From contig JAHLTZ010000022.1 of assembly GCA_025786725.1 (NCBI GenBank), positions 1-64,000 of the forward strand: a stretch of DNA of 64,000 bases. The letters are read 5' to 3'. Shown here one piece after another: positions 1 to 64,000 of this stretch (the first letter of the stretch is position 1; every line of letters begins with the position of its first letter). The notes beneath the pieces were generated by a model. It saw nothing but the letters and a program-made list of their open reading frames with translations. It had not been told where the DNA came from and searched no databases. The translations under genes were made by a program, and so were the position numbers. This DNA is from Syncephalis fuscata. Its lineage: Eukaryota; Zoopagomycota; Zoopagomycetes; Zoopagales; Piptocephalidaceae.

Positions 1-1
1 T

Positions 2-1500
2 ATATTATGGATTCTAGGAGCACAGCCACCTAGAAATACTATTAATCAATCTATCACCACCACCACCACTACTGCTCAGTCCAATGATAATGTTATCAAT
101 ACATGGCCATATCAACAAGCAGAGTATTGGATTGCTCGTGGTAAATTTGAAGAAGCATGTGGAGAGATTACTGAAGCTTTCCATGTATACGATGAAGCTG
201 CCAAAGTCTTACCTGCCAACTCTATTATTTTTCAACAAGCGTTACAAGAATTTACCGACAGAATGGCACGAAGTGGTATGTAGATAGTAGATAGTATTAT
301 GATTGTTTATTAATATACCAAAAGGTCTTCATAATGAGAAGAATAAGCCCAGAATACTTTATTCACAAGCTGATATTAGTAATGCATCTGAAATAAAAAC
401 AAGACGTCATCGATTAATAGCAGAATTGGAAGCGGTATTTGGTAAACAGTATCGTTCAACGACAACGAAAACAACAATAACAACAATAACAACAAATATG
501 GTAAATACTTCATATCATCTTAATCCCATTTATGATATGTCACCGCCTATGATTATTCGCTGTATACAACCTGAACCGGAAAAGACAACAACTGAATTAA
601 CGACTGAACCCACTGTACAAACTTTATTACCAGCCGATACTTCTAGTTATACGAATTCATCGCAGTCTAGACTTGAAAAGAAACGTTTAGCACAAGCAAG
701 TGATGATGGTCAATTACCAACTGCTACACTTGAAGCATTGTCACTGATTTCAGATGATAGCCAATCTAGTGATTCAGACGAAGAAGTATCACCAGAACAG
801 ACTATTAATATAATAACAGTTATTGATACAACTGCAAATCAATTGCTTGATAAACAAGAGTCTAGCAATAATGGAGATCAATATGATGAAGGCGATGAAA
901 AATCTGCCATTCAATCAATACAAAAAACACCAGAGAAGACGGGCACACGCCGACGACCTAGAACACCTGAAGAGACCAGTCCGAATGATCGACCATCGCG
1001 ACGTATTCGATCCATGGGCCATCAAGCTAAATCAGATGATATTGATCCAATTATAAGTACATTTACGGCACTAACACCAATACGAGCATCCAAAATACAA
1101 CAATCAGGTGAGTTGACAAATAGGTTATGATAAACTGCGTTATTGATTGTTTATTAGAATTTGGTGTTAATATGGTTATATCCCCCGTACGTCGCTCAAT
1201 AAGATTATTGCCAAAAGATATTGAGTTGGCTGCAACAACAAATGAACCTGCTGATACTGCTGAACCAAGCCCTGCTCCATTAACTTCAAAAGCAGCGGAT
1301 GAACAGCGTCTTGCCCAATTATTACGTGAACAAGGCTTTGCCTATTTACCTAATAAAGTAAGTAATCATAGGGATCGAATGGAATCGAATGGAATATTAA
1401 TATGATTATTGATTAGGCTTTATCATTGTCAACAGCCAAGGTAGATGTTGTACCATCGCCATCAGCGTCGTCTACAACGGCCGAATCATCTCGACAATAA
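2..1500 (+). CDS. 5'-truncated hypothetical protein, possibly CKAP2-like C-terminus
   Basis: The gene enters from the left edge, so its start is missing. I read four exons: 2-275, 325-1107, 1158-1357 and 1417-1500, with donors GTATGT, GTGAGT and GTAAGT and frames that join cleanly to a TAA at 1498-1500. The first exon has a helical repeat-like stretch (YWIARGKFEEACGEITEAFH). The second is long, Ser/Thr/Glu-rich and low in complexity. The third carries VRRSIRL followed about 40 residues later by FAYLPNK. The combination of an RRSxRL motif and a YxPNK motif near the C-terminus reminded me of cytoskeleton-associated protein 2 (CKAP2), a mitotic spindle protein, but this is recollection of a motif, not an alignment. 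Product otherwise unknown. An AATAAA-like signal lies near 1545. Confidence 0.55.
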
Positions 1501-1731
1501 CTAGGCGTGAATATACGTATACGTATAGCAAATATAAGTTTTTTAAATAAAATATTCTATCTGTATCTATAATCTATTGTATTCCCTATTGCCATTGATA
1601 CTACATCAATACGAAAGATATGTAACAAACTGCTATTTTTACAAGTTAGATAGAATGATTTATGAGCAGAAAAATGTTTAATTATTATTAAATATTATAT
1701 AGTAAATATTTATGAAAGACTAAGTTGACTA

Positions 1732-2272
1732 TTTACCTACTCCCCTCATAGGCTGCAAATCTTTTTGCGCGATCAATTGTAACGATTTAAATAGTTGGCG
1801 AGTGGATTGAATTGATTTGTGTTTAAATGATCATCCACAATAAATATTAATGTAATGTAATAGCATTATCATTTTATAAAATATAATTGATTGTAACAGA
1901 ACATTGTATCAGTAATTGTACGTAGTAAAAACAACAACAATTGCGGAATGATATGGAATCGCGATCAATGGCTTTATTAATATTCGATCAACTTTTCTAC
2001 ACATGGCCAACAACAACAATGATCAGCCTCAAATGTTTCAAATAAATCAAATAGTGTGTTGCATTCTTTATTTAAATGTTTAAAATTATTACTGATACAA
2101 TGTTCTGTTACAATCAACTATATTTTATGGAATGATAATGTTATTATATTACATTGATATTTATTGTGGATGATCATTTAAACACAAATCAATTCAATCA
2201 ACTCGCCAACTATTTAAATCGTTACAATTGATCGCGCAAAAAGATTTGCAGCCTATGAGGGGATTAGGTAAA
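1732..2272. mobile_element. 541-bp palindromic MITE with ~185-bp terminal inverted repeats
   Basis: Bases 1732-1916 and 2087-2272 are near-perfect reverse complements (outer ends TTTACCTACTCCCCTCATAG and, inverted, TTTACCTAATCCCCTCATAG), enclosing a ~170-bp centre without a coding frame. The element is flanked on both sides by TA (1730-1731 and 2273-2274), the target duplication typical of Tc1/mariner-type transposons. Long arms, small size and lack of a transposase make it a non-autonomous, fold-back MITE. It lies between the 3' ends of two convergent genes. The arms differ at only a few positions, so insertion is fairly recent. Confidence 0.8.
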
Positions 2273-2274
2273 TA

Positions 2275-2921
2275 TTAGTTAAAAATAAACGAATACAGTA
2301 CTGCAAACAAAGCATTCTAACAAACGGATTTATAAATAGCACATTTTATATGTAGTTATAATATATCAATACAGCTATGAGCTGATTAGGCGGATGAATA
2401 CATACACTAATAATCAATGACAGGTAGAAGAAAACTAAATATATTTGTATGAAATGATAAGTGATAATAATTGATGCTTAAAGTAAGCCGACAAATGGTA
2501 TTGTAAAGAATGCTATACCAAAAAAATAAAAGCCATACAATCTATTTAAGTTTCGTTCAAAATTTCATAAAAACTTTTGATTTTTTTTCAAAATGCTACT
2601 TCATCAACAAACGAATGAAAATTCTTAAAAAAAGTGAATTGAGCAGGATGTTGTTATAAAGAAATGGTGAGAATGAAACTGGAAAGCATGATGTTTGTGT
2701 ATGTGTGTATGTGTATGTATATGTATGTGTCTAGTTACTAACAAAAAAAAGATAAAAATGGCTAGTCGTAAAAAAAGTAGTAATAGACAGACAGACAAAC
2801 AAACAAACAGACAAACAAGTAAACATACAAACAAACAGACAACAAGTAATAGCGATAAAAAATAGAAAAGCGAATGAAGAAAAAAAGTGAACAAATTAAT
2901 CATGTCCAGTTTTCATGCTTG
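2275..2921. other. Convergent intergenic region with simple repeats
   Basis: AT-rich 3' flank of the bZIP gene. It contains a TGTGTATG-type repeat (about 2695-2730) and an ACAAACAG-type repeat (about 2785-2845). The small open frame on the minus strand here is repeat translation, not a gene. Confidence 0.6.
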
Positions 2922-5473
2922 TCATTGGAATGAGGTAATATGTGACGATGTATCGGATGTTAATTCAGCCTTGATAGGCATAGCAGAATTACCACCTAAC
3001 ATGGATATCGAAGAGGGTGGGGACGACGACGACGACGAAGGCAGCACTGATTGAGAAGGTGCTTGGACCATATCTAATTCAGGAAATGGTAATACTGGTG
3101 CAGGTGGATGAATTAAATCCTCGTCGATGTCAGCTGGTTCGCTCTCTAACAGCTCTTCTACCATCTTTGTATCCGCTAATAGCCGTGATAGCGAGGATGG
3201 CATTGCTGTATCAGTGGTGGCCTTGTCATCGTTATCTGTAATACTACCACTGTCGCTAGGCCTATTGCTTTCTTCTTTAACGCTGTTACTGGCCTGGCTG
3301 CGTAGTTGGTTATTCTCTTGATAAAGCGCTTTTGCCAACTCTTGTAGTCGCTTTACTTGGCCACGTCGTTCGGCCAAACGCTGCTGAGCAAATACAAGTA
3401 CGCGCGACTTATACTCAAGCTCTTTCATATAGCGTTCTTTACGCTGACGGAAAGCACGCTGTGCTGCACGGTTCTGTGCCGCACGGCGTGCAGACGCTGA
3501 ACTAATAGGTGGGGAGGCATTGTTCGGTGGTAAAAGTGAGCCAGACTGTGACGGCGTCAGCGGCTGATACTGCGGCCGAGTCGGCTGGAATGATAGTGTA
3601 GACGAAGTGGGCGTTGTAGCGGGCATCATACGATGGAAAGCGGGATCACGAGCATAAAGTCTATTCGAATCGTCAGAATGTTGACCGTGGATGTTAAGTG
3701 GTATAGGCCTTGGAGATACTGAAGGCATTAGACCACTCATGGTCATTTCAGCCGCAGACGTGGCTGCAGGCGCAAGCATTGATGCCGGTCGTTTACTTGG
3801 TATCATGCTGGTGCCATTGTTGCCAATGGCCGATGGATGCATGGGTGGCGATGGTGATTTACCGCCAAATGAGGCTGTTCGTTGTCGGCGCGACACGTGC
3901 TGATGGTCCTCAACTCGGAATGTTGTATATGTCGATGAAGAATGCATCGAATGACCCGAGTCGCCACCTGGCCCATTACCTATCATAGACGATGGATGAT
4001 TGGCGCCATCTATAAATATACAGTTATTATTACATCATATTATAGTAAATTAGTAAATAAATATATAATTACATAATACAGCCTATTAAAAGCCAGTGTA
4101 TTCATTTCACCTCTCCTTGCTCTATTAAGGTAACTTACATGGTACAGAGGTGGTATGACTGTAGCCTTCAGCGTTCATAGGCCGTGTCACGTGTGATGGT
4201 GGTGCTGGAGCAGCTGTAGGTGGAGCAGCTGTGGCAGCAGTTGTATTGGTGGCAGTTGTGTCATGTGGGTGATTAGGTCCATAGTGGGAATAGTTAGATC
4301 TGGCATTTGGAGGTGCATCCAAAGGCGGTCTTGCAGACGAGAAAGGTGATGATGTGCGTGTGCCGCATAGGTGCCCTGTTGCATATAAGCATTTTGATAA
4401 CGGCGATCATGATGATCGCGATAATAATTAGCGTCATGCTGGCTGCTATTCATTGATGAAGGGGTGCCATTGTAAGGCATCGATGAATGAACCGATCCTC
4501 CCATGTAAGACGGTGGATGTGGATAATTATTACCATGCGAAGAAGCATGTGTGTGCTGAGGTGGGCCGTATGGATTATGAGAATGCGGGATGGAGCCATT
4601 TAACGAATCTGCAGAAACAGGAGCATGCTCATACGATGCAGTAAAAGAAGATCTTCTTGCAGCTGCAGTAATTGTAGTATTAGCACCTGCTGTGGTACCG
4701 TTGCTATTATTGCTATTATTGCTATTGTTATCATTATTGTTAGTATTACATAATGATGAGTATGACGATGTTGATTCATATCGTGTCCGTTCATAGCTGT
4801 TCAGCTGCTGTACAGTAGACATGGCAGCATTTCTGGGCGGCGATAAGCTTTGGTGCCGGCAACATGGACCGGTGCATCCAGGAGAGCCACTATGGTGTGC
4901 ATTTCTTGGGTCATCCGGTGACCATCGACGGCTACTCATTAGATTAGATGATGCGTTACCATGGGCTGTTGGCGCAAATGTATCATTCGAAGGCATGGCA
5001 CTTCCCGATGTAGTATTATGGGATGAATACCATCGTTCACTATTGCCATAGGCACTATTGTTTGTGTTATTACCACGTAAAGGTGCCGTTTCAGTCGGTG
5101 TCATATTGGCGGCGACCATGACACTATTTGAAGCCGACGCAATGGTAGATGGAACTGCAGATGTAGTCAGAGCAGCGGAGGCTCAGACACCATCCTAGAA
5201 AGGTTGTATGAATAGTAGTGTTCGGGGGGACTCGGATGATTCGGCGCTTTTGTTGATGTTGGCGATAACAAGAAGTATCTGTTGAAATATCCCGGTGATC
5301 GTCACTTGACTTGATCGACACAGGTGGCGATGGCCGTTGAGTGTCTGTAACCGATATACGCGATGTTGAATGTTGGACTAAGTTTGAAAAGTCGCTATGA
5401 CCGACGCTATTGCACGCCGCCTGATGGACGGAAGATACAGCTAGCGCGTTGTTATGCTTACTGGGTGATACCA
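2922..5473 (-). CDS. bZIP transcription factor (AP-1/Pap1-like basic region)
   Basis: The last exon (4009-2922) encodes an unmistakable basic leucine zipper. The basic region ARRAAQNRAAQRAFRQRKE has the NxxAQxxFR signature of fungal AP-1-like factors and is followed by a heptad-type coiled coil (about 3260-3480). The rest is Ser/Pro/His/Asn-rich. The intron 4138-4010 has a GTAAGT donor and TTATAG acceptor. I place the start at 5473, but between there and 4139 the frame breaks three times (near 5300, 5178 and 4358), each repaired by one extra base. Between the breaks the text is plausible low-complexity regulator sequence. No C-terminal Cys-rich redox domain of Yap1 type is visible, so an oxidative-stress role cannot be claimed. 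A nuclear DNA-binding regulator is secure; the N-terminal half is provisional. Confidence 0.82.
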
Positions 5474-5480
5474 TGACCAA

Positions 5481-8400
5481 GGGGCGCGACTGGCCTTTGG
5501 ATAAAGTAACACCAAGAGTAGAGCGATAACAAAAAAGTAATCACTACGTGCACCTAAACTATAAGAAAGTGCAATTGCGTAAGTTGTCGTTGTTGTGGTC
5601 GTTATTAAGCCACCCGCAAATTAAAACGCAGCAGATAAGAGTCCAAATTGGTAGATATATAGACTGCACTGTAGCACGCTTGCGCTTTTTTTGAATGTAT
5701 ACACGCCAGTAAAATAAAACAAATAGCTAAGCGAACAAACAAACGAGCAAATAAAAGATAGAGTATCGTGCTGGTTGAGCAGAACACAAGCGTGTTTACG
5801 TGAACAATAAATCGTTTTTGAAAATAGACGCTGAGTAGTTATATGTGCACAACGATGACGAAATACACCGACTATGGATGGAAAAATAGGGGAACGTAAC
5901 CAGTCAAGGACTGCAGGCACTGGCGGCTAGTAGAAAGAAAGAGAAAGTCGACTGCAGTCGGTGGGTGTGTATTATAAGTTGAACTAAATAACAATGTGTG
6001 ATTGCTTACACGGACTACACAAGCACCACTGAGAGAGAAGAGGCCATCGGCCATAGGAAGTCAATTCAATGCACAGAAAAAGAAAGCCGGTAGGCCGAGA
6101 AGGCCAGCATCCTTTACAATGTGCAAGAGTGTCGTAGGCCTGCCTGCATGTAGTACGCCACTTGACACAAGACAGAATAAGGCATGGCGTGCATGATGGA
6201 CTGCAAGTAGCTGACAAACCAGTCCACGGCTGCTTATCTTAGAAATAAAACCATCGATTGACGGGCACTCTTAAGTATGTGCTGTTGTAGGGAACATAGT
6301 ATTACTTGAAAATGTGTTGTTTCATTGTTACCGCCACACACAAACAAGGGGATTTCATTAACAAAAAAGCGAGAAAAGAGGGAGTCCAAATGGCATCAAT
6401 TCAAATTAGTGGCGCCGACAGCAGCGGTTGCAGTTGCAGCAGCAGCCAGCAACGGATACTGCAGTTACTGCAGCTGTAACAACGGTCGTATAATCATAAC
6501 AATAGATGCATGCCCACACGCTTGGCCGAAAACGGGTTTAATCATTTACATAGAGAACAGGTAATCGATGGTCATGGGCCAGATCCATATAGTTCCGAAT
6601 TTCCATCATATCAAACAAATACCGAGGTTTGATGCACAGTAAACATTTTGGAACAAAGCAGGAGCAAAAATGACAAAGAGATTAGTGATGCCGTGCATAA
6701 AGAAGGAAAATGGGCCTAGTCAAGTGCTTGTACGTCAATTACAGAGCACAAATTGAATAGTAATGAAGCAAGTTGATTAATAAGTGCACAATAAGTACTC
6801 TAATAGGACTTTATGATAATAAATTCAACTAAGTTATAATCAATACTAAACGATATATTCATTACTGGCTATATTTTGTGAATAATAATAATAAATAGCG
6901 CGTATATAAGTTGTAATATATATTATGTATGTATATGAATACATCAATAAATAAACATATAAGCATCAAGATAGATAGAACATATATAAACACATATATA
7001 AATACATAGATACATAGATACATAGATACATAAATACATAGATACATAAATAATATATATATAGTATAGCAATACTCTACCGTATTCGCTTGTTGCATTA
7101 TATCATCTGTTCTCTATTAAAAATACCACCCAATTCTACTTACTGTAACTACTTGAAAATGTTATCTAATAAATACTAAATAAAATAGAAACAAAGCTAG
7201 ATGAAAAGTACTAACGTGTTATGGAAAAAGTGCTGGAGAAAGCAACTAGGGCCTTGTACGAGTGCTATGAGACTTTTGTCTGCAGCTAAAAATGCAACTC
7301 GTGGCAACAAGTCGCGCTAATAAAACAGTATTTTATACTGGTTAATAGCAACAAAGAATGCAATACTATCACGACTAGTATACTGTTCGCAATATTACTG
7401 CAGCTTTACGAAACAAAAAAAATAGAAACGAACTAGTAGCAAGCAAAGAACGGATATAAGGTTAACTAGTAAGTAGTAAGCAAATAAATGGGATGAATGA
7501 AGCGATAGTGAGCGATAAATAAAAGAGATGGATAGAAAAATGAATTGATGAAGGTGCGTATAAATTGAGTGGATAGTAGCTGTGTCTTTAAGGAATGAAA
7601 TAATGGAATAATAGTGTGTGTAAGCAAGTGTGGATGTGTGTGTAGCAGTAGTATAATCTTATGTGTTTAATAAAAAGTTATAAAGCAACTGTAAATGTGT
7701 AGAAGAATAATAAATGAAAGAAATGCAAATTTAATGTTGTGTGCATCACACTAATAACTATTATTTGGCCGTGTCTCCTCTCTGTTTGCGATCCTGATCA
7801 TGTTCCGATTTCTATTTTCTACGTTTAGTGATAGCCAATTCGGGGAATTCGTTTCCGCTAGCAACACAAGGCTAAGTAGCAAGTGAGACTTAGCTTGTGA
7901 CCAAGCATTAGGAAAACAACTCGTGGTATCGGAGGCCCAATGGCATTTTTAACATGAAAATAAGCATAAGGCAGTTGTCGTAGCTACTAGCATTAGCAAC
8001 TGCTGCAGTAAGATTAGGAGTAGCAGCGGCAGCAATAGTAGTAGTGGCAGCAGCAACAATAATAACAATAATAACAATAATAACAATAATAGTAATAATA
8101 TCATCATTATCCGTTTAACACACCATGCGAATATCATGGCGGCTTATTGGTTCACCACGTGTGTACCCCTTCGCATTTCCTCAACCCAAATTGATCGAAA
8201 TAGTCTGGCCCGACACGCGCGCACCATTATATGGTACTATACGCGGTTTATCTGTCTGGCGACCAATATACTCATCAATTCTTAATATGTCTCTTGTTGT
8301 TAAGCTAACCCGTACTTTGGATCGCTAATACTGGATATGTAAAAAATTTTTATTATTACATCGTTTAGAACCCCGTGTCTACTCCTTGTTCATCAAAGCT

Positions 8401-11400
8401 TACAAATCAATTGGCCATCAGTAACTTGAAGGCCTAGACTCGGATCGGTTATACACACACACACACCAGCAAGATGTGCGGCCACAGCATAACACACACA
8501 GTCTACCTTTGCAAGAGCTTGAAGGTGGTAATGGATAGCAACCAGCATACGCCTTGCATCTATTGGTGTACAGGCATGGCTCGGCATTACGGTACCACCG
8601 GACGAATATTTACGCGCTCACCGGGATTTAAAGAATGTCGTCAGTAATGGTAATTAGTATAGATTCTCACGTGGTTTCGGTAAACTCGCTGACACAACTG
8701 CTAAGTAATATTGTGCGAGATGTGTCAGCAATGTTGCATCTATACGTTTGAGGCTTATGCATGTAAAAAATGGTTTCATTGACAATGGTTTATCCTTTAC
8801 CCTGCTGCAGTGTAAACAAGGGGTGGAAGGAGGAGGAGGATGAGGAAGCGATGGAAGGGGATGAAGGCCAATAAGACCGAATATCTGAACGATAAAACAC
8901 GCGAATAAGCAAGTAGAACAAATAAAAATAGCCTTATTACTGGCTAGATGGATAGATGGATAGGCACACGCACATAGGTAGACAGATAGACAAGTACATT
9001 GTGTTAGACAAAACTACAGTCCTTGTAATGCTAATTGCTGATTGGTACAAACAATGATCTTGGCATCTGTTCTAAAAAGAATTGTCGCCTATTCCGATAA
9101 TAGAGACCGGTTGTTATGATACTCTTCTTTTATCGTGTATTCCATAACATCACTGACTACGAAAATAGCTATCTAGCTAACCGCCAACAATAAATACACC
9201 TACAGTTAAGGCAGTCAAGGCACCAATCGTTAAAGGCATCACTTCTCGCCTCTAGCAGGCCTGGTTGTGGATTTGACGCCATTATTAGCATTATCTACTA
9301 ATGATTCAGTTGTAATGCAGCATGATGCATGCAGCACTGCTCTACAAACCGGCCAGCCTCTTCCATAAGCCGGTAGATTACAGATTTGGGGAACGGAAAA
9401 CACACCCAGCTATTCTCTATAGAATTCCAATGTCACCACACAATTTGTTTGTTTGGAACAAGTTTTTCCGAAAAGCTGTTTTGCAAGTGCGACTTGATTT
9501 AGGCGGCAATTGACACGAGAGCTACTGTACAGAAATGTTTTTGGCCCGATTAGGACATGTTGATGGTACAGTAGCACTGGTGGAAAGTTCCCCACTTTTT
9601 GCAACTACATTTGTTTCTATAGAAAGAAACGAGCAATTAACGACAAAGCCACGTCTTTTCTCCTTTACCCTGATCGTCATGTGAACTATTATGGGGAAGT
9701 ATTTGTGTGGTGGGAAGGCTTACGTGTATAATCTAAGATCTATAATTACTATTATACAAAATAGTACATGTATTGTATATATATGTGTGTGTGTATTTTA
9801 TGTGCATGTGTATATTTGTGTGTGTGTACGTATTCGTATGTATATGCGTGTGCGTGTGCATTTGTGTATATGCGCGTGTGTATATATTTGTGTGTAAATT
9901 ATATGCATCGGAAGCAATATCGCCCAACAAATATCGCCGCCCTACTAATTTTGTTTTCTTTTTAATTGTCTATTATGGCAATTCAACCTTGATCGATTAT
10001 AATGAAAATATTGGCGGTGGTCAATCTCATTGCTGTACTTTCTTGATCACTTAATCGAGTCTGAGATTTCTAGCGTTATATTGTCTGAATTGAATAAGCA
10101 TTACATTTTATTATCACCAGAATGGAGCTATTATACCCCGACTCTATATCTTTTATTTACCCATTTCACCGCCTTTTTCTTATTGCTATTTTATCGTTTC
10201 ATTTCTTTTAATTATTCTATTTGGTAATATATTATATGTTAAGCCGAATATATCAATATAAATAAGGAAATTTGGAAAAATGTTTTGTTTTTAAATTTAA
10301 AAATAACTAATAAATATTTATATTTAAATTATGTTTGTTTTTTATTGCACCTCGCTTTTTGTAATGGAGTTCACCACCGACTGAATACTCTTTAATAAAC
10401 GCTTTCTTTTTATGATATCTATTCATTATTAGTATGTATTTTTTTCAATAAAAACATTTATTTCAGCATAATTAGTGCTAATTTTACATAGCATATTTTG
10501 TATTGTATTTTTTAAGTTGTATTTGCCACAAGTATATCATTAAAAGTCTTTTAACAAATAAACCACGATTAGCATTGCTGTTAATATTAATACAATCAAC
10601 TAAATTATGTAAATAGCAGTTTTAAATTAAATTCGTTGCATTTATTGTGATTAACTTTTTTCCATCAGGGATTTTTAGCTTTTTAGCTCTTATTATTCAA
10701 CATTATTATAAATACATAATACTATAATCAATAATAATAAAAATGCCTTTCATAATCGAATTCATTTTAGATTGTTATCAGAATTTATACAGTTACAAAT
10801 TTGTTATAAGTTAAAGTCGTTTGATAATAATAATAATTGATTAAACTAATATTAAAACATTTGCTAAACTATTTCTTCTATCTCTTCCTCTTCTTTAGTT
10901 ATTTGGTTAAAGTTGCATTATTTTATTATTACTGTCGTAGCAATGTCATTCTTTTTTATCGAATCAAAGCAGATCAAGTTTTGTAATAAAAATAATAGCA
11001 TCTATTAAGCCATTACAATTGTTAATGTATATTAAATAATTAAATACGTGCTTACCTTAATACTTTTACTTGTTGGCATTGTAATGATGTTGCTATATTC
11101 TTAAATGTAAAACCAAAGAGATACAAGTCTAAACCCATCAACGACAATCCTCAGCTCTTTAACACTGTCAAATATAGCTTTTTAGATAGTCTAGTGGACA
11201 TTTATATATATATTCTTAATAAAAAAATTCAATAGTTTAGTAATTTTATTTATGCTTATTTGAAACCGTAGTTTATTATGGAATTTTCAAAAACAAATTA
11301 AAAACGGTGCATTTTTAAAATTCCCCATTCAATAATTACTAGAATAAATAAGTAGACACTTATTAATTAATTAATAATGTATTATTGCAGCTATTATTTT

Positions 11401-11718
11401 AATTAACACAACTACTAGACTTTTATTCCTGTAACAATCTATTGCATAAAATGATAAGCACCCGCCCCTTTCCTTTACGGCGCGATAAACAATATTACAA
11501 CAACGCTTTTTGTTTATTTTGAATGGTTTCCTGGCCATAGACTTGTTTAATAGTGGCCGTAATAGTTGGTAACTTCTTTCTTTTCTACTCTATACTCCAT
11601 TTGTGCGTTGTTTGTATCTGTCCCCACAGTATAAACCGTCTTGGTTCTAAATACTATATTCATCACTACACTTTATTCACTTTCTCTACTGCTTTATTAA
11701 CACAATGTACAAACGAAA
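5481..11718. other. 6.2-kb gene-poor region upstream of the bZIP gene
   Basis: No open frame here has domain-like content or a credible intron pattern. It holds several simple repeats: ATACATAGATAC tetranucleotides (about 6990-7050), AATAATAAC/GCAGCA tracts (about 7990-8105), a CA run (8453-8466) and an alternating TG/TA tract (about 9775-9895). The bZIP-proximal half is less AT-rich than the rest and could be a long promoter or 5' leader; 10200-11500 is very AT-rich. The ATG-initiated frame at 8125-8328 (67 codons) is the only mildly plausible small ORF, and I see no support for it. Confidence 0.5.
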
Positions 11719-14700
11719 ATGGCCAACGATTCCCTTGATAGTATTCTATTAAGTTTATTGGCGATCACGTTGACGACTACGGTTAAAGCGAAACAGAGAC
11801 CGTTGTTGCCAGCTACATCGCCCAATCCTGGCACTTTAATGCAAACGTGGCTTCGTCGCGCTAAAGATGAAGGCGGTGAATGTCCGCCTTGCTTCAACTG
11901 CATGCTGCCTGGCTACCCATGCTCACATTTCAGCAAATGCGATGAATTCACCGGGCGATGTATATGTCCAGCCGGATTTGGCGGCGAAGATTGTTCACAG
12001 CCTGGTAGGTGGGCGTCATTTAATCTTAAGCGATTAAGCGCTCGATATAGCTATTATATTGTATTTAATAGGCAATAAGCTAACAAATGTCCACTAGTCT
12101 GCGGTGGATTGTCTGATGGCACACATCGTATGCCACGAGAAGGCGATTCTTGTCAATGTAAAGATGGCTGGGAAGGCATTCACTGTAATAGTAAGTGGCA
12201 TAGCTATAGTTATACATATGTACTAATAGTCAACTGTAAACAAGTATGTAAACAAGATGATGCCTGTCTGCCGTTAGTACCAACAAACAGAAATGCAACA
12301 TGTTTTCGTGGCGGACTAGTTGTTAAAGCAAATCATCAAATGTGCAACGTCACAAGTAAGTGACTATGAAGATAGGCAGTTCAAGCATTTAATTAATAAT
12401 AAATAAATATATGAATATATGAATATAATAATATGGTATTATAGATAAAAAAATTCTTGATATGTTACCGGATCGACCACCACAGGTTACATTTTCATGT
12501 CAAAAGGAACCGGCTACTTGTAATTTTCAATTCTGGATCAAAGAAGTTGAATCATTTTACTGTGCACTTGATAAGTGCAAGTTCTCCCAGGACCCTGATG
12601 ACGAAAATCGATTATTCTATCAGTGTAAGAATGTCCAGTGTCGTTGTAAACCAGGTGCCATGCTGTGTGGTGAAGACGGTGGCATTGATTTATCTGATTT
12701 CTTAACCGAGGAAATTAAAGGGCCGGCCTCATTTAACTGTGAAGGCGAACATTGTAAATTTGAAGAGCCAGAAATGAATAAGTTGATTCTTAATATATTT
12801 GGAGATGCTTTTATCGGTCTGGATTGTCGATCGGGCGAATGTTTACACTATACACAAGTGCCAGGCTTTAAACGATCTCCAAAGCGTAGCAGTACACCTA
12901 TGATGATAGTATCTATCATAGCAGTTGTATTACTGCTCATTGCTGGTGTTAGTGGTAAGTAGATTTGGATAAACGATTATAGTCGATTGTATTAATTATG
13001 ACCATTTAGCTATTGTTATTATGGCCAAGCGACAGAATGAAGGCACCATTCGACTATCAGATTCTGACGAAGGCAACGGAGCCGCATCTGATCTAGATGA
13101 TGAGGGTGGTAAATTGATGGCCGACCATACACCAGCGACTCTTTCATTCCGTGAAGTTAATTATTTCGTCGGTAAGAGCTTTAATATTAGTAATAGTATG
13201 AACTGAATTAATATTTATTATTTATTTAGCGGGTAGTCATGTACTTAATAATATACTGGGTACTGTACAGCCTGGTGAACTTATGGCTATTATGGGTGCA
13301 TCTGGTGCGGGCAAGACTTCTTTACTGGATATTCTTGCTCAGCGTAATAAGTCTGGCGAGGTTCATGGCGATATATTTGTTAATGGCAAGACAGTGGACA
13401 ATCAAACTTATCGACGTGTTATTGGCTATGTCGACCAAGAAGACACACTTATGCCGACCCTTACCGTTTATGAAACTATTCTTTATTCGGCACTATTACG
13501 CCTACCGGCTGATATGTCGACCGATGCAAAGCATAGTCGTGTAATGGATTCTATTCACGAATTGGGCATTTATCATATTAGAAATCGACGTATTGGTGAA
13601 TCGGGTGCCCGCAGTATCTCTGGTGGTGAAAAACGACGAGTCTCTATTGCTTGCGAGCTTGTTACATCGCCGGCCATTCTATTTCTTGATGAACCGACCT
13701 CTGGTCTTGATTCGTATAATGCACATAATGTGATTGAGTGTTTGCGTACATTGGCGCGTGAATATCGACGTACCGTCATATTTACTATTCACCAGCCTCG
13801 TAGTGATATCTACGCCATGTTTGACCGACTAATTCTACTGGCTGATGGCTGGCTTGTTTATTCGGGTAGTGCACAAGCAGCTCGTAATCATTTTGCACAA
13901 GCAGGGCACTCTTGTCCTATTGGCTATAATGTGGCCGACTTTTTAGTTGATGTAACTAAAGAGAACCAATGAAAACAAAACAACCTGTAGATTTGGCAGA
14001 TGACATAGAAATGATAATGAACCTGGTACAAGTCGTCGTTATCGGCCACGTCGTCGCCGTCAACAGCAACAGCAACAACCAGATGAAGATAATGAGCAGA
14101 CTGCTCTATTAGGCTCTAATAGATTAGATTTAAATAGCGGCCTAATCTTCGTAGTGATCGTATTAGTGATTTCTACGCACCACCCATGGTATCGCCATAT
14201 GATTCAGATGACGAGATTATGGATGCTGATGATGAACCACGGCTGCCGCTGCTTATTGGGAGAATGATATGAATGCAAATCCATGGGCATCTCAAAGTGT
14301 TATCCGTACTAGACGGCCTGATAGTATGCGAAGTGCCGATACCATGTCATTGGCCAGTGGTCGTTTACACGGCGATACAGAAGTGGTAATGAGTTCGCAT
14401 TTGAAACACTAGTTAAAGCGTATAGACGCTCAGAACTAGCTCGACAAACGTTAGAGGATATTGAACGACAAACGAGGTAGGCTAGTTACATCCAGTATTA
14501 TGTTGTGTAAATACTAATAATATTCAAGTACAATTCATGGTGAGCCATTTGGCGTTGAAGTGCCCAGTTTCTTTGATATGACGGCACCTCGACGCAGTTC
14601 TCGTTGGACGCAGTTCCGTATTCTCAGCAACCGTACCTTTAAGAATCTATACCGTAATCCATATTTGATGCTTACACACTATGGTATTAGTCTATTTCTA

Positions 14701-15703
14701 GCAGGTAAACGAATGGTCATACTATTCGTATTAATAATGAACAAAAATACTAATGATTTATCTAATATTGATATCTATAGTATTTTGCGGTCTACTGTTC
14801 TACAATGTTACAAATGACATATCTGGATTCCAGAACCGTATGGGTCTATTCTTTTTCGTTTGTGCTTTATTCGGCTTTAGTTGTTTAACATCATTGCAGG
14901 TAAATTAATTTAACATTTATTAATACTGATACTAACATTGATCATCTATTTATATATAAATTGCTAAAATTAGGTATTTTCAGCAGAACGTATACTGTTT
15001 GTACGTGAACGGGCCAATGGCTACTATGCACCTATTACCTATTTTGCCGCCAAGGTTCTATTTGACATTATTCCATTACGTGTTGCACCACCTGTCCTGC
15101 TTGGTCTTGTTGTTTATCATATGGTTGGCCTAGTACCTGGAATAAGTCACTTTGCCAAGTTCCTGCTTGTACTCGTTATATTCAACTTGACCGCAGCCAG
15201 TATCTGTTTATTGCTAGGCGTGCTGTTCAAGGATATATCGATTGCCAATTTACTGGCCAGTTTAATGATGTTGTTTAGTATGCTTTTCGGCGGTCTACTA
15301 CTCAACAAAGGCAAGTTAATTGCTTGATTAATTGATTCAAATAGTTATAACTCTGTTTTATTATTAGATTCAATTCCCATGTATCTACGCTGGCTTAAAC
15401 ATTTATCTTTTTTTAATTATGCATTTGAAGCGCTAATTGTTAATGAGATGGTCTATTTACAACTAACGGAAAAGAAATATGGTCTAGAGATCGATGTAAG
15501 TCTTAGTATTATTATTATTTAAATAATAACAATAACAATACAATTTATAAATGATTAAGGTGCCTGGTGCCACTATTTTATCAACATTTGGATTCGATGC
15601 CTCTGCATTCTGGCCTGATGTTATTAAACTAAGCGTGATGTGTGCTAGTTTCTTAGTAGCTGCTTACTTTGGTCTACTAATACTGGTGCGAGAACGTCGT
15701 TGA
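11719..15703 (+). CDS. ADP1: EGF-like/ABCG half-transporter, Adp1-like
   Basis: This membrane ATPase has a signal peptide, an extracellular Cys-rich part with EGF-like repeats ([12 protein letters not shown] and [12 protein letters not shown]), a transmembrane segment (about 12895-13018), an ABC domain and a C-terminal six-helix membrane domain. The ABC domain shows Walker A GASGAGKT (from 13289), signature SGGEKRR (13618-13640) and Walker [14 protein letters not shown]. This order matches yeast Adp1, whose substrate is unknown. Exons: 11719-12004, 12098-12190, 12230-12355, 12445-12954, 13010-13171, 13230-~14476, 14529-14704, 14781-14899, 14974-15310, 15368-15495, 15560-15703. The intron after 15310 begins GCAAGT, which the conserved [10 protein letters not shown] block forces. 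Between 13968 and 14390, in the cytoplasmic linker, the frame breaks five times, each fixed by one added base. Family assignment is firm; whether the gene is intact is not. Confidence 0.88.
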
Positions 15704-16682
15704 TCTACATTTGCTTACACTCGATACTTGCTCAATAATCTTACCGTTCATTTAAGCATGTATACATTTATTGCGTAGTTATATACACATAAAATATACC
15801 ATTTGATTAAATCAAAAATAATTATCGTGTTGATTAATATAGTTTGTGGGTATTTAGATGTGAATAGGCGTATAAGCCAAGTGTTTGTTTCGATTAAATG
15901 TATTATTCCAATAAAGAAAAGAGATCAATTATCCTTATTATATATGTATGTATAGATATAGATATGGTATATACCATTAATGACTGATGTTTTATGCAAC
16001 GTGCGAAAACCAACTGTTACTATAATCAAATAAAAGGGATGAATTGTTCGCTTGCTGCCGAACTAACGCAATATAGATCGCGTACAAGTCTGCCAGTCGG
16101 GTCGCTTAATAGAGGGACTACAGGATAGTATGCAGATAAAGAGAGTAGACATGGCCAACAAGCATAGTGAATGTTTCATAAAAACACGATACACAAATAG
16201 AGTTAATTAGTCGCGATAAAATTAGATGAAAATTACTACTGTTATGTCAGTAACAACAACAATGACAACATAACAATAAGAACGACAGCGACAAGCATAA
16301 CAACCATAACAGCAATACCCATAACAATAGCAACAAAAAAGTAATAATAGAGGCGGCGACGACGACGACGGAGTATTAAACTAATAAAAAATGATGTGCA
16401 ACAAGCAGGCAGCATCAAGAAAAATGCTGAAGGCAAAATAACGAACAAAAAGGAGAAATAACAACGACAATGGCAGCAATGCCATATGGTACAAGGTATG
16501 TTTTTGTTGTTTACGTGCTAATTAGCGAATAAAGCGTTATTGTATAATGATATAACTGTATTAATATTATCATTATTCACAATATATCGCTGCAATCCAT
16601 TAATTAACACCATCAAAGGGCTGGTAAACAATAAGTTGAAATAATAACATCCATGTCACCATTGGCGATGGTCGGTATTGTC
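15704..16682. other. Convergent intergenic region
   Basis: 3' flanks of the ABC transporter and of the kinase. It is AT-rich with CAA/GAC-type low-complexity tracts at 16240-16470. No gene seen. Confidence 0.5.
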
Positions 16683-18413
16683 CTAGGCGGCGTCTATAGG
16701 TGAGGTAGCAGTAGAAGTATTGCCACTACCTTGTGTTGTTGGTCGTTGAAGCGATCCACTATTTGCATCGCCGCCATTGCTATTGTGCGTAGGCGGTAAA
16801 TGGACATTGGGTACACGGGAATTGGGCGTATTCGAAGGCTCGTTCTCGACACGCATCATTTGCATTGTGTAGACAGAGCTGCCCCATTTGTCATTACTGT
16901 GTCTTCTCCTACAATGGCGCTTCGATCGATGGCGGCCAAATCAATAAAGCTTCGTTCTTCCAATTGTTGTTGTCGTTTCGCTTTCGTGTAGTCGTACACG
17001 GTAAATCGATCCTCCATGGCGCGTTGTTCTTTGGTAAGTTCGGGCATTGGCTGACCTGGCTTGGGCTTTTGTCGTTTGCGTACTTTTAGCGGATTGTCTT
17101 CAAGTAGTAGCTCTTCTAGTTCGTGGGTGGCATCAAAGTTGGCATGCTTTGAATCGGGAATAAATGGAGCTTTTGCCGTTTTATTTTCAAGCTCATCCCA
17201 AACAATTCCCTCAAACCATGGATGGTTTTTAACACCATTAAATCCATCTGCATTGCAGCCAAGACGCTTTGTAATATCACGTGTACAAAAGCCTTGAATT
17301 GCTTGCATACACGCGGCCGATACACGATCCTCAGCATCGGGTGGGAAACGAAGATCATCGTGCAGAATAGCTTGGGTAAGTGCGCTATTCGTTTTGCCGC
17401 GGAATGGGCGCTACAATATGGCCATCAATTAGTATTACACATTGTAGATGGTCTACACAAACACTTACCTTGCCAAATAACAGCTCGTACACTACAACGC
17501 CAAGTGACCACCAATCAACGGTGGCAAAGTATCCCTTTTTACGCAAAACTTCGGGTGCCATATAAGCCATCGAGCCAGCGACCGCAGTTAATGGCTTCGT
17601 CTCGTTGTACTGTACCGCGATGTTAAAGTCTGTCAAATGAGCATGACCATCGGCGTCAAGTAGCACGTTGTCCGGCTTCAAGTCACGGTGTACAACTCGT
17701 TTTGAATGAAGGCAGTTCAAGCCGAGTGCCACTTCAGCACACCAGAAACGCACGTATTCCTCGGGCATGCCGCCCTGACGACGGTCAAGATGAAAGCGTA
17801 AATCACCGCCCAACATCAAATCAAGCACCATAAACAGATTTTCATCGTCTTGGAATGCAAATCGCAAGTTACAAATTAATGGATAGGTAATTTCTTCTAA
17901 TAGTCGGCGTTCTTGAATAATATTTTCTACCGCGCGCATCTTGATACATTTCGCTTTATTAATGTATTTAAGAGCATAATTTCGCTTGTCCCGTTTATGC
18001 TGAACAATTCGAACCTAATATTGCGCGTGTATCATTAGTACAACTTGATTAGTCGGCCAATAAACGCTGTCATAGTATTGTGTATACCAATGACTGTCTA
18101 TTATCTAAATTAAGCGCTTACCTTGCCGAAAGCGCCTTTGCCCACCGATCTTAAAAGGTGGAAATGAGCCAATTCAACTATAAATGCAAATATTGTTAGT
18201 TTGTATTGCAAATAAATAACAGTTTGCATCTATCGACATCTACTCGATAGCATAATGGCCATTTGTACCGTCATATCAACATGGCTGGCATTATTGCCCC
18301 CTCTTCTTCCCCTTATGTTCATTGTAGATTTTGCACTGTTGCCTGTATCGCCTTGACTTACCTTCAACATTATCGTAGTCGATTGGCTCCTCTCTACAGC
18401 ATATTACACCCAT
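16683..18413 (-). CDS. STK32/YANK-type serine/threonine kinase
   Basis: Exons run 18413-18362, 18177-18122, 18014-17469 and 17410 downward. The N-terminus MGVICC offers glycine 2 for myristoylation and two cysteines for palmitoylation, so membrane attachment is likely. Kinase landmarks are GKGAFGK (glycine loop), HRDLKPDN, TDFNIA (DFN in place of DFG, the hallmark of STK32/YANK kinases) and MAPEVL, followed by an AGC-like tail. Human STK32A-C share this architecture; their substrates are poorly known. The frame ends at a TGA at 16856, but one missing base near 16868 would extend it through a Ser/Thr/Asn-rich tail to 16683, so I give the longer span. The catalytic domain is intact. Donors GTAAGT/GTAAGC; the first intron is in phase 1. 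Confidence 0.88.
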
Positions 18414-20378
18414 TCTGACAGCTTACGCACCGGAACAGGTTTAAATAAAACAAATAGGTAACTATTCGAAATAGTAGATGAGCGTGTTTAAATGATAAGA
18501 ACTGGTTAGTATAAATGATTTGCTAATTGTCAGCGTTGATTGTAGAGAAAGAAAAGTCACGCTTGTAAAATACGCTAATGCAGTAACAAGCTGGATGGTC
18601 AAACGGCCGTACAACACAGCGTGGATGTAAAACAAGACTACACCAAACGAACAAAGGAGCGAGCAAGTGTATATGTATGCGAACGTAATTTCACTGCAAT
18701 ATAATAAATCACAATACAAAGCGTAAAGTTTGACTGGTGTTTAAAGAAGGAGGCGAAAAGGAATCAAAGATGGCGGCAGTGGTAGCTGCAACAAAAACAA
18801 CAACAAAAACGACGAAAATACGATAAAACAACTGCGTGAGCAAGTGTAATAGTCGTAAGTAGCAAAGTAATGGTTTGCAAGAAAAAAGGGGATGTATTTC
18901 AGTGCTGTTGTCAAATAACGAGCATATGCTCCCGTACACCTCCGTACACAGACACGCGTGAGCTGATATAGCTGGGCAGATAGTAAGAAAATAATTCGGA
19001 GGTAGGAACCAACGAATAGGCCGCGGAGTAACTAATAGACCACAAGTGGGAATAAACTTCGAAAAAGGTGAGTAGCTAGCGGTGTAGAGTCGCCGTATGT
19101 GGATATGCGTGGATGAAAGCGGATAGTTTACGAATGATGAAACATGCAAAGAAAGGAAAAAGTCGGGGCCACAGCCAATGTTTTTTACACCACTGCAGTA
19201 GTCTAGTCAGGCGAACGCGATGCTTTGTGAATGGTTCGTACATATAAAGCTGCGGCACATTTAACAGCTGCCAAGGCCGTGCAAGTACATAGATAACCGT
19301 GCGCATTTGTATGTCTAGCAGTCGATATATACATACTGCAACATCATATATACGTTTGTTTACAAAGCAGATATTACGATGAGACATCCGTTAATTCAAA
19401 GCAGTACTTACAAAGAGATTCATACACTACTGTGGACTACAACTAACTATAAGGAGCTATTAAGTGTCCGACAACGTCAGACGCTGTCGTAGATGCGTAA
19501 GTGTATTTAGAAACAAGGGAGCAATAAAGATGAGAATGTGTGTGTGTATATATGTAAGAAAAATGAACAAAACGGGTAAAGTGGCTGATACTTAATAATG
19601 ATTTAAGCACTACAGCACAAAGAGAGAGAGAGACACACCTACGGAACCAGTCACTAATAATAAAGAGAAAAGTATATTAAAGAGAATGAAGTGATATGAA
19701 CTGATAGCTGAGTAGCTGGGTGGTTGGTTAAATGGCTGACTGCAAAGCCGGTTTACTTTGTGTAGTAATATTGATGGTGGTCGGACTCGTGACTATACAT
19801 CATAGCTATTATTGCTACTGTCCGTGCCGGTTGGCTCCCTTAGACTATGTGGACGTCAGTCTCATCTCTCCTAGTGTATATCATGGATTGGCACGATATG
19901 CAGTTGGGTGTTCTACTACTATATCCATTGCCTAAAACAGTGATAGACACGTGGTAGCGTAGAGAAACAAGAAATGTAGCATTTGTTACTTCAGCTCTAT
20001 CGTTCATTTAACGTGTGCACACAGTTAGACTATTGCTTGATAGTTTATTGTAATAACGGCATGATCATTGCTAACAGCGTGGTCATAAATAACAGCATGT
20101 ACCCCACAACACATGTTGTTTTATAATGCCTATGCTATTAGCAATGGCCATGTTGTTTTTCCAATGGATCAGGTAGGCGGATAACGAACAAGGAGTAATT
20201 GACTTTGTCATAATGATTATTGCCGCTATTGTTGTTGCTATTACTATTGTCGTTGTTTGTTGTTAATGTTATAAAATAGCAGATTTATTAAATACTAATT
20301 GTTAAACAAATACATATTAATAGTAGTAATAAATAGTATAAAATCACAATTATACTATAGACTAACAAGTACAGCATT
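18414..20378. other. 2-kb intergenic region
   Basis: Upstream of the kinase and downstream of the J-domain gene. It contains short GA/CA and TG repeats near 19540 and 19620. The frame at 19732-19935 (67 codons, with a hydrophobic start) has no supporting splice pattern or homology I recognise. No gene called. Confidence 0.45.
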
Positions 20379-21334
20379 TCATTTTGATAGCTTAGCAATA
20401 CGTTCTTCAAGTAGTGCTTTTTGTCCTTTCCAACCAAGTTCCTTGGCACGTTGACGAGCAACCTTTAGTGCTTGACTTGCTTGCATGTCTGAATGGTTCA
20501 ACCTGTGGCTCGCCCATTTAACCTGCTGTTTAACACGCCAGTACTGCACGCCTGCACCTACTAGAGCGATAGCAAGCACGATGAATCTAAATCTTTCGTT
20601 GCTTGTGTAGCGCGGCGGATGTTGTTCCCCTCCGTTTGCCGGTCGATAGCTGTTGAAATTTAATCCTGCATCATGGCGATAGGATGGATCGTGTGGATTG
20701 TAAGAATGGCGACTAACAAAGGCGCTATAGGCTGAGAATGGACCAATCCCGTTGGTGCGTTGCGAGCATGCTGGTGACACCGCCAGCGGGCACCTGCCGT
20801 GGCATTCATACTGCTGCTTTGATGCTTGCCGCTGAATTTGATGTGCACGTTCATAAGCATGCTGTACTGCAATAAACGATGCATCATTTGCTACTATGCT
20901 GCTACCATCGTCTTCTTTGGCAGTTCCCGCATATTCATGGTCGCTTGTCTATCTGGATGCGATTCCAAGCATCGTGCATAGTATGCACGCTTTAGCTGAT
21001 GACGTGTTGCTGTGGGTGCCACTTTAAGAAGAAAAAATGGACAATCTATATTGTTGTTAGGTGTTGAGCAGCCACAACTTTCGTCAGTTGTATTAGCAGT
21101 AGTAGAAGTAGCAGCAGTGGAAGCAACGTGATTGGTACTTAGATAGTGACGAAAGACAACATTATTGGTAAGTCCATACATATTTAGCGGATATCTATGA
21201 TCAGCGTGGTGCAATCCTATTCTGCCGTGATAGGTCGAAATGTATCGGTTTGAGTTGTAAAGTAAATTTATTTTAGTGCCAATTGGCAGGCATGCCCTCG
21301 CTCGCACGAAACTAACCAGCACGTGGTTCAACAT
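20379..21334 (-). CDS. J-domain (DnaJ/Hsp40) protein with one membrane anchor
   Basis: Co-chaperone that should stimulate an Hsp70. The J domain carries CPFFLLKVAPTAT, an amphipathic helix LKRAYYARCLE and the catalytic HPD tripeptide (about 20955-20965), continuing as FIAVQHAYERA. A hydrophobic segment (FRFIVLAIALVGAGVQYW, about 20535-20590) near the C-terminus suggests a single membrane anchor, an arrangement resembling DNAJC4-type proteins. I choose the ATG at 21334, because the following ~35 residues are basic and hydroxylated like a mitochondrial presequence; an upstream in-frame ATG at 21406 would add a hydrophobic leader. Just after HPDRQ the frame breaks (near 20942) and is restored by one added base, after which the J-domain helix IV region reads correctly. 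No intron seen. Confidence 0.75.
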
Positions 21335-21406
21335 GGCTGTGAGTGTTGCTGCATAGACTACAGAGGGAATGAAAAGAGGAAGAACGGCGGAAAGAGGAAG
21401 GCGCAA

Positions 21407-23568
21407 AATAATACATGGGAATAGTTGCTAACCGAACTATGCAAGGTTTCATATAGGCTTGGTAAAATAACTGAAGGAATAATAAGCAACTCAGGGACTT
21501 GGTATTTTATCTATATTTATTAAAATGCTATGTGACATGAATAAACAAAAATACAATAATATTAATGTTATTATACACTACATATCCTAATCATATAAAA
21601 TAAAAATGTGCTATGCGATTTCTTGTTTATTTGCTTTTTATAGGGACGCGTCACGTATTTTATTAAATAGTTACTGATACACTAACTGATAACTCACAAA
21701 TTGGATCAACAAGTAAAGATGCATCAATTCATTTATACATATAGGTTGTAGCTATTCTGATTACATCAAATACATTGCGGGTAGTTGTTTGATCCTCAAT
21801 CGATACATTGGCCGCTGATGTAGGTTTATTACATAGACTTGTATCCTTATGTGATTGCGATAACATGTGTGGCTTGTATATGCTATTTACGAGCAATGAA
21901 CTCGTCACTGCCCTATATTCTTTAATTTAGTATTTTACACGTATAAATTATTTAATTTTTATTTACCAGTCAACGATATACAATAAATTGCTAAATTCTA
22001 TAGGTACATTGTTGCATTGATGAAAGAACATGTCATATTCGATTCAATTACCAATAGCATTGCAATCACGCCATCTTTTGCCAGTTTTTCCAGCAATATT
22101 CGTAATGTCGCTTATAATGACAATAGACCACCATGCTAAATATTATAGTAAATATAATATTAGATGGAAGGTTGAGAAATAGTTGAATGTACAAATGTAC
22201 TTTGGATATTCAATATGACATTCATAAGTTTCACTAAATTCGAAAGTTGATAATAATGTATAGTAGTTATGCATGTAGAACCAGAAATACCAAGCAGTAT
22301 GATATCTAATACCAAAAATCATATTGAACGACTACATGCAAGAGAAGCACATTCAAATAGTACAATATTACGAATGCTAGTGAAAACACTACTTTGGCCA
22401 TTAAAGCCAAGCTAACGTATAACAAGATAGAACACCTAGTGTAATATATGAAAAAACAATAGCTACAAACAGCAGTACACAGTTAAACTTATAGCTAAAC
22501 AGCACCATGATGCAATTTGCGAGAACAAGCAATTACTACATATACAGCGCGATAAGTATTTCGTAGAAAACAGAGACTAGTATTACGCCAGATAATATAT
22601 GCTAATTATTTGCTATATATCGTTGCCTTAGCAAATTTGCTTTATTGTGTGCTTTCCATACAAAGCCAATGCTGTCCAAGGCTTTTAATAAGTTATGTTG
22701 CATCATGCTATTCATATTAAAAGCTAACTTTGAAAAAACAATCCGGTATAGTATTGGTATATGCTATGAAAAGGAAAACATTGCAAAAATATTGAAAATG
22801 GTCATAGTGAATAAGCTGATGAAAATTTAAAAGATGCATGATTGATATGCAAACAGATTTAGGTAAATGCATATTCTATAAAGTAAGGCATTCCAGGTCC
22901 AATGTCCAAACCGTGTAAAATAAATGCGTTGATTCTAGAGTAAAAAGCACAATTTTGGCCAAGCCTCGATATTAAGCTACAGTATAAGGTAAATGATTTT
23001 GTTATCATTAAAACATGCCGTTTAAAATATAACTACGTTATATAGATAATCAGCTTTCTAATTAGTTATCTATATATTTCGTAATTATTTCAAAGCTTAT
23101 GTCATATACATTCTGAACATGTATATGTAGTGTATCTTTCAAAGACCATTAAGCCTCTGGACTAGTAATCTAATTGTATCAGTAATTTGCCATATACATA
23201 CTATGTATTATATTACCGCAATAATGCTATTGCCACTATTACGACATTATCATCGTATTGCTATGCTCAGATGACCAGAAAATACACTGTTAATCGAACT
23301 ATTACATTTATCATGTGATCAGTTACATTATTAATACAGTGGATATTAATACTAATTGCTAACAATAAGCAACTATAAAGAATATATCAAATTAAATACC
23401 ATATTAAATTATGCATATAAAAGCAGACTGTTTTACAAAAAAGCAATTGCTAATATTGCACTATTTAATCCAGATGCATTCTAGCTGCAGCTCGTTGCAT
23501 TATTCTATTTAATTCAAAGACCCCCTTTTGCTACAAGTAACTACTTCATTTTTAGTCATATTTCCAAG
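21407..23568. other. 2.1-kb AT-rich intergenic region
   Basis: No credible gene on either strand. The largest frames are about 60 codons and AT-rich. No repeats beyond short AT tracts noticed. Confidence 0.5.
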
Positions 23569-25157
23569 ATGGTTACACATGATAATTATGCGCTGCCAAA
23601 AATATGGCTAACTGTTGAGACAGTTCAGCATATATCGCTGTTAAACGGAATTTCCGCGACAGTCGCTTTGGCACGTACTTGTAACATACTGTATGGCTCT
23701 ATCATAAGCTGCAATTGCCTATGGAACGAATTGTACCAGTAAAATTTTCTTGTGATATTGATACGGATATTGAATGGCTACAGTGGCAATTAAAAAAAAG
23801 CAAACAACATCAAAGGAAGTAACTGACGCTGAAAACAAAATTGTACCAAATTGCCTTGGTTTCAACGATATAAACATCGTATCAAACTGGGCATTAATTG
23901 GCAAAATAACAAGCCAAATTTAACAATTCATCCAAACTCATTTATAATAGGTAAACTAAAAAAAACAAGGTATCAATCGTAGTGAAATTGTAGCAGGCTG
24001 TTTTGGCTGGATTGCAATAGCAGATTGTACTAAACTTCTTGTTAATTTGTTTAAACTTTCTACAAAGAACGCGTCTAAAATGCATTCATTAGGTCTGGAT
24101 AAACACCGTTTCATTAGAATAGAAAATATAAAGTTTTATTAATGCCAACAGCAAATAAATGACATAGATGAAGGCATGTGTGTAATTATACTTTTAAAAC
24201 GTCTTGGAAGTGCCATTGATGTACTTCAGATATGGAATGCAAATAATTGTCAATTACTGCCGTCTATCGATATTGATAGTTACTGGGATAGCATAATTAT
24301 AAACGCACCTTTATTAATTTCAAGATCACGACTCATTGTTTCATCCAACCACTTGCAACTTTTTTTCTATATTCAACTAGTCTATAGTATTTTCTCAACA
24401 ATGCAATCGGGTAAACCTCAATCCATTATTCTTCAAAATGCAAACAGCACCTATGATTACAGGATACATACGACAAATAACAATAAAGCAATTTTTATAC
24501 AGTGCTACAATAGTGATACTGAGCTCAATTATAAAATTATCCGCGTGCTATTGACGTCTAATACAAATTTGGAGATAATTAGCGATGACATTGCGCAAAC
24601 GACTACGATTGCCTTGGATCGTATAAAAATCCCCAGTCATAAGAACAATTGAAGCTCAGAATTTATTCAATTGACTGCGATCGTATGTTAGTTTACTGCA
24701 ATATTCTCGTAATTGATGAAACTTTAAATGGCAACGTAGAAAAATGGCAACACTACATTAGAGTAATATCTTTAAGTAAAATGTTATTTTTGAATGTAAC
24801 TATCCAGTAAATTTTATGAAAATCCAATTTAATTTCAGCACATAATTTGGCTGCATTTTATTTGCTCGACAATTCGCTAATAACTATTGTTTCGCCATTG
24901 AATGGAGAAATTCTGCATGAAATCAATGTAATGGGCTTGAGCGAGGAGATTCATTTACCTGGGCATATTATGGCACAAAGATTGCCGTTTATAATCATCC
25001 CAATGGCCGTTGTGTTATTGATGCTGTAACAGGCGATTTAACCATTCATCAGTTTCCAGTGTCAAAGATATACTGTTTTAAAGTTATATTTGGGCACATG
25101 CTACTGATGAATAATGAAAGCTGCCTTATTACCAGCTTTGTACCTGAGTCTATTTAA
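23569..25157 (+). pseudogene. Decayed F-box-like gene
   Basis: The segment opens with an ATG and an F-box-like start (LPKIWLTVETVQHISLLNG) and continues as fragments in changing frames: 24176-24652 (open for 158 codons), 24664-24810 and 24850-25157. The fragments have the beta-strand-rich, Trp/Tyr/Ile-rich look of the intact F-box gene at 48606-50186, including a comparable ending with paired strands around SPLNGEILHEINV. At least three junctions are repaired by one base, but stops and a missing middle near 23740-24170 make it look more damaged than the other frame-broken genes. It could be a genuine pseudogene or a real gene with both introns and sequence errors. Confidence 0.5.
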
Positions 25158-25482
25158 TTTGTTTGGCTAATCTCCAACGTGTTATTATTGCAATCATTAT
25201 TTATAATAAATTAGATTAAAGCAAACTATAGTGTGATAAGGACTTTGAACAAATAACGGTAAAACAGTACTAACGTGAAAGCCAGTACTCCATTAAGAGA
25301 TGGGCAATCATGTGTGTACTGAGCACATGTTACTCGTGTATCCTGAACATAGAAATGTCGTATCCTTTTAAGGCCGATGGCCAGTCGAACTCTTAGCCAA
25401 ACTCGCAGCATTTCTTAGTCATATTTTATTACTCTTTAACAGCAGTAACAGTACCAGTACTAGCACTTACTACTGCCACATT
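25158..25482. other. Short intergenic region
   Basis: Contains the promoter of the first hydrolase gene; a pyrimidine/CAGTA-rich leader (25430-25480) precedes its ATG. Nothing else seen. Confidence 0.45.
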
Positions 25483-26855
25483 ATGGGTATTATTTATTTG
25501 CTAACTGGGCTTCTTGCTATGGTAGTGGCTATAGCTATTTGTTTGGCTCTACGTGCACCAGCACTTTCTGGAAAACTAGTCGATTTACGTACTGTATATC
25601 GCAATGCTTCGCCTGAAGAGCGAGCTTTAATGCCATATCCTGAAGATTTCTATTCTGGTAAGTAATACACAATTGAAAGATATTAGATTATAAATAGCGT
25701 ACGTTACTGATACTAGGTGGAGCTTACGTTACTCTGGAACATGGCGATGTTCGATATTATTTGCTTGGACCGGAAGATGGCCGAAAAGTATGTGCTTGCA
25801 ATTAATATAGCCATATCAGTTTGCTAACTCTGAAGTTAGATCGTTTTGGTTCACGGCTTACAATGGCCATGTACCGTATGGGAATTTGCAGTAAAGGATC
25901 TTGTTATGCGTGGCTATCGTGTACTTACTTACGGTAACTAGAACTATTCATTTACCAGATCAATCATTAACAACTAACCAATGCCCAGATAACTATGGTC
26001 GTGGTTATTCGGATGGGCCGGCTGTTGTCAATGATGAATTGCTATATACACACCAGCTATATCAATTGCTTGAACATCTTGGCTGGACACACACGCTGCT
26101 TATTGGCTACTCGATGGTCGGTTAATTTCGTTTATTCCCGAGAACGTGCAGCTTAATGTAATTTCATTTAGGGCGGCGCTATTGCTACAGCATTTACGCA
26201 AAGTTATCCGAACTTGGTAGAGCGTTTAGTGCTGATTGCACCCGGCGGCTTGATAGGTGCAAAATTTGATGGTATCAACACGGATAGTACTAGTTCTAAA
26301 AATGCCACTAAGCAAAATAACGTACCAGCTATTGCTCGTATTGCAAAGCACCCGCTTCTACTCTCCGTATTAATGGGTGCTATGTCAATGGTAAGTCTTA
26401 TCAAATATTTAAACTTGTAATATAATTGTCTAATTGGTTCTTTTTATTCATTATACAGAAATGGCTAAATAAAAAAGCAGCTCCATCGCCAGATGACACA
26501 TCAAGCATTATTAATTATCAAATGGTTCATTGTCCCGCCACTGTCCGCGCCATCGCTTTAAGTCTACGCGATTTTCCATTTTTTAGTCAGAATGCTGCGT
26601 ATCAAGCACTTGGCCGCTTAACCAACATTCCCGTTCTTGTCTTTTGGGTCAGTAGATAGTCTGGAAGTTGAAGATCACATAATTGAACGATTACTTTAGG
26701 GCACAAAAGATACTATTGTACCGTATACTGGTGCTCCTGTTCTAAGCGCGTATGTGCCCCACGCACAACTTGTCACCATTGACGACGGCACGCATCTCAT
26801 AACACGCTCGCACCACGATTTTATTATAACATCGCTAGATAGTTTCTTTCAATAG
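25483..26855 (+). CDS. Membrane-anchored alpha/beta hydrolase
   Basis: Seven exons join without a frame error into 343 residues: 25483-25657, 25717-25787, 25840-25933, 25989-26116, 26172-26390, 26459-26647, 26700-26855. The N-terminus is one transmembrane helix (about residues 3-22). The fold is that of a serine hydrolase: oxyanion motif LVHGLQWP, nucleophile elbow GYSMGG (split by the intron at 26117), a putative acid in GTKDTIVPY and the histidine in DDGTHLI. This arrangement resembles ABHD6- or monoglyceride-lipase-like enzymes acting on lipid esters, but the substrate cannot be read from sequence. The fourth intron has an unusual GTCGGT donor and the sixth a GTCAGT donor. Next gene downstream in the same direction is another alpha/beta hydrolase of a different subfamily. 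Confidence 0.85.
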
Positions 26856-27035
26856 TCACGTGACAACGGTAACTGACTTGCCGAAATGCTTAATAAGTGC
26901 GAGTCAAGGGACTAATAATTCTCCGCACTATTCTCGGTATAGTAAGATAAAAGCGACATAACGCACGAACAAATAAACAGCAATATATTCTTTATTTTCT
27001 TTGTTGTCTATTGTCATTACTACCATACTATAACT

Positions 27036-28468
27036 ATGGACCAATTTACTATTGATCACCATGTATTATCGGCCTCTGGTAACGAGGATTTGCAGCTTGC
27101 TGTCAATGTATATACACCGCGTTCCTCAGAGCCTGTTGTAGACGTTATCTTGGCTCACGCCAATGGCTACCACAAAGAGCTATGGCATCCAGTTATTAAG
27201 CGCCTTGGTCATGCAAAAGCACGTTTTGTTGCCTATGACATTCGTAACCAAGGAGATAGTGCCGCGTTGAATGCAGGCAGGTTCGGCAAAGATGACTGTA
27301 AGTATTAAAATAGAATAAATAAAAAAACGCGAGAATCAATAATGTTTATACAAAATGCATACTTATTAAACAATTGTACTAATGGCAAAATAACTAGTCC
27401 GGTGGACACAAAATGTTGCCGATATTCAAACAATAATCAAACAATTGAAACTACACAAGCCGATACTCGGTATAGGACATTCAATCGGTGGAGCCACTGT
27501 GTAAGTGTAATATGACATAATATAATAATAATAATAATAAAGGCTATTTTGTATAGACTTTCTTTGGAAGAAAATTCACCTGGCACTTTTGATCGTGTAA
27601 TTTCAATTGATCCGGTGTGTAGTCCATTAGATGCAGAAAATCCCATGTACCAAGCAATGACTAATTCGTTGGTCAGTCGATCAAGTACGCGTCGTTTCCA
27701 ATGGATGAACCGGTGAGTTGACAGTACAGCCATTGATACTCTTTTATTTTACAACTTTATTAATTTGTTAAATTACATGATCTGTACATGATTAGTGAGG
27801 AGGCAAAACAGGCTTTCCTAAAACGAGCCTTCTTCAAAGTATGGGATGAAGAGGTGCTTGATCTACATTTGGTAAGTTGTACTAAACATCTTTACTATTA
27901 GCTAATTCACTTGTTCGGTTATTATAGGAGTATGGACTAAAGGAGAACCCGGTCACGGGAGAAGTTACACTGAAATGCACTCCTGAACAGGAAGTGGTAG
28001 GTGTTATAGTACAAATAGACTACATTTATGCTAACCACTAGTTTAGAATACTTTTATAGGCAACAATATATCGAAACAAGCACACGATGACCTGCCAAAG
28101 ATCCAATGTCCCGTACTATTTATTGGTGGTCAAGACTCGGAATACAAGTAAGTACGAACATTGGCAGTGACAGTAAATTAATCACATTTATTATCTAGTC
28201 CACCAGAGAATACCGAGAACAATGCAAAATCATGCAAATATGGTCGTTTAGTCATGCTTGATGGTGTGGGCCATTTGGTAAGTAGCAATTTTATTAGTTT
28301 ATATCCAACTAATAATTATAATATTTATAATAATAGGTACCTATGGAACAGCCCAAGATCGTAGGTAAGTTTATTTAATAATAAACATCTCACTTGCTAA
28401 TTGTAATCTATCTAGCTGACTATATATTTGAAGATATTAAAACACTTCAAAGATCGGCAAAGTTATAA
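27036..28468 (+). CDS. Alpha/beta hydrolase, Lpx1/Tox2-like
   Basis: Nine exons: 27036-27297, 27398-27500, 27557-27712, 27796-27871, 27928-28000, 28060-28147, 28199-28277, 28337-28364, 28416-28468. They total 918 nt, an intact 305-residue frame. Motifs: LAHANGYHKELWHP near the N-terminus, nucleophile elbow GHSIGG, acid in FIGGQDSEY and histidine in LDGVGHL. The HANGxHKExW block is typical of the fungal peroxisomal lipase Lpx1/AB-hydrolase-1 group. The C-terminus (QRSAKL) is compatible with a non-canonical PTS1 signal (AKL resembles SKL), so peroxisomal targeting is possible. Exon 8 is only 28 nt. The fifth intron needs a weak GTGTTA donor at 28001 to hold frame; the better GTAGGT four bases upstream would break it. 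Confidence 0.83.
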
Positions 28469-28542
28469 ATAAAGACAATTGTTAAATGAAATAGTTTACT
28501 GATTGTAATCCGTATATAAGAATCATCAACACTACTAATAGA

Positions 28543-30524
28543 TTAAGATGGTGGTGATGATGACGATGATGATTGTAATGATTGTATATCTGTCTCTGTT
28601 GCTAGTGAAAATGCTTCAGTAGGCAGCGCCACTTTCTCTGTAGTTTCAAGTGCTAAATGCGCTTTTGGTCGATTGTGTTCATTATTTTTACGTTCTACTT
28701 GTCGTCGATGTTTACGTGATTTTATGTGATCACGCCATTCTGCCTCACCATTCAATACTGTACGTTTTCCATCTCGACGAACACAAATAGGACAGGTGTA
28801 ATTCTTCCATTTCTCCAATGCCGTATTATAGCCATCCCTACATCATATATATCATTATCACTAGCATTATTGATCATTACAATCCACTTACATATGATTT
28901 GTATTAAATTGTGCTTTATCTTGTGGATATACATCCCAATGTGATGGTATTGTTCCTCCATTTAAAAATGCTAAATTAATTGAATAAATAAATAAATATA
29001 ATTATCCTTATTATCTAATTTACCATTAGCGATTGTTACACCACGCTCTCCTACTTGTTCATGCCAGTGCTCTAGATCTAATTATTGCCTATAGGATATT
29101 GATGTTTACTAGTTTAACTAATCAAATACTTACTATTGGCATCTAACACGTAGATTGCTGCACTTTTCTCGCCCTTTGAGCAAAGCGAAGCAGGAAGTAG
29201 TTTATTACGAATCCAACTTGTTTGCCGTTTAGCATACGTCTCGTTGCTGCTTTCATCTGTTCTGTACAAGCCTCGCGTAAGCTAGCTAACTGCTCTTCTA
29301 AATAAATCGTCTATAATAAATACTAAATACTAAACAATCGTCGTTATTCTTACTTGTAATAGCGTTATCCGATTCAATTGCATCAAAATAAGGAGCAAAC
29401 TCTTTAAAGCCTACCACAGTATAAATAACTGCTTATCAGTGTATCATAAATATAACAATCTTACCAATACCCTGAGCTACACCTCTTTCATAATCCACAC
29501 CACTATTCTCATCTCGCACCATAGTTCGTAATTCAGAAATCTCGTCTAGTAAACCTTTCTAATTATTATCGTTATTATTTAATACAAACAAAAAGTCATA
29601 GTTAAATCCATTTACTTTAAGCATATCATCAATTCGTGTATCCAATCGTGGAAATAAATACTCGGGATCAGCATGTACCCAAATAATACATACTGAATAT
29701 CTATCGTTATATATAATTAATCAATTATTATTGCATCCATCACTTATATTCTACCTTAATCGATCAGCCAACGATGTTTTACGTTGTTCCATTAAAATAT
29801 CACTATGACGTCGCCCTGTATTCTCATATACCTATTACAGTTATAAGTAAACTGAATACTATTTATACTGCAACAGTCAACAGCCATTACCATAAGACTA
29901 CGAATAATTTTACGACGGTCATTAGGATGCCATCTATCAGCCATCATAGGATCTACTTTTTGTAATCGTTCATAAAGTACAGATGTCTGTTCATTATCCA
30001 ATAAAATGGAATCTGTCTCTGTAGCTGATTTATCTGTTGGTGTACGAGGTGTCTCATTAACTAGAAACTGATCCCATAACAGTGATTGTAGATAATAATG
30101 AGTGCCACCCACAAGTATTGGTGTTTGTTTTTGTGCATGGATATCAGCAATCTACTAACTATTATTAATATATTATAGTTATTAAACATGTGTACAAATT
30201 ATTACCTTTTGGTGAGCATCTTGTTCAAATTGAGTCACTCGATATTCCGTTGATTTTGGATCAATAAATGACATTAAATGATGTGGAATATCCTGTTGTT
30301 CTTCAACCGTCATTTTATTAGTCAGTATATCAAATCCACGATAAACCTATATAGACCTCGATTAGTCTCTGTTCTATACAGCAAATACAACTGACCTGTA
30401 ACGAATCCGTATTAATAACTTGACCCTGAATAGCTTTTGCAATCTCTACAGCCAACTGTGACTTTCCTACTCCTGTATTGCCAATCACGGCTATTACGCG
30501 ATCCGCACAACGAGAAGCCATCAT
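28543..30524 (-). CDS. MOD5: tRNA dimethylallyltransferase (Mod5/TRIT1)
   Basis: Transfers dimethylallyl from DMAPP to A37 of tRNAs reading UNN codons. Evidence, in order: P-loop GNTGVGKSQLAVEIAK, the substrate strand VINTDSLQ (with VYRGFDILTNK in the next exon), LVGGTHYYLQSLLW, HPNDRRKIIRSL, the conserved ATRR-YAKRQTSWIRN block, and a C-terminal C2H2 matrin-type zinc finger (CPIC...H...HRRQVE, about 28690-28800) as in eukaryotic Mod5/TRIT1. About ten short introns. The ATRR-YAKRQ block is interrupted near 29237 by one missing base (CGT-TAT reads CGTAT), although the motif itself is clear on both sides. The start at 30524 directly precedes the P-loop region; a mitochondrial presequence is not obvious. 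Confidence 0.9.
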
Positions 30525-31096
30525 AGTAATAGTAGCAACCGTGGCAATAGTGTTTGTAGTATGTGTAGTAGAATAATGATCTATGAATTTAATAAATATT
30601 TTTCAGTATTTTATTATAGTTAAATAATAATCATGTTAATCTAATCAAATAAACGAATTTGTCAATAATAACCGTAGAACGACTTGCTCACAGTCACGTT
30701 TGTCAAAGCGCGGGCTCTAATATCCTCAACACTACTCTCACTCTCACTCTCACTCTCCTCCTTCCTCTCTTCTCTTCCTTATTCATCTACTTTTATCCGA
30801 GCACGGCAAGAAAGACGACAACGCCGGCGATAGCAGTGACCATACGCACGCGGCAGTCTTTTATCAAAGCCTACATCTCACATCTTAGTCTTTACTCTTT
30901 CATCACGCTTTCTTACCTCTACACATATCTTGTTAACTCTATACTGTGTTAGCTAGCGTGTGTTTACCTATCTATCCACCTATCTATCACCTATCTAAAT
31001 CTATTCATCTTACTCTTTAGAAAGAGCCTAGTGTGTAGTACACAGAAACTACTTTGTTCAATTACTAGTGCATATATTGACATACAGTCAAACATC
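30525..31096. promoter_or_regulatory. Divergent promoter region between MOD5 and XRN1
   Basis: A 572-bp spacer between head-to-head genes. It includes a CTCACT/CTTCC pyrimidine tract (30725-30785) and TATC repeats (30965-31005) upstream of the XRN1 ATG. The 97-codon frame at 30659 is translation of this pyrimidine-rich leader and is not a gene. Confidence 0.5.
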
Positions 31097-34000
31097 ATGG
31101 GTATTCCAAAGTTCTTTCGCTGGATCAGGTATTTGACAGACGTGTTTTTATATACATGTTGCTTACTGCCAACACTATGATCCTGAATGTGCATCTCTTT
31201 ATGTTTAATTATAGCGAACGGTATCCGTTATGCAGTCAGCTGATTACAGAGAACCGGATTCCGGAATTTGGTATGTAAAATAAATAGACGCGTTTATTAA
31301 TAACAAAGGCCAATTTAACCAATATACGATAGATAACTTGTATTTGGACATGAATGGCATCATCCATAACTGTTCTCATCCAAACGATGGAGATGCTCAT
31401 TTTCGTATTACAGAAGATAAAATGTTTCTGGATATGTTTAACTACATTGAGCATTTATTTAGCAAAATTAAACCCAAAAAAGTGTTTTTCTTGGCCATTG
31501 ATGGTAAATAACAAACGATTTAATCAATCATATTGATTACAGGTCTGTATATGCTAAATATCAATTATAGGTGTGGCTCCTCGGGCTAAAATGAATCAGC
31601 AACGCAGTCGTCGATTCCGAACAGCCAAGGAAGCACAAGAGCTAGTACGACAGGCAGAACAGCGTGGAGAAACGCTTCCAAAGGACAAAGCATTTGATAG
31701 CAATTGTATTACGCCAGGTAAATATTAAACTAAAGGTTTGGTGAAATAGACGATGAATGTAACAATGGCCATCTTCTAGGTACTCCATTTATGGCCCGAC
31801 TTTCGAAACAATTGCACTATTTCATTAGTAAAAAGATCAGTGAAGACGCCAACTGGCGCAATGTACAGGTGATTTTATCAGGCCACGAAGTGCCAGGAGA
31901 GGGCGAACATAAGATTATGGAGTATATTCGTTTATCCAAAGCACAGCCTGAATATGACCCCAATGTACGCCATTGCTTATATGGTCTCGATGCTGACTTG
32001 ATCATGCTGGGATTGGTCACCCACGAGCCGCATTTTGCACTTTTACGCGAAGAAGTCAAGTTTGGCCGACAATCCTCTAAGCGTGGGTAAGTAATTGGCA
32101 TCTATTTACTGTACAAGCGACATGTTAATATATGCATTATTGTATGCTTAATATAGAACGGTAGAGACGCAAAACTTCTTTTTAATGCATCTTTCGCTTT
32201 TACGAGAATATCTGGAGCATGAATTCCAAGAACTTCGCGAAATACTTCCTTTTCCATACGACTTTGAGCGTATCATTGACGATTATGTAATGATGGCCAT
32301 GTTTATTGGCAACGATTTCTTACCTCACCTTCCATGTTTGCACATTAACGAAGGAGCATTGGCCTTGATGTTTTCGGCATATAAGCGTGTACTGCCACAG
32401 TTGGACGGCTATCTGAACGATGGCGGCATTATTGACTTTAAGAAGGCTGAAGTACTTATTCGTGAATTGGACGTAACAGAAGACCAAGCATTTGAGCAAG
32501 AATGCATTGACGACCAGTTTGTAAAGGGCAAACGAGCAAATAGAAAACAAAAACGAAACAAAAAGGCCCAAGAAGTAGAATCATTTGACGAGACACCTTT
32601 GCCCAAGATTATTACCGAAACACAGTTTGGTCTTATTAGCTCAATGGAAGAGTTTATTAACGCGGCTAGAACTGATAACGATACGCGCAAACTACACCTT
32701 ACTTCGGATATGCCGGCACGCGACCAGGCATTTGTTTATATTATGTGCGATCGACTTGGCTTAATATGCGACGAACAGCGCGATGAAGTACTCGAGAATA
32801 ACGATAGTGATGCAATTAAGAGTACATCTGATAGTGGCAAAGATGATGCAACTGCTGTAGAAAACAATGATGATAGCGAAGAAGAGGATGATAGCAATGG
32901 GCTAAGTGATTTAGAGGCCAGCTATCATTTATGTGTTCAATGGGAGGAAAACAAAACTGAGGCCCAATATCAACAAATATTACAGCAATTCAAAAGCTTA
33001 ACCGTACTAGGCCCAGAAGATTTAGACGTGGAGAAAGCGGAAAAGGACCAATTAATACAACAACGTGCTGAATGGACACGTAGATACTATGAGGTAAGAC
33101 AAAAAGAGTATATTAACATTGGTATTAATATGCTAATACTATTAACTTATAGGAGAAAATGGAACTCGATCGCAATGACCCAGATCAACTTAAAGACATT
33201 GTATTCCATTATATTGAAGGTCTTCAATGGGTAATGCACTATTACTACAATGGTGTTGTTTCTTGGGGCTGGTTCTATCCATATCACTATGCACCACGTA
33301 CTACTGATTTAGTGGATTTGGATCGATTTGAATTTAAATTCGAGCAAGGCATACCATTTAGACCGTTTGAACAATTGATGGGTGTATTACCAGTGGCCAG
33401 TAAAGAACATATACCTACGGTGTATCAGGTAAGCTATCTATATAATAAATGAACATACAGAATATTAATTGACGATGAATAGGATTTGATGTACAGCGTC
33501 GACTCGCCTATTGTCGATTTCTATCCACTTGATTTTACACAAGATTTGAATGGTAAAAAGGCTGAATGGGAAGCTGTTGTGCGTATTCCATTTATCGATC
33601 AAGATCGACTACTATCGGCAATGCATGGTATGTAGTCTATAACAGAAACACAGCGATAAACGAATAGAATATTTATTTAATATATTAGAACGAGAACATT
33701 TATTGTCAGATGATGAAAAACGACGCAATTCAACAAATCATAGTTATTCGTTTGTCTATGACGTGGATATGGATGAACACTACATTTCCTCTATTCCAGG
33801 CACTTTTCCAGGTAATAATAATAATAGATATACGATTTGGTTATCAGTGTAATTAATAGCTAATTATTAAACTAATATCTAGATATTTTCCATTGTCATT
33901 GCCGTGCTCAGCCTTATCAACTACCCGTTTTATCGACTGATATGAATTTTGTTAAAGGATTATGTAAAGGTGTACGTCTAGGCATTAAAGCTATGGCCGG

Positions 34001-36417
34001 ATTTCCATCATTATATACTATTCCACATGTGGCTGCATTGAAATTGCACGGTGTTACGGTATTTCAACAAGAAAGCCGGTAATAAACTGACATATATATA
34101 TATATTAATAGATATTAACAATAATCTATTGTTTAGTAATGAAACAATGGTTGTTACACTAGCAAATCCATATGAACATACCGATATTAAAACATGGGCC
34201 GAAACAAACCTGGGCAAAATCATTTATGCTGGTAAGTTATTGATTATAATAATCTTTTAAACAATATAACTTAACATCAATCAATCAATCAATAGACTGG
34301 CCATTTTTATCTGAAGTTATGGTATCAGCCGTGTCAGATGCTACACATCGATATGAATTGGATGGACAGGTACTGCGAGGAACACAACATTCGATCCGAG
34401 ACTCTAGTGACTGGAAAAAGACAGTGGATCGACTGGTGCGTCGAAATAATAAACAACTTGGTGTGATAGTAGGCGATGTTAAAGCACTGGTCCATGTAAG
34501 ACCGCTTAAAGGTAAGGATAAGAGCTGATTATAGTTATTATTGTAATAAATAAATTAATACCAACGCTAATTGATTAGGATTGATGCGATTAAATAATGG
34601 AGCCATGGTCAAAGAATTCGATGATAAGAATAAAGAGCGTGATTATATTCTTCAGACTATGGTGGAGCATGTCGAATTTACGGATCCACGCTTTCAGGTA
34701 AATTACTTGAATAGTATACCTATATATAGTATAAGCTGTTTAACATGTCATTTATTGTAGGAACGACCACCTTTATCAATTGAAGAGGAATTCCCAATAG
34801 ATTCACAAATATTCTTCCTTGGCAATCAATTCTATGGCTCTCCTGGACAAGTACTTGAACATAATGGCGATCTACTTTCTGTTAAACTAATTGTATGTGC
34901 TATAATTAGTTTTAACTAAAATGTATTAACACTGTTGTTTATCGATAGATCAAGGCAGAGGCACCACAAGGACCAACCGAATATGGTCGCATATTAGCCG
35001 TACAAGCGGAACGTAATATGCAATTTGTACCTAGCTATGTGGCTGCAAAACGAGCCCATATTTCTCCACTACTTTTGAGTAAAATCACGTCAACACTTAT
35101 GGTAGCCATAGGTAGTAATGAGGAACAGCGTGTCAACTTGGGTCTTAGCATTAAATTCAGTGCCAAGAATCAAAAGGTCCATGGCTACTCACGTAAAGGA
35201 GTACGTGGATGGGACTTTTCAGAGAAAGCAATTCAGCTTATTGAAGAATACAAGGTAAAGAGTACATTAGACTATTTAATCTTTAGCTTATTCTCTTTCC
35301 TCTCCAGACTCTGTTCCCTGACTTCTTTGCCGGACTAGAGCGAGATGTTAATGGTGATATTTATCAGGCACGCAAACTATTCACACCTGAAACGGCAGCC
35401 CAAAGAGTTGAGGAGATTAAAGCATGGCTTAAGACGCTCGATTGTCGCAACCAAGAACGTGTGTCAATTGATGCAGAAATATTGGGCCGGGTAAGTTATT
35501 TTTATTGCCAATAATATACATATTGACATATAATTGCTTTATGTAATATTAAGGAAACGGTCGAGTTAATTGAAGCTGCTACCGATAAAGCAATCCAAGC
35601 ATCACCTGGATATCGATCATTAACCATTCAGAATATACCTCGATTTGTAAGTTACAGTGACTAGTTTATAGTATTTATTAATCGGATGGTATACATGTAT
35701 AAATAGGCATTATTGAAACCATCCTTTGCCGCTGCTCGTCTATCAAATCAGCAATTCCAGCTTGGTGACCGTGTAGTATTTGTGCAAGATTCTGGCAATG
35801 TACCAATTGCCGCTCAAGGCACAGTGGTCGGTAAACAAAGCACGCAACTTGATGTAGTATTTGATCAAACATTTATGAGTGGTACTACATTGGGTGACCG
35901 GTAAGTAAATGGATCGATATTGATAATAACAATTTATAACGATGATGATTCTAGTTGTTCGCCATATCGTGGTATGAAAGTGTCACAACTCTCTGTACTT
36001 AATCTATCCGACCCAATTGCACTAGAACCAGCATCAGAACCAGCTGCTAATGCTAATCATAATGCTAATGTCTTAAACGATAATCAGGTTAAACCGACAC
36101 GACCTTCTCCACAGGCTTCTCGTGGTCATCATCATCATCACCATACTCGTGGTGGTGGTGGTAATAGAGGCACGTATGCTCAACCTAATCGTGGACGAGG
36201 AGCATCTTCACGTGGTACTAATGCTGGACTCGGCCATAATCAAGGTAATGGAGCATCACGTCCTAATAGTCAGCCAGTGCCGGCATCTACGACGAACCAG
36301 GCCAAGTCAAACCATTCAACACCAAGAGGACGCGGTGGAGCACGAGGCAATTCTCGCGGTACTCCTCGTGGTGGTAATCGTGGACGAGGTGCAAATCGTG
36401 GTGGCAATACATCCTAA
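31097..36417 (+). CDS. XRN1: 5'-3' exoribonuclease 1 (Xrn1/Kem1)
   Basis: Cytoplasmic processive exonuclease that degrades decapped mRNA. Nineteen exons (first 31097-31128, largest 32157-33093, last 35955-36417) sum to 4191 nt, an unbroken 1396-residue frame. The N-terminus [15 protein letters not shown] and blocks [54 protein letters not shown] and [11 protein letters not shown] give the complete magnesium-binding XRN catalytic core. Downstream come the Xrn1-specific domains, ending with an SH3-like segment ([16 protein letters not shown]) and a C-terminal tail of RGG/RG repeats plus a six-His run, likely for RNA or protein binding. An acidic insert (about 32800-32910) interrupts the core, as is usual. 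Because the frame is perfect over 19 exons, this gene is the benchmark for local sequence quality. Confidence 0.96.
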
Positions 36418-37552
36418 CTAATGAACTATACTAATGGCAGCATTAAATAAATAGATCATTAAGTCTTACTGGCTAATTACTATTAATAGTTTATTTGATA
36501 AATATTTATTGTACAATTTTATTATAGTGTAATCACGATAACTAATTGATCATTGCTATACTATATACCGCTAATGATTACGCCATACAATGGCAAGTAT
36601 TATCCGTTTTATTACGATAACTTTCATTTAACAGTATGACATGTACCGTTTGATTGCAGCCTTAAATCTTAAATATCTGTTTGTGCAAACAATTATAATT
36701 ATAAATTATAGAAATAGTAAGATATTATTTTATTACTACATTTATTGCTTCAATTTGATACAAGTAACTGCGTTATTATATAAATACTTTTGCAATATCA
36801 TTAAATGTTATTTACAACTCTTTGTTTTCTGTGCGTTATCTCGGTTTAACGTCGCTGCTGTTCTGATCGTATCAGCAAAAGCCAATCTTTTAATAAACGC
36901 AGTCCAGTTTAGCATAGCTATAATGATTGCTATAGGTTAAACCAGTAAATCTTTAAGCTGCTAATTGTTTTTCCATTGGTTTCTGCTTTGGCTTGTTCTC
37001 TATATTCTATCTTGCTTGACTTACTAGAATTGATTTCAGAAATGTGGGCAGCAGTTGAATCTTGGATGATTACCAATTAATATGCAATCCATTAACATTA
37101 TGCACTCAAAATTGCTGATATTTGGGTAGAACTTTCTGTTGTGTCTAGTCTAGTGTCTTCATATTGTATTGCGTGTAGTTTAGCCGATGCAATCTAGTTT
37201 ACAGCAGAAGACTGGTGACGAAATGACATGTTGGAATGTTCCATTGCTCAAAATGCTGTGGTGCATCATGATACAAACAGTACTCATTGTATAGTCGATT
37301 TCAGGTGATTAGGATTAGCCATCATTTGAATGATGGCAGTTGCACAACATATGTCATGATATGCCTGAATGTGATGTATTTGTGAATTCAAGCAGTGATT
37401 ACCCCATAACAATGGGCATAGTATCGAATGAAATGCATGCATATACCAATCAACTCACTTTATAATTTACGGAATTATAATTGGCTTATGCATGGCAGTA
37501 AAACCTGTATAAAATACCAGTTTGATACATTAAGCTTGTTTTTTGCGTCAAT
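36418..37552. other. Intergenic region, no gene seen
   Basis: AT-rich flank downstream of XRN1. No splice-connected frames. Several short direct and inverted similarities around 37240-37420 but no clear element. Confidence 0.45.
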
Positions 37553-38268
37553 GTTGTGTGTTATTTTGTATGCAACAGATATTGGGGACCGACTCGGTAG
37601 AAATGGCAGCAAAGACATCATTATCGTTTTCACAAAGCCAAACAATATACTTGTTTTTATCAAATAGTTAAATCGTGTAACAAAAAATACAGGCTAGTAT
37701 GTCTATTTTTATCGCATATGTACTGGGTTATGAACATTGTTACATCGTTCGTGCGAATAACTGACAGATTGAAGTAAAGACCGGGCAGGTTATGTGCTAT
37801 TTTGTATGCATGCAGATATTGAGGACTGAATCGGTAGAAATGGCAGCAAAGACATCATTATCGTTTTACAAAGCCAAATAATATACTTGTTTTTTTACCA
37901 AATAGTTAGACCATGTAACAAAAAACAGGCTAATATGTCTATTTTTATCGCATATGTACTAAATTATGAACATACTACAGTACTCGTGCAAATAACTAAC
38001 AAATTGAAGTAAAGACCGGGCAGGTTATGCGCTATTTTGTATGTATGCGGATACTGCGGAACGAGTCATTCAGTGGAAGCAACAGAAAAGACATTATTAT
38101 CGTTTTTACAAAGCCAAACAATATACTTGTTTTTAGCAAATAGTTGAACCGTGTAACAAAAAAATACAGAATGATGTACATGTCTTTATCGCATATGCAG
38201 TGGTCATTGAAATTGCCGTGTCATTTGTGTAAATGCCGAGCAAATTGAAGTAAAGGCTGGACAGGTTT
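37553..38268. repeat. Three tandem ~240-bp repeats
   Basis: Copies at about 37553-37794, 37795-38028 and 38029-38268. Each begins with a G(T/C)G(T/C)TATTTTGTATG block, includes AAAGCCAAACAATATACTTG and a TGTCT(A)TTTTTATCGCATATG block, and ends with ATTGAAGTAAAGRCYGGRCAGG. The first two copies are closer to each other than to the third. A further partial copy of the end block occurs at about 38270-38290. They contain no conserved frame. They sit 370 bp upstream of the start of the micro-exon gene and may be part of its promoter or simply a local satellite. Confidence 0.85.
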
Positions 38269-38479
38269 GAAATTAAGACCAGGCAGGTTAAAATCAAGGC
38301 TGAAAAGCATTCTATCCCACCCTGAATCTATTGGTACACACGTACCTCAAACCACTATTTGGATTGCTTTATTGGTTCATACTACACATCAATGGTATAT
38401 CTCGTATACTACAGTATACTAGCATTTCAGCATAGCCGTAAGTTTAAATAGCCCACAAAATATACACATCCAACTGCAA

Positions 38480-38633
38480 TATCATCATCCTACTCTACTT
38501 CTTATTAAACACACTACTCTTCACTTTATACCAACAACACTCTACTTTTTGCTATACACACACTACCTTCCACTCTACACCAACCACACTTTACTATCTT
38601 TTTATTTGTTTGTCTTAACAAATCAATATCACC
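38480..38633 (+). promoter_or_regulatory. Pyrimidine/CACA-rich leader of the micro-exon gene
   Basis: CT- and ACA-rich sequence with ACACTAC/ACTCTAC repeats leads into the ATG at 38634 in the context AATATCACCATGAAG, a strong fungal initiation context. This supports real transcription and translation from this ATG. Confidence 0.5.
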
Positions 38634-41600
38634 ATGAAGTTTCCATTGCCGTCGTTTCCACCATTGTCGTTGCGCTTGTGGCCGTTACAACCATGGTGGA
38701 TGCTAATCCAGCCTTAGTTCGTCGTAGTATGTTGCAATAACAATAAATATGCCATAACATTATGCTTACTAACAACATTGCTAACTAATAATTATAGTGA
38801 GCTGTAAGTTGTATTGTATATTAATTAGATATACACTGATTATATACTGTGCATTGTATGCGTTAACAACTTAATATTAATAGATGGTAAGTTATATTAT
38901 ATATTAATTGATCATTGCTAATTTTATATCATGTACTGTATCCATTAATAACTTGATATTAGCGGATTGTAAGTTGTATTATATATTAACTGACTATAAA
39001 CTAATCACATGTTATGCTTTATATGTATCAATGACTTAATACTAATAGGCGGTAAGTGATATTGTATATTGCTGATTATAAACTAATTATACCATGTATT
39101 GTGTATATCAACAACTTAATATAATAGATGGTAAGTAGCATTGTATATTAACTGATTATGCGCTAATTATATACTATGCACCGTGTATATCAATAACTAA
39201 TACTAATAGCATGTAAGTTATATTGTACATTAATTCAGTATTGGCTAACTATATATTATGCGTGCGTGTATCAATAACTTAATACTAATAGGCTGTAAGT
39301 AGCATTATATATCAACCGACTTATAAATTAATTATGTGTCATGCACTATGTGCATCAATAACTTGGTGGAATAGTTAGTAAGTAACACTGTATATTAACT
39401 GACTATACACTAATTATATATTATGTATTGCGCGTGTATCAATAATTTAATATAATAGAGTAAGTTATATGTATATTAACTAATTACCCACTAATTATAT
39501 CCATGTACTGTGCGTATCAACAACTTAATAATATAGGATGTAAGTTATATATATACATATATATATATTGACTATGTATTAATTATGTTTTATATATTGT
39601 ATGCATCGATAATTTACTATAATAGGCAGTAAGTTGTATTGTGTATTGATTAATCACTCACTAATCACATGCTATTTACTAATTACGCTGACTATTTAAT
39701 ATTAATAGGGAGTAAGTGATATTACATATTAACTGACTATATATTAACTATGTTATTTACTAATAATGCGAATTATTTAATATAATAGGCAGTAAGTGGT
39801 ATTGTATATTAATTGGCTATACATTAACTATACTATTTATTGATGGTATTAACTGTTTAATATTAATAGATTGTAAGTTGTATTATTTATAAATTAATTA
39901 TGCTATTTACTAATTGTACCAATTATTTAATATTAATAGATGGTAAGTGGCAGTGTGTATTAGCTGACTATAAATTAACTATGCTATTTACTAATATACC
40001 AATTGTTTAATATTAATAGGCCGTAAGTTGTATTGTGTATTAATTAACTATAAATTAACTATACTATTTGCTGATTGTATCGATTATTTAATATTAATAG
40101 GATGTAAGTAGTATTGTATATTATTTTATTTTTTTTATTTTGAAGAGCTTGTGAGCCCCCGCTGCGCATAATTAAAGAATTTGCGCTGCTTCCCACTATA
40201 TTTGGACTTTTCCAAACTTTTAACGGGTGGACTGCCACGTTTTTGCGCAAAATCTGGTCCATATAGATTTTACACGGGGGCCATCTTCCTTTAAATGGTG
40301 CTACACAGCACTATTCTCTTGAAGTTGGTCCCAATTGGGTTTTCCTCGGCTATTCTGGCCAAGGTCTTGTTTCCGGACCTACTTATTGGGTTCTGGTTTG
40401 CAATTTGTTAACTAGAGAAAACTGGAGGGGGGATTTTCCACTTAAGGATTGATTCAAACTGAGGTTTGAACCCGGAGCCTTCAGCTCGGGAGACGCTGCC
40501 TTACCAACTGGGCTAGCAACGTCCCCTAGTATTGTATATTAACTGACTATGTACTAATCATATACTATTTACTAATTATACCAATTGTTTAATATTAATA
40601 GGGGGTAAGTGGTATTGTATATTAATTGACTATACATTAATTATACTATTTACTGCTTGTATTAATTATTTAACATTAATAGTTAGTAAGTTACATTGTG
40701 TATTAACTGACTATATACTAACCATATACTGTTTACTAATGGTATTAATTATTTAATATTAATAGAATGTAAGTAATATTGTATATTAATTAACAATATA
40801 TCAACTATGCTATTTACTAATTGTACCAATTGTTTTATATTAATAGGCGGTAAGTTGTATTTTTGCCAATTGATTGCTCACTAATCACATGCTACTTATT
40901 AATTGTATTAATTATTTAATATTAATAGCTCGTAAGTGATATTGTATATTAATTGACTACTCACTAATTACATGCTATTTACTGACTGTACTAATTATTT
41001 GATATTAATAGCTAGTAAGTGGTATTGTATATCAATGGATTATACACTAATTATATACTATGTGCGTCAACAAACTAATATCAATAGAATGTAAGTTGTG
41101 CTATATTCATTGATTACTGACATAATCATATTATGTATTATGTATATTAACAACTTAATATAATAGGTCGTAAGTTGTATTGCGTACTTATTAGTTATTG
41201 ACTAATTATATACCATGTATTGTGTATATCAACAACTCAATATAATAGAATGTAAGTAGCATTGTATATTAATTGACTATAAACTAATTACATGCTATTT
41301 ACTGTGTATATCAATAACTTAATACTAATAGATTGTAAGTTGCATTGTATAGTAACTGACTATGCATTAATCACATTCAATCTATTATGTGTATCAATAT
41401 ATTAATATTACTAGGCAGTAAGTGGTGATATTGTATATTAACTGACTATACATTAACTATGCTATTTACTGGTTGTACCGATTATTTAATATCAATAGAA
41501 TGTAAGTTATGTTGTACATTAATCGACTATGTACTAACCACATGCTATTTACTGTGCATCCACTTAATATAATAGGCGGCAAGTTGTAGTGTGTATTGAT

Positions 41601-41899
41601 TGATTTTTGACTAATTATATAACGTGTATTGTATACATCAACAACTTAATATTAATAGAGAGTAAGTTACATTATATATTAATTGGCCATAAACTAATTA
41701 TATACTATGTACTGTATACGTTAACAAATTAATAGCTTGTAAGTTGTATTGTATATTGATCGACTATGTACTAATCACATACTATTTACCGTGTATATCA
41801 ATATATTAATACTAATAGGCTGTAAGTAGCATTGTATATTAATGGCTTATATATTAATTATATGGCATATGATATCTTTATTCGTAAATACAGAATAAT
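38634..41899 (+). CDS. Secreted Cys-rich peptide gene built of 33 micro-exons
   Basis: Exon 1 (38634-38726) encodes a signal peptide: Met-Lys-Phe, then SIAVVSTIVVALVAVTTM and an Ala-Asn-Pro region. It ends in phase 1 at a GTATGT donor. Micro-exons follow, each between AG and GTAAGT, starting at 38798 (6 nt), 38884, 38963 (6 nt), 39049, 39128, 39210, 39292, 39375, 39469 (1 nt), 39537, 39626, 39709, 39789, 39870, 39940, 40020, 40101, 40602, 40683, 40766, 40847, 40929, 41012, 41088, 41167, 41249, 41332, 41415, 41499, 41576, 41659, 41736 and 41819; all others are 3 nt. The last acceptor (41893) gives a TAA across the junction. With the 1-nt exon treated as length 3n, the phase-1 reading has no stop and eight cysteines. 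One donor (41579) is GCAAGT. The signal frame needs one extra base near 38642. Function unknown; splicing is inferred. Confidence 0.72.
38727..41893 (+). repeat. Tandem array of 34 homologous introns
   Basis: Units of about 70-95 bp (mostly 80-83) repeat from 38804 to 41893. The shared pattern is GTAAGTTGTATTGTATATTA, then ACTGACTAT, an ACTAAT or ATTAAC block, TATACTATTTACT or TATGTACTGTG, and an end of AACTTAATATTAATAG. The 5' splice site, a branch-like CTAAT/CTGAC element and the TAATAG acceptor are the best conserved parts; the three bases between acceptor and next donor are the least conserved. Intron 1 (38727-38797) is related only at its ends. Neighbouring units share sub-variants (units around 39700-40100 and 40560-41000 have the TATTTACT form), pointing to local tandem duplication. 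Confidence 0.9.
40124..40526 (-). mobile_element. tRNA-derived SINE inside intron of the micro-exon array
   Basis: A ~403-bp insertion on the minus strand. Its head (40526 downward) is tRNA-like: GGGGACGTTGC, an A box TAGCCCAGTTGG (40515-40504) and a B box GGTTCAAACC (40472-40463), so it would carry an internal RNA polymerase III promoter. An unrelated body follows, and it ends in an A/T-rich tail read on the minus strand as an A-rich run (40140-40124). It is bounded by a perfect 15-bp duplication, TAGTATTGTATATTA, at 40109-40123 and 40527-40541. Removing the element and one repeat restores an 80-nt intron of the array type. The GC content and style differ from everything around it. Confidence 0.9.
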
Positions 41900-42635
41900 C
41901 GATGGTTTCAAGACATCAGCATTGATAGTGCAATCAAACCACTATTCCAATACACTTTAGGTATATATTCGGTAAAAATCAGGACCATTTGACAACTATG
42001 CCGTCCAGTCTATTTATATATCAAGTTTTGGCCAATGCTCCGGTTTATCCAGTCTTTAATCAATGAGATCATTATTTTATCAACAAGCTTGCAATCAGTT
42101 GTTTCTATTCAACTGTGCAAGCTTATAGTAATAAACTTATGGTTTCATCTTAACTATATACAATCAAATTGCTATATTTATAATCATGTCCTATTTGCAT
42201 CCAATGCTTAACAGATTAGACTAGCACAAGTTATGTCCCTATATTATTTACAAATATTATATATTATATATACCGTTGTTGAAAATGGGACATTAATACT
42301 GTTTATTATTTGCTTTGGCTGTGTAAGCTGCAACAAGACAAGCAATGAAATATTGAATGTAATAACATTTATTTCATATTGTACATTTGTATATTATGCT
42401 ATTAACTATAATGATATTTAAACAATTAATAAACTTTTATTTAATAAACTAAGTAAATATATTATGCAACAGTAAAAAGAAATAAAAATTATTATAAGAT
42501 AGAAAATTTTAAACAATGATGCAAAGCGAATGCTATAAAATTGGTCGAGATATTGACCAATATACTATAGTCAGGATGGAATTGTAATTAAATAAGTTAA
42601 ATATGAGTTTAATTAATAGTACAAACAAGGTGTAA
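41900..42635. other. Region downstream of micro-exon array, no gene seen
   Basis: AT-rich. Possible polyadenylation signals (AATAAA) for the micro-exon gene at about 42129 and 42427. The small frame at 42233 has an ATG and is hydrophobic, but nothing supports it. Confidence 0.4.
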
Positions 42636-42915
42636 TCAGTAAAAACATGTTTTCTTAGGTTTACGCTTACAGTTGCTTATTTCTATCCAAATGAAATTTA
42701 GGTTTTTAACTTTTAAATAAAAAGAATGTCCGCCGCGATTATCAAGAGTAAATTTATTGTTTTTATTTATGAGTTTCTTGCTAAGCAGTAAAGCTTCATC
42801 TCCGCCACATCTAACTTGTGAAAATACACCATGTATTAACAAAGCATTTCCGAGTAATATAGGTTTGGATGTAGTTGTCATTAACATATTATTAGAGCGT
42901 GAATGCAAACAATAC
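42636..42915 (-). pseudogene. Possible distant relic of the secreted-protein family
   Basis: This 93-codon open frame contains VRCGGDEALLLSKKLINKN, which resembles in order and spacing the VYVTCGDES...LFYKDLMQKN block of the three secreted paralogues at 59.9-63.5 kb; a Cys-ending strand follows in both. No splice-connected neighbours or signal peptide found. The similarity is by eye and weak, so chance is quite possible. Confidence 0.25.
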
Positions 42916-42917
42916 AT

Positions 42918-43825
42918 TATAATATGACCAGTAGTTACTTAGTCATAAGACAAAGTAAAAGCATTAGTAGCTAGTTATTTTTATTATCTGCTCATGGCAA
43001 TATTAACGAATAATATAAAAACAAAGCCTACGTTATATGTGTAAATCCAAAAAAAATTTAAGCTAAACTACAAAGTATTTTCAAAATGTCGTGACCGCCA
43101 GTGCTATTCATAAACATTGTGTAATAGAATATGTTGCAAAGGAAAGAAAAAAGCAACACTCTGCTTTAAATAAGCCAATAATAAGCATTTAACCAAGTAT
43201 ATCTTTCATCTATAATCTACAATGCTATATTAGTTTAGTTTAATGCAATGCAGCCATAAGCGAATGTAAAAATAGTTCAATTTTTGACAGAATGACCTTA
43301 ATTTACTTGAAATACTAGTAGATTTAATCAACAGTGTTGATGATTTTATATTTGGGTTGTAGCACACTATTGAAGGTTACAATGGTTCAAATGATAGCTG
43401 TATCAATACCAACGACCAAGGCCAACACACGTTCTTTATGATTTTGTTTAAAAGTATGCCACAATGCTATGCCTCCTCTATTGACAGCGAATCAACACGG
43501 CAAATCAAGTTTCCTTTTATTTACTTGTTTGAATTGTCCAAAAGCATCAACAAAATCTAATAAAACCTGCACACTAATTAATGAGCACTAATAGCTAGCC
43601 GCACAATGTTTGCTAATACGCTCGAAATTCTTTTTAAATACAGGTTTCACATGCAGTCCACCAACCACCCATTAGTCCTTTCTCTTCTATTGTTTTATTG
43701 TTTTAAAATGAAAGAAAAGGATCAGCGCATGGCATGGCCTATATGATAGCTCAATTGTAGTTCTAAATAGCCCTTTGACATTCAGTCGATATCTTTTAGT
43801 TTGTATTCATTTTTCAACCACCATC
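42918..43825. other. Intergenic region, no gene seen
   Basis: AT-rich with no splice-connected frames. The last ~80 bp are the leader of the thioredoxin-fold gene. Confidence 0.4.
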
Positions 43826-44225
43826 ATGATTTATGATAGTAAATCAACAGAATCCATAATCCATGATATCAAGTCAGCAGAAGAGTTTAAAACCATAGTC
43901 CAGCAAAACGATGACCGCCGCATATTTGTTATCTTTTACATCACTTGGTTCGGCCATAACAAAAGAGCACTCTCGATTGCTGAATATGTAGCCAAAGAAT
44001 GCAGAGACACTCTTTTCATTAAAGTCAATGCCGAGAAATTAGAGGTCTGTTTATTTCTATCAAACTACGAGAGTATTAAACTAAATGAATGCTTTTTAGG
44101 CACTCGTCGATGCATATCATATTGATGGCTATCCTACAATGATGCTACTAAAAAGCGGAACAAGGATCAACTATCCAGGACCATTTAGCTACGATCATAT
44201 CAAGCGATTTATTAATATTCATTAA
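43826..44225 (+). CDS. Thioredoxin-fold protein lacking the CxxC active site
   Basis: Two exons (43826-44044 and 44100-44225; donor GTCTGT, acceptor TTTTAG) make 114 residues, about the length of a thioredoxin. The family layout is visible: FVIFYITWFGHNKRALSIAEYVA corresponds to the FWAxWCGPCK-helix region, LFIKVNAEKLEALVDAYHI to the KVDxD strand region, and GYPTMMLLKSG holds the cis-proline strand. The residues in the places of the two catalytic cysteines are Phe and Asn (WFGHNK), so it cannot do thiol-disulfide exchange in the usual way. It might be a redox-inactive chaperone or scaffold. I start at ATG 43826. The frame extends upstream without another ATG. Confidence 0.72.
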
Positions 44226-44388
44226 ATAAACTGAAATTTACTAGCCACTATTCATTATACTACTTTTATTTGGACTGCAGTTGCAATTGATCGGTTAATA
44301 TCATTTCCTTGTTGTTGGCACGAATCTTTTTTACGGCCATTCTTTCTTTCTTAGTCCCATTCTCGTCCTAGCTACCGTCCAGAAGACA

Positions 44389-44787
44389 ATGCACACACTC
44401 ACCCGTCAAGAAGAGGAAAAGCTGTTGGAGGCCTTTCGGATCAAGGCACGAAAGGCGTGCGATCCCGATATTAAAGGTAGTGGATGAATTTTATGGCGAC
44501 TTGCTGCTTGCTCGTTACTGACTAGACGAATTCAATGTAGCCTTCGCCGCGTGTGCAGCTGGACGCACAGTCAGCGTGATATTTGCCTGTCGAAGCCTGC
44601 AAAAGCAAATGAACGCTTGTCTCAAGGCCTAGTAAGTAGACAAGTAGTGCGCCTCATTCCCTCTACATTTGCTTATGTATATAATAATCTTATTAGCGGT
44701 AAAAGTGGCGAATTGGAACGTATGAAGTTGGGGCGACTACAGGAGAAACGCGCTGCTGCATCTGCTAATGGCATCAATCCTACATAG
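44389..44787 (+). CDS. CMC1: CMC1-family mitochondrial CX9C protein
   Basis: Three exons (44389-44476, 44526-44631, 44697-44787) give 94 residues. The Cys pattern KACDPDIK...FAACAAGRTVSVIFACRSLQ...NACL matches the Cmc1 family, with a clear C-x9-C pair (CRSLQKQMNAC) and the FxxCAxGR block. These are small intermembrane-space proteins oxidised by the Mia40 relay; Cmc1 stabilises Cox1 during cytochrome c oxidase assembly. The window also holds SCO1, another oxidase assembly factor, though not adjacent. Introns are in phases 1 and 2. The C-terminus is a charged helix ending in NPT. Confidence 0.85.
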
Positions 44788-45217
44788 GCAGTAGCAATAA
44801 TAGCCACCACAACAACGAGAAACTGAGCGGTAGATGTTTTAAATCACATACATTTTATCATCGCTAGTAAAGAATCATGCTACTATATTCAAACAGATGT
44901 ATAATGTTGTTTCATTAAAGGTCTCAATGACGAAAAGAAATGCTAACCATTCATAAGACCAAGTAATAAAACTATGACCGGTCAACCTCAATCGAATTAA
45001 CCGTCGTCGTAATTTATCTGTATACAAGGCTTTAAATCGCGCAGTGCATCCAATTGCCATCACTTTTACTCAACAGACTAGCAAACAAATCGATTTCTGT
45101 AACACATTACTATTACCACACCTGCCACAGCTCTTTCCACCAATTCTACTTATAGTTGCTTTTATTGTTGTTATTGTTCATCTTTCTAGTCTCATTTCTT
45201 TACGTATTAAATCTCGA

Positions 45218-46864
45218 ATGTCGTACCGTAAATCTAATAACAAGGGGTCTAGAGATAGCGCTCAGTCAAATGGAATGACAACCTCGTCCACGCTAATACC
45301 CTCCGTATCGTCAGAGTATGCAACGACAGCTGCCGTAACGCCTTCTCAAATAGTTAATGACGCGTTGTCATCATCGACAATGTCAAATACGTCTGGTTCA
45401 GCAAAAGACTTGGTGAAATCAGTGGCACAAATATCGCTTAACCAATGGCTATTGGTATTATCGTTGATTGCTGGTGGCTGTTGCAGTAATGTCTACACTA
45501 TGGAAAAGATTATAAGGCAAGTATTAGACATATCATTGTGAATCATTAGACTTGTATTAACTATCACATTTAGTGGTGTACCAAAAAGCGGTAAATTTAA
45601 GAAAATATTTAATATAGTGTTTATTAATGGTAATCAATATAAATAGGTGATTTAGTAACATTTATGCAATTCTTATTTGTGGCTATCGAGGGATTTGTTG
45701 GACATTTCCAACCTTCACGCTATGGCCTGCTTAAACCACGAGCCGTACCTATTAAGCGATGGCTGTATATGGTTGCTCTATTCTACACGCTGTCTATGTT
45801 AAATAATAGAGCTCTTGGCTATCAAATATCTATGCCACTTCATATTGTATTTAGATCAGGTGGTCTACTGGTCAATATGATATTTGGATGGTTATTGGCT
45901 GGAAAACGGTAAGTTATCTTATTAATTAAGTAGAAATAAGCCATTAACTATAACAACGATTAGTTATACGTTAATGCAAGTTGGATCCATTATGCTAGTG
46001 ACAGCTGGTGTAGTAATGGCCACGGTCTATTCTAATCTATCATCATCATCATCATCCAAGGTAAGTAATTTGATATGTTAATTGAGTATACACTACTAAC
46101 TAGGGACAATACTAGACGAGTGATGATAATAATGCATCCTACACCGAGTGGCTAATTGGCATTTCACTTTTAGTTATGGCTATGTTTTTTACCGCTGGTC
46201 TAGGATTATTACAAGAAAAAACCTATGCTACCTATGGCAAGCATTGGCGAGAATCAATGTTTTATGTGGTATGTTTAGCCAATCAATTTAAATAACATCC
46301 AACTTATGTAAATATTCTTTCTATTTATTCATGTATAGCATTTTCTATCTTTGCCCATTTTTTTCTTCGTAAGACATGATATGATGAAGCAATTTGAGGC
46401 ATTAAGTGCCTCACCATTAATTGACTTACATCAATGGACACACATCTATTTACCGGCATCCATCGCATCTATTACTAATCTAATTCTGCCTTCAGTAGCA
46501 ATACCCGAGTTATGGATTTATTTAGCACTGAATATATTGACTCAGTAAGTAGTATAAAGTCTAGCATGGTCACTGCTAACAAATATATAGATACATTTGT
46601 ATTAGTGGTGTTAATCGACTGACCTCCATTGCCTCCTCATTAACCGTCAATCTTATTTTAAATATTCGAAAAATGATAAGCTTACTATTATCGGTATGGA
46701 TATTCGGTAATCGACTTGGATTGATGGCCAGTCTAGGCTGTGCTTTAGTGTTCTTAGGTACATTACTCTATTCTTATGCCGGTACTAAACAAAGCACTAC
46801 CACCACCACCACCATATCATCATCCAATACAGCGACAAAAACTAAATTAGAGAAACAGCAATAG
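45218..46864 (+). CDS. Nucleotide-sugar transporter, SLC35B4/Yea4-like
   Basis: Multi-pass membrane protein of 435 residues from seven exons with a perfect frame: 45218-45516, 45574-45590, 45647-45908, 45964-46060, 46116-46268, 46339-46544, 46591-46864. Diagnostic blocks are TFMQFLFVAIEGFVGH, LNNRALGYQISMPLHIVFRS, GLLQEKTYATYGKHWRESMF and SSLTVNLILNIRKMISLLLS, matching SLC35B4 and yeast Yea4, which carry UDP-GlcNAc and UDP-xylose into the ER/Golgi. A role in glycan or chitin precursor supply is plausible. The ~70-residue Ser/Thr-rich N-terminus is non-conserved. Exon 2 is a 17-nt micro-exon and intron 1 begins GCAAGT; both are forced by the protein alignment. The C-terminus is a Thr/Lys-rich tail with KLEKQQ; no classic ER-retrieval motif is evident. 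Confidence 0.9.
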
Positions 46865-47065
46865 TATAAATTAGCAGTGTTTGCACATAATCCTTATAAT
46901 AAATCTAATGATGTCTAACATTGATGCGATTTAAACTATTTAATGTCTATAGCTAGTGTCATCATATCGATACATCTATCTACTATATTGTTATTATATT
47001 AATCCTTTGTAACAAATTCCATCTAATAGTTTATTGTACAATCGAGATAGTGTTAAAAAATAAAG

Positions 47066-48532
47066 TTAAGAGATCTCTGCTTCAATTTCATTTTCAAGCC
47101 AATCGTAATTATCATCATCCTCACTATTGCCATCGATATCGTCATGTTTCTTCTCTTCTACATCTTCCATAGCAGCTGCAATAGCATCATCCAAATCATC
47201 TATATTCATTTCATCGTTGTCATCTATTGGTGAGTTAATAGGAGGTGGTACTTTGGCAAGCATTGATTTAACTATGCTTGACTGGTCTCCTCGTGTCTTT
47301 TCTTCGTCGGAATCGCTAGTAGACTCGGAACCATCTCCATCTGAAGACGAATCGGAACTACCAGAACTAGAAGTGCCACTATCGGAAGATGTACCACTAA
47401 TGTCGTCGTCATCATCATCCGAACTTGTAGAAGAGTAAATATCTGTATTGGCAGCCGTATTTGCTGGTTGTGCTATATTGCTAGTATTAACAGTAACTGG
47501 CGTGTAAATTGAAGGCTTTTGATTCACTGAGCTGGGCAAGTGTCTAACTGTATTTGATGAACTAGGCAGAACTGGGTCTACTTCAATAAAATCATCTTCA
47601 AAATCATCATTCAAAACAGGCGATGATTGTTTTATAGGTGCATTCGACGCAGTTATAGGTCGTGCCTTGATTGCTTTCTTGGGTAATTTAATTGTTTCTT
47701 TGTTTGATTTTGTGGTAGCAGTAGTCGTAGCAGCGGTGGTGGCAGTCTGGCGTGTGGGTAACATAAGTGTTGTATTGCTTTCATTTTTGTTTTCTTCTGT
47801 TTCTTTGTTATTAGTGCTACTGTTGCTACTACGTGATGTAGATGCTGCATATTGAAACTGATAGACTTGTGGCTGATGTTCTAATGTAAACGACTATTAT
47901 TATATATTATATATTATATATTATTAATAATTAACTATACAGAATATCAAAGATACACTTACATTGGTATCTGGATCAAATACAAGTAGACAATCAGTAG
48001 CGCGTGCATCGGCTCTTTTTCCAGTAAATTGCGGCCCGTTCTAAATCATAGCTCTATTAAATATCTATCTATTACAACCAACTATGGTACTTACAGCATT
48101 AGCATCGCCCCAGCCTAGCAATGCATCGCCCGTCTTGTCATTGCATGATAAAGTGCCATTTCGAGCTGCTCCTGCTACTTGCTTATTATCTATAATGAAT
48201 AAATATTATTATAGATCAGTATTAGAAAAGACTCATTATTAAACGCAATGACTGTGCATACACTTTAATATAACTAGATTGTCGGCATGCTTGTTTGATG
48301 GTCCTGAAGAGTCGGTGAATGTGTCACTAATTATAACGTCAAAAGTGCCTTCGGTAGGCAGTGGTGCTTCCATTCGTGTATTGATGCAAGTGTTGTTTTG
48401 AAAAGTGAAGTGGTAAAGAAGAAAGATTTGTAGTAGATGTCCGCCAATCATTGGATTCAAACTTAATAACGATTTGAGCACACTGATGCGCTGACGTAGT
48501 CCATTTCTGTATATTTGTGTTCCCCAATACAT
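47066..48532 (-). CDS. EAF-like RNA polymerase II elongation-associated factor
   Basis: The N-terminal part ends with FDVIISDTFTDSSG, and an internal exon carries ATDCLLVFDPDT, reminiscent of the ECVLIxD strand of the ELL-associated factor (EAF) N-terminal domain. The C-terminal exon (47764-47066) is a Ser/Asp/Glu-rich acidic tail ending in DDNYDWLENEIEAEIS, like the transactivating tail of EAF1/2. EAF proteins bind ELL and promote transcription elongation. Other exons lie at about 47990-48040 and 48094-48190. The junction between exon 1 and exon 2 (near 48240) does not keep frame with any splice sites I can find, and another frame opens in exon 1, so the N-terminus is uncertain. It could also be an unrelated acidic nuclear protein. 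Confidence 0.55.
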
Positions 48533-48605
48533 TATTTATCGATATAGGACTTAGTACATGTATAATTTATAAAGATTTTTGACAAGTTAAACGCAAACAG
48601 ATATC
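48533..48605. promoter_or_regulatory. 73-bp divergent promoter
   Basis: Shared spacer between the EAF-like gene (minus) and the F-box gene (plus). AT-rich with a TATA-like TATAATTTATAAAG at about 48559-48572. A shared bidirectional promoter is an inference from the spacing. Confidence 0.4.
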
Positions 48606-50186
48606 ATGATGATCCACAACCAGAGACTATTATTTGCAACACTCCCGCTAGATATTTACAAAGAGCTGGCCAATTGTCTCGATGGTCCCGAATTAGTTCA
48701 GTTATTACGTGTAAATAAACGTATCAGTAGCTTTTTATTGGAGTATAATAAACGATGGAAAGCCCTTTATGAGAGCAGATATAATCTACAGCACTACAAA
48801 GAACGGACCTGGTTTCGCTGGTTTTTGAGTGGATGCCGTGGTCCTAAGGGTCTATCAGTTCCATGGGCACTTGCCTATTGCTTACGTTGGCAAACCGAGC
48901 AAAATATTCGTGGTCAAAACTACAATTTATATTCCGTAGACATCAATAGTGATATGAGCCTCCGTATTGCTATGTCTCGTAGTAGTTATATAGTGCTAGA
49001 TTCGCTTGTATATAGCAAAGCAATTCTGTTAACTCTTCCTCCACCACACTTTGCTAAATCGACACTAACTTTTACATCAAGCACTGACATTAAACAGCAG
49101 CACTTTAATTACGCAGACTACAACTATCACGATAAAAGCCACTTTCGTTTTACCGACCATTATTTAGTTGCTCGTAGGCTACATTTTGAACCAGGTTTGC
49201 ATGTACGCCCACTTGGACGCGGTACATCATTTCACGTTGAATGTGGACTTGAAGACAATTACAAAGGTGTTAATCCAAATCGATCACTTGATGGATTCGA
49301 AACAAACTATATGACTGGCCATTATTATGCTATCACTTCGAGCTATATGGACATTGGATCACAGTGGTGCCTGGCTATTGTGCCGACAGATCCACAACAG
49401 AATGGCAATCATCATCGTGTGTATCATTTGGCAACACGACGATGGTGTAGCGAGCAATTAGTCACACCTATGGAAAATGCTACCTGGAGAGGAGCAAGGC
49501 TATGGCGAGAATACTCAAACTTTTGTATTGTGGCTATTTTAAATACACAACAAAGTAACGATAACCGTAGACAATTAGTACTACAGCTATGGCAGTTTTC
49601 ATTAATTGCTGTATCTCCTCGATGCATCTATACAAAGGTATTTTTAATCCAAGAGGATCTGGAATGTGGTCGGGATTTCAATAGCCATATCTATCGTTTA
49701 CCTGATGATTGGCTTCATATGCAAGTTACTACAGCAACGTCGCTAGATATTAATATTTTCTATCAGCCAGAAGTGAAACTATTAGCCTTATCGACCGCTT
49801 TATACACTAATAATGAGGCATATGTTGAAATAATGGATAAAAATTGTTGGCGCACCGATAAAGCAGAAATAATTAAGACACAATACTATATACTCGATAA
49901 AAACCGAATTGCCGCTTATACTCATGAAAATAATATGATTATCTATTCTTTATTGGATGGAACAATATTGTGGCGTGGTGTCATTGGCCACTATCCACTT
50001 AGAACTTTACTGAATGAAATAATTTATTTTGAAGACAATGGTCAAATACACCAAATGGACCTTGAACAATATCAATCAGCATCCATGGCATCATCTATTG
50101 GGAAGATAAAATCATCTGAACGATACCTGACCACTCTTTCTAGCGATAGTAAAAGTTCATTATTTATTTATGACTTTTCATTTTAG
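48606..50186 (+). CDS. F-box protein with beta-propeller-like C-terminus
   Basis: A single intact exon of 526 residues, the longest uninterrupted frame here. Residues about 11-55 are an F-box (LPLDIYKELANCLDGPELVQ then LLRVNKRISSF), which would bind Skp1 in an SCF ubiquitin ligase. A hydrophobic, aromatic, beta-strand-rich remainder includes repeats of DGTxxWRG and YFEDNGQIHQMD type, suggesting a WD40- or PQQ-like propeller that would select substrates. I do not recognise the substrate or orthologue. A decayed relative lies at 23569-25157. It starts at the ATGATG at 48606; the second ATG (48609) is equally possible. The next 770 bp downstream have no gene. Confidence 0.72.
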   Translation: MMIHNQRLLFATLPLDIYKELANCLDGPELVQLLRVNKRISSFLLEYNKRWKALYESRYNLQHYKERTWFRWFLSGCRGPKGLSVPWALAYCLRWQTEQNIRGQNYNLYSVDINSDMSLRIAMSRSSYIVLDSLVYSKAILLTLPPPHFAKSTLTFTSSTDIKQQHFNYADYNYHDKSHFRFTDHYLVARRLHFEPGLHVRPLGRGTSFHVECGLEDNYKGVNPNRSLDGFETNYMTGHYYAITSSYMDIGSQWCLAIVPTDPQQNGNHHRVYHLATRRWCSEQLVTPMENATWRGARLWREYSNFCIVAILNTQQSNDNRRQLVLQLWQFSLIAVSPRCIYTKVFLIQEDLECGRDFNSHIYRLPDDWLHMQVTTATSLDINIFYQPEVKLLALSTALYTNNEAYVEIMDKNCWRTDKAEIIKTQYYILDKNRIAAYTHENNMIIYSLLDGTILWRGVIGHYPLRTLLNEIIYFEDNGQIHQMDLEQYQSASMASSIGKIKSSERYLTTLSSDSKSSLFIYDFSF

Positions 50187-50961
50187 CAATCCAAATAAAA
50201 GTTTATAAATATTAGCGATGAAAATATAATGTGTATGACAGCAAGATGGATTGATATTTACAATAAATACAGTCTGTAATAAACATATAGTTTTTTATTA
50301 ATAGCATTAATCAGTGGATAATATATTGATCGATAATATGCTGAATGAATAAATCGTGACTGAAGAATAAGAATACATAACAATGTGGTATTGTCATTGT
50401 AAATAGAATGTAGAGTATAAGAATGATGATTACATAATATCATTTGTTACTTATCTTGTTAATATTCAATAAACTTAATCTTTTAAAAATATTATTATTT
50501 GAATCAAAGTATAATAGCATGACTACAGGCAGCAATACTAATGCCTTACCTCTAAATATATATATACGGCATAATAACCAGGAAAAACAGTGCAAAACAA
50601 GAAAATAATACAACACCGTAAAAACATTAATGCATAAAAAGAAGTACTGATAAGTAAAATTGCTCAAATAATAAGAAAGAGTGAAGAAAGAGCAGTCAAT
50701 GGAAAGTATTGACAGTAGTATATCGCGCTACCACCATCAAGATTGCAGAGTTATTGCCAGATAACCTGCAATTGCAATTAATAGTAACAACAAAATATAC
50801 AACGAGTATTACAAATATTAATAAAAATATAGTTGCTTGTAAATTATTAAAAGCAATTTGGTATCGTACTTGACCAGCTCCATTTTATAAAAGCATTAAG
50901 ACAGCTTTTCATCGTAATTAAGCCGTTTATTACATAATAATTATTGAACAATAGCAAATTA
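50187..50961. other. Intergenic region, no gene seen
   Basis: AT-rich 3' flanks of two convergent genes. Only short Lys/Ile/Tyr-rich frames. Confidence 0.5.
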
Positions 50962-51986
50962 TCAATCTATAGTCATATCAACGATGGGTTGATCATTTAT
51001 ATAATTACTATCCAGTTGTCTTTCCTCTTCATCTTCTGACGGTAGTTCTTCAATCGTAAGACCTGGGTAATTGCTGTGTTGATACTCTGTAATTGGATAT
51101 TGATTATTGGGCCGATAAAGCGCCATAGTACATGTTGATGGATTATCTTCATAATGAGTATAATTAGAGTGTGACCAGTGTTGTGTAGGTATTGGTGGTA
51201 TTGTTGTTTCTTTTGCACACCACCAATGATCCGATGAACTAGGAAAGGTAATTTTATCTGGTAATCGTGATGTTGTAGATTTACCTTGAGACCACGGCAC
51301 AAGATCTAATGACAAAACATTTGATGGCTGCTGTTGTTGCTCAGACATAGTTGCATCGAGTAAATCACCATTTACTTGCTGCCTATTATTATTAACTGAT
51401 GGTAAAGGTTCCCATGTATCCATCGATATAAGGCGGGTGCTATTCTCGTTTGACAAAGATTTACCATTGTAATTATTTAAATGATCTGATATAGTAGCTG
51501 AGCCAATAGAACGATTTGCATCATTGTAACGCGCTCGTTTCTTTGATGACGATAATGAAGGTGTTGATACAATTGGATATGACATAGAAGGTGACCGTAC
51601 ATTAAAAGAACGATGTTCATCATAATAGTTAGTGTTGTCGCCACCACCACCATAATCATCATCATCGTTATCATTTCGTCTTCGTTTACTGTGTAGTTGT
51701 GGTGATTTCGGCACTGGCTTCACTGTATGACACCAATTGGATGTACGTAATCTTTTTAAATCTACTGCCACATCTTCATTATCTTGATCAAAATGATCAT
51801 AATTTTGAGATCGTTTTTGAGGTCGAGAATTTCTTTCGTTATTAGCACATTGACTATTGTCTTCTGGTTCAATATTATTGTTTCTTTGTGGAATAAAAGG
51901 AGAAAACAACGGGTTAGACCCATTTGACGAGACCAATGGCGTCTGATGACTCGGTTGGAAGACGAAGAATACGAGTAATGGTTCAT
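50962..51986 (-). CDS. Low-complexity hypothetical protein, probably nuclear
   Basis: An open frame of 324+ codons, rich in Ser, Asn, Gln, Asp and Arg, with basic clusters (KKRAR, HSKRRRN) that could be nuclear localisation signals, and an acidic end (EELPSEDEEE). No domain recognised. The intact frame from about 51936 has no ATG at its head; the natural ATG at 51986 is in another frame that reads MNHYSYSSSSNRVI and joins the main frame if one base is added near 51955. Alternatively an upstream exon was missed. Short Trp-containing blocks (MDTWEPLPS, DHWWCAKETTIPPIP) may be the conserved parts. A disordered regulator is a guess. Confidence 0.5.
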
Positions 51987-52433
51987 AGTGGAATACTGAC
52001 CAAGTAGCTTGTGCTTAATAAATCAGTAAATAGATAGTTGAACAATTCACGACACAATAGCAATGCTTCAAATAATAGTCAACATAACAGTAACGACCCA
52101 CTAATAGCATTTGCTGTAATAACTGTAAATAGTGGTCGTTTGAAGTGTATTGTCGTAAGTACAAGTGCTAGTGAGTAATACGCAACTTCATTGCCTTAAA
52201 AGCAAGTAGAAAAAGTGAAACATGAAACCACCGGTGTTTGTAATAAGAAATCGAGTCATTCAACTAGAATAAAAGATATAGAGTTCACTTATAAATAAAT
52301 AGCAGCAGTCGCACTTTGTAGAGACAAATAGAAGAATATTAATAGTGTGGTGTAACAAGTGGTTAGAAAAGAAATTGCTAGAAGATTCACGAACTATTAA
52401 TATAGTTTATTTAATTTATTTATATAATAATAT
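51987..52433. other. Intergenic region, no gene seen
   Basis: 5' flank of the low-complexity gene and 3' flank of the helicase. No frames of note. Confidence 0.45.
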
Positions 52434-55392
<2,959 letters not shown>

Positions 55393-55575
55393 CTCGTTTG
55401 ATACTGGACTAATAGTGTGACATACCGTAGTTATGGTTGTTGTTGTTGGTTGTTGGTAGTGATGGCATAATATTTAATATAAATATTGATACAAGTATGA
55501 ATATCAATGGTCAATCAGTATGAAAGAGAGAGAAAGAGAGAAAAGAAGAAAAATATTTCTTGTTTCTTATTCACC

Positions 55576-56836
55576 ATGTTACGACGCGTAGTCATGTCGA
55601 CTGTAGTGTCACGTCCACTGCTTGTCTCTAAACGGTTAACTACCGGTATTATGAGTGGCCAGCAGTATCATTGTTATACTGGTATGGGTCTACACTCTAA
55701 TGTACGCCCTAGTCTAGTTCGGCCAACACCGATGACAACAATGATGAAGCGTTACTATGCTGCTGACCCACAAGCTAACAAAGCACGAGCCAAATCATAT
55801 ATGGCGTAAGTAATACTCTATTAGAATAGATTAATTAACAATAGACTAACTACTATCAATATAAATATCAATATAATTGATGACATCTTAATAGTTATTT
55901 AACTGGAAAGCAACTGCTTTATTTGTAGGTACAGGTATTGGTTTATTCTGGTATTTCCGTTCAGAAAAGAAGAAAATAGAAGAGACACGTAAGTATTAGT
56001 TAATTAAATATTAAATATTGCCATAATAACATAATGTGAATAGGCAAAGAGCAATATGCTACCAAGAGTTACGGTAAACCAAAACTTGGTGGTCCATTTG
56101 AACTCGTTGATCATCATGGTGAAATACGATCTGATCGAGATTTTCTCGGTAAATATATGTTGGTCTATTTTGGATTTACGCATTGTCCGGATATTTGTCC
56201 CGAGGAACTTGATAAAATGGCTGAGGTTGTCGATGCACTCGGTAAGCAAATAGATTAATTATTGTTGTTGTTATATTGTTATGTTATTAATGTTATGCTT
56301 AGATAAAGTACCCAAATTAAAAGATGCGGTTGTTCCTGTATTCATTACATGTGATCCAAACGTGATACAGTAGAACGCGTACGTCGCTATGTTAAAGGTA
56401 ATTACATAGATGATAACGATATAGTATATTGTTATATACCATTATTATATATCCTATCTTTATTAATAACATCTTATTTTAATTAGAATTCCATCCTAAA
56501 ATGATTGGATTGACCGGTACACACGAACAAATAGCTCAAGTAGCCCGTGCCTATCGTGTCTACTATAGTAAACCACCCGATGCTCAAGAAGGAGAAGACT
56601 ATTTGGTTGATCATTCCATCTTCTTCTACTTGATGGATCCTCATGGCCAATTGGCAGACTTTTACGGCAAAGATTTCTCAGCTGAATATGTAGAGAAGAG
56701 TATTCAAAAACATATGAATGATTATTTGGCTACTACTAATGGTCAATGGGTGGATGTCTCTTCACCAGTAACACTGCCATCATCATCATCTTCATCATCC
56801 TCGGCTACAATGACTTCAAATAAATCGCCACAGTAA
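55576..56836 (+). CDS. SCO1: SCO1-type mitochondrial copper chaperone
   Basis: Delivers copper to Cox2 of cytochrome c oxidase in the inner mitochondrial membrane. Exons: 55576-55805, 55895-55988, 56044-56241, 56303-56397, 56487-56836. A basic, hydroxylated presequence is followed by a membrane helix ([16 protein letters not shown]) and a thioredoxin-like domain with the copper-binding [14 protein letters not shown] (CxxxC) and the distal DYLVDHS histidine. The C-terminal Ser/Thr tail is not conserved. Frame problems: at the start of exon 2 (TAT-TTA-ACTGG should read ...NWKATALF) near 55900, and in the conserved [14 protein letters not shown] block near 56360 (CCAAACGTG lacks one A). Both need a single added base. 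The copper site itself is intact. The gene is divergent from the helicase with a 183-bp spacer. Confidence 0.9.
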
Positions 56837-56996
56837 TAATAAAGCCCGTTTTTTTCCGATATACTCCGGTTCATCCCGATTCACAGTGAATTACTAGAGC
56901 TATATTAGCGTTATAAACAACTTGTATTCTTTCTTTCGGTATCGACTGCTCATTCTGTTCTTTTCTATCTTTATTACTTATTGCTATAGCGTTGAA

Positions 56997-59430
56997 ATGT
57001 ATCGTGTCTTGCAATCTTCTGCGTCGGCGCGTGCCGTTTACAAGTCGATGTCGGTAAGTATTATATATATATCTATATATATATAGTTTGACAATACGTG
57101 CTATTTACTAATGCACTTGGTTATTATAGGCACGTCGCAATATTTCGTCTTCGCTGGCTGCTTTGGTAAGTTTACATGCATGTCTATAGTTGTGTTTGTG
57201 TAGTGTTTATTTATGGATCTATTAAAGATATGTATGGAGCATATATATATACAAGGGTGAATAGTGGCTGTTGTTGTCGCTCGTTGACGTCACTCCTTCT
57301 TTTTATACCTTCAATTTAAAATTGCTTCTTCGTCTCCTTTGTTGTTCTTTTTCTCTACGTTATTATTGCTGAATAACTGACTAACCAACACTACTATGGA
57401 TACTGCGACACAACAGCAACAATTTCGCGTGGAACGTGATACGTTCGGCGAATTAAAGGTGCCGGCCGACCGATACTGGGGCGCTCAAACTCAGCGGTAA
57501 CTATATTAGGCGTATGGAATAAAGTATTTGTATGCTTATTATGTTTTTGTTGGTCAGTTCTCTACAAAACTTTGATATTGGTGGTGATGCAGAGCGTATG
57601 CCTGAACCAGTTGTGCGTGCCTTTGGTATTGTAAAGCATGCTGCCGCACAGGTTAACTTGACCTATGGCATGGACGAACGTGTTGGCAATGCCATCATAC
57701 AAGCAGCTACAGAAGTAAGTATACCTTTTAGTTTATTTGAAATAGACATGTAGAATAGACCATTAACTAACTATATCCACTATATTGATAGGTATCTGAA
57801 GGCAAGCTGTTGGATCATTTCCCTCTAGTTGTTTTCCAAACTGGCTCTGGAACACAAAGTAACATGAATGCCAACGAGGTAAATAGTTATAATAATGAAA
57901 TCTAGTATAAATGAGTTATAACACACATTTATTTAAAGGTTATTTCTAATCGTGCTATTGAACTATTGGGCGGAGAGCTGGGCTCCAAGAAGCCGGTTCA
58001 TCCAAATGATCATGTCAATATGTCACAATCATCCAACGATACGTAAGTGTAAAACTTGTAAGGCTTATATCTACTTATACTATTGCTATTAGTTTCCCTA
58101 CGGTGATGCACGTGGCTGCCGCTACACAAATAGCTTACCGTCTTATTCCAGCAATGACCGAGCTACGTGATGAGCTGCAACACTGCTCAGAACGATTTGC
58201 TCATATTATAAAGATTGGCCGTACTCATTTGCAGGTAATTATTGTTAACTTATAGTCTTAATATGTGTAATTTTGTGTTTTATATTATTTAGGATGCAAC
58301 GCCATTGACTTTGGGCCAAGAATTCTCAGGCTACGTACAACAAATGTCCTATGGTATCGAGCGTATCCAGTCAACATTACCTCGTCTTTATCTATTGGCA
58401 CAAGGTGGTACAGCTGTGGGAACTGTAGGTATAGCAGCTATGCTGTATAGTAGTGTTAATGAATAGAATACTAATTTGTCTTAAATAGGGACTAAACACC
58501 CGTAAAGGATTTGATGAAAAGATTGCTAGTGCTGTAGCTGACTTGACTAAATTGCCATTCAAAACGGCACCAAACAAGGTAGGTTAGCTGCTGATATTCA
58601 TGGCGTTATTTATCAACCTACTAACCAATAATACTGCGGCTTGTAAAATAGTTTGAAGCATTGGCTGCTCATGACGCCATTGTTGAAGCTAGCGGTGCAT
58701 TGAACACTGTGGCTGTATCGTTGATGAAGATTGCCAACGATATCCGCCTACTAGGCAAGGTTATTGTAATTAACGATTGGAATGTGTGGCTAATGAATAT
58801 TGCTAACGAATAGGCTCGGGCCCACGTTGTGGCTTGGGAGAACTATTGTTGCCGGAGAATGAGCCTGGCTCTTCTATCATGCCTGGCAAGGTAAATCCCA
58901 CGCAGTGTGAAGCAGTTACCATGGTGTGTGCGCAAGTAATGGGCAACAACACGACTATTACCATTGCCGGCTCAAATGGACACTTTGAGGTAAGTAAACG
59001 GATATTCATGGTTAGTATTTACACTACTAATGCGCCACAGTTAAATGTGTTTAAACCAGTGATGATCAAGAATCTATTGTCATCTGTGCGCCTAATTGCC
59101 GATGCCTGCGACAGTTTCCGCAATAACTGTGTTGTTGGCATCCAAGCCAACGAAGAGCGCATTAGCGAAATTATGAACAAATCGCTTATGCTGGTCACTG
59201 CTCTGAATCCTCACATTGGCTATGACAGTAAGTGCAATATTAGTTTGTTTTATATGTGCGTATACTGATCAATGGGTTGTCTATTGTGTATAGATGCTGC
59301 TGCCGCTGCCAAAAAGGCTCACAAGGAAGGCACTACGCTTAAAGAGGCAGCTCTCTCCCTTAAGTTGCTTTCATCCGAAGAATTTGATGCTTGGGTCCGT
59401 CCCGAAAATATGATTGGCCCAAAGGCTTAA
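56997..59430 (+). CDS. FUM1: Fumarate hydratase, class II, dual-targeted
   Basis: Interconverts fumarate and L-malate in the TCA cycle and in the cytosol. Mitochondrial form: exons 56997-57053 and 57130-57165 encode a basic, Ser-rich presequence ([20 protein letters not shown] onward) spliced to 57417-57496, then 57558-57714, 57792-57878, 57939-58042, 58093-58234, 58293-58424, 58489-58578, 58652-58754, 58814-58989, 59041-59227 and 59294-59430: 1488 nt, 495 residues, frame intact. A second ATG at 57396 opens the same frame as [15 protein letters not shown] and would give a 471-residue cytosolic form. The fumarase signature [15 protein letters not shown] is present, as are [10 protein letters not shown]-like and SSNDT substrate blocks. 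Intron 10 starts GCAAGG, forced by the conserved LLGSGPRCG sequence. Confidence 0.95.
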
Positions 59431-59893
59431 TATTTTTTAGACAATAAAGAATAGCTTATGCACCTACTTAACATGCAATCACTAACTGATATACTAGCTA
59501 TTGAATAGCACTTGAGAATAATGGTGGATTATTTGGCCATAATGACGAATTTGTTCTATAACGGATTTAATTGCCTTGCTGTTTATCTTTAATAAGTTGT
59601 GCACGTGCTAATTCATCATGTTTTCCTTTATTCAGTCTACAGCGCCACATTTGTTCAATTCAATTTAATATAATTAAATTAATAACTGCTATACACATTT
59701 ACGTTTATTTTGATGTCATTGCCGAAATAAAACATAAGCACGTTTAAAATACCAATACATATATCTGCATGTGTTTGCTTGCAATAGTGACTAGCTCAGT
59801 ATTAAATGCAACACTTTTCCTGCTTTCTCCGTATTCTCAGCTTTATTATTTTGTCGCGTTTCTATAATATCAATTGAAAACATTATTGGTACC
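59431..59893. other. Intergenic region before the secreted family cluster
   Basis: AT-rich; no gene seen. The last 60 bp (TTTGTCGCGTTTCTATAATATC) form the leader of the first family member. Confidence 0.4.
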
Positions 59894-60732
59894 ATGTACT
59901 TTAAAAGTGGATTTATAAACTTTATTATTTATGCAATATTCGTACTAATAAGTGTAAAAATGCTATGGGCATTCCTGGTTTGGAGGTTTATCGAGTTGGA
60001 AGTGGGTATGGCACAGATTAATCGACTTATGACTAAAAATCATTTAGGATATCACGCGTTAAAGAGAGGTGCACACTTTAGATACCCCGGCCTTGAGATT
60101 AAAGAAAAGCTTCCTGAATCAACGCAACAATTATTATTTGCTTCTGGGACTCTTCGTGCTGATCACACTGTACAACAAGTATATATTACATGTGGTGAAG
60201 AGACGGCACCGATAAATACACTTTTATTTTACAAAGTAGCTTGCTTGCTTATAATAATGCATTTGGCAATACTAATTGTAGATGTTTTTGATAGGAGCTT
60301 TTACGGAGAAGCAATGCACAGGAGATTTCACGCAGCCTACGTAGATCAATTGCCATCCCAATAGGTACTTTCGCTGTAGCCGATTTACAATGCTATATTA
60401 CATTGGCTGAATGCAGTATAACATTGGAAGCTTATCGAGAACTCGCTAACTCATTCGATTTTCCTCAAATGGCTTTGATCCCATCTCTAAATCAATAGCA
60501 GAAGGTGAGTCGTTTAACAATGGTGAATATTAAACTAAATTTTATTTAGCTGTAGATTATGTTACATCGCTTGGATGGCTTACGAGTGTTAGTTCTTCGG
60601 TAAGCTAGTAGTATGAATATAAAAAATCTAACTACCCGTTATTTAGAAATATGTATCAATGTTGACGATCTAGGCCAGCATGTGTTTATGTTTGCGTTAA
60701 ATCCATTTATATTTGGGCATCAACCTCATTAA
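59894..60732 (+). CDS. Secreted/membrane family paralogue A
   Basis: First of three tandem relatives of an unrecognised family. Exons: 59894-60235, 60295-60504, 60550-60599, 60647-60732. It lacks the intron that separates signal peptide and body in the other two. Shared landmarks: VYITCGEE then LLFYK at the end of exon 1, IAIP...F.V..LQCYIT.AEC in exon 2, SLGW in exon 3 and ICINVDDLGQHVF at the start of the last exon. Its N-terminus is a hydrophobic segment (FINFIIYAIFVLISVKMLWAFLV) that may be a signal anchor rather than a cleaved peptide. Exon 2 is 210 nt and exon 3 is 50 nt, against 211 and 51 nt in both paralogues, so each lacks one base and the frame is broken twice. Confidence 0.6.
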
Positions 60733-61173
60733 TATTAAATAAAATAAAATGCAATTATACTTGTGCAAGCATTGAAGTTATTTTACTGTTGAAACGCCGT
60801 CATAGTCGACTTTTGTGTCACAAGACTCCATGCTTTCAATTCGATAAAATAGCAAAGGATACTTATTGTGCAAGTCTTATCGTAGAAGACAGCGACACAT
60901 CAACAGTAGTTTTTTTTACAAATTGGGAACATTACTTTGAAGTAAAATACATGCTATTTCAAAAAACAGTCAACGGATATAGAAATTTGATTTGTTTCGC
61001 AGTTTAAAATAAGAAAATTGAATAAGTTGCGTACAAACTCGGAAAGATGAATGCGTGAAACATGCTGTTATTGTTCAAGTTAACGAGTATATAACTGACG
61101 CACATGTATATATGCAGCATCTCTTTTCATCTGCTTTTTTATTTTATTTTTTAGATACTAGACAGTACACATT
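60733..61173. other. Spacer between family members A and B
   Basis: AT-rich. A 72-codon frame at 60789-61007 has no splice-linked partner. It ends in a T-rich leader before the ATG at 61174. Confidence 0.4.
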
Positions 61174-62042
61174 ATGATGATTGGAAACAAGCTGACTTTG
61201 CTTACCTACATGGCACTCTTACTAGCCAATGCCAGTTATGTATTCGCTGGAATACCAGTATTTAGACCAGTACCTGAAATACCTTCACTAAAACCATCGC
61301 AAATCAGTATGTAAAGAAATAATACCAATTATTATTTGTACATGTTAACAACGATTTTTATGACTTTAACTTACCTAAATTCCAGAGTATGATGGGCTTC
61401 AGATTGTCCTTGCATATGAAAATCCCCACCGATCTGAACAAACTTTCTACGGAAAATTTAACTGGCCAAAGCCCAACAGCGGTGTCTATGTTACATGTGG
61501 AGATCAACGCTGGAAATCAAAAATACTTTTATTTTATGAGGTAGACTTTAAATATGGCTGATAAACTTTAATATTAAGTAGTATGCAATAGGATCTTATG
61601 ATAAAAAATCAAAGGGGTGAAATATCAACGGAAATGAAGCGACTTATTGCCATTCCGTATGTTTCTTTTAAGGTCAATGTAATGACATGCTACATTACAT
61701 CTGCCGAATGTAATGATACTTTGGGAGATTTTGAAAAAAGCGTCGTTCGTACAGGACAAGGCCAGGAAGCATTATTTTATCATATGGATGAAGCCAGTAA
61801 AGGTATGTAGGCTGCGGATTTGATGTGCTTTATTGACATACTATGTTTAGTTCAAACTAGAATGAGAGATTTTGGCTGGGAAACTCAGCCTGAACCAAGC
61901 CGTAAGTTGGAATGCAGTTTGTGCTTGATAAACTAACTGCTAGTTTCTAGATGTATGCTTAAACCTTGATGATAAAGGAAGGCACGTTTTTCTTTTTAAT
62001 GTCGATCCATTGATACTAAGACACAATACGAACAGTTCTTAG
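61174..62042 (+). CDS. Secreted family paralogue B
   Basis: Five exons (61174-61306, 61386-61540, 61592-61802, 61851-61901, 61951-62042) give an intact 213-residue protein. Residues 1-25 form a signal peptide (LTLLTYMALLLANASYVFAG). The mature part shows YVTCGDQ...ILLFYEDLM, KRLIAIPYVSFKVNVMTCYI, a Cys in TSAEC, an FGW motif and HVCLNLDD near the end. That gives four conserved cysteines (VTCGD, MTCYI, AEC and VCLN), enough for two disulfides. Intron phases are 1,0,1,1, the same as paralogue C. I do not recognise the fold. Probably an extracellular or vacuolar protein; an effector or adhesin role is only a guess from the signal peptide and local duplication. Confidence 0.75.
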
Positions 62043-62667
62043 TAGGCTTGCTTGGATCTTGTTCAATAGCAAATGTTCTATTGCTTTTTTAACAACAATA
62101 AAAGCAATAATTTGATAGATTAGCTCAACAAGTAATATAGCGTATTTAAATTGATACTTTATTCAAATGTATACTATATATTTATTTTGCCACTAAATTT
62201 GCTCATGTTTTATATATTATATTGAGGTTACTATTTACACAAATGATCAAATTAATACAAGGCAAAATCGATGAAGATCCATTAATTGTAGTAAAAAACT
62301 TATGAAGCAATCATAGCCACTTAAGCATAAGGGTAAGTATGGAAAGTTACTTATATAATCATCGATAGTACTGGCTATGGTAAATCCACTCGTCAGCGTT
62401 TAGAGCATTGTGTCGCTTAAACAATTGCCATGTATGTAATGCTATATTCAGCGCTGATGATTTGGATGGGTATAATTTTTTAAAGCGCACTACTTGGTAC
62501 AAATAAAGCCATAAACACGTGGTATGTTAGAAATGGACAATAATTTATTGCGAAAATTGCAAAAAAAATACAAACATTAATGAACTTTTTTACATTTAAT
62601 AGTTAATTTTTTAAATAAAGTGTAATCTAAACGCTTTGATATAAGCAATAAACAATCAATATCCGCC
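62043..62667. other. Spacer between family members B and C
   Basis: AT-rich; no gene seen. Confidence 0.4.
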
Positions 62668-63532
62668 ATGATTATGCCAAGTACAGTTATTGCCGTTGCT
62701 ACTGCCGTCTGTGCGACATTTTTAGTGGTTAATATCAGCTATGTCTCTGCTATGCCTGGCATACCTACACTATCATATTCATTAAACTATATCAGTATGT
62801 ATATAAGCAAATAAATATAATACTTGGTAGTAATTAACATTTATTATCTTTTATATTATTTTATTCAAGATCAAGAATATAATGGGCTCAAGGTTACAAA
62901 AGAATATAGAAATAGACATACAGCAGAAAGGTTTTTTTCTGGACATCTTAATGATGGAAGATTCAATAATCCTGTCTACGTTACATGTGGAGATGAAAGC
63001 GACAAAGAAGCAGAAACCATTTTATTTTATAAGGTAGGCTATTATTGGCGTGTTTACAAAAACCAGTGCTAAACCTTTTAATAGGATCTTATGCAAAAGA
63101 ATAGGGCAAATCTGCTTGCACCTATATTGAAACGGTATATTGCCATTCCATACGCATCTTTTAAGGTTGAAAAGATGACATGCTACATTACATCCGGTGA
63201 ATGTCGCGATAATTTGGTTGACTATCAATCACGCACTTTAGTTTCAGAAAATGGTGTTCAGCGTTTTATGCTTCATATGAATGTCATTTTAGCTGGTATG
63301 TAAATGACATGTCTAATATTGTAAATTAACAAGTTTGCCTTAGTTCGTCAGCAGATAATAAATCTTGGATGGAGTGCTCAAGCTGCGAGTAAAGGTAAAT
63401 ATTGAGCTGTATTACTAGTTAGCAAATCTAACTATTTGATACTTAGACATTTGTGTGAATGTTGATGCGGAAGGTGATCATGCATTCCTTTATGCTTTTG
63501 ATCCATTCAAGCTTACCAATGGTGTTATTTAA
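62668..63532 (+). CDS. Secreted family paralogue C
   Basis: Five exons (62668-62794, 62870-63033, 63085-63295, 63344-63394, 63447-63532) give an intact 212-residue protein. The signal peptide (VIAVATAVCATFLVVNISYV) ends near Ala-Met-Pro. The mature region aligns with paralogue B over its length: YNGLKV, VYVTCGDES, TILFYKDLMQKN, LKRYIAIPYASFKVEKMTCY, TSGEC, LGWS and DICVNVDAEGDHAFLYAFDP. Exons 3 and 4 are identical in length to those of B (211 and 51 nt), and the phases are the same, so the three genes arose by tandem duplication. The sequences have diverged strongly while Cys, Gly and Pro anchors remain, as in families under diversifying pressure; this was not measured. Confidence 0.78.
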
Positions 63533-63622
63533 ATTTAAATTTAGATTTATTATTAAAAATGAATAAAATAATATATATAGAAACATTGAGCGCAATAAAC
63601 ATCATACAGGCTACTTGGTTGT

Positions 63623-64000
63623 TTAATCGTAGTCGTTGTATTCATCATATCCATAGTCTGGCATTTCATCGTCATCTTCCTCTTCATCTTCATCTTCATC
63701 GTATTCCTCCTCTTCCTCTTCCTCCTCTTCCACTGCTGCTGCTGCTGCTGTTGCTGTTGTTGTTTCCTTTCCATCTGGTGTACTGGTTGTTGATTGCTGT
63801 TGCTGCTGACTAGTAGTCAATTCATCTACAGACGATTTGTTACTATCAGGTGATGCTACTAATGCTGCTCCTTCCGTAATATATGGTTTAACCGGTTCTA
63901 CTCCAGGTTCTTCAACCACCTCATACTTAATTGGGAATGCCATTTCTGTCTCTTCTTTTTCTATGGCTGTTGGCTCATCATCAAATAACGCATCAATCAC
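63623..64000 (-). CDS. Acidic low-complexity protein, cut by window edge
   Basis: C-terminal part of a gene running off the right edge. It has a Glu/Val-rich start, a Gln run, an Ala run, a run of glutamates and a DE-rich tail ending PDYGYDEYNDYD before a stop at 63623. No domain recognised. The ATG at the edge may be internal. It is convergent with paralogue C, with only ~90 bp between stops. Confidence 0.5.
   Translation of the reverse strand: MIDALFDDEPTAIEKEETEMAFPIKYEVVEEPGVEPVKPYITEGAALVASPDSNKSSVDELTTSQQQQQSTTSTPDGKETTTATAAAAAVEEEEEEEEEYDEDEDEEEDDDEMPDYGYDEYNDYD

What the first reader, a model, noticed from the sequence alone, without database searches (positions are those of the whole stretch)
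38727..41899. Array of 33 consecutive micro-exons, 30 of them exactly one codon long
Between 38797 and 41822 the motif AG-NNN-GTAAGT recurs every ~80 bp. Thirty spacers are exactly 3 nt, two are 6 nt and one is 1 nt. Acceptors are TAATAG-like; 32 of the 33 donors after a micro-exon are GTAAGT and one is GCAAGT. Natural exons of 1-6 nt are known singly (for example in plants and insects), and schistosome micro-exon genes have runs of larger (mostly tens of nt) symmetric exons. A run of dozens of 3-nt exons is, to my knowledge, undescribed.
Basis: partly seen in the sequence, partly recalled or inferred. Interest (0 to 1): 0.97.

Follow-up and report, generated by a model that had tools for sequence, protein, structure and literature searches.

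The report
Fungal proteins spliced codon by codon
A parasitic fungus appears to encode a large family of small secreted, cysteine-rich proteins in genes whose protein-coding part is cut into dozens of exons of only three letters each, which pushes the minimum size of a working exon to an extreme and would change what gene-finding and splicing models must allow.

Summary
In detail: 33 units AG-N-G[T/C]AAGT at 38796-41827, 30 with a 3-nt spacer, two 6, one 1. The window lies in Syncephalis fuscata, a zoopagomycete fungus. The motif TTAATATTAATAG-N3-GTAAGT has 2390 hits genome-wide (reversed control 2), against 25 with a 2-nt and 14 with a 4-nt spacer: about 108 arrays (estimate). Spliced in silico, arrays give one consistent gene: a signal-peptide exon ending in phase 1, 13-41 micro-exons, and a conserved last exon carrying the stop. 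In 10 hold-out arrays, none dropped, the phase-1 reading has 1 stop in 314 codons (shuffled exon order: mean 19.5, minimum 9) and 50 Cys (shuffle mean 24.7, maximum 37). 21 of 29 complete arrays read cleanly; most products have six Cys. Of 22 paralogs with one continuous exon, 21 carry several Cys and 18 have the last-exon sequence right after the stop. The micro-exon reading is supported; no RNA was available. The window's own copy is frame-broken. Nearest kinds: schistosome micro-exon genes and aphid bicycle genes.

The parts
38300..38633 (+). Upstream region and 5' leader shared with paralogs, with TATA-like TTTAAATAG at 38443-38451
   Evidence: Alignment of 400 bp upstream of the ATG for 12 loci (8 arrays besides the window, 3 continuous-exon paralogs): T(T/A)TAAATAG present in all 12. 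Promoter role is inference.
38634..38726 (+). Exon 1: signal peptide ending Arg-Arg, phase-1 end. In this copy 93 nt (modelled relatives: 94 or 97), so the ATG is out of frame
   Evidence: 208 genome copies of the exon-1 start at <=3 mismatches, control 0.
38727..38797 (+). Intron 1 (GTATGT...TAG)
38798..41821 (+). Array of 33 micro-exons (30 x 3 nt, 2 x 6 nt, 1 x 1 nt) separated by homologous introns of about 78 nt
38798..38803 (+). First micro-exon, 6 nt
38963..38968 (+). Third micro-exon, 6 nt; a 6-nt exon among the first few units recurs in most paralogs
39459..39459 (+). 1-nt micro-exon; several relatives have AAA at this place; the frame is lost here
40110..40541 (+). Insertion 40124-40527 inside one intron, flanked by AGTATTGTATATTA (40110-40123 and 40528-40541); the reverse strand of its right end resembles the head of a tRNA-derived SINE
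   Evidence: Sequence; the head occurs once in the window, reverse strand 40499-40526; ARAGORN finds no tRNA, Rfam no match. The SINE assignment rests on recalled A/B-box motifs.
41822..41893 (+). Last intron (GTAAGT...AAATACAG)
41894..42150 (+). Last exon, begins AATAATCGATGG; supplies the stop codon in intact relatives and the 3' UTR; AATAAA at 42130-42135; 3' end not mapped
   Evidence: 69 genome copies of its start at <=3 mismatches, control 0.

Best explanation
This is one (frame-broken) member of a family of roughly a hundred Syncephalis fuscata genes that encode small secreted peptides, most with six cysteines, almost one exon per codon. SHOWN from sequence: the architecture (signal-peptide exon ending in phase 1; 13-41 micro-exons, nearly all 3 nt; conserved last exon with the stop), its multiplication in the genome, the phase-1 coding signal, the recurring Cys framework, and continuous-exon paralogs in which the same pieces stand joined. 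INFERRED: the ordinary spliceosome removes each ~78-nt intron by intron definition. The information lies in the introns (GTAAGT donor, TTAATATTAATAG acceptor), so the triplet is free to vary. Splicing probably runs 5' to 3', so that each triplet is stitched to the growing upstream exon and U1 and U2/U2AF need never sit together on a bare 3-nt exon. The mature peptides are released after Arg-Arg (Kex2-type processing, by analogy) and probably act on the fungal host or on competitors (candidate effectors). Because nearly every unit is an in-frame cassette with homologous introns, unequal recombination can add or remove single amino acids without frameshift; whole-unit gains or losses are seen between close paralogs.
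For: (1) Hold-out: 10 further loci, none dropped, 10 of 10 are arrays; phase 1 has 1 stop in 314 codons and 50 Cys, phase 2 has 31 stops; 2000 shuffles of exon order: stops mean 19.5, min 9; Cys mean 24.7, max 37; 7 of 10 read cleanly to a stop within five codons of the start of the last exon. (2) 11 non-redundant complete arrays: 0 stops in 372 codons, 65 Cys; shuffle mean 23.3 stops (min 12) and 30 Cys (max 45). Left out of that count: near-duplicates L012, L017, L036; broken or doubtful L014, L021, L023, L029, C1:475325 and the window; incomplete L015, L026, L027, L030. (3) The codons cross introns, so missing stops and excess Cys can exist only if the introns are removed and the exons kept in order: in 18 intact arrays 0 of 579 ordered junction codons are stops (intact by selection), but 49 of 561 if one exon is skipped. 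(4) Exactly six Cys in 16 of these 18, C-x2-C-x3-C start in 14 of 18; the same start is found in 12 of 22 continuous paralogs. (5) In 12 of the 14 clean arrays the stop is the first or second codon touching the last exon. (6) In 18 of 22 continuous paralogs the last-exon sequence follows the stop, with alignment scores of 34-71 against shuffle maxima of 13-19. (7) Spacer specificity genome-wide. (8) Whole units lost or gained between L032 and C1:475325 with mostly 99-100% identical neighbouring introns.
Against: No RNA or peptide evidence. Of 29 complete arrays 21 read cleanly and 8 do not: the window, L014, L023, L029 (first donor AT), C1:475325 (two degenerate early units), L082, L085, L086. 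L080 reads cleanly only in the sense that a unit with a degenerate acceptor was passed over. Reading each triplet as its own codon (phase 0) also gives few stops (3 of 372; 3 of 312), but composition alone predicts about 5, and that phase gives almost no Cys. Two protein searches return 9 annotated proteins with this leader; by eye none but continuous paralogs continues into such a peptide. In close pairs exon triplets do not evolve more slowly than introns (14 in about 459 bases against 211 of 11889), so there is no classical purifying signal. Ten of 22 continuous paralogs do not have the C-x2-C-x3-C start, and one has no Cys. Function as host-directed effector is inference; the AlphaFold model of a paralog is poor (pLDDT 64).
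Confidence: 0.9

Rival explanations
1. The array is one long intron with many spare or recursive splice sites: exon 1 is joined directly to the last exon, giving a very short secreted peptide, and the triplets are not retained.
For: Exon 1 and last exon join in a frame that stops almost at once (sequence); the exon-1 donor could pair with any acceptor; no RNA is available.
Against: Triplets that are never retained would show no frame: phase 1 has 1 stop in 314 codons against 19.5 in shuffles, and excess Cys in a recurring framework. Recursive sites (recalled) have a zero-length exon; here 3 nt separates acceptor and donor in 2390 places against 25 and 14 for 2 and 4 nt.
Confidence: 0.05
2. A non-coding ~80-bp satellite or minisatellite whose consensus happens to hold splice-like motifs.
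For: Tandem Repeats Finder sees periods of 80-83 bp with 68-75% matches; introns in one gene are 72% alike on average.
Against: Only the triplet is free while splice sites are near-invariant; phase-1 coding signal. The one array fetched through the motif and not through exon 1 (C1:475325) also follows an exon 1; all other arrays modelled were found through exon 1, so this is not a general test.
Confidence: 0.02
3. The micro-exons are real but stochastically skipped, so that each gene makes a library of in-frame peptide variants.
For: 952 of 956 modelled exons are 3n long and in one phase, so skipping keeps the frame; schistosome MEGs are said to work so (PMC4350168 passages).
Against: Skipping one exon would create a stop at 49 of 561 junctions, two exons at 47 of 543, no sign of selection against it, which suggests ordered full inclusion as the main product.
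Confidence: 0.15
4. The introns came from introner-like insertion into a pre-existing continuous gene, not from tandem duplication of intron+codon units.
For: Continuous paralogs of the same leader family exist; near-identical introns in one gene often precede different triplets (43 of the 46 pairs listed differ or nearly so by eye).
Against: Insertion does not explain the uniform phase and 3-nt spacing; gains and losses between close paralogs involve codon and intron together. The tree of exon 1 plus last exon needs about 6 switches (5-9 in bootstraps, at least 2 forced) between array and continuous form, which fits repeated intron loss through cDNA as well.
Confidence: 0.25

Closest known systems
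Schistosoma micro-exon genes (MEGs)
   Same: Parasite; signal peptide followed by many tiny exons, mostly in multiples of three; secreted products; hard for automatic annotation (PMC10526429 abstract and passages; PMC4350168 passages).
   Different: MEG exons run from 3 (abstract) or 6 (text) to 81 bp, most 15 bp, 10-20 per gene, introns 0.1-5 kb, 35 genes. Here nearly all exons are 3 nt, 13-41 per complete array, introns about 78 nt and homologous to each other, about 108 arrays by estimate, in a fungus; products are short Cys-rich peptides. No direct comparison with MEG sequences was made.
Aphid bicycle genes
   Same: Many small internal exons nearly all in one phase; fast-evolving family of putative secreted effectors; a 'megacycle' gene has more than 100 microexons (PMC9168663 passages).
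   Different: About 17 exons per gene on average; neither one-codon exons nor tandem homologous intron units are described in the passages read.
Plant microexons of 1-15 nt
   Same: Exons down to 1 nt exist, with conserved GTRAGT donors at the 1-nt exon of VPS55; intronless copies are explained by reverse-transcription-mediated intron loss (PMC8831610 passages).
   Different: In the passages read they occur singly or as two neighbours between longer exons.
Continuous-exon paralogs in the same genome (e.g. L034 = P0001, BDF19DRAFT_453325)
   Same: Same leader, Arg-Arg, upstream region, Cys-rich mature part and, in 18 of 22, last-exon sequence.
   Different: No introns in the coding part.

Membership tests
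Micro-exon genes in the general sense | Most of the mature coding region lies in many very small exons | tested here: met
   956 micro-exons modelled in 34 loci: 904 of 3 nt, 48 of 6, 3 of 2, 1 of 1; by sequence model, not RNA.
Micro-exon genes in the general sense | Exons symmetric (3n) and of the same phase | tested here: met
   952 of 956 are 3n; exon 1 ends in phase 1 in 33 of 34 modelled loci, the window being the exception (in L025 and L029 the exon-1 end was set by hand).
Micro-exon genes in the general sense | Secreted product with signal peptide | tested here: met
   Exon 1 encodes a hydrophobic leader and Arg-Arg, judged by eye; no signal-peptide predictor was run.
Micro-exon genes in the general sense | Micro-exons included in mRNA | not testable with these tools
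   No transcript data held.
Schistosome MEG family proper | Exons mostly 15 bp, long introns (0.1-5 kb) | tested here: not met
   3-nt exons, introns mostly 73-82 nt with mean within-gene identity 0.72.
Schistosome MEG family proper | Protein sequence kinship | tested here: inconclusive
   Two protein-database searches return only S. fuscata proteins at E<=10, but their sensitivity to distant relatives is limited; Pfam gives nothing above cut-off for 6 proteins.
Aphid bicycle genes | Sequence kinship with bicycle proteins | tested here: inconclusive
   Same two searches; the product is a 27-47-residue Cys-rich peptide in clean arrays.
S. fuscata secreted leader family (with continuous paralogs) | Shared leader, Arg-Arg, upstream region, Cys-rich mature part and last-exon sequence | tested here: met

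The most novel reading that the evidence does not exclude
A 'codon-cassette' gene architecture without precedent: the mature protein is written essentially one codon per exon, and the homologous intron units act as recombination handles by which the gene gains and loses single amino acids in frame, a built-in engine for diversifying secreted peptides, spliced 5' to 3' by a spliceosome that accepts runs of dozens of 3-nt exons.
Probability: 0.7. Interest if true: 0.98.

Novelty: new variant of a known kind. Interest (0 to 1): 0.95.

Why it matters
Exon recognition is thought to need room for factors on both sides of an exon; runs of two to four dozen 3-nt exons would show that intron signals alone suffice and would make the order and fidelity of splicing directly testable. 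Each gene would need about 33 correct splices in series (mean 31.8 micro-exons in 19 arrays) to yield a peptide of some 30-45 residues. It also means that a class of secreted proteins, about a hundred genes in this genome by estimate, escapes standard annotation, and it offers a natural system in which amino acids are added and removed one cassette at a time.

Tried and rejected
Rejected: satellite-only reading (phase-specific coding signal); chance motif (controls); single long intron. Strong positive selection: a first count gave exon rates two to three times the intron rates in the more distant pairs, but unit-by-unit alignment showed that those pairs are partly out of register; in strictly colinear close pairs the difference is small (14 in about 459 bases against 211 of 11889), so only 'not slower than introns' is claimed. 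Within one gene, units with similar introns on both sides (>=0.90) differ at 14 of 33 exon bases against 103 of 1704 intron bases, but these are only 11 pairs (2 pairs at >=0.93). The 'skipping library' idea was tested and not favoured. AlphaFold2 on the continuous paralog L034 with 12 sequences: pLDDT 64, pTM 0.29, no fold search made. Pfam: the spliced L018 product matches scorpion Toxin_2 at 22 bits, below the 25.1 cut-off, taken as Cys-pattern resemblance only. The rRNA search of the genome did not complete. The first gene models missed units with weaker sites and were replaced by the model. Tree: 37 rows; L068, L072, L075, L076 and arrays without a fetched last exon were left out, bootstraps had not settled, and 20 of 34 inner branches are unsupported. 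Literature: ten searches of the held open-licence PMC set listed no report of arrays of 3-nt exons or of this family; subscription papers and preprint servers were not searched.
Full report
WHAT IS THERE. Between 38796 and 41827 the + strand holds 33 units of acceptor-spacer-donor: 30 spacers of 3 nt, two of 6, one of 1; 32 donors GTAAGT, one GCAAGT. Tandem Repeats Finder sees periods of 80-83 bp with 68-75% matches. Upstream lies an exon that encodes a signal peptide ending in Arg-Arg (38634-38726), downstream an exon that begins AATAATCGATGG (41894). One intron is enlarged by an insertion (40124-40527) with a 14-bp flanking direct repeat (read).

WHERE IT COMES FROM. The window is contig C135 of a 28.95-Mb, 299-contig assembly. 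Proteins with the same leader carry the NCBI name Syncephalis fuscata, and the length of the contig of P0001 (180743) equals that of the contig of L034. S. fuscata is a zoopagomycete; that the genus lives as a mycoparasite is recalled knowledge.

NOT ONE ARRAY BUT ABOUT A HUNDRED. TTAATATTAATAG-N3-GTAAGT with up to 2 mismatches has 2390 hits (reversed control 2). With a 2-nt spacer there are 25 (control 4), with 4 nt 14 (control 14). A complete array holds on average 22.2 such hits (19 arrays), hence about 108 arrays (an estimate). The start of exon 1 has 208 copies (control 0), the start of the last exon 69 (control 0). I looked at 61 exon-1 loci: the 30 best hits (the window among them), one array on C1, 20 loci chosen mainly for long open frames and 10 chosen for short ones. 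39 are followed by micro-exons (five of them seen in 271-521 nt only, with 2-4 units each), 22 are continuous. Because of the choice, this ratio is not the genome's.

GENE MODEL. Weight matrices for donor and acceptor plus intron length gave a chain model. In 24 loci it finds 661 micro-exons: 630 of 3 nt, 29 of 6, one of 2, one of 1; some loci are cut off by the fetched stretch. Ten further loci, fetched afterwards and scored with the matrices of the first set, give 295: 274 of 3 nt, 19 of 6, two of 2. Introns are mostly 73-82 nt. Exon 1 ends in phase 1 in 33 of the 34 loci; the window copy is the exception.

CODING TEST. Read in phase 1, the joined micro-exons of 11 non-redundant complete arrays have 0 stops in 372 codons and 65 Cys; phase 2 gives 40 stops and 19 Cys. 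Shuffling exon order within each gene 2000 times gives 23.3 stops on average (minimum 12) and 30 Cys (maximum 45). That count left out near-duplicates and broken copies, so the hold-out, from which nothing was dropped, is the fairer one: 1 stop in 314 codons, 50 Cys; phase 2 31 stops, 17 Cys; shuffles 19.5 stops (minimum 9), 24.7 Cys (maximum 37). Phase 0, each triplet as its own codon, also has few stops (3 of 372 and 3 of 312) but almost no Cys (1 and 3); its low number of stops follows from base composition (3 stop triplets seen among 338 three-nt exons, 5.0 expected), and phase 0 does not fit the end of exon 1. In phase 1 the codons cross introns, so the signal can exist only if the introns are taken out and the triplets kept in order.

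HOW MANY ARE INTACT. Of 29 complete arrays 21 read without a stop to the last exon and end within five codons of its start (14 of 19; 7 of 10). Not clean: L014, L082, L085 (a 2-nt micro-exon), L023 (one acceptor lost, stop lost), L029 (first donor AT), C1:475325 (two degenerate early units), L086 (13 units, internal stop) and the window. Among the clean ones, L080 has a unit with a degenerate acceptor that the model passed over.

THE PRODUCT. After Arg-Arg, a peptide of 27-47 residues in clean arrays (up to one residue more from exon 1). In 18 intact arrays 16 have exactly six Cys (L022 has four, L024 seven); the usual framework is C-x2-C-x3-C-x5-18-C-x1-5-C-x1-8-C, with the C-x2-C-x3-C start in 14 of 18. 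Example (L018): GDPAQCAACVENCKRRTGLDWGKCRNGSCRTICA. No Pfam family reaches its cut-off in 6 proteins scanned.

CONTINUOUS PARALOGS. Seven of the 30 best loci and 15 of the 20 run on from the leader and Arg-Arg in one open frame, for example L034, RR-GPKNPAKCKECINECEGVPKPSMKEKCNKPGRCKAECA. 21 of 22 have four or more Cys after Arg-Arg (L075 none); 12 of 22 have C-x2-C-x3-C. In 18 of 22 the last-exon sequence follows the stop (alignment score 34-71, shuffle maxima 13-19); weaker in L075 (26 against 14) and L068 (18 against 15), absent in L072; in L028 the open frame runs through it. In L019, L020, L033, L034 and L035 it begins at the place where array genes have their last splice junction. A tree of exon 1 plus last exon (37 rows) needs 6 switches between array and continuous form (5-9 in bootstraps; at least 2 forced by well-supported branches). 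This fits repeated intron loss through cDNA; the opposite direction is not excluded.

HOW THE ARRAYS CHANGE. Introns in one gene are 72% alike on average, neighbours 75%. Between close paralogs whole units come and go: C1:475325 lacks one unit and a block of four that L032 has, while the neighbouring aligned introns are 97-100% identical; introns 19, 21 and 22 of L032 are 95, 100 and 99% identical to introns 23, 25 and 26, which marks a tandem duplication of about four units; L016 has five units where L017 has two. Each such event adds or removes amino acids without frameshift. In colinear close pairs exon triplets differ at 14 of about 459 bases, introns at 211 of 11889: exons are not more conserved than introns, which fits a fast-evolving family; no stronger claim is made.

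HOW SPLICING MIGHT WORK. The splice sites are near-invariant, the triplet carries almost no information (0.17, 0.13, 0.05 bits). This is what is expected if introns are recognised across the intron and the exon contributes nothing. 5'-to-3' stitching would spare the spliceosome a bare 3-nt exon (inference). Random skipping is not favoured: skipping a single exon makes a stop at 49 of 561 junctions, against 0 of 579 in order (intact arrays only).

THE WINDOW COPY. Exon 1 is 93 nt where modelled relatives have 94 or 97, and one micro-exon is 1 nt; with all 33 included the array part meets a stop at codon 20. It is either a decayed copy or carries sequencing errors. Its nearest row in exon 1 plus last exon is L012 (95% identity), which is intact.

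COMPARISON. Schistosome micro-exon genes (abstract and passages of PMC10526429; passages of PMC4350168) and aphid bicycle genes (passages of PMC9168663) are the nearest kinds: secreted products from runs of small same-phase exons. MEG exons are mostly 15 bp, and bicycle genes average about 17 exons. Plant microexons of 1-15 nt occur singly or as two neighbours in the passages of PMC8831610 that I saw. Of PMC8042270 I saw three passages. Other papers were seen in listings only. In the general sense this is a micro-exon gene family, probably of separate origin, at the limit of what an exon can be; hence 'new variant of a known kind', although I found no counterpart to the codon-cassette organisation itself in the ten searches listed under Tried and rejected.

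Noticed in passing
window 40110-40541: Insertion of about 400 bp in one array intron with 14-bp direct repeats and a tRNA-like head on the reverse strand; introns of 481-502 nt occur once each in several other arrays (L009, L012, L018, L024, L030, C1:475325, L081, L084); whether they hold the same element was not checked.
   Followed up: partly
L026, L027, L081, L084, intron before the second micro-exon: An intron of 885-902 nt at the same early place in four arrays, apparently a second, larger shared insertion.
   Followed up: no
L068, L072, L075, L076: Paralogs with the same leader but a different mature part, so the leader seems to serve several secreted families.
   Followed up: no
L018/L046 spliced product: Weak resemblance to scorpion short toxins (Pfam Toxin_2, 22 bits, cut-off 25.1), probably from the Cys pattern.
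   Followed up: no
window 58834-59268 (+): Open frame with [11 protein letters not shown], which looks like the class II fumarase/aspartase signature (recalled, not searched).
   Followed up: no
annotated proteins P0002-P0006, P0009: Public gene models that share the leader diverge from the family after it; some may run on into introns, which was not checked.
   Followed up: partly
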